64,000 bases of DNA. Source: Aplectana chamaeleonis. Its lineage: Eukaryota > Nematoda > Chromadorea > Rhabditida > Cosmocercidae. This document shows, in pieces, positions 1-64,000 of this stretch (position 1 is the stretch's first letter; every line of letters starts with the position of its first letter). The notes under the pieces were generated by a model. The model searched no databases and was not told where the DNA came from. It was given only the letters and a program-made list of their open reading frames with translations. Both the position numbers and the translations under genes were made by a program. The stretch covers positions 799,501 to 863,500 of the forward strand of contig JAPDOI010000116.1 of assembly GCA_029168955.1 (NCBI GenBank), written 5' to 3'.

Positions 1-244
1 CAATAAAAAGTCAAGATCAAGACGGATCTCTTGCTGAAGAAAACGTTTTTTTCTGAATTTTCAGCTACAAATTGTTCCAATGATTTAATCTATTTGAAAA
101 AAAATTTATCTATCGTTTTCCTTTCGAAAAAATATTTGGGTAATTATTCGAATTTGTAAGTATGTGTTCGAATTACTGGAAAAATCACTCGTTTTTTTTC
201 AAGCAGCCATTTCATGGCAAAACAATTGAGCCATTTTCGGTTTC

Positions 245-356
245 TCGGACGAGTACACGAAAAAGGGGAAACCTTGGACTAGGTTGACCGGCTAGACGTG
301 ACACGCTAGCCAGACTCGTCCCAGCTTCATCTGTTTCTGTGTACTCGGTCTGTTAG
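245..356. repeat. Small foldback element
   Basis: GACGAGTACACGAAA near 245 is matched in inverse orientation by TTTCTGTGTACTCGGTC at 338-354. A second inner hairpin (GGCTAG...CTAGCC) lies at about 289-311. No target duplication is evident. The rest of 1-1150 shows nothing I can name. Confidence 0.4.
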
Positions 357-837
357 GCCGACTTTTTCCTTATCAAAGATTCTAAGAGTAGTATCTAGAA
401 TTGGTATAAAATTTGAAAACAATTCCAATTCACGAGTACGTCAGAAAATTTTAATTTTTCTATTATCTGATTCAACCCCGCATGACTTTTTAGAATGTGA
501 TGGCCAGTTTACTTCCCTCCAGCGTATCATGACGTCAGCATCGGTTAGTTATTGGGCCAATTAGTCCATGATGTCATGTCATCATCGTCTTGAATTCCTC
601 CACAGAGACTATGTAGTCGTCGGCAGTTAGGCCCCTTGGGTCTAACGATTCACCCCAAACCTTTGGTGAAAATGTTGTCCACTGTCCCTTAAATATTCAA
701 TTACTGCGCGCAAATCTGACCTAAAAATATCCGGAACTCGTCGCAGCGACAAATAGCCTTAGGGCGCGTTTTCCCTGGATTAGGCAGAGAGAGCAGGATA
801 AATAATTAGTTTTATAGATGAAACTCTGTCAACGTAG

Positions 838-850
838 CCCCCCCCCCCCC
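838..850. repeat. C13 homopolymer tract
   Basis: Thirteen consecutive C. Long C/G runs recur across the window and are a known peculiarity of Caenorhabditis genomes. Confidence 0.9.
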
Positions 851-1155
851 AACTCTGGCTCATTGAGGCGTAGAGAACAATGATCAGAGATGAGGGAAAA
901 TGCCTGAGTTGACGCTGATGATCAGACATCTAGTACGGAAGGATAATAGATATTTAATGCCATTTTTCGCCATAAACAACACATACGTACGTAAGTAGCT
1001 TAGCGTAGGAAGCATCAATAATCACCTTTGAAGGCAATGGTATCTATGAAGATGGTCTTCGAATCACAAATTCCAAAGTCAGTTCAGCCATAATGCCGAA
1101 AAAACGGCTTAAAACGACTAAGAATTTGCCCTGTAAGGCCCTAAAACTTGAATGA

Positions 1156-1216
1156 TCTATGCCCGTCCCGCCCATTTCCTCGTTGGCTACTGAGCAAGTG
1201 GGCGGGGCGGGCATAG
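1156..1216. repeat. GC-rich hairpin (CTATGCCCG...CGGGCATAG)
   Basis: CTATGCCCGTCCCGCCCA is followed after about 25 bp by TGGGCGGGGCGGGCATAG, a near-perfect inverted repeat. The sequence just to the right (to about 1300) resembles 13440-13560, so this is probably the end of a dispersed element. Confidence 0.5.
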
Positions 1217-1518
1217 CGCACCCATGTTCAGAGGCAGTGTGGGGCTGTTTCTAGCTAGTTTTGAGCCGTTTTTCGAGGTTGAAATTGCAATAGACCCCGA
1301 AAGTTCCAATTTTCACTCAAAAATTTGGATAGTGGAAATGATTCTCTTGTCGACCGCAGGAGGGGGAAGCGAATGCGCAGTGGGCCTTCAACATGATTCA
1401 CGAAAAGCTGTTCGAATTTTCAAAAAAAAAGCATCGCCAAATTTGGGGGACGAAATGACTTGCTCATCGGTTTCTTCGTTGTGAGAAATCTGGAGTGAAG
1501 TTTCACACTGAAAGCGAG

Positions 1519-2808
1519 TTGTGAACCGCACTCTCACTAAATGTGAATCGCAGGGAAAAGCAAAGCATCTGTTGTGTCTAGAATTCGATGCAAAAAATGC
1601 TCTTTTGCCTGTGAAAAATGGGTTTTGTGGTGAATCTGATTCTTTCCAAAAGTGAATTGGGGATAGTATTCAACAGGTCTGCGGTCGACAACAGGAATCG
1701 ATTCCACTATCCTGTGAAACATTCGTTTGATTGTAGGAGGATCAGTTTTTTGAAGGCCGTGTTGCCCCTAAAATATGTACAATGTGGTAATCTTCTTATA
1801 CCGTTCTGAGTATTTTTGTGAAAACCTTGATTGCACTTCTTGTGGACCGCAGACTCACTGGCTGTGAAGCGCGGATGAAACAAAAGCTAACTATAAGTAA
1901 GAACGGCAAGGCAATATTCGAAGATGATGTAATAAATGTACTGGTCATTATCGATTCAAGTGTCCGAGTAGGGTTAGAAATACTAGGTCTGCGGTCGACA
2001 AGACAAGTTCCCATTTAGTAAATACTTACATAAATCAACTTAATTTCAAACTTTTCAGAGATTTTCTGATACGTTAGCACAAAAAATTCTTTGTGACACT
2101 TAGTGACAAAAAAATCAAGGTCTACTTATCGAGTTGTTGTTGAATTAAGTCAGATGTGAACCGCAGCTCCACTGGTTGTGAACCGCAGTTGAAACAAAAT
2201 ATGTGTACTGGATGTACGGAGTAAAACGTGAGCATTCTCTGATAAATCCGTCAGCCATTCTGATAGCTGACCCGGGAGGTCACGTCCCTCAGATCTGCGA
2301 TTGACAATGACAATCGCCTCATTCTGTGGAAACTTTATCAGATTGCAAGACCCATTAAATATCTAAGGCTTTATGGAGCGAAACTTTCCTTGCGACCTAG
2401 AATATCTTAAACTTGAGTAGACTTTCAGCAAAATTTCTTCGCACCAGTTATGGACAGCAGCCTAAGTGGGCGGGGCCCACAACTGGAGCAATGAAACTCT
2501 GGAAAAAAAAAACAAAAAAAATTACTGCTCTCGAAAAAAAGTTTTTCGATGAAACAGAACCGCAGCATTTAATTGATAGACTGGTGTTGACATCCCACAG
2601 GTCTGCGATCGACAGCGAGAGCTTTAGTGATTTGCTAAAATCCTTATTCAAATGCAGAATTCCCTCTCCACTCTCATAATCTTGGTTGTGAGATATAAAA
2701 GAATTGTGCTCATTGAGCCGGTTTTGTTTTCTCCTCGAATGTTATAAAGCCACATTAGATGTGGACCGCAGACTAAAAGAATTCATATTAGATGTGGACC
2801 GCAGACTG
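1519..2808. repeat. Dispersed GTGGACCGCAGAC motif family
   Basis: At least eight copies of TGTGGACCGCAGAC or its complement GTCTGCGGTCGACA occur near 1519, 1678, 1842, 1985, 2155, 2598, 2759 and 2791, in both orientations. The last two form a tandem pair of about 32 bp that ends at the exon d splice donor. I do not recognise the family. Confidence 0.55.
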
Positions 2809-2810
2809 AC

Positions 2811-2985
2811 CTTTGCATGTCGTGCACTGTGATTGTGACTTTTGTCGTGTTGAGCTCTTTCATCGTCGGATTGAACAGGAACATCACCGCCTCGTTGTAT
2901 ACAGCTGTCGTCGTCGACTTCAGAACCCTACTCGACTTCGTCTGCTGCTTCTCGCCCTGCGCCACCGTGATCTTGATGCACACGT
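2811..2985 (-). CDS. Synaptotagmin-like gene, exon d (middle of C2B)
   Basis: Internal exon of 175 nt, with acceptor ATTGCAG and donor CAAAG|GTCAGT, phase 1 in and phase 2 out. The first codon is shared with exon c and gives Asp. It encodes DVCIKITVAQGEKQQTKSSR, then STTTAVYNEAVMFLF, then LNTTKVTITVHDMQ. These correspond to DPYVKV, the K-rich strand 4, the NPxxNExxxF strand and the VxVxDxD loop 3 of a C2B. Loop 3 keeps the first aspartate (HD) but has Q in place of the second. The remaining C2B strands and stop codon should be in a further exon; none is recognisable between 1 and 2810. The donor sits directly against two copies of a GTCTGCGGTCCACATC repeat. Confidence 0.87.
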
Positions 2986-4884
2986 CTGCAATTGCACAAT
3001 TTTTGATTTTTCTAGAATTTTTCACTCAGTGATGTTACTGTAAAGGCAATTAGTGAAAATTTTCGAAAATTCTGATATAAATAAAATAAAGAATAAAGGT
3101 TAAAGTTCTCGGCGTATATAAATTCTCTGGGATGCGCCACGCATTCGACTTCCATTCGGAAAATAAATCAAATATCATGAAATTAAGTGAAAAATTCGAG
3201 TTTCCAAATAATTACTTGGAATAAATAAAATATTAAATTCACTTTTAAAAAAAGTAATTAGAAAATTCGTCCATGGAATTATTTCAATAAAATTATTATG
3301 AGCTTTTTTTTTTCAAACGAAACTAAATATGGATAACGAAAAATTAAATATATAAAATGTTTTTTCCCAAGTTTTTTTCTTTTTTCAATCTTCTTTAAGT
3401 ACTGTCAAGTTTTGCACATACTTATCGCGACACTCGACAACGACCGCACTTATAATGGCGCCTATATTGATTTTTGATCAGTAAGCTTCAAATCCCGTCG
3501 TTCGAAGCGGGAAGTATGAGCTATGCCTGTATACCGCCTTACCAAATATGCTACCTTACGGTTCGTTCAAGCGTCTGGCTAGTACGAAGTTATTGAGTTT
3601 TTAAATATGTATTAGGGTTGTTTTACACAACTATTGTAGCGTTTTATCTCACGCTCTCACGCTAGTCTTATACAGCGTAATAAATGAAATGAAATGAAAA
3701 ATATGTAGTGCGGAGGGCCGAATAGGGCATTAAAGTGGAGGAAAAATGAATAAAATATTGTAGGTTTCCTAATATTATTCGAAAAATTGATATTTTCAAA
3801 AAATTGATAGTAAATTATCCCCTCCCCCCCGAAAAAAGTCTGTGTGACCTGTTTTTCAGACCTCTTTCTGCAAAATTGCAGGATTTCCATTAGGATACTA
3901 CTGACTCGTTTCCTCACCCCTGAGGACATCGTGCCAGGCTCTGATGTTAGCAAATTATAATTAGAAAAAAGTGCAAAGTCACGTTTCTCGAACAGCTTCA
4001 GCCAATTTAAATATTGATTGATTTTGGAGGGAAACTAGGAATTTTTTGAATTTTCTTTTCAAAAATTTTTGTCCGGCCACACGGGTTTTTGGAGTATAAT
4101 GGGCTCGATTCCCTGAAGTAGTATTACTTCCTGAGAGAATATTAAGGGTATTTTTTCCCAGATTTTTTTTCTGTCAAAGCTCTATTATAGGTTATCTATA
4201 AATCAAAGTGCTTGTGAACCATTGCGAGTCCTCACTGAGAGGTATATGATTTTTTTCCAAAAATTTCCAAAAATTTCAGAAGCTACATATCTGAGGAGTC
4301 TTCTAGAGATTATTTGTGACCTACAAAATTTTTCTGAGGGCTAAGGGTAATCTTTCAAGCAAGCAGCGATTCGGCAGAATTCTATGCGATTTTCAGTAGT
4401 ATTTGAAAAAACTTTTCTTATATTTTTTTTCTGAAATCCGTGAGTTCTCTGAAGATAAAGATTTAAGCAGGATTCAGAGCTTATCCCAGAATTTCATATA
4501 ATATTTATTAACATCGAGGGAATTCTCTAGACATTTTATGGTTGCGAAAGCTCCCGAAAGAACCTGAAAACTCCCTAAGAGTTCCTTTCAAAAAGTACTT
4601 TAGTGGTTCATCGGAATTAACGCGATGCCCTCATTCTCATTTTCCGTTTTCTTTCAGAAACAGAGATCAAAGGCAGCTTACGCGCAAAAAAGTATATTGC
4701 TTATTTCTTAAGACAGTGTTAACGATAAACACGGTTGTAGTGCTATGCTCATGGGAATATAGATCTGGATATCTATCTGAGACTTCTATTTGGAAAAACC
4801 AAAAAAAAAATCCCAAAGATTCGGAGCCATAATATGATAACATTTTCTTGATTTTTTTTGTACTAGTTGACCTCTTCACTGAGG
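2986..4884. other. AT-rich intronic stretch, no gene
   Basis: Unique-looking AT-rich DNA with frequent A and T runs. Short open frames here have no coding character. Nothing nameable apart from low-complexity A/T. Confidence 0.6.
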
Positions 4885-5195
4885 AGCTCCCGGGTAGCCA
4901 GGGATATGAACTGTCTGAAGACAGGGGCGAGACAATCCAAATAAAACCGAAAAATACAAAATTGAAAAACATTCAAGTAAAACGAAAATTCAATAAAACA
5001 AAATCAAACTTAATAAGCGATTATTAAATTGAAAAATTGAAAAATTAATCAATAATAAATTAATAAAATAAAATAAAATAAAAAATAAGCTATTATATGG
5101 AAGCTTAATCCTTTTTACTTATAAAACGCAGAACTACTTTTTTAATCAAAAAAGGTAGAACAGATGAAAAGTTGGAGGAAAGAAGCTGAATAACA
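4885..5195 (+). repeat. Truncated copy of the R1 long repeat
   Basis: The block from CTGTCTGAAGACAGGGGCGA through the AATAAAATAAAATAAAA tract to the TTATAAAACGC end matches the interiors of the three long R1 repeats at 9.5-17.6 kb. Only this 0.3 kb section is present. Confidence 0.55.
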
Positions 5196-5804
5196 AGTTA
5201 TTGCTTGGTGTCCGTCCGCCCCCAATTATAGAGATTTCTATAAATGACTGTTCTACAATCTCTTATTTCGCATCTAAAATAATTTCTGAGCACTTTTAGA
5301 GACTACTGACTATTTTTAGAGCAAAATTTAAAAAAACGGATAAACAAGAATTTATGAAAATCTCGTTAATTGGGGTGGGGGCGTGCGGACACCTGTAATT
5401 ACTCAGAAAAATGAAAACAAGTTACTTGTAACAAAAAAGGCCGAAAATAAGTTACCTGTAACATATCTGAGCCGATGTAAGTTACTTGTGACTTATCTCA
5501 GGTCATTTAAATTACATGTAACATATCGCGGGGATGCTGCGTGCGCGATGCGCCTCCGACATGTTACATGTAACTTAAATGACTTGAGATGAGTCGCAAG
5601 TAACTTACATCAGCTTTGATATGTTACAAGTAACTTTTTTTTCGGTTTCTGAGAGGATACTGTGTGCAGTGCGCCTCCGACATGTTACATGTAACTTAAT
5701 TGGCACAATATAAGTCGCAAGTAACTTAAATCGACCAAGAAGATATTTTCAAGGTTCATGTACGACGCACTCGCGGGGTCAGGCTTACGACTGGCGTTGC
5801 TGTT

Positions 5805-5909
5805 GGTTCAATTTCCCAAGTTTGAGGTACTTGACCCCACACCAGCAGTGAAGAACCCGCACAACATTTTTTTTGCTTAGTGGGTGGTCTGGGACGCGCA
5901 CACTGCGTC
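5805..5909 (+). ncRNA. SL1-like RNA module (SL RNA gene or pseudogene), copy 1
   Basis: Positions 5805-5826 match the 22-nt nematode SL1 leader with two substitutions (T5C, A10T), keep the core CCCAAGTTTGAG, and are followed by GT. CAAGT/ACTTG pairs to form a hairpin around the junction. ATTTTTTTTG at 5866-5875 resembles an Sm site and sits at nt 62-71 of the module. A 5-bp hairpin, GACGC-N7-GCGTC, ends it at nt 105. SL1 RNA of C. elegans has the same order (leader, GU, Sm site, 3' stem-loop) in about 100 nt. Whether this copy is transcribed is unknown; it could be a decayed pseudogene amplified by the surrounding element. A longer alternative palindrome (GGTGGTC...GACCACC) overlaps its 3' end. 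Confidence 0.4.
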
Positions 5910-5977
5910 GCGCGTCGTCTGCATCACATGATGACCACCCATAGTGAAAACATAAATGTAAGTTACATGTAACATAA

Positions 5978-6667
5978 CTCAGACAACAGGTGCGGACTGA
6001 CTGCTGGCAATCAAGGCCTCTCCGGGCGGTACGCCGGCAAGTTGCGGGTGGATCGCTGCTCATCGTGGCCTCGGCGGGCGGATCGCTGGCTAATAAAGCC
6101 CTTGCGGGCGGATCACTGCGTTTTGGCGGGCGGATAGCGGCACCTAGGAAACTTGATCACGCTAGCGGGCGGATCGCCGGCAAGCTCTAAAGCGGCGATC
6201 CGCCCGCAACCTGCCAGCGATCCGCCCGCAGGGACTTTGGTAGCCAGCGATCCGCCCGCTCAAATTTTACTAGCTGAAACTTGTCAATCATTGACGAGTT
6301 GTTTTCTGGTATCAGTATCATGCGCAGAGTAAGTAAACCGAAGGGAATGAAAGGCGCTCCATCGCACTGATTCCTCAGTCGGCATTTGGAGGCCGATCCT
6401 GGAAGGTGACTTCAAGTCACCTTCGAAGGATCACTTAGAGGCTGGAGGATAATTTTTGCAGCTGAGGGGATGGTCCTCGCGGCTAGGGGGGGGGGTGGTC
6501 CCGGAAATGGAAACCTTGGTGGGAAACATCGGAATAAACCATATGAGGCATTGAGGGCGGATCGCTGGCTACTGCCGGGCGGATCGCTGGCCACTGGTGG
6601 GCGGATGGCGGGAGGATGTCGATCCGCCCGCCAAATGCCGGCGATCCGCCCGCACCTACTGTCTGAG
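5978..6667. mobile_element. GC-rich foldback element nested in the ACATGTAAC element, TAA target duplication
   Basis: The termini CTCAGACAACAGGTGCGG and CCGCACCTACTGTCTGAG are inverted repeats flanked by TAA on both sides. The related element at 49.5 kb has the uninterrupted sequence AACATAAGTGTAAC, so the insertion and its 3-bp duplication can be read directly. The interior is many direct and inverted copies of GCGGGCGGATCGCTGGC, with an inversion centre near 6187. A 3-bp TAA/TTA duplication is typical of PIF/Harbinger elements. No transposase is encoded. Confidence 0.7.
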
Positions 6668-6719
6668 TAAGTGTAACTTACATGTAATTTAAATTTAATT
6701 TTTTCTAGCAAATTTCCGA

Positions 6720-7685
6720 TTTTTTTTTTCACTTATTTCTACTTTTATGTATGATGAGCAAATCTACTTTCTCATGAAAAGAGTTCGAAAATCGTTTCTA
6801 TCGCGAACCCTGCCTTTAAGTCCCCCCCTCCCCCCAAAAAGCAATCCAGTCAGCTGGCATTGCGTGAGGACCAGCCAGCCCCTCTCAGATCTCCGTGGGT
6901 GATAATTGTGTGTGCCAACTAGAAAAAGTAATCAAGTTGCTTACCAATTTTGTTTACTCTCTTGCGCACTGCTTGTTTACTTTTCTCCTCTAGTCGTCGT
7001 CCCCCCCCCACGTCTCCTCTTTTTCAGGCATCTTTACGAATCGCGACCATTATCCACTCACTAACTTAGATCGCTTTCCACAGATTCAACCTCCCCCCCC
7101 CCCCGGGGGGGGCAGCCGGCCTAAACAAGTGTAAGTTTCTGCAGAAGGGAGAGCGCGGAATCTCCCAGTGGAAGTCCACTCATACATCAATGTCTGGCCT
7201 CGGAAAAAGGCCACATGTACGCAGCCAAATCCAACCAAACACACACACACATTGACTATTAGACGCGCGCGACCGGAAATTGAAATCCCTCCTTGTCGGG
7301 GAGCGAAGCGAAGGAGTGACAGTCTGAATGACGTCCGAATGGATATGCATAAATGTACACACATGACACGAGTTCAAGAGTCAAGAGATCTCCTGGGAGC
7401 AGGGTTTTTGGAGAAGTCAAGGAGTGCAGAATTGGCTGATTACCGTAGCACAAAAATAGTCGTTGTATTAGTCCAAAAAGCCATCAGGACCAGGGAAACC
7501 CCTCAAGAGTCGTCCCGTTCCTTACCCAGCTCAGACACAAAAACAAGTCAGCCACAGCCATTGCGTGTTTCCGAATACAGGAAGTTGAACCAACCACGCG
7601 TTTCCCGTTGTGGCCCCCCAATGTCGGGGGATACTCCACTAGCCTATCAACTAGTCAGCATTCATTGCACTCTGCTTAAAGTCCG
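6720..7685. other. Stretch with C/G tracts and one uncharacterised open frame
   Basis: Contains C-rich runs near 6822, a C12G8 self-complementary tract at 7093-7112, and an open frame on the plus strand at 7168-7695 (175 codons). The frame has no domain I recognise and its composition is K/R/T/S-rich, so I do not call it a gene. No other feature seen. Confidence 0.5.
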
Positions 7686-7689
7686 TCCG

Positions 7690-7825
7690 AAATGAACTGT
7701 CCGCCCACGCGGTCGGCGTGCGTGTGTAACGGCCGTCGCGAAGGCATTTCTCGAACTTGAAAATCGGTTAGGAGTAATACTTGGCAAATTGTGACGAATA
7801 TCCTAATGAGTTGTTTGCGGATAAG
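7690..7825 (+). repeat. Fragment of the GCGGTCGGCGTGCG MITE family
   Basis: CGCGGTCGGCGTGCGTGT with flanking GTCCG and the following 100 bp resemble one end of the elements at 17.60-17.83 and 29.90-30.13 kb. The other terminus is missing. Confidence 0.45.
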
Positions 7826-9460
7826 AGCATCTGAAAAACACTTGCCGCGACAGCGCCGGGAAAGTGCCGAGATAGCTCCGCGATAGTACGCAGTGACTGT
7901 GATCAACATCGCGCATGTACAAATCTGCTGCAGTGTGGTGAGCCTCAACAACGCCGCGGAATTGCCGTGAAAACACCGTATTGGTTCCGTTATAGACCCG
8001 TCGGCCCCGCGAGGATGACGAATCGCGGGGTCTAGACATAGCTCAGAGGAGCCGGAGCGGCACTATCGTGGAGCCGCTGCGGCGTTGCTGTGGAGCCTTG
8101 ACACTTCTCGAAAGAGCCGAAGCGGCACTATCGCGGAGTCGCTACGGCAATGCCGCGGCATATATGTATTAACAGCCTCATTCGGACATACTTTACAAGG
8201 GAAGGTCAGTAGTCAGCGTCTGAAAAACACTTGCCGCGACAGTACCGAGAAAGTGCCGCGATATCTCCGCGATAGTACGCAGTGACTGTGATCAACATCG
8301 CGCATGGACAAATCTGCTGCAGTGTGGTGAGCCTCAACAACGCCGCGGAATTGCCGTGAAAACACCGCATTGGTTCCGTTATAGACCCGCCGGCCCCGCG
8401 AGGATGACGAATCGCAGGGTCTAGACACAACTCTGAGGAGCCGAAGCGGCACTATCGCGAAGTTGCTACGCCACTGCCGCGGCATCTATGTATTAACAGC
8501 CTCATTCGGACGTACTTTACAAGGGAAGTTTAGTCAGCGTCTTAAAAACACTTGCCGCGACAGTATCGAGAAAGTGCCGCGATAGCTCCGCGATAGTAAG
8601 CAGTGACTGTGATCAACATCGCGCATGGACAAATCTATTGCAGTGTGGTGAGCCTCAACAACGCCGTGAAATCGCCGTGAAAACACCGCATTGGTTCCGT
8701 TATAGACCCGCGCCGGCCCCGCGAGGATGACGAATCGCGGAGTCTAGACACAGCCTAGAGGAGCACAAGCGGCACTATCGTGGAGCCGCTGCGGAGCCTT
8801 GAGACTGCTTGGAAGAGCCGAAGCGGCACTATCACGGAGGAGCTGCGGCACTGCCGCGGCATGTATTTAGTGCCGAGAAAGTGCCGCGATAGCTCCGCGA
8901 TAGTACTTGGAAGAGCCGAAGCGGAACTATCGCGGAGTCGCTACGGCACTATCGCGGCATATACGTAGTAAGAGCCTCATTCGAACAGACCTTAGAGGGG
9001 AAGTTCAATAGTCAGCGTCTGAAAAACATTTGCCGCGAAAGCGCCGAGAAACTGCCGCGATACCTCCACGATAGTACGCAGTGACTCTGTGATCAACATC
9101 GCGCATGGACAAATCTGTTGCAGTGTGTTGAGCCTCAACAACGCCGCGTAATCGCCTCGGAAGCACCGCATTGATTCCGTTATAGACCCGCGCCGGCCCC
9201 GAATCGCGGAGTCTAGACATAGCCTAGAGGAGCCCAAGCGGCACTATCGTGAAGCCGCTGCGAAGCCTTGAAACTGTTTGGAAGAGCCGAAGCGGCACTA
9301 TCGCAGAGGAGCTGCGGCACTGTTGCGGCAATTTCTACAACAGTTGCTTTGTCAAAAAGGTGAAAAAAGAACGCGGGAACCGTGTTTTATTTGTTTTTTT
9401 GGTCATAACTCGCTCCGAACCGAGCCGGACCCCTTGAATGACGATTCACAGAGTCTAGAC
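7826..9460 (+). repeat. Tandem array of GCCGCGA/GCCGAAGCGGC units
   Basis: Four head-to-tail copies start with TCTGAAAAACACTTGCCGCG (near 7831, 8220, 8540 and 9019), each followed by GATCAACATCGCGCATG, TGGTTCCGTTATAGACCC and CGAATCGCGG. Units are about 320-480 bp and differ by indels in the GCCGAAGCGGCACTATCGCGG portion. Their open frames are products of the repeat and not genes. Confidence 0.7.
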
Positions 9461-9464
9461 ACAG

Positions 9465-11234
9465 CCTAGAGGAGCCGAAGCGGCATTATCGCGGCAGTTT
9501 AGTGGTATTTTCGCGGCAACTTCTACCACAATCACGTCGTCCAAAAAGGTAAAGGAACGCGTAAAATGATTCCTCTTGTTTTTTGGTCGTATTGCGCACC
9601 GAAAAGAGCGTTTTTCAACATATTTTGAATCAGCATCGATTAGTCTTTTTTTATCTACACATGGCTTACTCCCAAACAAGGCATATAGGGACGTCACTGC
9701 CAATCGAGTGGGTGAGAAGTGGCACAGTATGAGATGCTAGAATATACGATTTTTTCAATTTAAGGATTGTAATGTTACAACTCTTTGTTCCTATTTTTGT
9801 TTTATTAAATTCTTCCTAGTCTCTGAATATTACTGATCCACAATTCACTCAGTCACTCATTCAATAAATTTTAGTTTTTATCCACAATAGTTTAATTTTT
9901 GGTTTTTTTTTCTTTTTTTTTGCAACTAGCCGACGATTTAGATTGGAGAAATCATTCACCACAATGTGACTATTATATAAAGGAACGGTGAAACGGGAAG
10001 TTTTGCGGCGAAAATTCACACTAATACCACAACAGCATCGGAACAGCTTATAAAATATTTCTGAAACTTTCTTATTTCTATTTCTGAAAAAAAAGCTTGT
10101 AAAAGCTGGAGATTTGAATAGTCTGAAGACAGGGGCGAAACAGTTCATATCAAACTGAAAAATACAAAATGGAAAAAAATAAATAAGTTTAACGAAAGTA
10201 AATAAAACAAAATGAAATATATTGAGCGAATATAGCGAAAAAAATGAAAAAAATTAAGTAATTAATTAATTAATTAATAAGATAATAAAATAAAATAAAA
10301 AATAAGTTATCATATGACAGTTCTAACTTTTTCACTTATAAAACGCGAAACTACTGTTTGAAATCAATAAAAACGAAAAATATCTGGCAACTCAGGTTGA
10401 AATACGGAAACGTCTTGAATCATCTTAAAAATCGACTGGACGCTAAACAATGAAGAGTTTTAAAAAATTAGAAATGTAGTGAAATATTCGAAAAAAAAGC
10501 ATAGGCCGAGTATTGATTAGTGCAGTGAAAGATGAGGGGTCGGATTTGACAAGCTTCTCCTTCAGTTTTGTCGAAACAGAATGAAGTGTGCACTGGAACC
10601 TTGAAAATTTTCTTAGAACGCTATAATGCAGTAATTAGCGTATGTCGAATTACGTACAGTCTATCCGAACGCGAATGTCAGCCGACGCGATCGGCGTGCG
10701 TATTTCTGAGAGTTTTGGCCGAGAAATAGCCGCGAAATATCCGCGAAATGCCTGCTTGCCGCGTAATAGCCGCGTTATAGCCACCAAATAATGCTCGTCG
10801 CGAAATAGCCGAGAAATAATACTCTTGTGTACGAAGCATTCCAGAGGCACGATTCAGATGTCAACACCGTCGTCGGTTCAAATACCCAAGTTTGAGGTAC
10901 TTGGACCTCGTTCAGCGACTGGAGGCCCGCTTAACCGCTGGCGGCTCCAGCGGGTGGCCCGGCGATGGTTGCGTCTAGGATACTTTGGGTTACCTTTCGC
11001 TATTTCTCGGATATTTCTCGGCTTCTTCTCGCCCGTTTCGTGAAAAGCCGAGAAATAGCCGAGAAATAACCCACCAGGAGCTTCTGTGGAGCCTGGTGGG
11101 CTATTTCTCGGGCAAAACTCTCAGAGAAGTTGCCGTCAAAGCACCGCAATGGTTCCGTTACAGAACCGCGCCGGCCACGCGAGGATGAGGAATCGCGGAG
11201 TCCAGACACAGCTTGAAGGAGTCGAAGCGGCACT
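9465..11234 (+). repeat. R1 long repeat, copy 1 (left of the hAT insertion)
   Basis: Order: AGCGGCACTATCGCGG block, CACATGGCTTACTCCCAAAC block, CTGTCTGAAGACAGGGGCGA block, AATAAAATAAAA tract, GTCGAATTACGTACAGTC block, GAGAAATAGCC block, and an SL1-like leader at 10875-10896. The same order recurs at 14.5-16.1 kb and, in part, at 16.1-17.6 kb. No coding capacity. Confidence 0.65.
10875..10896 (+). other. SL1-like 22-mer in R1 repeat copy 1
   Basis: Two substitutions from SL1 (T5C, T8A), followed by GTACTTGGACC. CCAAGT/ACTTGG forms a 6-bp hairpin across the GAG|GT junction. No Sm-like site or 3' hairpin follows at the expected distance, so this is a leader-only copy in a repeat unrelated to the ACATGTAAC family. 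Confidence 0.5.
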
Positions 11235-11997
11235 ATCACGGACAGGGGTGTGCGGCAAAAGAATTTGAAATTTCGGCAAAAGGCAACGGCAACGGCAAAC
11301 CCCAAAAATGACCGGCAAACGGCAAAACGGCAAACGGCAAAAGCTGTTATGTGCTATAATACAGCCACATTTGATTAGTCGTGTGGTGAACCATGCAATA
11401 CCTGCCAGTTACTATGTATCTGGCGCTTAACTAGCCTTTACATGGAGGGAAAATCCCATATATCAAAAGCTACTTGCGAGCCTCAGGTGATCAGAGAGCT
11501 ACAGTAGCGCTGTTTTGTGTGTGATAGTATAGAAGCCTCTATAAAGTTCAACGAGGACGTTTGATTGCGCGACCCAGCCTACTCGATCTGGGCACGTGCA
11601 GCAAAGCGCAAGAAAGCTTGGTGCGGTGGGAGTGTGCGCCGACCCAAAGACTGAGGCCGATACCGGTACCACAATCAGGTGCGAATAGATGGATGGATAC
11701 GCGTTGATTGGTCGACAGTAAGGAAATGAGGAAGACAGTCCACACCGCGATCAGCAGCGCGCTTTTTAGGTTATGACCGGAGTCACTCACAATTTTTACA
11801 GTTACTGGCAAGTGATAGGCTCAGTGTTCTTTTCGCTCACTTGAAATCACGCCTAGATGGTCTACTTCGTGAGGCTAAAAAAGTGGAGTGCGACTGGTCA
11901 AGTTGAAGACAAAGTTCACGATAAAGACAGCCTTGGAGTTTTAGCCGAAAATCAAAAGCTCCGAAGGGGCTTGTTGATCTAATACACAGAATGAGAG

Positions 11998-12338
11998 GCA
12001 CCTGGGGTCGTATTCGCCAACAACCCGCCGAGGGAAGTGGAAGGGAAGCGGAAGGGATGATACCGCGCGCGGCAGAGGAGCAGATCAACCCATCTTACAC
12101 CATGTAAGATGGAAATGCAAACTGTGTTACGTATCGATATCACTGCAAAAAGATAAAGATTCCATCGCAAAGCGGCCATTCTTCAGCTATGCGATTCGAA
12201 AAATTCCGGCGGTCGCGAGGGAAGCCAAGGGAGGCGAGAGGTGGCCGTGGAGCGCGCGTTTTGTACTGAAATTTCACCTCATTTACCCTTCGACTACCCG
12301 GCGGGTTATTGGCGAATACGACCCCTGGTGATAATTCG
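11998..12338. repeat. Foldback element nested in the hAT element
   Basis: CACCTGGGGTCGTATTCGCC at the left is matched by GGCGAATACGACCCCTGGTG at the right, with the adjoining AACCCGCCG also inverted. The interior is GC-rich with CG runs. No target duplication identified. Confidence 0.55.
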
Positions 12339-12571
12339 ACCGGTACATGCGACGCGCGCGACAGAAAGTCGGTGGGCCCACGTCGTCGCTGGAGCGTCGC
12401 GCGCGGTGCGTTTGGCCAGCCGACTGCTCTTGAGCGTTTTGATTCTGTGTATTCAGCCAACAAGCCGGCACTAGGCCCAGTACAACAACAACGTCGACTA
12501 AAAAACAAACAATAAATCACTCCATGCGGCCCCAAAACAGGAATGCGGTGTGCCCGCCCCATCCTGGCGAC

Positions 12572-13431
<860 letters not shown>

Positions 13432-14483
13432 CTGGCTACCGAGGAAGTGGGTGGGGCGAGCACACCACATTCAAGTTTCTTGGCCGTATATTTATGTTGA
13501 CTGCTCGTTTTGAGCAGGTTTTCGACACTGTTGTTGCAATGGGCCTCGGACATTTTGATTTCAGGTAAAAAATTTGAAGTTGGTTTCAATCGTTGCCTCC
13601 GAAGATGTTTTGTTTTTCCAACTCTACACCATTTCATAAAAAAACTCAGCTCTGCCAAGGAGTCAACCCGGTGCTATCGCAGCGGGGAATGAGGCACTTA
13701 GCCATCCCACTCGACCATGCCCATTTTTTCGCGCCGCCGCGCAATTTGAGAACCAACTGAGGGTTTTCCTCCCCTTCCAAAATTAGTAGAGTAGTTGTGG
13801 AGCAGAAACGTAGGCGTAGCCAAGTGCCCCCCCCCCCCCTCGCTGCGACAGCACTGTCGACCCTTCGTTACAGCTAATCCTCTCGACATCGAAAATATCA
13901 TTGAACACTGCCCTTAATGACCGCTGTGAACATTGTTCAATTTTTAAAAAGCCGGACCATTTGCAGGATTGATCATTTCGATGTCCCATTTATTACCCTC
14001 AGCCAACCAACCGACGATAAGCGGGCCTACTTACACAAGTTCTCAAATGGCTCATATGTATAAAAAGCGATGCTTCCACGCCAAAACTTCTGTACCATTT
14101 GATTTTGCAATTGCGGAACTGGCAGGAATCGGTATGCTTCTGGAAAAGTTTTTTCGCGATTCCGGCATTTCTAAGGGGTTTAAATTTTCATGGTTAAAGA
14201 GAGACATTTAGAGGCTCCCAACTTAGAACCTAAACAAACTCCTCTGATAACCGAGTCAAATTGTCTTTACCTGGAACTAGCCAGAAAATTATTTGCTGCA
14301 GCTTCGAATCGCTGAACAATACAGAAACTGAGGTGAGGGCGCACACCAGGCCCTTTTTAACGCATTTTTGCCGAAAATTTGCCGTTTTGAGCGAAAATTT
14401 CGGCAAACGGCAACGGCAACGGCAAACCCCAAAAATGGCCGGCAATCGGCAAACGGCAATTGCCGCACACCCCTGATCACGGA

Positions 14484-16140
14484 GCCGCTACGACGTTGCT
14501 GCGGAGCATTGACACAGCTAAGAGGAGCCGAAGCGGCACTATCACGGAGCCGCTACGGCGTTGCTGCAGCGAATAGAGTGCCATTAGGAAACGAAGCGGC
14601 GCTTTCTCGGAACTATCGCGGAAACTTCTACAGGAGTCATCTTGGCAAAAGCATACAGAAGAGCGCGGAAATTCGCTTTTCTTGTTTTTTGGTCATACCT
14701 CTCTTTGAAGAGAACGTTTCACAACATCTTTCGAATCAGCATCGAGTAGTCTTTTTTTATCTACACATGGCTTACTCCCAAACAAGGCACATAGGGCCGT
14801 CACTGCCAATCGAGTGGGTGAGGAGTGGCACAACATGAGATGCTAGATTAGACATTTTTTTCAATTTCAGGATTGTAATGTTACAACTATTTGCTCCTAT
14901 TTTTGTTTTATTAAATTCTTCGTAGTCTCTGAATATTATTGATCTACAATTCATTCAGTCACTCATTCAATAATTTTTGGTTTTTATTTACAATCGTTTC
15001 ATTTTTCTTTTTTTTTTTGTTTTTTTTTGCAACTAGACAACGTCGGGAAGGGTGAGATCATTCCCCACGATGTGACTGTTATATAAAGGAACTGTGAAAC
15101 GGGAAGTTTTGTGGCGAAAATTCACACTAATACCACAACAGCATCGGAACAGTTTATAAATTACTTCTGAAACTTGTAAAAAAAAGCTTATAAAAGCTAG
15201 GGATATGAATTGTCTGAAGACAGGGGCGAAACAGTTTATATCAAACCAAAAAATACAAAATGAAAAAAACAATTAAGTAAAACGAAAGTTAAATAAAACA
15301 AAATAAAATACATTAAGCGAATATATTTAAAAAAAATTGAAAAATAAATAAATAATTAGTTAATTAAAATAAATAAGATACTAATTATAAAAAATCTTTT
15401 TTATAACTTATAAAATGCGAAACTACTGTTTGAATTCAATAAAAATGAGAAATATCTGGCAACTCAGGTTGAAATGAGAAAACGTCTTGAATCATCTTAG
15501 AAATCGACTGGACGCTAAACAATGCAATATTTTTAAAAAAATTAGAAATGTAGTGAAATATTTGAAAAAAAGCATAGACCAAGTATTGATTAGGGCTTGA
15601 AACCGTGAAAATTCTCTTAGAACGCTATAATGCAGTTACTATCGTATGTCGAATTACGTACAGTCTATCCGAACGCGACGCGATCTGCGTGCGTATCTCT
15701 GAGAGTTTTGGCCGCGAAATAGCCGCCAAATTATGCTCGTCGCGAAATAGCCGAGAAATCGTGCTTTCCAGGTAGGTATACGGCGCATTCCAGAGGCACG
15801 ATTCAGATGCCATCACCTTCGTCGGTTCAGTTGCCCAAGTTTGAGGTACCTGGACCTCTGAAGGCCCCACCCAACCGCTGGCGGCCCCAGGCGAGGGTTG
15901 CGCCTTGGTTACTTTTGGTAACTTCCCGTTATCCCATCTGTTATATCTCGGTTATTTCTCGGCTACTTCTTGTCTGTTTCGTGAAAAGCCGAGAAATTTC
16001 CCACCAGGAGCTTCTGTGGAGCCTGGTGGGCTATTTCTCGGCCAAAACTCTCAGAGAAGTTGCCGCGAAAGCACCTCAATGGTTCCGTTACAGATCCGCG
16101 CCGGCCCGCGAGGATTACTAATCACGGAGTCCAGACACAG
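14484..16140 (+). repeat. R1 long repeat, copy 2
   Basis: Head-to-tail second copy of the block order seen at 9.5-11.2 kb, including CACATGGCTTACTCCCAAAC near 14764, the AAAATAAATAAATAA tract, and an SL1-like leader at 15824-15845. It provides the empty site for the MITE at 16895-17144. Confidence 0.65.
15824..15845 (+). other. SL1-like 22-mer in R1 repeat copy 2
   Basis: Three substitutions from SL1 (T5C, A7G, A10G), with CCCAAGTTTGAG intact, followed by GTACCTGGACC. No Sm-like site or terminal hairpin follows in the expected window. Confidence 0.45.
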
Positions 16141-17600
16141 CTTGAAGGAGCCGAAGCGGCACTATCGCGGAGCCGCTACGGTGTTGCCGCAGCGAATAGA
16201 GTGCCATTAGGAACCGAAGCGGAGCTTTCGCGGCACTATCGGGGCAACTTCTGGAAGAGTCATCTTGGCAAAAAACATGAAAAAGAACGCGGAAATTTGC
16301 TTTTTTTTGTTTTCTGGTAATAACTCTCTCCGAAGAAGACGTTTCACAACACCTTTCGAATCAGAATCGATTAGTCTTATTTTTATCTACACATGGCTTA
16401 CTCCCAAACAAGGCACATAGGGCCGTCACTGCCAATCGAGTGGGTGAGGAGTGGCACAACATGAGATGCTAGAATAGACGATTTTTTCAATTTCAGGATT
16501 GTAATGTTACAACTCTTTGTTCCTATTTTTGTTTTATTAAATTCTTCCTAGTCTCTGAATATTATTGATCTACAATTCATTCAGTCATTCATTCAATAAT
16601 TTTTGGTTTTTATTTACAATCGTTTCATTTTTCTTTTTTTTTTTGCAAGTAGGCAACGTCGGGAAGGGTGAGATCATTCCCCACAATGTGACTGTTATAT
16701 AATGGAACGGTGAAACGGGAAGTTTTGTGGTGAAAATTCACACTAATACCACAACAGCATCGGAACAGTTTATAAAATATTTCTGAAACTTGTAAAAAAA
16801 AAAGCTTATAAAAGCTAGGGATATGAATTGTCTGAAGACAGGGGCGAAACAGTTTATATCAAACCAAATAATACAAAATGAAAAAAAACAATTACAGGCC
16901 ATAAAACGGCCAATGTCTCACCGTCGACTGCGAGCCACGCGCTGCGCGACCGCACGCGCGTCGGAAGCAGACGGGTTTTGGCCGCCGCGCGACGAGTTTT
17001 GGCCGCCGCGCGACGAGTTCTGCTACCGCGCGACGGCCGAAACTCGTCGCGCGGCGGCCAAAACTCGTCTGCTTCCGACGCACGTGCGGTCGCGCAGCGC
17101 GTGGTACGCAGTCGACGGTGAGACATTGGCCGTTTTATGGCCTGTAAGTAAAACGAAAGTTAAATAAAACAAAATAAAATACATTAAGCGAATATATTTT
17201 TAAAAAATTGAAAAATAAATAAATAATTAGTTAATTAAAATAAATATGATGATAATTATAAAAAATCTTTTTTATAACTTATAAAATGCGAAACTACTGT
17301 TTGATATCAATAAAAACGAGAAATATCTGGCAACTCAGGTTGAAATGAGAAAACGTCTTGAATCATCTTAGAAATCGACTGGACGCTAAACAATGAAAAT
17401 TTTTTAAAAAAATTAGAAATGTAGTGAAATATTTGAAAAAAGCATAGGCCAAGTATTGATTAGTGCAGTGAAAGATGACGGGTTCGGATTTGACCCGCTT
17501 CTCCTTCAGTTTTATCAGAACAAAATCTAGCGCGCACTGGAACAGTGAAAATTTTTTTAGAAAGTTGTAATGCAGTAATTAGCGTATGTCGAATTACGTA
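16141..17600 (+). repeat. R1 long repeat, copy 3 (partial, interrupted)
   Basis: Third head-to-tail copy: AGCGGCACTATCGCGG block, CACATGGCTTACTCCCAAAC near 16394, and CTGTCTGAAGACAGGGGCGA near 16829. It is interrupted by a TA-flanked MITE and ends in the GTCGAATTACGTACAGTC block, where a different MITE begins. It lacks the SL1-like part. Confidence 0.65.
16895..17144. mobile_element. 250-bp palindromic MITE with TA target duplication
   Basis: CAGGCCATAAAACGGCCAAT and its exact complement bound the element, with TA on each side (16893-16894, 17145-17146). The arms extend through CGTCGACTGCG and copies of GGCCGCCGCGCGACGAG. R1 copy 2 carries the uninterrupted AACAATTAAGTAAAACG at about 15269. 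Tc1/mariner-type by its TA duplication. Non-coding. Confidence 0.85.
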
Positions 17601-17834
17601 CAGTCTATCCGAATGTAAATGTCAGTTGACGCGGTCGGCGTGCGTATCCAGCGGTCTTTTGAAGACTAATTCCGGACATATCGATCGATTGGTAGGAGTG
17701 TTGGACAAATAGTAAATAATATTCCAGTCAGTTGTTCGCAGGCGAGGAAAGCCTCGCTCGGGAAATGCATATCTAAGAGCCACTCGACACGCACGCCGGC
17801 CGCGTGGGCGAGCATTCTGATTCGGACCGACTTT
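17601..17834. mobile_element. GCGGTCGGCGTGCG MITE
   Basis: The left end (GTCTATCCGAA ... CGCGGTCGGCGTGCGT) and right end (ACGCACGCCGGCCGCG ... TTCGGAC) are imperfect inverted repeats of about 45 bp. The family also occurs at 29901-30127 and as a fragment at 7.69 kb. Non-coding. Confidence 0.6.
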
Positions 17835-18287
17835 ATGCGCACGCAATGATAAATTATCACTTTTGCCAGGAATATGAACTTTAAAAAATTTCATTTTCTA
17901 TTAACTGTTTCGGGTCAGTTATTCTCTTTTTAAGATCTAAATGTTTTGTTGTTCTTCCGCGTGCGTGTGCGGAGCGAAAGGAGAGACGACGAAAAAGCCT
18001 GAGAGAGAAAGAGGCGCAGCGTGGGCGCGCACACGCACGCGATCGAAGAAGATAAATTTTACTCCGAGGTAGAGGATATGATATTAGTGTGCATTTTAGC
18101 CGCGAATTTTTCCCGTTTCACCATGCCTTTATATGGCAATTACACCGTGGTGAATATTGCGAACTCAGAATCAGAAAAAATCGTCGAAACGGCTGCGAGT
18201 TCAAAAAACTCGGTTCTGGGTCGAACATTCAGCACGAGGAACAGAAGCGCTACGAAGATTTTGGGCCATTCAAATTTATGATTCCTA

Positions 18288-18574
18288 AGGCCTAGTGCAT
18301 ACTTTTCGCGAAAAGCGACACGACATAATGTTTGTCATCGATATCGAACGAAAATCGATATTGCTAATGTGTACTATCGCGCGTCGCGGGAAGTAAACTC
18401 TGGTACCGCCGTAGTGACCTGTTGATTTCGATTATCACAGCGTGGAGCGGTGGCTTTTTTGTCGAAACCTCCTTATCACTAGTTATATTTCACCGAGGCC
18501 CACCGCTCCGCTGCTGGTATTGATCGAAATCAACAGGTCACTACGGCGGGACCAGGGTTTATGTACTAAGCCTA
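18288..18574. mobile_element. Harbinger-type MITE carrying an internal 166-bp hairpin
   Basis: The ends GGCCTAGTGCATAC and GTACTAAGCC are flanked by TAA. The interior has ATCGATATCGAACGAAAATCG, as in the 130-bp elements at 57.0 and 57.7 kb. Inside, 18395-18560 is a near-perfect hairpin: CCGCCGTAGTGACCTGTTGA is matched by its inverse, with only two mismatches over 38 bp including the outer AAACTCTGG. Confidence 0.55.
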
Positions 18575-18769
18575 ATTGTGAGAAAATTGGATTCTTTTTT
18601 TCCGAAGCAATCTCGTCATAAGAATTGTGTATTCATAAATTTGAACCTAGCTTATATAATCTTTGCGTACGACAACTTACTTACTTGGACAATTTTTTTT
18701 GAAAATTGACTAAAATAAATTGAACACGGTTGCAATTCTCAGCATCTCCTATTGTCCCACTTCTCACCC

Positions 18770-19285
18770 AATAGGTTACACATGAATTCCTGAACAAGTT
18801 ACCTGAGACTTTATCGCAAGTTGCGTGATGGCTTCACCCAACTTATTTCAAATTAACAAGTAACTTGAAGCGATGTAACTTGACGAGATCTTTGAGTAAA
18901 CATACATACAACTTGCGCTAATCATGCAGGTAACTTACACAGCACTGTGAATAACTTGCAATGTTGTTACATGTATGTTGAGATCGGCATGCGATGCGGC
19001 CCGCACATGGAGACGCAAGGCGGCCGACCCACGGAAACGCGACGCACGCAGACGCGCGCGATGAACGGAAATATGTAAATTTGGCTTTGAAACAGAGGAT
19101 ACATAATGCGATAAAACAACACGCTTAGGCCTCATGCGAATACCTTTTGTCGTATGTAAGTCACCTCACACCATGGAACGTTCTTACTACGTCGAAGGTT
19201 ACATGTAACCTAAGGTTGCAAAGATAAGTTGCGGGTAACATGTTCAGAGTCCTTAACTCGCGTGTAACTTGTTCAGAAAACCCTG
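18770..19285. repeat. Diverged ACATGTAAC-type repeat
   Basis: GTTACATGTAACC, GCAAGTTGCG and CAGGTAACTTACA palindromic segments are scattered around a CG-rich middle (18985-19060). It resembles the ACATGTAAC foldbacks, but no SL1-like core or clear termini remain. Confidence 0.4.
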
Positions 19286-19990
19286 AGTAATTATGGTATT
19301 CCCTTGTGAGATAGGTTGATCGCTCGGAAATGAATGACCTCAGAAATCTACTCCTCAGACCTCGTATTTTCAAAATTGGGTAAAAAAATAACAAATTTCT
19401 TCCCGCAGATACCCAATCCCTCCATGAAAGTCAGAGTTTTGGCTCGGGGATAGAGAAAAAGGAAGCGAATTTCATCGCAGCGCGTGTTTTGATCGCGTGG
19501 ACTAACAAGATTTCGGGCGAGTTTCAGGCTCACCGACGCTGCCGCCACGGCTCGGAGCCTCATTAGGTGAAATGCGGTTTACAATGTTTACCTTACACGG
19601 TAGGGGAGAACATTCTGCCGGTGAAAAAAAATATTGATATATCTACACGCCAGGAGGAAAGAATTCAGAACCAGAAATTTTTTGTGGAGAAGATCGTATT
19701 CATGAACAATTGGACATACACGTTCAAAAAATAACCTTGATACAACGATAGTTAACTTGAAAATATTAATAAACCCATGAGAATAAGTACAAAAAGTCTT
19801 AATTAAATTTAAAGGAAGCTATTTTTAAATAAAAAGTTATTTGAATAATTGTTAAGAAGGCAAATATAAATTCATACGACATGCTGGCGGGAAACTCAGA
19901 GTTCTGAAGTTGTTGTACCCATGTACAAAGTAGTAGTTTTCTGGTGGCTATAGGACGGTAAGGTCAATTTTTTTCTACGGATTGTCCTTA
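19286..19990. other. Intronic stretch, nothing recognised
   Basis: Unique sequence without coding character, repeats or RNA-like structure that I can identify. Confidence 0.5.
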
Positions 19991-19996
19991 GACCTA

Positions 19997-20589
19997 CACA
20001 GAAAAATCAAAACAAGTTACTTGTAATATAAATGTAACTTACTAGAATGTCATAAGTCACTTACGTTTATATTACATGTAACTTAAATTTATATTACATG
20101 TAACTTAAATTTATATTGCATGTAAGATACATTTATGTTACATGCAACTTACATTTATTTTTTCACTATGGGTGGTCAACATTTGACGCAGACGACACGC
20201 GACGCAGAGCGCGCGTCTCAGACCACCCACTAAGCAAAAAAAATGTCGTGCGGGTTCTTCACTGCTGGTGTGGGGACAAGTACCTCAAACTTGGGAAACT
20301 GAACCAACAGTTGTGCCATTCAAGTTACATGTAACATATAGGAGGCACACTGCACGCAAGAACCTCTCAGAAACCGAAAACAAGTTACTTGTAAGATATC
20401 TAAGCCGATGTAAGTTACTTGCGATTCATCTCAAGTCTTTTAAGTTACATGTAACATATCGGATTTAAAATATCAGTATTCCGCCGATATGTTACTCGTA
20501 ACTTAAATGACCTGAGATAAGTCGCAAGTAACTTATAACTTACATCGGCTCAGACATGTTACAAGTAACTTGTTTTCATTTTTCTGATA
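19997..20589 (-). mobile_element. ACATGTAAC foldback element with SL1-like module
   Basis: ACAGAAAAATCAAAACAAG at the left and CTTGTTTTCATTTTTCTG at the right are inverted termini. The arms are made of TTACATGTAACTTA palindromes. The middle contains the SL1-like module on the minus strand. It abuts a Harbinger-type MITE on the right. Confidence 0.65.
20201..20305 (-). ncRNA. SL1-like RNA module, copy 2
   Basis: The leader at 20284-20305 differs from SL1 by three bases (T5C, A7G, A10T) and keeps CCCAAGTTTGAG followed by GTACTTG. The Sm-like ATTTTTTTTG is at 20235-20244. The terminal GACGC-N7-GCGTC hairpin is at 20201-20217. Total length is 105 nt, identical to copy 1. It lies in the sense orientation inside a 22.5 kb intron of the host gene. 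Confidence 0.4.
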
Positions 20590-20722
20590 AGTGCATACAG
20601 CTTTCCCACGACGAGCGGTGCAACATTGTGTTCGGGATAGATATCGACCGAAAATCGATATGGTTCAAATGCACTGTCGCTGTGGCGCGTCGCAGCAAGT
20701 ATGCATTCAGCCTTGTAAATAG
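20586..20722. mobile_element. Harbinger-type MITE with ATCGACCGAAAATCGAT core
   Basis: TAAGTGCATAC at the left and GTATGCATTCAGCC at the right are inverted. The core ATATCGACCGAAAATCGATA is shared with the elements at 18.3, 57.0 and 57.7 kb. Confidence 0.5.
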
Positions 20723-21300
20723 AGTTGCTCACTAGGGAAACTTTTTTGGATCACTAGCCGTTTGCAACGATTTATACTCTTAGGTGGTGTCTCTTAGAAG
20801 CATTCCCGAATTCAGAGTAATAGCTACATACAATGGGTATGTCTTAACCCGACGGGTATTTTCAGCTAGGCGAGCAGGTATCCTCTGGTTTGGAGTCAAC
20901 TACTTTTACTTTGTCCCATCGCGCGCTTGTGCGGTGCGAGGGTAGAGACGGCAAGAGAGCGTGGGAAGAAGGAGACGCAGCATACGCACGTAGACGCACG
21001 CGGTTAACGAAATTAGATTTCACTTCGAATTAAAGGATAAGTGTATCCGTGAGGCAATTTTCGGCATGTGCAGAAGAGAAAAAATCAGATTTGGCTGGAA
21101 ACGTTTTTTCTGGGGCAATTTGGTGTCCTGAATACGAATCTGGGGTCAGTTTTTTTGATATTCTGAGAATTACCGTAGGTTACGGCAGATGTAACGCCAT
21201 TTAGACACGAAAACCACCACAGCAATTGGGAAAATCTATGAATAGACCTACCATCCGTGTTCAGCACCCAAAATAACCTCTGTAGAAAAGTTTACTCTGA
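20723..21300. other. Intronic stretch, nothing firm
   Basis: Mostly unique. Near 21170 there is a TTACCGTAGGTTACGG half-palindrome and near 21255 GTGTTCAGCACCC, both elements of a recurrent hairpin family. No coding evidence. Confidence 0.45.
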
Positions 21301-21309
21301 GAAAATTTG

Positions 21310-21850
21310 CCGCGTCAGTGCCGGGAAAGTACCGCGACCCTCGACATCGCTGCGATAGTACCGCAGCGGCTCCGCGTCAGAACCGCGCCGGCTTCGCGTT
21401 AGAACCGCGCCGGCTCCGCGAGGATGCAGCAGTGAACCCGCGTGGAGTACGATGCACTATCCTGTGTGGTGAAACCAAGTTGTCGCTGGTTCAAATACCC
21501 AAGTTTGAGGCACATTCCGTATTTCTTTCGGGCGCAAAAGCGACGGTAACCTCTGTAGCTATCAGACAGATGATGCAACGACCGCAGGTGAGTATTTTTG
21601 TTCTTGCCCCCTCCCCCTAGTTGTACTATCATTCTTATATAACTTCAGATCAGACACTCTCCCTGAGTCGCTGCGGCACTATCGCGGAGCCGAAGCGGCA
21701 CTTCCGCATCACCGCTACGGCTCCGCGGTAGTGCCGGCGCATCTCCGCGACAGTGCCGCTTCGGTGCCTATAGGCTCCGAAGCGGCACTACCGCGGAGCC
21801 GCAGCGGCGATTTCTCTCGGAGTAGGAGCGAAATCGTCGTGGCGTTTAGG
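21310..21850 (+). repeat. GCCGAAGCGGC-family repeats with an SL1-like 22-mer
   Basis: GCCGCGTCAGTGCCGGGAAA, GGCTCCGCG and GCCGAAGCGGCACT blocks related to the 7.8-9.4 kb array. Two inverted blocks (21660-21830) surround a GCTCCGCGGTAGTGCCG centre. The SL1-like 22-mer lies at 21488-21509. Confidence 0.55.
21488..21509 (+). other. SL1-like 22-mer without a GT donor
   Basis: Two substitutions from SL1 (T5C, T8A); CCCAAGTTTGAG intact. It is followed by GCACATTCC instead of GTACTTG, so the donor dinucleotide is GC. It is the only one of seven copies with that change. Confidence 0.45.
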
Positions 21851-21967
21851 AACCTAATCCTCAACAAATGCCAGTACCCAAATGACAGAACCGCTCCGTA
21901 ACTCGGCTTGAAGATATCTGTAGCAGCTACAAACTTGGGTTCAGAAACACCTATAGAGGTTTACCTA

Positions 21968-22198
21968 CTCAGGCGATTCTCAGCCCCGAGCCGCACAGAA
22001 CAGCAATCGGAGCCGCCTGACAGTTCGGCTCCTCCCAATCTCCGGGCCACTGCTGTTGCTATTCCGGCGAACTGGGGCAGCCCGGACAGCAACAGCGGTG
22101 GCCCGTAAAGCACCAGCAGTGGCCCGGACAGCAACCGACCCGCAGATTAGGAGAACGAGCCGAACTGTCAGGCGGCTCGGGGCCGATAATCGCCTGAG
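21968..22198. mobile_element. CTCAGGCGA MITE
   Basis: CTCAGGCGATTCTCAGCCC at the left is matched by GGCCGATAATCGCCTGAG at the right, with TA on both flanks. The arms contain GCCGCCTGACAGTTCGGCTC and the middle CTGTTGCTGTCCGG. Thirteen copies occur in the window. Non-coding. Confidence 0.75.
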
Positions 22199-22199
22199 T

Positions 22200-24070
22200 A
22201 ATTAGCTAAAAACGGCTGGGTCGCGCAACACTGCGTAACAATAACACATACTGGAGTTCAAAGAATTTTTCGCGCACAACTCAAAATTTCGTCCATTTTT
22301 CATGAAATTCTTCGTGGGTGCTAGAAGACCCCAATTTTCCCTAAGGGTTTGGAACCCCTGGGTGGGCTAAATTTTGACGTGAGTGCGAAATTTTTCTTTG
22401 ACCCCCTCCCCACTATGTGTAATCCGGCCGGAACCCGACAAAAACGATCTCAAATTTTTGTTTGAACCACGGATAATTTCCAGAAAAAAGTTTTGACTTC
22501 TATTTGAAACAAAATTTTCCCTAATTAGGTCAGTGAGGTGTGGAAGTGACCTTTGACCAGCCGAAAATCGAATAAAATCATCGATGGGGCCACCCAAGGC
22601 GCCCATCTTCTACCTGCGTATTTCTATGGATAGCCCCCTTTCTCATAAGTAATTTTATACGGAACTTTTTTCACTTCCTTTATTTGATCTTGTTGTCATG
22701 TATCAGGTGTAATACATTCATTTTCATGTCAAAAGTATATAAATTAGGCTACGAAGTATGTACTTTTGAAAACATTCCAACAGGAAATACAATTATGTGG
22801 TTATGTTCTTCCTGATACGATTATACTCCTAGTCTGATGACGTTGATAGTGAAGCGGAAAACAATTTGGGGAAAGAAGTACTGAAAATTTACATTAATTC
22901 AATACGAGAAATATTGCAAGCAGTGGGGTAATTTGAATTTTTAACAGCACAACTCGGCGAAAAATCTCAAAAAATTCGAAAAACTTAGGGAGTTTTCCAC
23001 GTCTGTCTCGCTTGTCATCTTATTTATCTAAGGATCGTGTGTTTATAGAAAATTTAATTTTACAGAAAATAATTAGTTTTACTTGGCCCATTTCATTGGT
23101 AGTCCAGTTACACAAAAATGTTAGTTTTCAAGGCTTGAAAGTTGCCGATTTTAAGTTTTTTCCCCGGAATTCTTTATGGTCCCTGAACCTTTCCAGCGGC
23201 CAACTTTTGAAATTGCACACCTCTCGAGCATCCCTCCATCCTCTGCTTTCCTAATTATCACGCCCTGCCGCTCAAGGATAATGCTCATGTGTAAACACAG
23301 CTTAGCGCGAAGAGCCGGAGATGATTCTTGATCCACTTAGCGCCTCTGAAAAATGATCTACTCTCCGAACGCCTCCTCCTCGCCCTCTTCAGCTTCAACG
23401 CATCTGCATTCGTGGACTTTGATTTCTGAAGTCTTAACCAGGCGGAGGGACATCCACGAGTGTTACACCCAGGGTTGAGAACTTATGGCAAGTTTTTATA
23501 AAAATGTACAAAGTACGAATGAAGATGACTTGGAGAAAGTGGCCATTCCGGTTGAATTTCAACTTCAAAGAATCAAATTTGGTCGAAAATTTAGAATTTG
23601 AACGTTTCCCTGAACAGAGTTATAAGCGAAAGGTTGCGGTGGGTAAATGACCTTACGCTATCGCTTATACCTCCACTTAGAGAAACGGTGCGCAGCCAGA
23701 AAGTTCAAATTAGATTTTTTTTGTCAAAATTTGATTCTAAAAAGTTTCATTTCTTTCGGAATGACCACCTTCTCCCTAGTTAGAAACTACTGCAAAACCG
23801 TCGATGCTATTAATTATAGAGAGTATGGGCGATCTTAAAAATAAGGTTGTTAAAAAAATGAACTTGTCTAACCTCTAAGCTGATGAGACTCGATTCCGAA
23901 ACTGAGTTTGGCTGTCAAGTAGGGTCTACGCTGTCTAACCCTTTAATCTCACCTTGATTCAGGTATAAAAAAAGTTTTCAGCTGCCCGTGAAAATATATT
24001 AAGAAGTTATGGTGAGTTTTTTCAGCATGGAAGGGTCCAAACAGTGAAAATGGTTCATATCTCCGGCCAG
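22200..24070. other. Intronic stretch with one foldback remnant
   Basis: Mainly unique AT-rich DNA. Around 23530-23785, GAGAAAGTGGCCATTCCGG and CGGAATGACCACCTTCTCC are inverted, with AGAATCAAATTT arms inside: a ~250-bp imperfect foldback of a family also seen at 61.2 and 62.7 kb. No exon recognised. Confidence 0.5.
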
Positions 24071-24072
24071 AA

Positions 24073-24142
24073 AGCATGTCCTAGTGGATAGAGTTGTAGA
24101 CTGTCAGTCTGGTGCTCAGTCAGGTTCAATCCCCCCCGCTGC
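24073..24142 (+). repeat. tRNA-like (SINE-type) remnant
   Basis: GTCCTAGTGGATAGAG resembles a tRNA A box, CTGTCAG an anticodon loop with GTC, and GGTTCAATCC is a perfect B box at tRNA spacing. The acceptor and T stems do not pair properly, so it is not a functional tRNA; a tRNA-derived SINE or pseudogene is likelier. Confidence 0.45.
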
Positions 24143-24234
24143 GTAAGTTTTTGTAATGGCAGTTTCCGGAGTTTCTCAGCTATCTATAGCATAGAATGCT
24201 TCTTTTTAGACTCTAGAGGTGGACGATATCCTTA

Positions 24235-24395
24235 CTCAGGCATTTTTCAGCGCGGGCTGCTTGATCGTTCTCCCAATCTGCGGGTCCGCTCCTGTTGCTG
24301 TCCGGAGCACTCGCCCGGAGATTGGAAGAAGGAAACTAAAAGTTAGGCGGCTCAAATTTCTGCTCGGTGCTGCTCAAGGCCGAAAACCACCTGAG
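24235..24395. mobile_element. CTCAGGCGA MITE, diverged
   Basis: CTCAGGCATTTTTCAG and CGAAAACCACCTGAG ends, with GGAGATTGGAAGAA and AGGCGGCTC arm sequences. Shorter than family members. Confidence 0.6.
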
Positions 24396-24497
24396 TGAGA
24401 TTATGTTTGAGCAGAACAAGTGTTTCGACTCTCAAAATTAAACTGCTGGCTTTCAGACAGTTGCTAATCTTAAGAAAATAGCATTGCAAAAATGTTT

Positions 24498-24569
24498 GTT
24501 CTGAGAGGGATAGAACTTCAATGGAATGTTCGACCTACGGACAACAGCTCTATCCACTGGGCCATGTAG
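24498..24569 (-). repeat. tRNA-like (SINE-type) remnant
   Basis: On the minus strand ATGGCCCAGTGGATAGAGC is a strong A-box match, as in arginine-type tRNAs, and AAGTTCTATCCC is a B-box-like segment at the right distance. Arm pairing is poor. Probably a tRNA-derived SINE fragment. Confidence 0.4.
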
Positions 24570-24814
24570 ACTGATTTTAATGTGATCATTCTCATCCTTT
24601 TTGGGTTGCTTCATATGTGCGATTCTCGTCATAAAATTTGTTTAAAATGAAATAGGCAGCTAAAAAAATTATATTGGGGTTCAAAGACAGCCATTAGGAA
24701 ATACCTAGGCATTCTAATAGATCATGTAAACTAGATTAGATAAAACTCTTAGGTAGACAAGTCTTTAGAAGTAAGGAATAAGCATTTGCCACGGTCGAGA
24801 GCGGTTGTGCGATT

Positions 24815-25041
24815 CTCAGGCGATTCTCGGCTCCGAACCGCCTGACAGTTTTGCTGGTCTTCATAATCTGCGGTTCGGCTTCTGTTGCTGTTTGGGCCAC
24901 TGGTGTTGCTGTCCGAACTCCTCCTGTTTGCCCAAGCTGCAGCAGCAGTTGCTAGGAGATTGGGAGAACGAGCCGAACTGTCACACGGCAACACGGCTCT
25001 AAATCCTGTTCGGTGCGGCTCGGAGCCGAAAATCACCTGAG
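24815..25041. mobile_element. CTCAGGCGA MITE near exon c
   Basis: CTCAGGCGATTCTCGGCTCC and GGAGCCGAAAATCACCTGAG termini with TT flanks. Interior CTGTTGCTGT and CAGCAGCAGTTGC. It lies about 490 bp downstream (in gene sense) of exon c. Confidence 0.75.
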
Positions 25042-25532
25042 TTTTCATTGGGTGCTGAAGGGGGATCATAAGAATCGAAATTTCGGGTGGGTATCATAGG
25101 AACCTCGTCCCGAGAACGAAAATCAGGGGATGGGGCTGTAAAAATTTCCATAAATTGAGGTCGTCAAGGGTAGAGAATAATAGTCCCGCAGAGGTTCTAC
25201 TCAATGACCCGCTCGACCCTGGCCTTCACTCGGATAGTTCAAAACTTCTACTGTTGTAGTAGAAGCTTTAATAACCAAATTCTCAAATATAAACTCGCTA
25301 TATCAGGGTCCAATTCACTAGGACCCATCGCGTGCGTGTGCGCGCGTACGCTGCTTCTCCTTCGGGAAAAATGTTCAGTTTTAGGCGAAAAAAAAAAACA
25401 GGAAGTCTTCAAAAAAAAAATGGTGGCTTCAATTCAGCGAAAATTGGAAATTTATGTAAGAGCTTAATTTCAAAAAAGGGAATTTAAGAAAAAAAAATAG
25501 TTCATGATTTTTTCTGACAAAAATTTCCCTAC

Positions 25533-25644
25533 CTGGAGCGCCAAGAAAGCTCCACCGCGGCAAGTCGTCGGCCTTTTTCAGGTTGATTGTCAGTCGTTTC
25601 GCTTCCTTCTCAATGCAGGACGAAATGTAGACCTTGCCAAGTTT
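25533..25644 (-). CDS. Synaptotagmin-like gene, exon c (start of C2B)
   Basis: Internal exon of 112 nt, with acceptor ATTTTCAG, donor CCAG|GTAGGG, phase 0 in and phase 1 out. It encodes KLGKVYISSCIEKEAKRL, TINLKKADDLP and RWSFLGAP. This is the classic start of a synaptotagmin C2B (GxLxxSLxYxxxxxxLTVxxxxAxxLxxxD). It follows exon b's KQQMPK linker directly and is completed by exon d, with the split codon G|AC giving Asp. The loop-1 aspartate expected after the ADDLP stretch is replaced by W/S. About 490 bp upstream in plus coordinates (24815-25041) lies a CTCAGGCGA MITE. No alternative reading frame is open. Confidence 0.87.
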
Positions 25645-26690
25645 CTGAAAATTGAAAAAAAAATTTCCTATAAAAAATAGGTAAAAAAATAGATATCTTG
25701 GCTGTCTTTGCTATGTATGTAGAGTATGCAGTTGACCGAAATTTGAATAGTAAATTGGTCCATTAAGGCGACGAAGACGACGATTTGCGCCAGCTAGTAT
25801 GTATAGCATTAGCAGTAAGGAAGCAGTAGAATGTGTGGAATATTCTAGCAGACAATTATGTCTAAGTGAAATTGCTCCATAGAATTACCCCGGGAATCTG
25901 AGTTTGAGATCGAAAACACGAAGGTCAAAGCTGCATGCAGCTGGAACTGCTTGAAAATCACTTTTAGGAATGGAAAGAGTGAATTTTGAATTGGCATCTG
26001 CAGCCTTGAAGTCGTTCATCATGAGTGTAACAATAAAAAGAAAAAAGTATTCTGGTGCTGATTCAGTTAACCTACTGCGGCGCACCACTGTACGGAATTT
26101 GGGTTAAAATTTGCCTTATTGACCTCCAGGCGCTCAAAAATGGTATTAGACGTGACCCTCCCTATGGGGCTCCAGAGATCCAAATTTTTGCCCGAGCTTC
26201 AGCTAGAGAAACTCTTCGGTGTGCTGAACACGAATATGAGATTCATTTAGAACATTTCAGGCGGCTACGGTAGGTTACGGTACGAAACATGTCATTTAGC
26301 TACCGTAGCCGATTTTGTGTGCTTTGGCATTCTTCCCGTAGACTGTAAAGTCAAACAAAACTATTGCAACGTGGTGAATTTTCAATTTGGAAAAAAAAAC
26401 GAACTTGTATGTATTTTTGATTTTTTCCGCATTTTCGAACGTTTTTTTTTTCTCTAAAAATCGAAGGGCCAGTAAGTACAACAGGAAATCGCGGAACAAA
26501 TTCACTTATGGGTGTTTTCGTTTTCCTTCTGCATTTGCTGGCGTTCCACAAAAGCGGAAAGCCGTCGGAGATTGGAGAAAAATCAATCTTCTAGATGTTT
26601 TTGATTTTTCCCAATTTTTTCTGGCTATTTTTTTCTATTTTTTTTCAATTAGTGGACCAAAATTATCGGGATTGAGCAGATTTCAAAAAT
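25645..26690. other. Intronic stretch with a TACCGTA hairpin
   Basis: Unique DNA apart from 26262-26311, where CGGCTACGGTAG and CTACCGTAGCCG form a hairpin after GTGCTGAACACGAATATGAG. Similar hairpins recur at 31.36, 45.01, 61.1 and 62.5 kb. Confidence 0.5.
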
Positions 26691-27179
26691 TGTAAGTATT
26701 TTAACTCACGGCTTTTGAGACACGTTCAGAACACCGTAACGTCAGAAACCATTGGAAATCGGAAAAAGCTGAATTTGTTGGCATTTGCGATTCTTTTTTT
26801 GATTTTTAGGGTGTTTTTTTTCGATACTGGAGAAGGAAAATTCGTAAAGAAGAAATTTTAATCTTTTTTTCTTCTTTTACAAACCTTGTCTGGAAATCGC
26901 AAAGTTAAAGTTTTCAGAACATGGAAGTAAGTAAGAATTTGTGAGCACATATTTTCAATTTCCATCTGCATTTCGGTCGTTTCTCGGATATCGGAAAGGC
27001 AGATACCGTTCGAACTCGAGAAATTTGAAAAGAAGTGTTTTTGTGGAAATTCCTAGCTCGAATTCTTCTAAAATGGAGGGAAACGCAATTTTCAACATAC
27101 GACATCTACGAATTTGGCTTCTGGAATCTTTTCAGAAATTTGAAAAATTGCAGGTTGCAGGTTTTCTGAAAACTCAAAG

Positions 27180-28570
27180 CCCGAAATTTGCCTAGAATCG
27201 AGAAAATCGTGATTTTCGGTCAAAAACACGATTTTACGGGCCTGACGTTTTGAGCTTTGTCGAAATTTTGAGAAATCTCGGTCTTTCGAGATTTTCACAT
27301 TCAAAATGGTCCGAAAATTGTGAATTTCGAGAAAAAAACACGAGTTTCACGTAGCTGAGGTTGGGCGCCCTGCCCAAACATTTGAACACATCGGATTTTC
27401 GAGTTTTGAAGGTAATAAATCGTTGGAGAATCATAAAAATCGCGATTTTTTGCAAATAACATGATTCTGAAAAATTGAGCTTTGAAATTCTGTCGAAAAT
27501 TCTGAAAATGGCTATTTTTCGGGAATTTGAGGTTTAGAAGTTTTTGTAAATTTAAGCGCAATTTTGTGCAAAAAACTCGATTCTTGTGAAATTTGGATTT
27601 CAAATATTGTCGAAAATTTCGAAAAATTGCTCTTTTTCAGAAATGTTGAGGCTACAAATTGTCGAAAAATGGCGATTTCATGCAAAAAAAAACGAGATTT
27701 TTGCTAAACTAAGATTCCAAATATTGTGTCGAAATTTTCAAAAATGGCTCATTTTCGGAAATTCCAAGGTTATAAATTTTTGGAAAGTCGTAAAAATCGC
27801 GATTTAATGCAAAAAACACGATTTTTGTGAAAATTAGATTTCGAATATTGTCGAAAATTTCGAAAAATGGCTCTTTTTCAGAAATTTTGAGACTAAAAAT
27901 CGTGAAAAAATCGCGGCTTTATGCAAAAAACGCGATTCTGCGAAACTAAGATTTCAATTTTTTTTGTCGAGTTTTTCAACAATGACTTTTCCCGGAATTT
28001 TGAAGGCTAGAAGTTGCCTAGATTTGTAAAAACCGCGATTTTCTGCGAAAAAACGATTTTTGTGAATTTGAGATTGTGGAGATGGTGGAAAATCCCAAAA
28101 ATGGCTATTTCCGAAAATTCGAAGATTAGAAATTGTTGGAAAATCGTAAAAATCGCCATTTCCTGCGAAAAACACGATTTTTGTGAATTTGAGATTGCGA
28201 ATATGGTCGAAAATCCCAAAAATGGCTATTTTCGAGAATTCGAAGATTGGAAATTGTCGGAAAATCGTAAAAATTGCGATTTGATGCAAAAACACGATTT
28301 TTGTAAAATTGAGATTGCGAATATGGTCGAAAATCCCAAAAATGGCTATTTTTAGAGAATTCGAAGGTTAGAATTTGTTGGAAAATTGTAAAAATCGCGA
28401 GTTGATGAAAAATTACGCGAAACAAAACAAACACGATTTTTACGAAACTGAGCTTTGAAGTAGTGTCAAAATCTTTAAAAATCCCACCTTTAGAAAGATT
28501 AGAGTGTCAGAAACTGTCCAAAATCGTAAAAATCGCCATTTTTTGCGAAAAACACGATTTTTGTGTAAAC
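27180..28570. repeat. AT-rich minisatellite, about 120-bp unit
   Basis: Roughly ten diverged head-to-tail copies built from AAAACACGATTTTTGTGAA, ATTGTCGAAAATTTCGAAAA, ATGGCTATTTTC and GTAAAAATCGCGATTT. The best conserved units are at 28080-28430 with a period near 120 bp. Frames read from it are repetitive and not genes. Degenerate relatives extend left to about 26.7 kb. Confidence 0.7.
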
Positions 28571-28693
28571 TGAAAAGATTCTTAAAAGAAAAGATTCAAA
28601 TCTTAGATACATATTTTCCCATTACTTTTTTTATTTGAATTTTGAAAGACCAGAAACCAGTAAGAATCCAAAAAAAAAACATCCAAACTTGTA

Positions 28694-28838
28694 CAGTCGG
28701 CATGGATCCTAGTGATACTTTGCGTTCCCCATTGGAGGTTGGCGCAAACTCGGTGCACCTATGTTATTACAAGTGACACCGAGTTTGCGCCAACCTCCAC
28801 TAGAGAACGCAATGTATCACTAGGATCCAAGCCGACCG
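28694..28838. mobile_element. 145-bp mariner-type palindromic MITE
   Basis: CAGTCGGCATGGATCCTAGT and its inverse bound a hairpin with arms of about 62 bp and a loop of about 20 bp. Arm mismatches are few. TA flanks both ends (28692-28693, 28839-28840). CAGTCGG-type ends and TA duplication indicate Tc1/mariner mobilisation. Confidence 0.8.
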
Positions 28839-28840
28839 TA

Positions 28841-29900
28841 TATGTTTTCAATCTTATTCCTCTATCCAATATTTTTCCGAGATCGGAAATCATAAGGCCA
28901 GCAACCATCGGGTTTGGAAATTTTGATAAACGCGAATTCGTGAATCTCTGGACATATGCGGCCTACAAAAATTAGAATTTCCAACTTTAAATGTATTTGG
29001 AGAATGGTATTGGCTCAAATCAAAGATACAAACTCTCATGATACATTATCGTAAAGTATCTTTTTTTTGAAATGGAGCGCGTGTAGGGCAGTGGCAAGAG
29101 GCGCCACTGTCACGCGCAAGGTCAAGTGATCGATCACCGCCCGAGGCCAACCAAGACTTGGGTCCTTCCGGGATTGATAATATGGTACTAAACTTGTCTC
29201 TGGGAGGATAAAAACACTACCATGAACACTGGCTATTCGAAACTCGAAAAGCCATATCAGACTTATGCGATGTATCCTAAGACTCGATTATATCAATTGG
29301 GCTTCATCCAAAATCCGATTGGACAAAATTCTTCCCCTATTAACGACGCCGCAGGCGCTACATTGTACATACTAGGTCAGCTAGCTTATATAGTAGCGAA
29401 TAGCCTCCAGCAACTTTCTTTTTTTCAACCTCTACTAAGCTTAAACGTGTGGTGCTGGCCGGATGTGGCGTTTTTCCGCCTGACTTATTTGTCCTATTTT
29501 TGGCCGGTCTATACTTTCTGTTTACGGGCAGCCAGCCATCACCCTTTTCAACGATCTACATATAAAGTGCAGCTCCTCCTCCCTTCAATCCCTTAGAGTC
29601 CCATTGATTCACACGGGAAACATCATCTTCTTCTTTCTTGTCTCACAGACAACCTGGGATGCTGCGGCAAAAATATTCGTCTATGCATGGCGATGTATCT
29701 CATTTCACGCCATAAAACAGACACATATATGTACATGCAGACAGACACACGCGAATGGGCCATTTCTGAAGGCGCTAAGAGGCTCATTATGTGGTTGGTA
29801 GAGGAGAACGACATTGTTATACATTCTCAGACAGCCGGAGAAGAGCCTCTGCTTGTCTGGGCTGGACTCATTCTACGCACAATCGAACAGTTTGTGAAGC
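28841..29900. other. Intronic stretch, no gene
   Basis: Contains a short hairpin at about 29080-29122 (GCGCGTG...CACGCGC) and a 124-codon plus-strand frame (29222-29596) with no recognisable domain. Nothing else seen. Confidence 0.45.
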
Positions 29901-30127
29901 CTGTCCGAATAAGACTGTTCGCCTACGCGGTCGGCGTGCGTGTCGAACAGGTGTTGCAGAGTCATTTTTTCTACAAGCGTTTTCACAGCCGCAGACAGCT
30001 GACTGGGATATTATTCAGGATGCGTCTTAGAATCGTACTAATCGATTAAGAGGTCTGAAAAGTGCCTCCGCGACGTCCGCTTGACACGCACGCAGACCGC
30101 GTCAGCTTACAGTGTGTTTTGGACAGA
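29901..30127. mobile_element. GCGGTCGGCGTGCG MITE
   Basis: The left CTGTCCGAATAAGACTG ... CGCGGTCGGCGTGCGTGTC and right GACACGCACGCAGACCGCG ... TTGGACAGAC are imperfect inverted arms. Same family as 17.60 kb. Confidence 0.6.
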
Positions 30128-30150
30128 CCTCAGGTGCTCAATGGGAGCAG

Positions 30151-30369
30151 CTCAGGCGATTCTCGGCCCCGAGCCGCATCGAATAGGAATCGGAGCCGCC
30201 TGACAGTTCGGCTCGTTCTCCCAATCTCCGGGCTACTGCTGTTGCTGTTCTGGCCAACCGGAATAGCCCGGACAGCAACAGCAGTGGCCCGGAAAGCAAC
30301 AGGAGCCGACTCGCAGATTGGAAAAACGAGCCGAACTGTCAGGCGGCTCGGGGCCGATAATCGCCTGAG
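30151..30369. mobile_element. CTCAGGCGA MITE
   Basis: CTCAGGCGATTCTCGGCCCC and GGGGCCGATAATCGCCTGAG ends, flanked by AG on both sides. Arms and centre typical of the family. Confidence 0.8.
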
Positions 30370-31535
30370 AGGGTTTAGGCCAGGAGAGACCTGTGGTCCC
30401 CGGAGTGCCGGGCGTCGACGCTGGAGTGCCGCGCGCTTCGAATTTAGTCTAGAGTTTAGTCACTTAGTTTCTACATCCGAACTGATTGGCCTTGCGGAGA
30501 AAGACTTGCGTATTACCCCGAAAGCATGGCCTGTAACCTGCCTGTTCACACTCTATTGTGTCGCGTTTAGGCTTCATGTCAGGTCCTGCGAAGTTGAACC
30601 AAATCCATCTAGTACACTTTTACTGAGGCAAAGTCTTTTCCGCGTTTGATGAATGTCTTTCCATATCGTACATACATATATAATATACCGGTGGATAAAT
30701 CAAATGTAATGACAGACCGTAAAATAAGGCCACTTCTCTAAAGAGGTCGAAAGTCTGGGCCCATTTGGATGCGCATGCCGAACTGAATCTCATTAGGTAC
30801 ATAGTTTGCTGATTGACGAATGGGAAACCGGGAACCTAACTTCGAATTATCGGTGCTTTACAGGTCCTCCGGCAGCAATCAAGGCATTCTCTGGCGGTGG
30901 TTCAAATATGTATGTACCACAACACCAAAATTCATGGGTGGTCCCTGACAAGGGATTGACCAGGATAGGTTGCCAGAACTACCCAGAAAACCATGCTTTT
31001 CCGATCGGTTACCCTCCGGGTGGTAATAGAAACCCCACAGTAGCTGCCCGAGTAGTAGTGGAAAAAAGTTATGAACCAAAAAAAGTGATCAGCCCTGTGG
31101 GCATGATACCGCTAAAATACCGTAACCTGTCATAATTTCAAGTAAGTCCACAAGCGGGCTTCGTGTTCTACGCCCCAAATTACCCCCTCGACCAAGTTTG
31201 GGTCTAAAGTTTTGTTTTTTCTCTGCAACCCCAATAATGGAATTGGGCTAACCCCATGCAGCTCCATAGATAAAAACAAGTTTTCGCCCAAACTTCGTCT
31301 AGGGAGGTTTTTGGGGGCGTCGAACACAAAAATGAGGCTTGTTAAGTGTTTTTTGGGCGATTACTGTAGGTTACGGTAAATATATGTCATTTAGCTACCG
31401 TAGCCCATATACTTTCATCTAAAAAATCCTGTGGTACAGTCCTTTTTTGCTGCAAAAAAATTGTCGTGATGTATGTTTGAGACGAAGAGTGGTAAGTGGA
31501 GACGCACGTCGAGCAGAGAAAATATCGATTTACAT
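30370..31535. other. Intronic stretch with a TACCGTA hairpin
   Basis: Mostly unique. 31360-31405 holds GATTACTGTAGGTTACGGTA followed by AGCTACCGTAGCC, a hairpin of the family seen elsewhere. No exon found. Confidence 0.45.
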
Positions 31536-31730
31536 TAAAAGTGGCTTTTTTCGCTTGAATGAGTGTAGGATCGATAAAGTGTCTTACAGAGCAATTTTTC
31601 ATCAAAAAAGGCGTTTCCGTGTCTTGCTCTTATGAATGGTGCTTCTATGACGGTTACTCTAGGTCGACTGTCATAGAAATACCGCGTAGCGATGTTGGAC
31701 TCAAAAAACATCGTGGAAAAAATTTTCACC

Positions 31731-31803
31731 AGCAGAGGGGATCGAACCCGGGAGCCTGCGATTGGTAATCGGCGCCTTAGACCAATCGGCCAACTGAGCA
31801 CGG
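31731..31803 (-). repeat. tRNA-like (SINE-type) sequence
   Basis: On the minus strand TGCTCAGTTGGCCGATTGG then TCTAAGGCGCC resembles the D arm of a leucine-type tRNA, and GGGTTCGATCCCC is a perfect B box. The anticodon stem has only three good pairs and the acceptor ends do not pair, so it is not a working tRNA. The adjoining 31540-31730 (including a TTCTATGACAGT hairpin) could be the SINE body. Confidence 0.45.
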
Positions 31804-31804
31804 C

Positions 31805-32260
31805 GGATTAATTGGAGGGACCGCGCTCGCCATTATCCCTGTTTCCACATCATTTCGAAAAATAGCTCACATGTAGTTATTTCACTTCTACTCGGGCAGC
31901 TGCTAGGGTGTTCTTGTGACCACCCGGAAGGTAGTCTATAAAGAAAACATGGGTGTACGGGTAGTTTTGGCAGCCCGGCCTGATCACTTCCTTGTCAGTT
32001 TTAGTGAGAACATGGTCCTGGTTTCAAGCACCTACCACAACGCCGCACAGGAATGTACGATTGCGCTTGACATATTACATGCCATTCTGTCGGTTAGGTC
32101 CTCGTTGGCCAGACTAAGCCGTCCTCGCCCGTTCTCATGGACCTTGCGCCGTCCTGCGCAGCCCCTAGTGTGTCGGCCGCAGGCCAATCGTGTATTCAGG
32201 CGTACTGGAGCGCACTGCGGCCGGCTCAATCCGACCACAACCGGGAGATTTCAAACCACA
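31805..32260. other. Intronic stretch before the tandem array
   Basis: Moderately GC-rich, with an open plus frame from 31916 that runs on into the repeats. No domain is visible; not called as a gene. Confidence 0.4.
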
Positions 32261-32261
32261 G

Positions 32262-33060
32262 TAAGCAATGCATTGCATACGTATCGATCGGGACGGCTGC
32301 GACTGGATCAGGAAGGGCCAGGTCGGCTCCGTTCGGTTTTTATTGGAGGGGGGGGGGAATTTTTTCACTACAGTAAACACTGCATTACATGCGCGTCGAC
32401 TGCGACGGCTACAGCTGGATCAGGACAGGCCAGGCCGGCTCTGCGCGGCTCAGTTCGGCCGCATCAGAGAGGTGTTTTCGCTTACAATCCGCATGATGTA
32501 GATGTTTCTCGACCGTGACGGCCACAGCTGGATCATGATGGGCAAGGCCGGCATAACCCGGCCACAACAGGGAACTTTTTCACATTCGATTAACATGATG
32601 GAGATGTTTATGGACCGTGACGACTACAACTGAATCATGACGTGCAAGGCCGGCTCAAATCGGCCACAACCAGTGGACTTTTTCCAATCGATTCACACGA
32701 TGTAGATTTTTATTAAACGGGCTGGCTACAGCCGGATCATGACGGGCAAGGCCGGCTTAACCCGGCTCAGTTCGGCCGCATCAGAGAGGTGTTTTTCGCT
32801 CACAGCTCGCATGATGTAAATGTTTATCGACCGTGATGGCTACCACTGAATCATGGCGTGCAAGGCCGGCTTAACCCGGCCACAACCAGTGGACTTTTTC
32901 CAATCGATTCACACGATGTAGATTTTTATTAAACGGGCTGACTACAGCTGGATCATGATGGGCAAGGCCGGCTTAACCCGGCCACAACCGGGTGACTTTT
33001 CACATTTGATTCATATGATGTAGATGCTTATCGACCTGGCTGGCTACAGCCCATGGGCCG
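32262..33060. repeat. GC-rich tandem array, about 115-bp unit
   Basis: Seven or so copies of a unit containing GACGGCTACAGCTGGATCA, GGGCAAGGCCGGCTTAACCC, GGCCACAACC and TCGATTCACACGATGTAGAT. Some units include CTCAGTTCGGCCGCATCAGA. It ends 147 bp from exon b. Confidence 0.7.
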
Positions 33061-33206
33061 ACTATGACAGCGGTCTTAGGCGGTGCTACATAAAATTGTC
33101 AGCGCAATATCGGGTCACTAGTGCAGGTGGAGACGCGGCGCGGCCAGCGCCGCGGCGGTAGCTTCGCTGAATCAGTACCAAGTATAAACTGAGTATACGA
33201 ACAAAC

Positions 33207-33404
33207 CTTGGGCATTTGCTGTTTGATTTCCTCGATGATTTTCACCTCCTTTTTTGTGTTCAGCTCGCGAATCTCCCGCAATGGCACCGTGGCGTCGCCG
33301 ATCATCAGATCTTTGCCGAGCTTGGCGCCGCCGTGATGAAACGCGGAGATCACAATGTTCTTCGTGTCCAGATCTTCCAGCGTGACATGGTCGAAGAAGA
33401 ATTC
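33207..33404 (-). CDS. Synaptotagmin-like gene, exon b (second half of C2A)
   Basis: Internal exon of 198 nt, exactly 66 codons, phase 0 at both ends. The acceptor is TTTTCAG and the donor AAG|GTTTGT. It encodes EFFFDHVTLEDLDTKN, then the strand IVISAFHHGG, then KDLMIGDATVPLREI and a charged linker ending in KQQMPK. This matches the end of a synaptotagmin C2A (xxLxxxVxDxDxxxxxDxIGxxxxPL) and the short linker to C2B. Where calcium-binding C2A domains have two aspartates in loop 3 (DxD), this exon has HHG, so calcium binding by C2A is probably lost (inference). The preceding intron is about 14.7 kb and the following one about 7.6 kb. Exon GC content is well above the flanking intron. Confidence 0.88.
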
Positions 33405-34028
33405 CTGAAAATGAGGTAATTCAAGATTTCAAGCATAAAAAGGGACTTGAAGGGTAAACCTCATGTGTGGCCCCTGGAATGTGAGAGTCTAGCCTAATCC
33501 GCAGATAAGTGGACATTCATGCGCACGGTTTTTTGAAGGAAGTAGCCTCTTCTTCTGCTCATCAGATTCTCGTGTTGTGCGCTGAAATCAGCTCGCGCGT
33601 GCCGGAAATTTGCGCGGTCAAATTCAATTTTCGACCTCAATGACCGCTCTTCTTTCCCTGCTGGGCCACTGAGTGATGAATTTCCTCTCATCACGCTACC
33701 CGAGAAGAAGAGGAGCCTTCTCTCCTCCTCGTTATCACGTATTCGGAAGGATGTGAAAAAAGTGAAAAGAGAATAGAGCAGGCTGCGCTCGCCGCATGAA
33801 ACTTCCCCATGTGCCAAAAAACCATCGAGCGCGCACAGAAATCCCTTAATCCTGGGAAATATTCTAAAATCTGCACCGAAAAGGCGTGCACTTTTCTAAT
33901 CGCCTGCTAGGGCAACCAAGCGCATACATTGCAGATAGGTATTTGGGCAGGAAGGCAATTTGCCAGAAATGGAGATGTACCAAAATCAGGAGAGAAAATT
34001 TTGCCTTGGAATGGAAAGGGCTGGACAT

Positions 34029-35110
34029 TATGTTTGTTATCCGAAGGTAATTCCTCGGATAATGGATCGATTCGGATAATGCCATTTTAAATTTACCGGA
34101 TATTGGTTCGATTCAGATAATGCGTTTTTTCAAATTTACCGGATATTGGTTCGATTCAGATAATGCGTTTTTTCAAATTTACCGGATATTGGTTCGATTC
34201 AGATAATGCGTTTTTTCAAATTTACCGGATATTGGTTCGATTCAGATAATGCGTTTTTTCAAATTTTCGGATATTGGATCGATTCAGATAATGCCATTTT
34301 TCCAATGATTCGGATACGGATATCCGTCGGATAATTTCGGATAAATTTCGGATATTGTCGGAACAAACCTCAGGCAACACACAAAAACACACACATACAC
34401 ACATACACACATACACACATACGCACATACACACATACACACATACACACATACACACGCACACACATACACACATACACACACACATACACACATACAC
34501 ACATACACACATACACACATACACACATACATACACACACATACACATACACACATACATAGACATACATACATACACACATACACACATACACACATAC
34601 ACACATACACACATACACACATACACATATACACATACGCACATACACACATACACACATACACACATACACACGACATACACACATACACACATACACA
34701 CATACACACATACATACATACACATACACATACACACATACACACATACACACACATACATACACACACTTTCCTACATTTAACCTAAAATGAACCGATT
34801 TTTATCCGATTTTATCCGATTTCACGCAAATTTTATCCGTTTTATCCGATTTTATCCGATTTTACGCCAATTTTATCCGTTTTATCCGGTTTTTATCCGA
34901 TTTTTATCCGTTTTATCCGTTTTTATCCGATTTTATCCGAATTTTTGACCCTTCGGATAATGGTTCGATTCAGATAATGCCGATTTTGAATTTCCCGGAT
35001 ATTGGTTCGATTCAGATAATGCGCGTTTTCAAATTTTCGGATATCGGATTATCCGAATCTCGGATATCCGGTCGGATATCCGAAATGGAGTGATTCGGAT
35101 ACTAAGTATA
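34029..35110. mobile_element. hAT-like non-autonomous element with CA-rich core, copy 2
   Basis: The inverted ends TATGTTTGTTATCCGA and TCGGATACTAAGTATA are flanked by a perfect 8-bp duplication CTGGACAT (34021-34028, 35111-35118). The interior has five GGATATTGGTTCGATTCAG units, a CACATA-type microsatellite, then TTTTATCCGATTT repeats, as in the copy at 12.57 kb. Non-coding. Confidence 0.85.
34375..34770. repeat. CA/ACAT microsatellite
   Basis: About 395 bp of ACACAC/ATAC repeats inside the hAT-like element, in the place where its relative at 12.57 kb has (TA)n. Confidence 0.95.
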
Positions 35111-35282
35111 CTGGACATCATACCATACATTTTACGGATCTTTTAGACCGCATTTTTCCAACAAAGCCTGTCGTATTGAAGTGAGAGACAGGCTGTGATA
35201 GGTGCATCTTAGACTTGTCACTTGCCTACCATATGGGGTTGGTATGCTAATCAATAATTCTATAATCACTTGTAATTTGGCC

Positions 35283-35815
35283 ATCGTGAAACGGAATGAG
35301 AAGGAGCGCGCACAACATCATCAAACGTGTATACGCGTTAAGAAGGGGAACGCACAACGTCTAGAGAAAGCTCTGCGATTGAGAAAGAGCGCTTTCAGCG
35401 CCATGAAAAGTGTGAACTGTCGGAAAAGGAGTGCGCATAACACAGCAGAAAGCGTGTAGGGCTTGAGATGGAGCGCGCAAAACGTCGTGGAAAGTGTGTA
35501 GGAATGGAGAAGGAGCCCGTGCCATGTCGCAGAAAGAGTGTAATACTTGAGAAAGGGCGTGTGAACGTCGTGAAAAGAGTGAACTGTTCGACATGAGCGT
35601 GCACAACACCGCGTAAAGGCTATAGCGGTTGAGAATGAGCGCGCAAAACGCCGTGGAAAGTCTGTAAGGGTAACATGGAGCATGCACGGCGTCAGGGTCG
35701 AAGGGGAGCGCACACAACACCGCGGAAGGTGTGTAGGGGTTGAGAAGGTGCGGTCGCAATCCCATGGAAAGTGCGAACTGTCTGACATAACACTTAATGG
35801 ACCGCGTGTCCACAC
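35283..35815 (+). repeat. GGAGCGCGCACAAC satellite, diverged block
   Basis: Some 13 diverged monomers of about 40 bp of the type GTTGAGAAGGAGCGCGCACA, ACACCGTGGAAAGTGTG. Same monomer as the larger block starting at 36.1 kb, from which it is separated by about 250 bp. Confidence 0.75.
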
Positions 35816-36069
35816 TGCGCACCCACGCCAAAAACTCGGTTTTTTCGTTTTACTTCAAGAAAAACGGATTCCTTCTAACTATTGCTTTTATATCTGTGCT
35901 TAATTCAATTTCCATAAATGGTATGAAGATATTGAGCGCCATATATCTGTTGTTAACATAGGCAATCATAATAAAAAATCAGTTTAAAAACTCACTAAAG
36001 TGATTGGCCGTGGAGCGCGCCGGTCCGCTACGGGGGCTAGCCGTGGAACGCGCGGTCTTCTAAGTGTTA

Positions 36070-38745
36070 AAACGCGCATAAAATTCTATAAAATGTGCAG
36101 GAATCAATCAGAAACGCGTATTGGTGATAAAGGAGCGCGCACATCATGTTGGGACGCGCGCTGGTGTTGAGAATGAGCGCGCACAACATCGCAGAATGTG
36201 CGAAATAGGTAGAGAAGGAGCAGGAGCGGGGCACAACGTCATGTGAAGTTTCAACTGTTGAACGAAGAGCGCGCCCAACGTCGTACGAAATGTGCAGTGG
36301 ACGAGAAGGAGCGCACCTAACATTTCGGAATGTGTGTACGAGAAAGAAAGGAGTGCGCACAATATTGCGGAAGGCGTGCGTGTGTGGGTTGAGAAGGAGC
36401 GCGCACAACGCCGTGAAAGGTGCGCAGGATTGACATGAAGCGCGCACAACATCGTCTGAAATTAGTAGGGGTAGAGAGGGAGCGCAGACAGCCCCGTGAA
36501 ATAGCACAGCGGTAGTTAACGTGCGTGTACCGTCGTGGAAAGCTTATAGTGGTCGAGAGGGAGCGCGCACATCATCGTGGGAAGCGCGCTGGGGTTGAGA
36601 ATGAGCGCGCACAGCATCGCAGAATGTGCAAAATGGGTGGAGCAAGAGCAGGAGCGGGCACAATGTCATGGGAAGTTTAAACTGTTAAACGAAGAGCGAG
36701 TAGGCGAGAAGGAGCGCACACAACATCTTGGAATGTGTGTAAGAGATAGAAAGGAGTGCGCACAATATCGCGGAAAGCGTGCGTGTATAGGGTTGAGAAG
36801 GAGCGCGCACAACGCCGTGAAAGGTGCGCAGGATTGACATGAAGCGCGCACAACATCGTCTGAAGTTAGTAGGGGTAGAGAGGGAGCGCAGACAGCCCCG
36901 TGAAATAGCACAGCGGTAGTTAACGTGCGTGTACCGTCGTGGAAAGCTTATAGTGGTCGAGAGGGAGCGCGCACATCATCGTGGGAAGCGCGCTGGGGTT
37001 GAGAATGAGCGCGCACAGCATCGCAGAATGTGCAAAATGGGTGGAGCAAGAGCAGGAGCGGGCACAATGTCATGGGAAGTTTAAACTGTTAAACGAAGAG
37101 CGAGTAGGCGAGAAGGAGCGCACACAACATCTTGGAATGTGTGTAAGAGATAGAAAGGAGTGCGCACAATATCGCGGAAAGCGTGCGTGTATAGGGTTGA
37201 GAAGGAGCGCGCACAACGCCGTGAAAGGTGCGCAGGATTGACATGAAGCGCGCACAACATCGTCTGAAGTCAGTAGGGGTAGAGAAGGCGCGCACACAGC
37301 CCCGTGAAAAAGCACAACGGTAGTTAAAGTGCGTGTACCGTCGTGGAAATCATATAGTGGTCGAGAGGGAGCGCGCACAACACCGTGAGAAGCGCGCTGA
37401 GGTTGAGAATGAGCGCGCACAACATCGCAGAATGTGCAAAATGGGTGGAGCAAGAGCACAATGTCATGGGAAGTTTGAACTGTTCAAAGAAGAGCGAGTA
37501 GGCAAGAAGGAGCGCACCTGACATCTTGGAATGTGTGTAAGAGATAGAAAGGAGTGCGCACAATATCGCGGAAAGCGTGCGTGTATAGGGTTGAGAAGGA
37601 GCGCGCACAACGCCGTGAAAGGTGCGCAGGATTGACATGAAGCGCGCACAACATCGTCTGAAGTCAGTAGGGGTAGAGAAGGAGCGCACACAGCCACGTG
37701 AAAAAGCACAGCGGTAGTTAAAGTGCGTGTACCGTCGTGGAAATCATATAGTGGTCGAGAGGGAGCGCGCACAACATCGTGAGAAGCGCGCTGAGGTTGA
37801 GAATGAGCGCGCACAACATCGCAGAATGTGCAAAATGGGTGGAGCAAGAGCACAATGTCATGGGAAGTTTGAACTGTTCAAAGAAGAGCGAGTAGACAAG
37901 AAGGAGCGCACCTGACATCTTGGAATGTGTGTACGAGAAAGAAAGGAGTGCGCACAATATTGCGGAAGGCGTGCGTGTGTGGGGTTGAGAAGGAGCGCGC
38001 ACAACGCCGTAAAAGGTGCGCAGGATTGACATGAAGCGCGCACAACATCGTCTGAAGTTAGTAGGGGTAGAGAGGGAGCGCACACAGCCCCGTGAAAAAG
38101 CACAACGGTAGTTAAAGTGCGTGTACCGTCGTGGAAAGCTTATAGTGGTCGAGAGGGAGCGCGCACATCATCGTGGGAAGCGCGCTGGGGTTGAGAATGA
38201 GCGCGCACAGCATCGCAGAATGTGCAAAATGGGTGGAGCAAGAGCAGGAGCGGGCACAATGTCATGGGAAGTTTAAACTGTTAAACGAAGAGCGAGTAGG
38301 CGAGAAGGAGTGCACACAACATCTTGGAATGTGCGTAAGAGATAGAAAGGAGTGCGCACAATATCGCGGAAGGCGTGCGTGTATGGGGTTGAGAAGGAGC
38401 GCGCACAACGCCGTGAAAGGTGCGCAGGATTGACATGAAGCGCGCACAACATCGTCTGAAGTCAGTAGGGGTAGAGAAGGAGCGCACACAGCCCCGTGAA
38501 AAAGCACAGCGGTAGTTAAAGTGCATGTACCGTCGTGGAAAGCATATAGTGGTCGAGAGGTAGCGCGCACAACATCGTGGATAATGTTCAAGAGGTTGAG
38601 AAGGAGCGCGCACAAGGATGTGGAAAGGGTACAGGGCTCCGAGAGAACGCGTGGAACATTGTGGAAAGTGTGTACGGGTTGAGAAGGAGCGCGCACAAGA
38701 TGGTGGAAAACATGTAGGGGTTAAGAGGGAGCGCACTACGTCGTG
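36070..38745 (+). repeat. GGAGCGCGCACAAC satellite with higher-order units
   Basis: The marker GGTCGAGAGGGAGCGCGCAC recurs at 36551, 36955, 37359, 37753, 38147 and, slightly changed, 38551. The higher-order units are therefore 404, 404, 394, 394 and 404 bp, each made of ~40-bp monomers. The 394-bp units lack CAGGAGCGGG. The outer monomers are more diverged than the central ones. Repeated open frames inside are by-products. Confidence 0.85.
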
Positions 38746-38749
38746 CAAA

Positions 38750-41700
38750 ATTTGGAGCCAGTTCTGGTTTTTAAATGACAAATTTTTATAGTTTGGGGTC
38801 TATTTTTCTTTGCTCTCTTGCTGGAAGTCGATCTCAGGCGAGAAATTTTTCGAGCATCTCGTGATCTCTGCCGGAATCCGCGTCAAATGGCTATTTGTCC
38901 CAGGGTAAGGGAGGTTGTTCGTGTAATGTTTCCCTCTGACGTAAGCATCCGCCAAGGAGATTTTCATGCTGAAAAGTATTCTCGAAAGACGCTCTCGACT
39001 CATTTCCTTTCAATCGTCCCTTACCCCTGGCGTGTGAAAGTTCAACTGCATCGCGTGAAATTTGCATAGCGATAGTGCAGATTTGCTTACGTCACACATG
39101 CGTCGCCCCGGAATCTCGGACTCGCCCTAAGGAAAAAAACTTTAGGGCAACATTCTGGGTATTTTTAACCCGGAACATTGGCCTAAATTCGGAACTGTAG
39201 CATCATGTGAGGCGATTATGTGGATTTTAGCGCCATGCGGAGAGAAATTAATGGCACATGTAGCCGCAATTTAAACGACATTTTACGCTGCCAATTGAAA
39301 GATAGCGTGACACAAAGTGCAAGTGCATACCCTGTATTTCACCTTCTAGCCAGGCAGTTTTTCTTTTGCTCGCGTGAGCATGAAAAGGGGATAATTTTAG
39401 CACTTCTCCTGATTGCATGAGAATTTGTATGGGAATTTCTCTGGGCTATTTTCGGACTTTTCACATAAATGTGGCGTGTTTGGAGGCACTTATTCCTGAT
39501 ACTTGTCTAACAACTATGTTTCCGGAAGGATGCCATGAAAAGGGCCTAGTTTGACACTTTTGGTGGCGTGACCCGCCGCGAAAAAAGGTGAAATGTAAAA
39601 TTTTCAACACCCAGTCCGGGTTTGGGTGGAACACCTCGCACCACCAGAAATCCTCTCCAGACGGCTGCATCGATTTTGGCGTAGACGGGATAAAGTTTGA
39701 CTGATGACCAGGCGCTGATATGTGACTTTTTAGGCCACAGAACGCCCGAGGAGGAGCCGAAGAATGGAGTGATCATGGCTTATTTTGACAAGGAATACGG
39801 GGGTCTTGGGAATATCGCAGTGCTTCATATTGCAGATGCAGTGTTGTTTCTGATGATTTGATCTATGCTCGAAAAAGGTCAGCAATTATACAATTCTTTT
39901 CTGGAAATCGGATCATATTTTTTTTTGTTATTGCAGCCAATGACAAATAAAATCGTAGGAAAAAAAGCAATAGTAAACCATGAATGGCCAGAGAACAGCA
40001 AAAAAAAACAAAAACCTTATAAATTAGTAGCCTAGGGGCAACGAAATTCCGCAGTTAACCGTGCTCTTGTTGAAATGCAAAATCTGAATGGTAAATTGAT
40101 TCCTATGTCGGACTTAATGTATCACCAGTACTGCTGACCCACTTGGCCGCAAGAAGATCTACTACTGCCTAAGCACGCAACTAGATATCCATTCCCGGGC
40201 GGGCTCTATATTTCAAGAGCCTCTTTAAACTGGTACGCACCCAGGGCGATTGCGAAGGAAGGAGAGCAGTCGGGCCAGCAGCAGTGACTTTGTCCGGTAT
40301 GTATTGAGATGACAAAGCCTTCAAAAAAAAATCTTAAGAAATCAGTCAAACTAGCACAGTTGGGGCACGTATTTACGTCGCGATTTACGTCGCGATATCG
40401 AAAATGGAAAAGTCGAATATCCGAAAATTTGGCGGTTCGACTATGCCCGGTAGGATGGATACCCGGAAGGTCGTATACCCAACAGAATTGGAAAACTAGG
40501 ATAACTTTGAGGTCAAATCCCAGAGTACACTGGAAGTCTCGAATACCCGATAAGTCCAAAATCCTATTGTAGCTGGAGTTGTGTACCCGGAAAGATCAAT
40601 CAATATCCTATTTCATTTATTTGTTCACATTTTGATCGGCACTTTTCGAAATTTTTAAATGCAAAAATTCTCTTTTGAAAATATTCGTAAGAATATTTGA
40701 TTTTCCAAATCTGTTCCGTATCCAAATCCGACTTTTTTTCGATTTTTCGAACGAACAATCCAATACTCGGATGAATCCTGAATAGTATGTACGCAAATAC
40801 TGATAGAAAATGTTTTTGGTGAGTACCCTGAAGCTGGCCAATTATTTGAAAGTCGAATGTTTCGACTGTTTGAATGAACTAGATATTCGAAAAACCTCAA
40901 AATTCAATTAGATTACTTGAATGAATTTTGTATTTGAAGAACTAACCGTTGAAGTTTTCAAATAACTCGTGGATGTATCTGAAAGAAACCGAAAATTTTA
41001 AAATCCCGATTTAGTCGAAATTTCTAGTGCAATAAAGAAACGAATTTCTAGTGACCTAAATTTTCCGAAAAAGGATTACTGATAGTGCGTTCACTGATAT
41101 CAGATCCAAAAGAGGACTATCGATTGTGCGTTTACTTATACCGGCTAGAGGGTTCCGAAAGCGTTTAGGGAAAGTCCTCGTAAGGGTTCTTTGATCATGA
41201 TCATAAATCTGAAATTTGTTTGTCGGTTTTTCAAAGTTTTAGACTCATTTCGTTCAAAGCTTCCCATCCAGGAATGAGCAGAATTTTTTTTCACAGTATT
41301 TCGAAAATCAGAACGCCAAAACCATCGGAAATCGGAAATTCGTTCAGCGATATTCTTAACCCTCTCTTGGTGACTGCGCCTACCAAAAAAGCTTGGGCTT
41401 ACCCATCTTTATTGAATTTTTCCATGTAAACGCAATCAACACTAGGTATTTGTATAAAGTGAATACGGACCTCGAATTCGAATTTAGCGCCCGAAATAGC
41501 GCTCTCGGGATTCGGCGAGGAAAAGTGTGAAAAACTCTAATCTCGTGAATCCTTCTGATTTCTTCAGCATTTTCAGGCTTTTTTTTTTGGGAAATCGGAA
41601 TTCGGAATCCCGCTCATAGGATTACGGTGGGTACACTGTAGTTTGGTCAAAGTCTCAGATTTCATAAAAAAAACTTCTAGGCTGGGGTTTATCGGGGTGT

Positions 41701-43045
41701 TGATTTCGAATTTGCTGTTCATTTGTCAATTTTTGAATTATTAAGGTAGGTAGTATTGCCTCCCTCCCATTTAATCCGGGACCGCCAGGCTGACTAAAAG
41801 AAGTTCGCTTGTCAGCTTTTGTGCAGATGTGCACCGACTTGATGTCACTGACGCGACTGTGCAGGTCGTCTCGAAGTTCCAACTAACAATGTGACAACGT
41901 GACTTCTGGCAAAATTTCCGACTTTCAATTGTTCCTGGCCTTCAGATTCTGATTTCCCAAACTAGAGAAAAAAGCCGCTTGTCCCTGGTCCCGAGCTAGT
42001 CACCGTAAGTATATAGGTGACTACAATCTGGAAATTTTCGAACTTTTTCCAATGAGTAAATTTTCTGCAATTTGGTTTGAAGGGGACATTGTGGTGCGCG
42101 CGAAGCGCACACCAGATTTGGTTTTGATTCGGCCGCTTGCTCAACCCCTTTTTCGAAATCTCAATTCAGAGTGAACGTAGAAATTGGAGCTAAATTGCAT
42201 TAAGAAGAGCGCAAAAATTTGCTATTCGTACCCAAAAATGGTTCAGAACGCTTCACTGGTTTTCGAGTAAAAATTGAAAAACCGCGGCTTTTTGCTGTTA
42301 ATCTCTTATTTTTCAAACGGCGTACACGATCTTGTTGGTACACTTGAAACTGAGCTAGGGAGCTCGCTTTTGGAGAGGAGGCTGGAAAGGGATGCGTGTC
42401 GCTTCTATTCCAATTTGAACTTGATACCTTTACTTTGAAGGGTACCTCAAAATCGTGGGTTTATAAACTAAATTAGCCGTGGAGCACGAAAACTGCTTTT
42501 TTCTGCTACAGCTCGGGAGACCGGGGTGTGTGGGTGAATCTGCAGCCAATCAACCCAGGTCGTCGGAGATAAGTACTGAACTTGTCCGCATTCGTACTCA
42601 TGACACGTCATCGATCGATAATCAATATTATCGGTTTTCGCACTTTTCGCACGAAATGCGGCTAGGAGTGGTGATTGCTGATGGGATTGGTTTTCTTGGT
42701 TGGAGAATTTTGCTCATCAGTCATTATCGATAAATACCAATCAATAATATTGATTTTTTCGCCTGTTGCACAATTTGCCGCAATGATTTTTGATTTTTGA
42801 TGGCTCTAAGTCATTTGTTTGAAAAATTCTTCTCATCATGCGAGATCGAATATTAATTATCAATAATATTGAGCTCTCACCTGCTGCACAAAATGCGGCA
42901 ACGAGTGGTATTTTTTAATGTTTTGGGTCATAAGTTTTGAAAGTTGTACTCATACGACAATATCGTCTGTTAGATGTTTCATCATTCCAAAATAGAAATC
43001 GTTGAGCAAAATTGAAGTCAGAAAGGGAACCTTCGAGAAAATTAT
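38750..43045. other. Largely unique intronic stretch
   Basis: The least repetitive part of the window. Poly-A/T runs and short open frames without coding character. No exon, RNA gene or transposon end recognised. Confidence 0.5.
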
Positions 43046-43049
43046 GTGA

Positions 43050-43590
43050 AATTTCTGAAAATTTTGATTCCTGGCAAATGTAAGGATCTGGTAAGGTCAA
43101 AAAAAAGTCTCAAAAATGTCTTGAAATATCTTTAAAAAATGATTTGGCATAAAATAGCCTGGAAATATAAAAAAGCTAGGAAATCAAGTGAAATAACCAA
43201 AAATGCGATTTGGTGGTCGACTATTTCACAATCTTCTCCGTTAAACTTATTAAAACGAAATCAAGCGCGCAACGGAAACATTAAGCCATTCTTGAAAACT
43301 GTAATAAGGGAACCAGCATAGGTCAAGCTAGGTACATAAACGCAAGGCTCCACTCCATATCGGCTTGATTTCGTTTTGATAAGTTTAACGGAGAAGCTTG
43401 TGAAATAATCGACCACCAAATCGCATTTTTGGTTATTTCACTTCATTTCGTAGCTTTTTTTATATTTCCAGGCTATTTTCCGCCAAATCTTTTTTTAAGA
43501 TATTTCAAGATATTTTTGAAGCTTTTTCCACCATTGCCAAATCGCTACTTTTGTCAGGAAGCTAAATTTTCAGAAATCCCCATTGTGCCA
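43050..43590. repeat. Foldback element with ~200-bp imperfect arms
   Basis: AATAGCCTGGAAATATAAAA, AAATGCGATTTGGTGGTCGA and CTCCGTTAAACTTATTAAAA in the left arm (to about 43268) reappear inverted in the right arm (43362-43590). About 90 bp separates the arms. Mismatches indicate age. No target duplication found. Confidence 0.65.
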
Positions 43591-44285
43591 TGGTGTGCCG
43601 ACTTTAGGATGTGTGCATGTGACTGCAATTGTATCAGAGCAATTTTCGTCTTCGGCATGCAGATTACTCGTGCTGATTACCTCCGTTGGCTGGCTGTCTG
43701 CCTGTGGGCCCCGACAGAAAACAAGCATTTAGACGTGATTAGGGCCATTAGGAGGTGGCATCGCACCGCCGCGCCTCTTCCGTAGCCGGAGGCGTTGTCC
43801 CGGAAGCGATGCTACTTCCTACAGAATTCGACAGCCGGAAATTCGTCACCCAGGCAACTGTGGACTTTTACTTCCCTACCGGAAATGTGGAAATTAACTG
43901 GACTTAGAGAGCACCTAAATTTCCGAGAACATTCGATTTTCAAAGGGTTTTCCCCGGAGTCGATTTTCTCAGAAAACTGACTGCCCTGAAAGGCGTACTT
44001 TATTTACATAGTTACCCTGGAGATGACTCGTGGGAGAGAGTAGAGGTAATCTACTTGCGAAATGTCACCATGAATAAGTCTTACTTAGACCGAAGAGCAC
44101 AACGAGGAAGGATCAGAACTCATTGGGCACAGAGTTCGTCCGTGGGACAATAAAAATGAGAGGCTGGAATGAAGAAAAAAAACAGAAAAGAAAAATACGA
44201 GGAATTGTAAAACGTAGAAAGTATTATAGAAAATGTTTGCAGAAATAGGTGAAAATTTGTACCAAAATAGTATAAGCCACCTCAA
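43591..44285. other. Intronic stretch, nothing firm
   Basis: Includes a plus-strand open frame ending at 43785 with no recognised domain. No repeat termini or RNA structures seen. Confidence 0.4.
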
Positions 44286-44287
44286 TA

Positions 44288-44821
44288 CTCAGAAAAATGA
44301 AAACAAGTTACTTGTAATATAAGTGTAACTTACTTGAATGTCTCAAGTAACTTACATTTATATAACATGTAACATACGTTTATATTACATGTAACTTAGA
44401 TTTATATTACATGTAACTTACACATATATTTTCACTATGGGTGGCCGTAACATGACGCAGATGACACGCGACGCAGAGAGCGCGTCCCAGACCACACACT
44501 ACGCAAAGAATGTTGTGCGGGGCCGTCCCTACTGGTGTGGGGTCAAGTACCTCAAACTTAGGTAATTGAACCAACAGCAACGCTAGTTGTTAGCCCGACC
44601 CCGAGAGTGCGTCGTACATCCCCTTGGAAATTTCTTCTCGGCCGATTTAAGTTACATGTAACATATCGGAGGCGCACCGCCCGCAGTATCCGGCCGATAT
44701 GTTACATGTAAGTTAAATGACCTGAGATGGGTCGCAAGTAACTTACATCGGCTCATATATGTTACAAGTAACTTGTTTTCGGCCTTTTATGTTACAACTA
44801 ACTTGTTTTCATTTTTCTGAG
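44288..44821 (-). mobile_element. ACATGTAAC foldback element, complete, TA-flanked
   Basis: CTCAGAAAAATGAAAACAAG at the left and its exact complement at the right, with TA on both sides, define a 534-bp element. The arms are TTACATGTAACTTA palindromes. The middle carries the SL1-like module on the minus strand. Best-preserved copy of the family in the window. Confidence 0.8.
44470..44572 (-). ncRNA. SL1-like RNA module, copy 3
   Basis: The leader at 44551-44572 has two differences from SL1 (T5C, C13T) and is followed by GTACTTGACC. The Sm-like segment is ATTCTTTG (44504-44511), weaker than in other copies. The GACGC-N7-GCGTC hairpin is at 44470-44486. Length 103 nt. Sense orientation within the 14.7 kb intron of the host gene. 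Confidence 0.4.
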
Positions 44822-45012
44822 TAGAGGCTACCCTAGACTCAAACTGGAGTTCCGAAAAACGGTCTATCAGATTTTCCGTTAGAGGTATACTCAGTTAAAA
44901 ACACTCAATTTTTTGGATTTCAGAAATTTGAGCTCTTACAGCCAAAACTTTGTCCACTGTGGTTATATAAGGCGCTGTACACGAATATACGGTCCATTCT
45001 CCGCTTTTCAGG

Positions 45013-45074
45013 AGATTACTGTAAGTTACGGTGGAAAAAAAGTATCATTTGTCTACAGTAACCTACAGTAATCT
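45013..45074. repeat. ATTACTGTA...TACAGTAAT hairpin
   Basis: AGATTACTGTAAGTTACGGT and ACCTACAGTAATCT are inverted around a short loop, followed by GTGTTCAGCGCCCCAA. Recurrent family in the window. Confidence 0.5.
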
Positions 45075-45636
45075 TCCAAAAATCGTGTTCAGCGCCCCAA
45101 GTCACTTCCCTGAACAGAGTTTCGGCTTAAAGTGTTCAAAAATCTAAAATTCAAAAAAAATGTTTTTTGTCGTTTTTGATCTACCCACGTGCAGAAATTT
45201 TCAAAAAATTTGGATTTCGAATTTAAGAAAAAGGAGGAGCCAAGTCAATGTTGAAAAGCGCAATTTGGAATGCCAAAAGCAATCTGAATTGCGCTCATCC
45301 CAGATTCTAGATTACCTGAAGGGGTATTTCCCATTTTCTACAGTATTTTATGGCGTTTTACGAAAGTCAGAGGGGGAAAAGTCGTCGGAATCCAGAATTC
45401 TGCTCATCCCTGGCTGCTATAATTTGGTATTCGAATGTTCCCTCAGAATCGAATAAGTCGAATTTTTCCAGGTTTTCAACAACTATTTGAATTGCCCTTG
45501 GCAACAAGCATTACCCTAGGGTGAAGGTTCTCATAATTGATGATAAAGAGAAATTCTACCCTTGAGGTAAACCACATTTAGTAATTCTTCAAAATTTCAT
45601 CAAATTTAATTGGTTATCGCGATTCTATGAACACGG

Positions 45637-47093
45637 ACGGTTCTCGGCCCCGAGCCGCAACGAACAGGAATCGGAGCCGCCTGACAGTTCGGCGCACTCG
45701 TCCGATTTCAGAGCCACTGCTGTTGCTGTTCGGGCGAACTGGAGGAGCTCGGCCAGCAACAGAAGCCGACCCACAGATTGGAAGATTGAGTCGAACTGTC
45801 AGGCGGCTCGCGGCCGAGAATCGCCTGTGGGTGAATAGAATCCTGCTATCTCACCAGTTATGGGAACATTGTGCCTAGGGTAACACTCGGTACCAAGGGC
45901 TTACCAAATAGGTCCTGATGATTTTTAGAAGTTCAGAATTACTCGATTACCTGGAATTTTCGAATAGCAATGTATCTGGCTACAACCCAGCAAGTTTCGG
46001 AGTGTTTTACAGAAATCGTTCTGGATTTGGGTGGAAGCTACATATATGTGAGGAGTATTGAGGGTGCAGAACATGGGCCTGGAAAGCACCTGTCGATAAC
46101 CTGGGGTTTACTTCGGTTATGATAGGTATAATGCAATTTGGCTGGCGTGACCTATCCTAATAATTCGAAAAATTTTGAGACTTCAAATTCGTGTTTAGCA
46201 CACCAAATAACGCACCGCAGAAGTTTTGCATCTCTCTGGGACTCATTCAAGCGATTGTCGGCTCCGAGCCGCACCGGACAGGAATCGGAGCCGCCCGACA
46301 GTTTGGCGCGCTCTTCCGATTTCAGAGCCACTGCTGTTGCTGTTCGGGCGAGCTAGAGGAGCTCGGCCAGCAACAGAAGCCGACCCACAGATTGGAAGAC
46401 TGAGACGAACTGTCAGGCGGCTCGCGGCCAAGAATCGCCAGTGGGTGAATAGAATCCCGCTATCTCACCAGTTATGGGAACATTGTGCCTAGGGTAACAC
46501 TCGGTACCAAGGGCTTACCAAATAGGTCCTGATGATTTGTAGAAATTCAGCATTACTCGATTTTCTGGAATTTTCGAATACCAATGTATCTGGCTACAAC
46601 TCAGCAAGTTTCGGAGTGTTTTACAGAAATCGTTCTGGATTTGGGTGGAAGCTACATATATGTGAGGAGTATTGAGGGTGCAGAACATGGGCCCGGAAAG
46701 CACCTGTCGATAACCTCTGGTTTACTTCGATTATGATAGGTATAATGCAATTTGGCTGGCGTGACCTATCCTAATAATTCGAAAAATTTTGAGACTTCAA
46801 ATTCGTGTTCAGCACACCAAATAACGCACCGCAGAAGTTTTGCATCTCTCTGAGACTCATTCAAGCGATTGTCGGCTCCGAGCCGCACCGGACAGGAATC
46901 GGAGTCGCCTGACATTTCGTCTCGTTCTCCCAATCTGCGGGTCACTGCTGGTTGGGCGAACTCGAGGAGCCCAAACAACAGCCGCAGTTGTCCGGCAAGC
47001 GACAGCAGTGGCCCAGACAGCAACAGAAGCCATCCCACAGATTGAGAGAACGAGCCGAACTGTCAGGCGGCTCAGGGCCGAGAATTGCCCGAG
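45637..47093. repeat. Tandem duplication (~612-bp unit) containing CTCAGGCGA MITEs
   Basis: Matching points at 45829/46441 (GGGTGAATAGAATCC) and 46143/46756 (GGCGTGACCTATCC) give a period of 612-613 bp over about 2.3 units. Each unit starts with a MITE copy (45637-45828, 46246-46441, 46861-47093) and contains TAACACTCGGTACCAAGGGC. High identity suggests a recent event. Confidence 0.75.
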
Positions 47094-47880
47094 TAGGTCA
47101 TACTACCGTAAACGCACCGTAATCTTCTGTAATCTATACAAAATTGACAAACCTGTCTCAGGGTGTTAGAAAGCATTCCAAAACAGAGGCAAAAAATGAA
47201 AAAAGTAAGTTTTTCAGAACTTTTCGACATCACAGAGAAGTTATGGACTGAATCTGTTTGAGCATTTTGGGAGAAAATCCCAGTCTGACCCCCAAAATTG
47301 TCCCCGGTGGGAAGTTTCAGAGCGTGTTGCCCGGACGTTCCAGTTGCCATTAGTGCATTTAACCTGAGGCACTCACCTTTTCCTGCCCTAAAAAGTCATT
47401 CTACCGGAAAAGAACAACCCTGAACTTTGCCTAAATGACGCCATCTAGCCAGGTTTTTTTCGTTCGCCCTTTCCCGTCTACTATTTTCAGCGAGGAGCTG
47501 GCTATCAACGCTCAATACTCCACTCTCCCCCTTTATCCCTCTAGTCTCGTCCTTCTCATTCAGTGGTAATTACTAGTATTCAAAAACAATCGGTATGTCT
47601 TGAGAAACGCAGAGGGGAGAGTGGGAGAATTCTATTCGCTCCCCATCTGTGTGTGTGTGTATGGACCTGATTGCTAGCATTGAAATCGTATGGCGTTCCG
47701 AAGAAGTGCAATGATTATAGGCCAACGATTACGGTATGATTAGAGGTGTGTTGAGGTGTAATTGCAGACACACACACACACTCAGGGAGAGAGATGGAAT
47801 TTACGTCAATGGTCTGAAAGGCTCGGGAGAAGGTGATGATTAGGTAGGGAATAACTGGAGAAGTACTGGAGAAGCTGTGG
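47094..47880. other. Intronic stretch with GT/CA microsatellites
   Basis: GTGTGTGTGTGT at 47650 and ACACACACACACAC at 47768 are inverted relative to each other about 110 bp apart. No other feature. Confidence 0.5.
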
Positions 47881-47884
47881 CATA

Positions 47885-48047
47885 CTCAGGCGATTCTCAG
47901 CACCGAACAGGAGTCGGAGCTTGTGGCAACTGCTGTTGCTGTCCGGGGCCAGATGAAGGGGCCCGGACAGCATCAGCAGTGGCCCGGACAGCAACAGCTA
48001 TGGACCCGAAGTAAGCGAGAACAAGCCGAATGGTCGGATCGCCTAAG
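47885..48047. mobile_element. CTCAGGCGA MITE, shortened, 66 bp from exon a
   Basis: CTCAGGCGATTCTCAG and GATCGCCTAAG termini with TA on both flanks. Centre CAGCATCAGCAGTGGCCC. Confidence 0.7.
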
Positions 48048-48113
48048 TATTTCACTTTATGTATATGAGGTAGGCAGGCTGAAGAAGTGCCGGGAAAAGT
48101 CGTAAAAAGGTAC

Positions 48114-48241
48114 CTGGTTGAAAATGGGATCTCGTCCCCGTTTGACCTCCGAGGTTTGCTCCTTGCCGGATTTCAGACCAGGTATAGACACCTTGCAGAT
48201 GGCCATCATCTCCAACTCGGGTTTCAGCTGACCGGCAAGTC
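48114..48241 (-). CDS. Synaptotagmin-like gene, exon a (first half of C2A)
   Basis: Internal exon of 128 nt. A TTTTCAG acceptor precedes it and a CAG|GTACCT donor follows it. The only open frame starts after two carried bases and ends in phase 0, giving 42 residues that run from LAGQLKPELEMM through AICKVSIPG and the C2 hallmark RGRDPIFNQ, the counterpart of the NPxFNE strand in synaptotagmins. It joins in frame to exon b, whose first residues EFFFDH continue the same beta strand. Synaptotagmins are membrane-trafficking proteins with tandem cytoplasmic C2 domains. The first C2A strands must come from an upstream exon that I could not identify. The C2 assignment is firm; the subfamily is not. 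Two CTCAGGCGA-family MITEs lie 66 bp and 170 bp away on either side. Confidence 0.85.
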
Positions 48242-48411
48242 CTGAAAACGGGATTTCTTTGAAAATATTTCATTCGAAGTCTCTCATGGAAGAGAACGAG
48301 AAAAATAACATTTCTAGAAAATATGGGAAAATATTTTGTCAAAAATTGGAGAAAAGGTTATAGAAAAAAATGTTCCGTCAAGTTTCACACAAAGCTCTAT
48401 TACTGAACATT

Positions 48412-48644
48412 CTCAGGCGGTTCTCGGCCCCGAGCCGCACCGAATAAAAATCGGAGCCGCCTGACAGTTCGGCTCGTTCTCCCAAGCTCCGAGCTGCTGC
48501 TGTTCGGGCCAACCGGAATAGCCCGGACAGCAACAGCAGTGGCCCGGAAAGCAACATCAGTGGCCCGGACAGCAACAGAAGCCGACTCGAAGATTGGAAA
48601 AACGAGACGAACTGTCAGGCGGCTCGGGACGATAATCGCCTGAG
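48412..48644. mobile_element. CTCAGGCGA MITE, 170 bp upstream of exon a
   Basis: CTCAGGCGGTTCTCGGCCCC and GGGACGATAATCGCCTGAG ends with TT flanks. Typical arms and CTGTTGCTG/CAGCAACAG centre. Confidence 0.75.
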
Positions 48645-48958
48645 TTAAATGAAGGCTCATACACGCCGCAACGAGCGACGCGTTATGTATTTGTCATTTG
48701 TATTTATCGAAAATCGATATTTTTGTCACCTATCGATCGAAATATGGAGTATATACAGTTTATCGCAATGTAAGAAGGCTATGGTGCGGTTGCGGTCGGC
48801 ACACTAAAACTACGTTCGGAAACCTGGCACTTTGTCAGATTTCGTTATCGATCGACAGCACTGCTGATTTTCTGGGTGAGTTGCGTTTTTTTTGTTATTT
48901 TTTCATGTTTGTTTCTGCTTTATTTTTGTTTCTGACTTTTTAAATATTGTAAATACTC

Positions 48959-49595
48959 AGAAAAATGAAAACAAGTTACTTGTAACATAAAAGGCCAAAA
49001 ACAAGTTACTTGTAACATATCTGAGCTGATGTAAGTTACTTGTGACTTATCTCAGGTCATTTAAGTTACATGTAAGATATCGGCGGGATGCCGCGCGCGG
49101 TGCGCCTCCGATATATTACATGTAACTTAAATGACCTGAGATAAGTCGCAAGTAACTTACATCAGCTTAGATATGTTACAAGTGAATTATTTTCAATTTT
49201 TGTGAGGATACTGCGTGCAAGGCGCCTCAGATATGTTACATGTAACTTAAATGGCACAATATAAGTCGCAAGTAACTTAAGTCGGCCAAGAAGATATTTC
49301 CAAGGTTGATGTACGACGCACTCGCGGGGTCAGGCTTACGACTGGCGTTGCTGTTGGTTCAATTACCCAAGTTTGAGGTACTTGATCCCATACTATCAGG
49401 GAAGGCCCTGCACAGCATTTCTTTTGGCGTAGTGCGTGGCCTGGGACGCGCCCTCTGCGTCGCGTGTCGTCTACGTCACATGATGGCCACCCATAATCAA
49501 AATTCAAATGTAAGTTACATGTAACATAAGTGTAACTTACATGTAATATAATTGTAAGTTACATGTAATATAAATGTAAGTTATTTGAGACATGT
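48959..49595 (+). mobile_element. ACATGTAAC foldback element with SL1-like module
   Basis: Starts CTCAGAAAAATGAAAACAAG; the interior has the same order of palindromes as the 5.4 kb copy, and its uninterrupted AACATAAGTGTAAC near 49529 is the empty site for the element nested there. The right end (GTAAGTTATTTGAGACA) is diverged. Confidence 0.7.
49356..49461 (+). ncRNA. SL1-like RNA module, copy 4 (closest to SL1)
   Basis: The leader at 49356-49377 differs from SL1 at one base only (T5C). GTACTTG follows, pairing with CAAGT across the junction. ATTTCTTTTGG at 49417-49427 is an Sm-like site at nt 62-72. GACGC-N7-GCGTC at 49445-49461 ends a 106-nt module. It lies antisense to the C2 gene, upstream of the first visible exon. 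Confidence 0.45.
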
Positions 49596-49599
49596 TAGT

Positions 49600-50275
49600 T
49601 GAGACAGACTGGAGTTTGGTTTTTATCTATCTGAAAATTGGCCACCCAGAGAAATATCCTGATGCCTTCAGACTGCAGACAAACTTTGCCCTGAGATTAA
49701 TCTCATTAACAATGCCTAAACAAATATTCCAGTCTCATCTCGCGTCCAAATGTCTTCCCGAAAACCCCTGCTAGACTGCGGCTTCTGGAAGAATCCACTA
49801 ATCCATCAGCGCCTTTTGACATTCCCGGTAGCGGCAAGGTTATCTCAAGGACATGAGATGGACCTTCTAAAAGTCGACAAGACACTACCACCCATATATT
49901 ACTAGTAGTAATCCCTGGGGGGTTAGGGGGCTATCCGAAGAGTGAAGCCACGTCACGTGAGCGCCGGAGGCGATCTTTTGTGCAATAGAGCATCATCATC
50001 TCGCAGTTTTTTTCCCAGCCACCTATTCATCCGGCCGAAACCTTTCCCAACATATTATCAAATGCATTAGCGTTTTATGTGTGAAAAGGTCCCATCACGA
50101 ATGGAGTAGGCGCTGGTCATGATTGCTTGCTGCTTTCACCGGATATGGACTGAATAATACATCAGTTGGTGGGCGAAAATAGGCGATGAACAGCAGTTCA
50201 AGAACCAGGAAATTGTGGCGGAGAAGGATTTGTGAACAAGGAAGTTGGACGAGTTTTCACCCAGGTTTAGCGGGG
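49600..50275. other. Stretch without recognised features
   Basis: Unique DNA between the foldback element and the satellite. A short minus-strand frame (49706-49891) lacks a proper acceptor and is not called. Confidence 0.4.
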
Positions 50276-50282
50276 AAAACAC

Positions 50283-53200
50283 AATGGGCGGCAGCAGTTA
50301 GTTATAGTTTGCGGCACTGAGCGACAGTGAGCGTCGCTAGACGATAATTGCCTATGGTCGATAACCTATCTCAGAAACCTTGTTTGGAGTTGGGTAAAAA
50401 AATTGAGCGGGGAAAAGTGACGCACAGTTTACAACTATGAGCCATAGCTAGCGGTAGTGAAGCGACAATAGGCGAAAGTAGACGACAGTTGGCGACAATG
50501 AACGATAGTAAGCGAGTCTTGGGAGAAGAATCGGAGTGAAGACGCTCTATTGGTGGAAGACCTTTGTTGACCGATGTATGTAAAAAAAACGCCGTGGGCG
50601 GCATAGTTAGCGACAGTTGGCGACAATGAGCGACAGGTGTCAGCGCTGGGTTATTATATTAAGCTATATTATATTATCGATATTAAGCGAGTCTATGAAA
50701 AAAAGTGAGTTCGGAGGGTGCAAAACTTTGGTGACCTGAACTGAACGACCTTGAACGGTAGTTGGCAAAAGTAGGCGACAGTTTGCGACAATAGGCGACG
50801 GCAATCAGCTATGGTTAGCGGCACTGAGCGACAGTGAGCGTCGTATGACGATAATTGCCCATAGTGGATGACCTATTTGAGAAAACTGTATTTGAAGTCG
50901 GGGCGAAGAATTGGTGAAAGTGTGGGGGAAAATGACGCACAGTTGGCAGCTATGAGCGATAGCTAGCGGTAGTGAAGCGACATTGGGCGACAGTGGGCTA
51001 CAGTGGGCGACAGTTGGCGACAATAAGAAAATAAATGAATGGAGTTGCGCTTTTAGTGGATGACGTTCAATGATCGATGTGGATTCGAAGAAACCGAAAG
51101 CGCCATAGTTGGCGACAGTTGGCGACAGTGAGCGACGGCTGGAGCTGCAGAGCAATATTAAGAAACATTAAATTAAAGGGTTCATGAATGAAGATGATCG
51201 GATGACGGATGAAGGGGGAAAGGCTGTAACATGAACTAGACGACCCGGACAGGTAGTTGGCGAGAGTAGGCGACAATTGGCGAAAAAGTGCGTCAACTGG
51301 TGACATCAATCAGCTATAGTTAGCGCACTGAGGGACAGTGAGCGTCACTGGGCGATAATTGCTAATGGTGGATGACTTATTTGAGAGCCTATATTTGAGG
51401 TTAGGTGGAAGGAGTAGTGGACGTGCGCAGAAGAGTGATGCACAGTTGACAAAGATGAGCGATGGCTAGCGGTAGTGAGCGACAATAGGCGAAAGTAGAC
51501 GACAGTTGCCGTACCTATGAGCGATATCGAGTTTCGGGAAACGAATCGGGTGCACTATTGGTGGAAGACGTTCAATGGTCGATGTGCGCTTGAAAAAACT
51601 GCAAGCGGCGCATATGGCGACAGCTGGCGACAGTGAGCGATAGATGCGCGCACTGTCGTAAACTGCGCGACAGCTTGCGATACTGGGCGATATTAGGCGA
51701 ATAAATGTAAAAAAGTGAAATTAGAGGGCGAATGGAAGAAGATGATGGGAAGACGGATGTAAGAGGGAAGGGCTGGTGAAATCAACTGAACGACCTTGAA
51801 CGGTAGTTGGCGAAAGTAGGCCACAATTGGCGACAATGGGCGACGACAATCAGCTATAGTTGGCGGCACTGAGCGTCGTATGGCGATGATAGCCCATGGT
51901 GGATGACCTATTTGAGAAAACTATGTTTGAAGTCGGGTTGAAGAATTGGTGCAAATGTGGGGAAAAGTGACGCACAGTTAACAACTATGAGCGATAGCCT
52001 GCGGTAGTGAAGCGACAATAGGCAACAGTAGACGACATTTGGCGACAATAAACGATTTTAAAGTACTATTGGGAGAGGAATCGGATTGCACTATGGGTGA
52101 AAGACGTTCAATGATCGATGTAGGTTCAAAAAAAAGTCAAAAGCCATAGTTGGCGACAGTTGGCGACAAAGGGCGACAGCTGGCGCTACTGGGCGATATT
52201 AAACGAGTCCATGTAAAAAAATCAAGTAGAGGATGGAGTGAAGAAGACAATGGAATGACGGTTGTGGGGGAGGGGAACGCTTTGTCGTAAACTAGACCAC
52301 CCGGCAAGATAGTTGGCGAAAGTAGGCGACAATTGGCGGCAATAGGCGACAGCGATCAGCTACGGTTAGCGTCACTAAGCGATAGTGAGCGTCGTTTGGC
52401 GATATTTGCCTATGGTGTACAGCTTATATGAGAGACTATACATATTTGAGGTTTGGTGAAAGAACTTGTGAACGTGCGGGAAAAAGTGACGCACAGCTAA
52501 CAACTATGAGCGATAGCTAGCGGTAGTGAAGCGACAACAGGCGACAGTGGGCTACAGTAGGCGACAGCTTGACAGCAATAAGAAAAGAAAAGAATCTGGC
52601 CGTGCTAATAGATGGAGACATTCAGTGAAAGATATAGGTCTGAGAAAAATCGCGAGCGGCATACATAGTTGGCGACGGTTGACGACAGTGGGCGACAGAT
52701 GGAGCCACAGGGCGATATTAAACGAGTTCAAACGTCACATTAGAGGGTGAATGGGAGATGATAATTGGATGACGGGTGTAGGGAGGAAACGCTGTGACAT
52801 AAACTAGACGATCCCAACAGGTAGTTTGCGGAAGCGGGCGACAATTGGCGACGACAGGAGACAGCAATTGACTATAGTTAGCGGCACTGAGCGACGATGA
52901 GCGTCATTAGACGAGAATCGCCTATGATGGATGACCTATTTGAGAACCTACATTTGAGGTTGGGTTGAAGGATTGGTGGATGTGCGGGTAATAGTGACCC
53001 ACAGTTAACAAATATGAGCGATGGCTAGTGGTACTGAGCGACAATAGGCGACAGTAGGCGACAGTTGGCGACGATAAGCGAGATCTAAACGAGTTTCGTG
53101 AAAAGGATCGGGTTGCACTACACGATTGGTGGAAGACGTTCAGTGATCGACGTTAGCTCGAAAGAACAGCGAGCGTCATAGTTCGCGACAGCTGGCAGCA

Positions 53201-55230
53201 GTGAGCGACGGCTGGAGCTACAGAGCGATATTAAGAAAAGTCGTGTGTATTAGAGGGTGGATGAATGAAGATGATGGGTCTAGGGGAAACGCTGTGACAT
53301 AAACTGGACAACTCGGAACGGCAGTTGGCGAAAGTTCGCGACAACTGGCGACAGCAATCAGCTATAGTTAGCGGCACTGAGCGACGGTGAGCGTCATTAG
53401 ATTAGAATCGCCTATGATGGATGACCTATTTGAGAACCTATATTTGAGGTAGGGTTGAAGGATTGGTGGATGTGTGGGTAGTAGTGACCCACAGTTAACA
53501 AATATGAGCGATGGCTAGCGGTAGTGAAGCGACAACAGGCGACAGTGGGCTACAGTAGGCGACAGTTTGACAGCAATAAGAAAAGAAAAGAATCTGGTCG
53601 CGCTAATAGATGGAGACATTCAGTGAAAGATATAGGTCCGAGAAAAATCGCGTACTGCATAGCTGACATAGTTGGCGACGGTTGACGACAGTGAGCGACA
53701 GATGGAGCCACAGGGTGATATTGGGCAAGTTCATGTAAAAAAGTCACATTAGAGGGTGAATGGGAGATGATAATTGGATGACGGATGTAGGGAGGAAACG
53801 CTGTGACATAAACTAGACGATCCCAACAGGTAGTTTGCGGAAGCGGGCGACAATTGGCGACGACAGGAGACAGCAATTGACTATAGTTAGCGACACTCAG
53901 CGACAGTTAGCATCGTTTGGTGGACGACTTATCTCAGAAACTATATTTGAGGTTGGGTGGAAGGATTGATGAACGTGTGGGCAATAATGGCACACATTTG
54001 AGGTCCAGTGGAAGAACTGGTGAACGACAAATATTAGCGATAGCTCGCGGCAGTGAGCGACAATAGGCGACAGTAGACGACAGTTGGCGACAATAAGCGA
54101 GATCTAAACGAGTTCGTGAAAAAGAATCGAGATGCGCTATAGGTGGGAGGCGTTCATTTATCGATGTATGTTCGAAAAATTCGCGAGTGGCATAGTTGGC
54201 GACAGTTGGCGACAGTGAGCGACGTCTGGTGCCGCAGAGCGATATTAAGAAAAGTCAAATTAAAGGGTGGATGGAGGATGATAACGGGATGACGGATGGG
54301 GGGGGAACGCTTTGACATAAACTAAACGATCCGGACAGGTAGTTGACGAGAGTAGACGACAATTGGCGAAAAGAGGCGACAACTGGCGACAGCAATCATC
54401 TATAGTTAGCGGCACTGAGCGCCGTTGAGCGTCATTAGACGAGAATCGCCGATGATGGATGACCTATTTGAGAACCTATATTTGAGGTAGGGTTGAAGGA
54501 TTGGTGGATGCGTGGGTAATAGTGACCCACAGTTAACAAATATGAGCGATGGCTAGTGGTAGTGAGCGACAATAGGCGACAGTAGACGACAGTTGGCGAT
54601 AATAAGCGATATTAAATGAGTCCTAGGAAGAGAATCGAGTTGAACTATTGGTGGAATAGGTTCAATGACCGATGTACGTTCGAAAGAAAAAAACGCCATG
54701 GGCGGCATAGTTGGCGACAGCTGGCGACAGTTAGCGACAGGCGTCAGCACTGCGCGACAGCTGGCGCTACTGGGCGATGTTGAGTGAGTTCATATAAAAA
54801 ACAGTAAACATAGAAGGTGGAAAACGCTAGAGACAGAAAGTGGAGGACCCGGAACATTAGTTGGGGAAAGTAGGCGACAATAGGCGACAATGAGCGATAT
54901 TTAGCAACTTACTGAAAAAGCTTTAAAAAAACAGATTTGTTAAGAAGCGATGAATGATCAAAGGACCTGCGGGGAAAGCAGCGAGCGACACGCAGTTTGC
55001 GGCTCCGATCGACACTGGACGGCGGTAGGCGACTATAATCAGCGATCCTGAGCGATAGTGAGCGACACTTGGTGATGGTGAGCGTGTGAACAAATTTTTG
55101 ATTTCGCTGCAGGTGGAAGAGAACAAATTGTGGAAGGAAATGCCACCACAACCAGCAAATGGCACATAGTTGACGACAGTAGGCGACAGCAGGCTACAGT
55201 TGGCGACAGCGAGCGACAATAAGTAGCAAG
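50283..55230 (+). repeat. GGCGACA satellite, left arm of a giant inverted repeat
   Basis: Dense short units such as TTGGCGACAGTGAGCGACA within higher-order units of about 490-532 bp. The marker GTGACGCACAGTTAACA or its GTGACCCACAG variant starts at about 50419, 50934, 51437, 51969, 52488, 52996, 53486 and 54524 (the last gap is two units). Between markers are TTTGAGGTTGGGTGGAAGGA and GACGTTCAATGATCGATGT segments. Confidence 0.85.
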
Positions 55231-55757
55231 TTTTCACTCCTCATTCCAGATTTTCAAACCTTTGAAGGTGAGAAAAGTCTCACAATCGTCGAAGTTTATC
55301 AGCCAGATGTTCGATTCCATCAAATATTCTGTGGCTGGTCCCCCCCCCCCCACCCGCCAGAGCTCATATTGCATAACGAGAGGCTCCGGGGAAAGGGCTA
55401 TTATTGGATTCTGTCTAATCCACACGTATATGTAGTACATGCAGAGACATTGTTTAACCAAGAAATAACATATGCATAAACGAGCATGGGTCCGCATGTT
55501 GTTGCCGGGGGAAACAGCTGCTATCGGACGAGAGCACTTTTGGTGCACCACATCATCGAGAGCTCCTTGGAGGCAAGGAAAACTCTCAGTTCGATCAAGT
55601 TGATGTGAAAAAAACAGAAATTTTCACCGAGGGAAAGTTTGTTTTCGGGATAAACTTCGCTTATTTCAGACCTAAACATCAATACTAAAATGGAGAATTC
55701 AAGTTTTTTTCCCGAATGGATTGAAAAGACTCCATGGTTAACACACTGACTTCCAAA
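55231..55757. other. Spacer between the two satellite arms
   Basis: About 0.53 kb of non-satellite DNA with a C12 tract at 55340-55351. No gene or RNA recognised. Confidence 0.6.
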
Positions 55758-56107
55758 AAGCCGCTTATTGTCGCCAACTGTCGCTCAGCGACGCCGACTC
55801 TCGCTTTCTGTCGCTAACCCTAGCAGATGATTCCCAACAGAAATTCTCATTGGCCTTCTTCCTTTTTACACTTCTTAATCTCGCCCAGTATCGCTCATTG
55901 TCGCCAACTGTCGCTCACTATATCTGACTGTAGCGTATTACCGGGAAGGTCCTCCAATTCCACACCGTCCTTGACCCAACGTATTATCCGATTCTGACTC
56001 ATGTAGTTGCTCAGCAGCCGCTCATTATCGCCAAATGTCGCTCACTGACGCCGACTATTGCTCTCTGTCGCTAGCCCTAGGCACTCGCTTTCTCTTTTCT
56101 TAGGGAT

Positions 56108-56232
56108 AGTTTATACTCCCGCCGCCGAGCGGCGCGACGAGATGCAATCCTACAATATCGATCGCGCCGCGCCGCATGTCAATAATGCATAAATGCACTG
56201 TGACGCGCCGCTCGATGGCTGGAGTATAAACG
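56108..56232. mobile_element. Foldback MITE inside the satellite
   Basis: GTTTATACTCCCGCCGCCGA and CGATGGCTGGAGTATAAAC are inverted ends; the centre has TATCGATCGCGCCGCG. Related in composition to the ATCGACCGAAAATCGAT elements. Confidence 0.5.
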
Positions 56233-57009
56233 ACCCCTTACACTGCTCAATCTCGTCCAGTATCGCTCATTGTCTCCAACTGTCGCTCAACTACGCTCAC
56301 CATCGCTCTCTGTCATTAACCCTAATTGATGGTTCCTAACAGAATTTCTCACTCGCTTTCTCTCTTCTCAAACTGCTCAACCCCGCTCAGTATCCCCCGT
56401 TGTCGCCAATTGTAGCTCACCGACGCCAACTATCGCTCTCTGTAGCTGACCCTGCATAGCTCATGGTACTTAAAGGGATTTCTCGCTCGCTTTCTCTTTC
56501 CTTACTCTGCTCAATCACGCCCAATATTGCTCATTGTCGCCAACTGTCGCTCTATGACGTCGAGTGTCGCTATCTGTCGCTAACCTTACATAGCAGAAGG
56601 TTCCCAACAGAATTTCCTGTTATTTCTCTCTTCTTACACTGCTCAGTCTCGCCCAGTATCGCTTATTGTCGCCAACTGCTGCTTAGCGACGCCGACTGTC
56701 GCTGTCTGTCGCTAACCCTGGCTGATGGCTCCCAACAGGAATTCTCGCTCGCTTTCTCACCTCTTACACAGCTCAGGCTAACGCTCATTCTCGCCGACTG
56801 TCGCTCACCAACGCCGACTATCGCTCTCTGTAGCTGAACCTGCATAGCTCATGGTCCCCATTGAAACTTCTCGCTAGTTTTTCTTTCCTTATTTACACTG
56901 CTCAATCTCGCTCAGTATCGCTCATTGTCGCCAGCTGTCGCTCACTCTAGCTATCGCATCTTACATGGGAGGCCCTCCAATCCTCCACCGTTCCCGACCG
57001 AACGTGTTA

Positions 57010-57139
57010 GGCCGGTATCATACTTTCAGCGACGAGCGACGCGACGCAATGTTTACCATCAATATCGACCGAAAATCGATATGCCTGATATGTACTGACG
57101 CTGTTGCTGTCGCTGATCGCGGGAAGTATTATCCCGGCC
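57010..57139. mobile_element. 130-bp Harbinger-type MITE, copy 1
   Basis: GGCCGGTATCATACTTTC and GGAAGTATTATCCCGGCC are inverted termini flanked by TTA on both sides. Core ATATCGACCGAAAATCGATA. Confidence 0.75.
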
Positions 57140-57664
57140 TTATCGTATCCTGTCTCATGGAGTCGCCCAGCAGCCGCTCATTATCGCTAAATGTCGCTTA
57201 TTGCCGCTGACTATCGCTCTCTGCAGCCTAACCTACATAGCATATGGTTCCCAACAGATTTTCTCACTCGCTTTCCTTATTCTTACACTGCTCAATCCTC
57301 CCCGATATCGCTCATTGTCGCCATGTGTCGCTCACAATCTCTAACTATCGCATACTACCTGGAAGTCCCCCTGATTCCTCACCGTCCTTAACCCAACATG
57401 TTATCCTACTCAGTCTCATGGAATCGCTCAGTGTCGCCAACTGTCTCTCAGCGACGCCCACTATCGCTCACTGTCGCAGTGTGCCGCTCATTGTTTTTTC
57501 CACCGCGTCCCCCGATTCCCATCATTTTGCACCAAAAGCTTGAATACGTTTATTCACAGAGGCCGGTAAATGTCGCCCATTGTCGCCTACTGTCGCTTAC
57601 TCTAGCTATCGCATCTTACATGGGAGGCCCTCCAATCCTCCACCGTTCCCAACCCAACGTGTTA

Positions 57665-57794
57665 GGCCGGGATCATACTTTCAGCGACGAGCGACGCGAC
57701 GCAATGTTTACCATCAATATCGACCGAAAATCGATATGCCTGATATGTTCTGACGCTGTTGCTGTCGCTGATCGCGGGAAGTATTATCCCGGCC
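57665..57794. mobile_element. 130-bp Harbinger-type MITE, copy 2
   Basis: Nearly identical to the element 655 bp to the left, with the same TTA flanks and the same satellite context. It was therefore copied as part of a local tandem duplication and is not an independent insertion. Confidence 0.8.
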
Positions 57795-58769
57795 TTATCG
57801 TATCCTGTCTCATAGAGTCGCCCAGCAGCCGCTCATTATCGCTAAATGTCGCTTATTGCCGCTGACTGTCGCTCTCTGTAGCCTAACCTACATAGCATAT
57901 GGTTCCCAACAGATTTTCTCACTCGCTTTCCTTCTTCTTACACTGCTCAATCCTGCCCGATATCGCTTATTGTCGCCATGTGTCGCTCACAATCTCTGAC
58001 TATCGCATACTACCTGGAAGTCCCCCTGATTCCTCACCGTTCTTAACCCAACATGTTATCCTACTCAGGCTCATGGAATCGCTCAGTGTCGCCAACTGTC
58101 TCTCAGCGACGCCCACTATCGCTCACTATCGCAGTGTGCCGCTCATTATTTTTTTCTCACGGGTGTCCCTCTGTCCGTCGTCCCCCGTCTTGAACCTGAA
58201 GTCTGAATCCATTTATTTCATGAGGTCGCTTATTCTCGCCGACTATCGCTCTCTGTCGGTAACTCTAGCTGTTGATTTCCTACAAAACTTCCCACTCGCT
58301 CTCCCTCTTCTTACACTGTTGAATCTCGTCCAGTAGCCGCTTACTGTCGCCAACTGTCGCTCACTGACGCCTAATGTGGAACTCTGTATCCCAACATAAA
58401 TTCTCACTTGTCTTCTCTTTTCCTACACTGCTCATTGTCGCCCGGTAGCCGCTCATTATCGCCAAATGTCGCTCAATGACGCCGACCATCGCTCACTATC
58501 TCCAAGTATAGCAGATACCGCGAAAGCCCTCCAATCCTTCACCGTTCTCGACACAACGTGTATCCCATTCTGACTCATGAAGTCGCGCAGTAGTCGCTCA
58601 CTGTCGCAGTACGTCGACGCCAACTATCGCTGACTATCGCAGTGTGCCGCTCATTATTTTTTCACGCGCGTCCTCCAGTCGCCATCGTCTTGTACCCAAA
58701 GTTTAACTCTATGTATTCGATGAGGTCGCCCGATGTCGCTCATTGTCGCCAACTGTCGCTGGTAGTGGC

Positions 58770-59160
58770 TTTCCGCTTCTTCTTAGACTTTTCGCCGTAG
58801 GTAGCTCAAGCTTTTTGATATCTCAATTTATGTGAAAACTACCATTCTGCTCCCCTTAAACGCTCGAAAGAAGTTATTACGAAGTAAGGTCTGGGAGACA
58901 TGTCCGCCGGTCTATCCCTTTCTCCCCGAAATGTTCCCCGAGATTCGCGCAGTGAATAGAGCCGTGCTTCGCTCAAGTGCCGTATTTCCGAGCTTGAAGT
59001 TGAATGGATGGAGGAAGAGAGGGTAGGAGGAGATTTGTTTGGGAAGATAGACGAGTTCTTCTCCAACCCCGTAATAGTCGTCGTTTCAATCTACGTCAGA
59101 CGTACTTTTCAATTCAATTACGAGAAACCGCCGGCGTCACATGATTTCTAATAGTCGGTC
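58770..59160. other. Stretch without recognised features
   Basis: Overlapping short open frames on both strands near 58832-59066, without a domain. No gene called. Confidence 0.4.
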
Positions 59161-59168
59161 GGCCGGAG

Positions 59169-59408
59169 GCAGGGTTGAGCAGGCCGTTGCGACTGGCCAC
59201 CAAAAATTTACGACCCCCCCCCCAGTGACCAAAATTTTTACGAACCCCTGGAATGGAGAAATGGCTACCTTTCTGAGTGGTTTGGAGATAAACCCCATTT
59301 TTTTCCGAAGATTTTACGAGCCCCCCCCCCCAAATTTTCCTTTTTTTTAAAAATTTCCGGAATTTTTACGACCCCCGTCGCGACCGGTCGCAAGCCTGCC
59401 CAACCCTG
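59169..59408. mobile_element. 240-bp hAT MITE with perfect 8-bp duplication
   Basis: The ends CAGGGTTGAGCAGGC and GCCTGCCCAACCCTG are flanked by GCCGGAGG at 59161-59168 and 59409-59416. The interior has three TTTTTACGA(C)n segments with C tracts of 10 and 11. The 8-bp duplication and CAGGGTTG end place it with hAT elements, distinct from the CAGGGGTG family at 11.2 kb. Confidence 0.85.
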
Positions 59409-59539
59409 GCCGGAGGTTTCGTAAAGTGGCGACGATCTATGTCTTGGTGGCCGCGGGGAGCAATAACAATCCGAGGAATTCATCATTGCAAGTAGATGTA
59501 TGGCTTGATGAGGTTCCAGGAATAACTCTGGAATTCTCA

Positions 59540-59839
59540 CGCTAAGGCTGAGCCCAAGTCAGCTATCCTAGCAAGGTAAGGTATCCCACACGAGGCCGCC
59601 CTTCCCCTAATGTCCGCGACAAGGTTGGATGGATGATAGATGACCAAGGCTCGACCGAGCGGAACTACCTCGTCATCATTGGACAGCAGGAACCTCAGGA
59701 GCCGGCCGGACTTTTTGATTGGCAGCAACAGCCCCGAGTCGAGCTCGATTGCAATCAGCATACCTAAGTAGTAGAAGGAGCTATGCGGGCGACTAATAGT
59801 AATAGTAAAGTGATCTTGTTCAGCAAGCTTTTGGACCAA
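59540..59839 (-). CDS. Uncharacterised open frame (doubtful)
   Basis: A 100-codon frame without interruption on the minus strand, including YYLGMLIAIELDSGLLLP and GRLLRFLLSNDDEVVPLGRA. The composition is more protein-like than other non-repeat frames nearby. The YLGMLI...LP pattern is loosely like the segment after the catalytic site of some retroelement reverse transcriptases, but this is too weak to assign. No splice sites or neighbouring domains seen. Confidence 0.15.
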
Positions 59840-59869
59840 ATAGCTTAGCGAAATAGATTACCTATAATA

Positions 59870-59870
59870 T

Positions 59871-59946
<76 letters not shown>

Positions 59947-59978
59947 TTATTTATTTATTTATTCATTTATTCATTCAT

Positions 59979-60045
<67 letters not shown>

Positions 60046-60057
60046 TTCATTTATCCT
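59870..60057. repeat. (TTTA)n tract 1
   Basis: About 185 bp of TTTA repeats with a few TTCA variants. Confidence 0.9.
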
Positions 60058-61428
60058 AGGTTCATTTGCATCGAAATTGAGCCGATTTCCCGTTAAATAT
60101 CGTCTTCTTGCATGTAGGTGGACACTTTGACCTGCTTTTCTACAACTTCTGATTAGAAAATGGCCGTGCCCAATCATCCGACGCAGGCGATTCTCGGCTC
60201 CGAGCCGCACCGAACAGAAATGGGAGCAGTCTGACAGTTCGGCTCGTTCTCCCAACCTCCGGGCCATTGGTGTTGCTGTTCGGGAAAGCTGGAGCAGCTA
60301 GGACAGCAACAGCAGTGGCTTGGATAGCAACAGAAGCCGACTCGCAGATTGGGAGTACGAGGCGAACTTTCAGGCGACTCGGGGCAGAGAATCGCTCGAG
60401 TAATAGCACAGTAAGTATACTGACACCTAGCTATCGTAACCTACCGCAATCTTCCTCGAAACCTTGGACGGACTTCATAATCATGTTTGGAGTCTCAAAT
60501 GAGCCATTTTTATACAGTTGAAGCAGAAGACATTAGGTTCCTTATAGCCAGTGATTGACGCAATTTTTTTCAATTTTGGAAGTCAAAAATCGGAAAGTAA
60601 TTATGAAAAAGACATTTAAATTCTATAATTCGAGATTCGAAAGCACTAGAAATCGATGAATCGTAATCCGATTTACTTATTCCTAAAAAACGAAATTGAT
60701 AATAATGACAAAACTTTCTAGACTCACTTGACCGGAACCTTTCTTCGAAATTCCGCTCACTGCTATGCGAATTCAGACGATTCTTGACTTCGGGCCGCCT
60801 GACAATTTGACTGATTCTGGCAAAAAGCGGGGCGGCTTCTGTTGGTGTCCGGGCCACTGATGTTGCTGTCCGAGCTCCTACAGCTCGCCCGAACAGGATT
60901 AGCAGTGGCCTGGAAATCGGGAAAACGAGCCGAACATTCAGGCGGCTATTATTCCTGTTCGGTGCGGCTCGGAGCCGAGAATTGGCTGGGGAGTCCGAGA
61001 AATGCATTACGAACTTCGTCCAAGATTTTCGGAGTAATTAATTTGCCAAAACTCCGTCAGGGGCTGGCTTCAGGCAAATATGGTTTTCGCTTACAGTTTC
61101 CCGAAAGATTACGGAGTTTACTGTCGGTAAACGTAGTATTATTTAGCTACCGTAGCCTACAGTAGCCATACAAAAAGTCTACGGGAGGACCATACTTATA
61201 GCGCAGCAATGAAGGTCAAATTCGGGTTTCTCGTCGAGAATGGATCATAGAAAGTTGCATTTCGTTGGAATTGGTCACTTTCTCCAAGCGACCATGCTGG
61301 TTACAGGGGTCGGTGCGCTGGCCTATGGCGGGCCGAACAACACTCACTTCGCAATTCAGCCTCTATTGTTTTTGTTAATGTCACTGTCAGCAATGTCATA
61401 AGGGGCTGTCAAATAACGTAACAATATT
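60058..61428. repeat. Tandem duplication unit A
   Basis: GGTTCATTTGCATCGAAATT at 60059 through the MITE at 60183-60400, a region with TGAGCCATTTTTATACAGTT, a second MITE at 60774-60990, a TACCGTAGCC hairpin near 61111-61166, and GAAGGTCAAATTCG. The same order recurs in unit B. Confidence 0.65.
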
Positions 61429-61429
61429 T

Positions 61430-61512
61430 TAATTATTTATTCATTTAAATATTTACTTATTTTTTTATTTATTTATTAATTATTTTTTATTTATTTATTT
61501 TTCATTTTATTT

Positions 61513-61579
<67 letters not shown>

Positions 61580-61612
61580 TTTTTTATTTATTTATTTTTC
61601 ATTTATTTATTT
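61430..61612. repeat. (TTTA)n tract 2
   Basis: About 180 bp of TTTA repeats with interruptions, preceding unit B in the same position as tract 1 precedes unit A. Confidence 0.9.
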
Positions 61613-62880
61613 AACATAGGTTCATTTGCATAGAAATTGAGCCGATTTCCCGTTAAATATCGTCTTGTTGCATGTAGGTGGACACTTTGACCTGCTTTTC
61701 TACAACTTCTGATTAGAAAATGGCCGTGCCCAATCATCCGACGCAGGCGATTCTCGGCTCCGAGCCGCACCGAATAAAAATGGGAGCAGTCTGGCAGTTC
61801 GGCTCGTTCTCCCAACCTCCGGGCCATTGGTGTTGCTGTTCGGGAAAGCTGGAGCAGCTAGGACAGCAACAGCAGTGGCTTGGATAGCAACAGAAGCCGA
61901 CTCGCAGATATGCTCATGTTTAAAGTCGCGAATGAGCCACTTTCTAGCGATTGAAGCAACGAAAAATTCGGATTCTCTGTATACAGTGATTGATGGGATT
62001 TTTTTCCAACTTCGGAAGTTAGAAATCGGAAAAAGTGGAAATTTTTTGATTTCAGAAGTCGAGATCAAAACTGCTAGAGAGCTACTCGACGTCGAAGAGT
62101 CATAAAAATTGAACTTTTGTTGATACCTACGATTTCATTTCTTCAACGAAAATCACAATAACAAAATACACTCAATCGTATTCGAACTCGGGCGATTTTC
62201 GGCCACGAGCCTCCTAACAGTTTGGCTGATACTCCCAAAATGCAGGTCGGCTTCTGTTTGTGTCCGGGCCACTGTTGTTGCTGACCAGGCTTCTACAGTT
62301 CGCCCGAACAGCGACAGCAGTAGCCCGGAAATCGATAGAACGAACCTAACTGTTAGGCTCCACCGAGTCTGGTTCGGTTCGGCTCGGGGCCGAGAATCGT
62401 CCGGGTTGTACGAAAATCCTAGAAATGAACCATGAACTTTGTCTGAGGACTCCAGAGCCGTTTATTATGCCGAAACTGCGTCAGAGGCTGGCCTGTGGTA
62501 AATATGAACTCTGCTTACACTTTTCCGGAGGATTACTGTAGATTATGGTGGGTGTGCGTAGTATTGCTAAGTTACCGTAGCCTACCGTACCAACAGGAGA
62601 AAAACTGCGAGTGGACCATACTTCTCACTCCATTCAGAGAAACGGAGCGCAGCTATGAAGGTCAAATTCGAATTTTTCGTCAGAACTGAGCATATAAAGT
62701 TGCATTTCGTATGTAATGGACACCTTCTCCAACAATAAGTGACCATACTACTCACGTCGGTTGGATCGCGGACCTGTGGCGGACCGAAAAAACTTCCACT
62801 CCGCGATTCAACCGCCATTGCTTTGGATTCATTCATATCATTATCTGCAAGGTTGTAATGGGCCTTGAAATAACGCGACG
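61613..62880. repeat. Tandem duplication unit B
   Basis: Repeats unit A, with TGCATAGAAATTGAGCCGAT at 61629. Its first MITE (61743-61911) is truncated at CTCGCAGAT and fused to TGCTCATGTTTAAAGTCGCG. A second MITE is at 62187-62405 and a TACCGTAGCC hairpin at 62526-62592. Confidence 0.65.
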
Positions 62881-62882
62881 AT

Positions 62883-63008
<126 letters not shown>

Positions 63009-63615
63009 CCTTATTTATTAATGCAAACTATAAATGGTCCTATTCTGCATGAATTTTCGGCTCTTTTACACGAAAATAATAGGGGTCAAAGTAAAAATTA
63101 ATTCCCAGCTCGAAATTTCGCTCATCTACGGGCCCCAACAACTTGTAGAAAACTGGTGAATGTTCCGTACCCACATTATAATAGTCAAAAATCTCAGTAG
63201 CGATCGAAATTTAGACTTGGATGGGAAATTTTTTTCCACCCCCCCCCCCATTATATGGCATTATGAATGGCTGTGATAGCATTAGTCTCATAACTTTTTT
63301 CTATGATTGCATGGGCAGCTGTAAATGCATTTCTACAAGATATCGGATGACAACCGATCAGAAAAACGTAGCTATAGGAACAGATTGGATGAGCGGGTTG
63401 AACCCTTGTTGGAGGAAATGGCCTCTTCGGACATTACGGGACTTTGGCTATGATTTGATCTACTTTTGGGAAAATGGGATGCCTCAGGTGGTTTTTTTTC
63501 TGAGATTTTCCACTGGAAATGTCAACGTCAAGTCTCACATATCGCCACCAACAGTCTGAAAACACGGCCACTTCCTCTGAACAAATCAGTGCCCTGGTGT
63601 TGACGTCTGTTGCCG
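63009..63615. other. Stretch without firm features
   Basis: C11 tract at 63239-63249; an open plus frame at 63221-63559 without recognised domain. Confidence 0.4.
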
Positions 63616-63619
63616 GAGG

Positions 63620-63737
63620 CTAGCCTTTTTCGAAGTAGTTCTCAGAATTCTGCCGCAAAACATCTGCATCATCCACCGAAATTAGGCGATGTTGTGTTCT
63701 GCTACCAGAAATTCTTCCCTCCTTTCCCAGTTTGGAT
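63620..63737 (-). CDS. Possible exon, unassigned (doubtful)
   Basis: On the minus strand a TATTTTCACAG acceptor is followed by an open frame encoding SKLGKEGRISGSRTQHRL, then ISVDDADVLRQNSENYFEKG and a stop. Local GC is higher than in flanking DNA. If it used the internal donor TTTCTG|GTAGCA (exon 63706-63737), the one-base phase would match exon a of the C2 gene 15 kb away. However, the C2A strands expected between them would still be missing. Both strands have protein-like frames from here to 63960, so orientation is unresolved. Confidence 0.15.
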
Positions 63738-64000
63738 CTGTGAAAATATTTGCGAAAAGGCGCTGATTATGGCAGATGATGGGCGCCTGACGCGTTTTGG
63801 GGCGCGCTTCGTCCAAAAGCGATGGCTGTTGACAAACCGAAATGACGTGCAAACACGCCGCAAAGTGTCAGAACAATGTGAGATGAACAGCAACTCGTCA
63901 GCGTCTCGATTGGGATGAGAATGAGGAAAACAACGGCGGCAGATCGCAGGAAGTTCAGAATTCTGGGGGGGGGCTGAAGTACAATACAGGCCATATCTTT

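Follow-up and report, generated by a model that had tools for sequence, protein, structure and literature searches.

SL RNA gene modules with a host-type promoter, probably carried by short non-autonomous DNA transposons in the nematode Aplectana chamaeleonis

SL1-like modules in the window

The window, the whole stretch of 64 kb analysed here, contains on its minus strand an element of 538 bp (A3, 44286..44823) that has inverted repeats TACTCAGAAAAATGAAAACAAG at both ends and TA on both sides of CTCAG...CTGAG. It encloses a module, on the same strand, with a promoter element (PSE) GTACGACGCACT at 44606..44617, that is at -45 from the leader; a leader GGTTCAATTACCTAAGTTTGAG at 44551..44572, two changes from SL1 and with a GT donor next to it; a T-rich site ATTCTTTG at 44504..44511, which falls outside the strict Sm rule; and a 3′ hairpin GACGC-N7-GCGTC at 44470..44486. 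A preliminary description of this DNA had reported four such modules, each with a 22-mer that departs from SL1 at one to three positions, then GT, a T-rich stretch and the GACGC-N7-GCGTC hairpin, all within 103-106 nt, and we recover all four where it had placed them.

A search of the window for SL1-like 22-mers with up to three mismatches yielded seven copies, and none in 100 shuffles; those at 10875+, 15824+ and 21488+ are new. The leaders differ from SL1 by two or three changes, except for one copy with a single change, and the splice donor GT directly follows the leader in 6/7. By flanks and body the copies sort into families A, B and C, to which promoter element and leader are common and the body is not.

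Family A. The ACATGTAAC elements have their leaders at 5805, 20305, 44572 and 49356. Only A3 has intact ends on both sides. The A1 module (5805..5909, plus strand) has an exact PSE at 5760-5771 and a left inverted repeat from 5400, and its right end is lost. The A2 module (20201..20305, minus strand) is without a PSE, in an element of about 19995-20589 that has both ends in degenerate form. The A4 module (49356..49461, plus strand) has an exact C5 leader (C at position 5), an exact PSE at 49311-49322 and a left inverted repeat from 48954, again with the right end lost.

Family B. The GCCGAGAAATA arrays are represented by B1 (10703..11127, leader 10875-10896, inverted repeats TCTGAGAGTTTTGG) and B2 (15696..16057, leader 15824-15845), both on the plus strand. 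They share a single duplicated block and are therefore counted as one insertion. Segmental duplications that are 83-92% alike flank the B elements (9511-10523, 14616-15596 and 16226-16894).

Family C. The single copy in the window, C1 (21293..21824, plus strand, leader 21488-21509), has GC rather than GT after the leader, and its inverted repeats are imperfect (TACTCTGAG / TACTCCGAG). C-type repeats at 7.8-9.3 kb were considered as eroded SL carriers and did not rise above shuffles.

Other repeats were seen in the window. A 235-bp inverted-repeat element with ends TACTCAGGCGATT and without an SL module lies at 21966-22200; it shares the CTCAG ends, and the window has about ten relatives of greater length. 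The stretch 50281-54897 contains divergent repeats, some 500 bp long and 67-72% alike. The Rfam SL1 model had no match in the window at its gathering threshold and none at E values up to 5. For coding genes, a Pfam scan of 10 of the 60 listed open frames gave two matches (E 0.015 and 0.076), both below the family cut-off.

The upstream promoter element

A GTACGANGCAYT-like element lies 41-46 bp upstream of the leader in 6/7 window copies; the preliminary description had proposed to look for an element of SL/snRNA type some 50-60 bp upstream. The 12-mer GTACGACGCACT, which was derived from family A only, where it stands at -45, has counterparts in B1 at -46 with two mismatches (GTACGAAGCATT, 10829-10840), in B2 at -46 with three (ATACGGCGCATT, 15778-15789) and in C1 at -41 with one (GTACGATGCACT, 21447-21458), all on the plus strand. 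The best match for A2 has seven mismatches, i.e. the element is absent there. As background, the same range was scored at places other than the seven leaders: of 126,440 positions, 44 had two mismatches or fewer and none had one.

Host genes were read for the same element. From at least 36 U2 matches (46 of 24,810 candidates being scored) 15 loci were read, and in eight of these the best match to GTACGANGCAYT falls exactly at -45, with two or three mismatches; the other seven, of another U2 type, have six mismatches at best, and ATACGG near -46 by eye. An Rfam SL1 search of the genome, in which 50 of 256,011 candidates were scored, gave at least three host SL1 loci; their scores of 50, 48 and 45.6 bits fall short of the cut-off of 75. 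All three (L159-L161) have a canonical leader, GT, AAATTTTG and a strong 3′ hairpin, and are followed at a distance of about 390 bp by a 5S rRNA gene. The PSE precedes each of these three 5S-linked genes, two having ATACGACGCACT near -46 (counted by hand) and the third ATATGACGCGCT. Since the same element stands before host 5S-linked SL1 genes and U2 genes, the modules very likely have upstream of them the SL/snRNA promoter of the host. The accessible text of PMC2527325 describes a PSE of such type in C. elegans SL and snRNA genes, and that of PMC6436959 a SNAPc motif of nematodes.

In two of the host loci an additional leader-like sequence GGTTTAATTACCCAATGTTGAG (at about 2305 in L160 and about 2307 in L161) follows a TACGACGCA element; it lies past the 5S gene, 0.8 kb downstream from the host SL1 gene.

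Copies across the genome

The assembly searched has 1,036,593,504 bases in 2,087 contigs (1.04 Gb). Exact matches to canonical SL1 numbered 1,024 and exact matches to the C5 leader 1,837, while the reversed-pattern control gave 0 for each. Allowing up to three mismatches from the C5 form raised the count to 15,952 (control 4), a figure that includes every kind of canonical copy. The combined pattern of promoter and leader at fixed spacing (TACGNNGCAYT, 30-36 bases, GGTTYAATTACCCAAG) occurs 2,288 times (control 0), and these matches take in host genes and families beyond A-C. The genome-wide count that had been suggested thus runs to thousands of copies. With these controls, and with seven copies in the window against none in 100 shuffles, a chance resemblance to SL1 is refuted, and we give it practically no weight. 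The leader patterns had no match in the viral_contigs and genome_contigs collections.

We read 88 canonical loci as well as 60 C5 copies from 55 loci, in both cases out of the first 100 matches listed in contig order, so that neither sample is random. Every one of the 60 C5 copies is a module (37 of family A, 16 of B, 5 of C, and two with a PSE and an unassigned body), and 55/60 have a PSE with three mismatches or fewer. The canonical loci divide into 24 modules and 64 non-modules; the modules are mostly B with AATTTTG (18 B, three A, two C, and L067, which by eye is B-like without a PSE).

Tandem copies and relatives outside the three families were also encountered. At L136 (contig C1:5167835-5171080) five family A modules stand in tandem, 369-373 bp apart except for a single interval of 710. 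At L162 (contig C2:4549600-4551700) a different type of SL RNA, with leader GGTTTAATTACCCAAGTTTGCG, forms a tandem array with a 788-bp unit. A single relative at L164 has perfect 30-bp inverted arms; the same 30-mer is also found inside the L162 unit, so the arms are not clean transposon ends. A further module family, seen at L163, at L165 and among the matches of the promoter-leader search, has a promoter TACGATGCACTCCTGAGACGG like that of host L159, a leader ending in TTTGCG and inverted repeats of 36-39 bp; the ends of L165 read by eye as CA|CTCAG...CTGAG|CA.

Transposon ends

Inverted repeats that end in CTC(TG)AG flank the modules. With up to 5 (A), 4 (B) or 5 (C) edits allowed, and with no chance control for the ends alone, both repeats were found in 31/44 copies of family A, 32/36 of B and 6/8 of C, window copies included, that is in 69/88 modules. 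Among copies with both ends at most one change from the core, a filter that no C copy passed, an exact 2-bp target duplication was present in 12/16 of family A, against 2.0 expected between copies (p 1.6e-8), and in 19/24 of family B, against 5.4 expected (p 6e-9). A 3-bp duplication occurred in none of these 16 A and 24 B copies. B1 and B2 lack the 2-bp duplication (AT/AA) and are both among the family B misses.

Terminal inverted repeats (TIR) and a fixed 2-bp duplication are features that the modules share with non-autonomous TIR DNA transposons of MITE-like kind. The label 'foldback' used in the preliminary description understates the case, as two-ended copies are mostly TIR elements of 0.4-0.8 kb. 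Tc1/mariner elements duplicate only TA, and an assignment to that group was rejected: TA is common among the duplications here, but AA, TT, CA, TC, TG, AT, CT and AG also occur. Mutator elements, with target duplications longer than 2 bp, differ from the module elements in this respect. Otherwise Tm1, a Mutator/foldback family of root-knot nematodes, is likewise made up of repeat-rich DNA elements of foldback type, a likeness by description only, from the part of PMC3169594 that is accessible.

It could be argued that no transposition took place, and that dispersed SL RNA genes had repeats grown or inserted around them and were copied by segmental duplication. The common block of B1 and B2 fits such a history, as do the tandem copies at L136 and L162. 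The exact 2-bp duplications at the ends of A and B copies whose flanks differ, and the inverted repeats at both ends of most modules, count against it, and we consider it quite improbable.

Another origin would be retroposition, with SL RNAs copied in the manner of SINEs and landing in transposons. SINEs derive from tRNA, 5S rRNA or snRNA and move by reverse transcription, and a retroposed copy of a small RNA starts at the 5′ end of the RNA, without the upstream promoter. The modules resemble SINEs in that a small RNA gene has been amplified by mobility, and SL1-headed retroposed transcripts do exist in this genome (see below); however, the promoter of the modules lies outside the RNA, and the PSE and the flanks up to the TIR travel with the module. 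Because an RNA copy would not carry a promoter from upstream of +1, and with duplications of 2 bp at TIR ends, a retroposed origin is disfavoured, and we rate it as even less probable than a history without transposition.

RNA features

The preliminary description had seen an Sm-like site in its four modules. A T-rich stretch is indeed present in all four, whereas the exact run ATTTTTTTTG occurs in only two (5805 and 20305), the others having ATTCTTTG and ATTTCTTTTGG. The strict rule AT{4,6}G at 20-60 nt after the donor, taken from the accessible part of PMC7986045, is satisfied by 0/7 window copies. B2 has ACTTTTG at 65, and C1 has ATTTTTG at 84, outside the 20-60 nt range. Elsewhere in the genome, Sm-like sites appear as ATTTTG or ATTTTTTG in some A copies and as AATTTTG in B.

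Aligned, the four A copies form three helices: the first joins the leader to the bases that follow the donor, the second is a middle stem and the third is the 3′ hairpin. The T-rich site sits in the loop of the middle stem rather than between stems. B1 and B2 fold into the first stem of the A copies. Folding energies of the seven window copies are ordinary (z 0.11, 0.77, -0.85, -1.04, -1.60, -1.15 and -0.17). The pair 7-27 is A-U, G-U or G-C among the window copies, a pattern equalled by 202/500 shuffles, and there is one double change in their stems. The 3′ stem had been described as kept. This holds for the four named modules, whereas across 39 family A copies from the genome 91.3% of its cells are paired. 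For the whole structure of those 39 copies, compensatory change amounted to one double change in 857 cells, reached by 452/500 shuffles. The stem-preserving substitutions that had been proposed as a check were therefore in no excess over shuffles, either in the window or in the 39 A copies.

Use of the leader

Retroposed transcripts record which leaders were joined to RNAs. Among the 88 canonical loci, 15 fall into six groups (L018/L053, L027/L063/L069, L028/L043/L047/L054, L038/L088, L044/L076 and L056/L057) in which sequence is common only downstream of the leader and the upstream flanks differ; some have extra sequence between the leader and the common part. None of the 60 C5 leaders heads a retroposed transcript or LTR, against at least 15/88 for canonical SL1. 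The plain comparison (Fisher p 4e-4) depends on module abundance. We therefore corrected it by hand arithmetic: equal use would apply the rate of 15/88 of 1,024 to C5, giving ~175 among the 1,837 C5 leaders or ~5.7 expected per 60, and the chance of finding none is near 0.003. The C5 leader is thus probably used for trans-splicing rarely or never.

Exact canonical SL1 was also seen inside long direct repeats of LTR type (352-706 bp, 93-100% alike) in seven of eight pairs tested (L049/L050, L022/L023, L025/L026, L020/L021, L083/L084, L074/L075 and L033/L034). The repeat ends at TGGTGCATCG in six pairs, which is primer-site-like and which we take to be the complement of a tRNA 3′ end, and at TGCATCGGC in L033/L034. 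SL1 precedes the end of the repeat by 84-169 bp (by 376 in L033/L034), and unrelated LTR families seem to have it in common.

Divergence from consensus is 7-9% for the PSE, 5-17% for the bodies and 11-16% for the flanks; leaders were picked as exact and carry no information on their own conservation. Strong conservation of the PSE or Sm site among copies was not found, both being only mildly slower than the flanks. Together with the stem pattern, this is the pattern of cargo decaying after insertion. The suggestion that the variant leader acts as an SL or SL mimic thus fares poorly, given 0/60 C5 leaders at the head of a retroposed transcript or LTR, no compensatory excess, and a promoter and Sm site that change only mildly more slowly than flanks.

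The modules might nevertheless contribute to the SL RNA supply as a functional, mobile component, with some of them transcribed, capped, Sm-bound and donating leaders. The promoter element at host spacing in 2,288 places speaks for this, as do the canonical-leader modules (24/88 canonical loci, mostly B with AATTTTG), the ATTTTG or ATTTTTTG sites in some A copies, the permitted changes at pair 7-27, and the use of SL1 variants in other nematodes, e.g. Strongyloides ratti (accessible part of PMC1657053). Set against the record of retroposed transcripts and LTRs, stem covariation not above shuffles and near-neutral divergence, this reading is unlikely, if far from negligible. Source copies or canonical-leader B copies may be active.

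Capture of SL RNA genes

Promoters and bodies were compared with each other and with host SL1 genes against shuffles. Relative to one host SL1 promoter, 0 (B), 2 (A) and 4 (C) of 1000 shuffles were as good; relative to a second, 0 (B), 7 (A) and 250 (C). Between families, 13 (A-B), 154 (A-C) and 532 (B-C) of 1000 shuffles matched the promoter similarity. The bodies are unrelated by score, with 215 (A-B), 498 (A-C) and 388 (B-C) of 500 shuffles as good, and against the host SL1 body the figures are 23 (A), 158 (B) and 66 (C) of 500. At L159 a B-type body lies 203 bp after the 5S gene (score 74, best of 500 shuffles 48), with a divergent leader and no B ends within 3.1 kb. This suggests that the families stem from the capture of different SL RNA genes, with a 5S-linked gene as the source of B; the L159 body may also be an old, eroded B insertion. 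As the C promoter is no more similar to the second host promoter, or to the A and B promoters, than shuffles are, separate captures are likely rather than demonstrated. Overall, short non-autonomous DNA transposons very probably took up SL RNA genes promoter and all, and probably did so more than once.

The modules share with 5S-linked nematode SL1 RNA genes (Rfam RF00198; L159-L161 here) a 22-nt leader, GT and a PSE of the same type at a similar distance, and differ from them in the body, in having mostly C at position 5 and in lying between transposon ends. Our preferred reading, to which we assign a probability of roughly 0.86, is that they are SL RNA genes with an snRNA-type promoter, carried as cargo by non-autonomous TIR DNA transposons that have CTC(TG)AG ends, make 2-bp duplications and were spread by a transposase acting in trans. 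The idea that an SL RNA gene was captured by a non-autonomous element, and spread with it, had been put forward from the window alone, and it gains from the host-type promoter at fixed distance, the inverted repeats, the 2-bp duplications and the thousands of copies. Against our reading count several features of the window copies: among the A elements A3 alone has two intact ends, B1 and B2 lack the 2-bp duplication, and all seven depart from the strict Sm rule and from Rfam SL1. In the proposed course of events, a short non-autonomous TIR element would have taken up an SL RNA gene with its snRNA-type promoter, on separate occasions and from different genes, family B perhaps from one beside 5S rRNA. 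A putative trans-acting transposase supplied from elsewhere would then have multiplied the elements. Source copies would be transcribed, most copies would decay after insertion, and the C5 leader would probably enter trans-splicing rarely or never.

Our literature search, at title and abstract level and mostly outside subscription papers, found nothing on SL RNA genes as cargo of DNA transposons, and no match for the exact variant leaders. SL sequence is likewise spread by mobile elements in flatworms, where the accessible part of PMC12582326 sets aside 597 leader loci close to mobile elements, for the most part LTR and LINE. Those loci have partial leaders only and are explained there by trans-spliced retrotransposon RNAs, whereas the modules have leader, promoter and body in DNA transposons.

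Implications

The common view of SL RNA genes is that they are clustered, in many cases next to 5S rRNA. If they can be carried by transposons together with the promoter, thousands of potential sources of leaders, or decoys, are added to a genome. This bears on the origin and spread of SL variants, and is a warning that most of what a leader search finds in such a genome is cargo. SL1-headed retroposed transcripts provide a fossil record by which leader use is testable without RNA. More speculatively, and at a probability that we hold to be low, the SL RNA gene set may itself be mobile: repeatedly captured with its promoter by TIR transposons making 2-bp duplications, it would be present in thousands of copies, of which some young ones with a canonical leader (e.g. 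in family B) would be transcribed and would supply or replace working genes.
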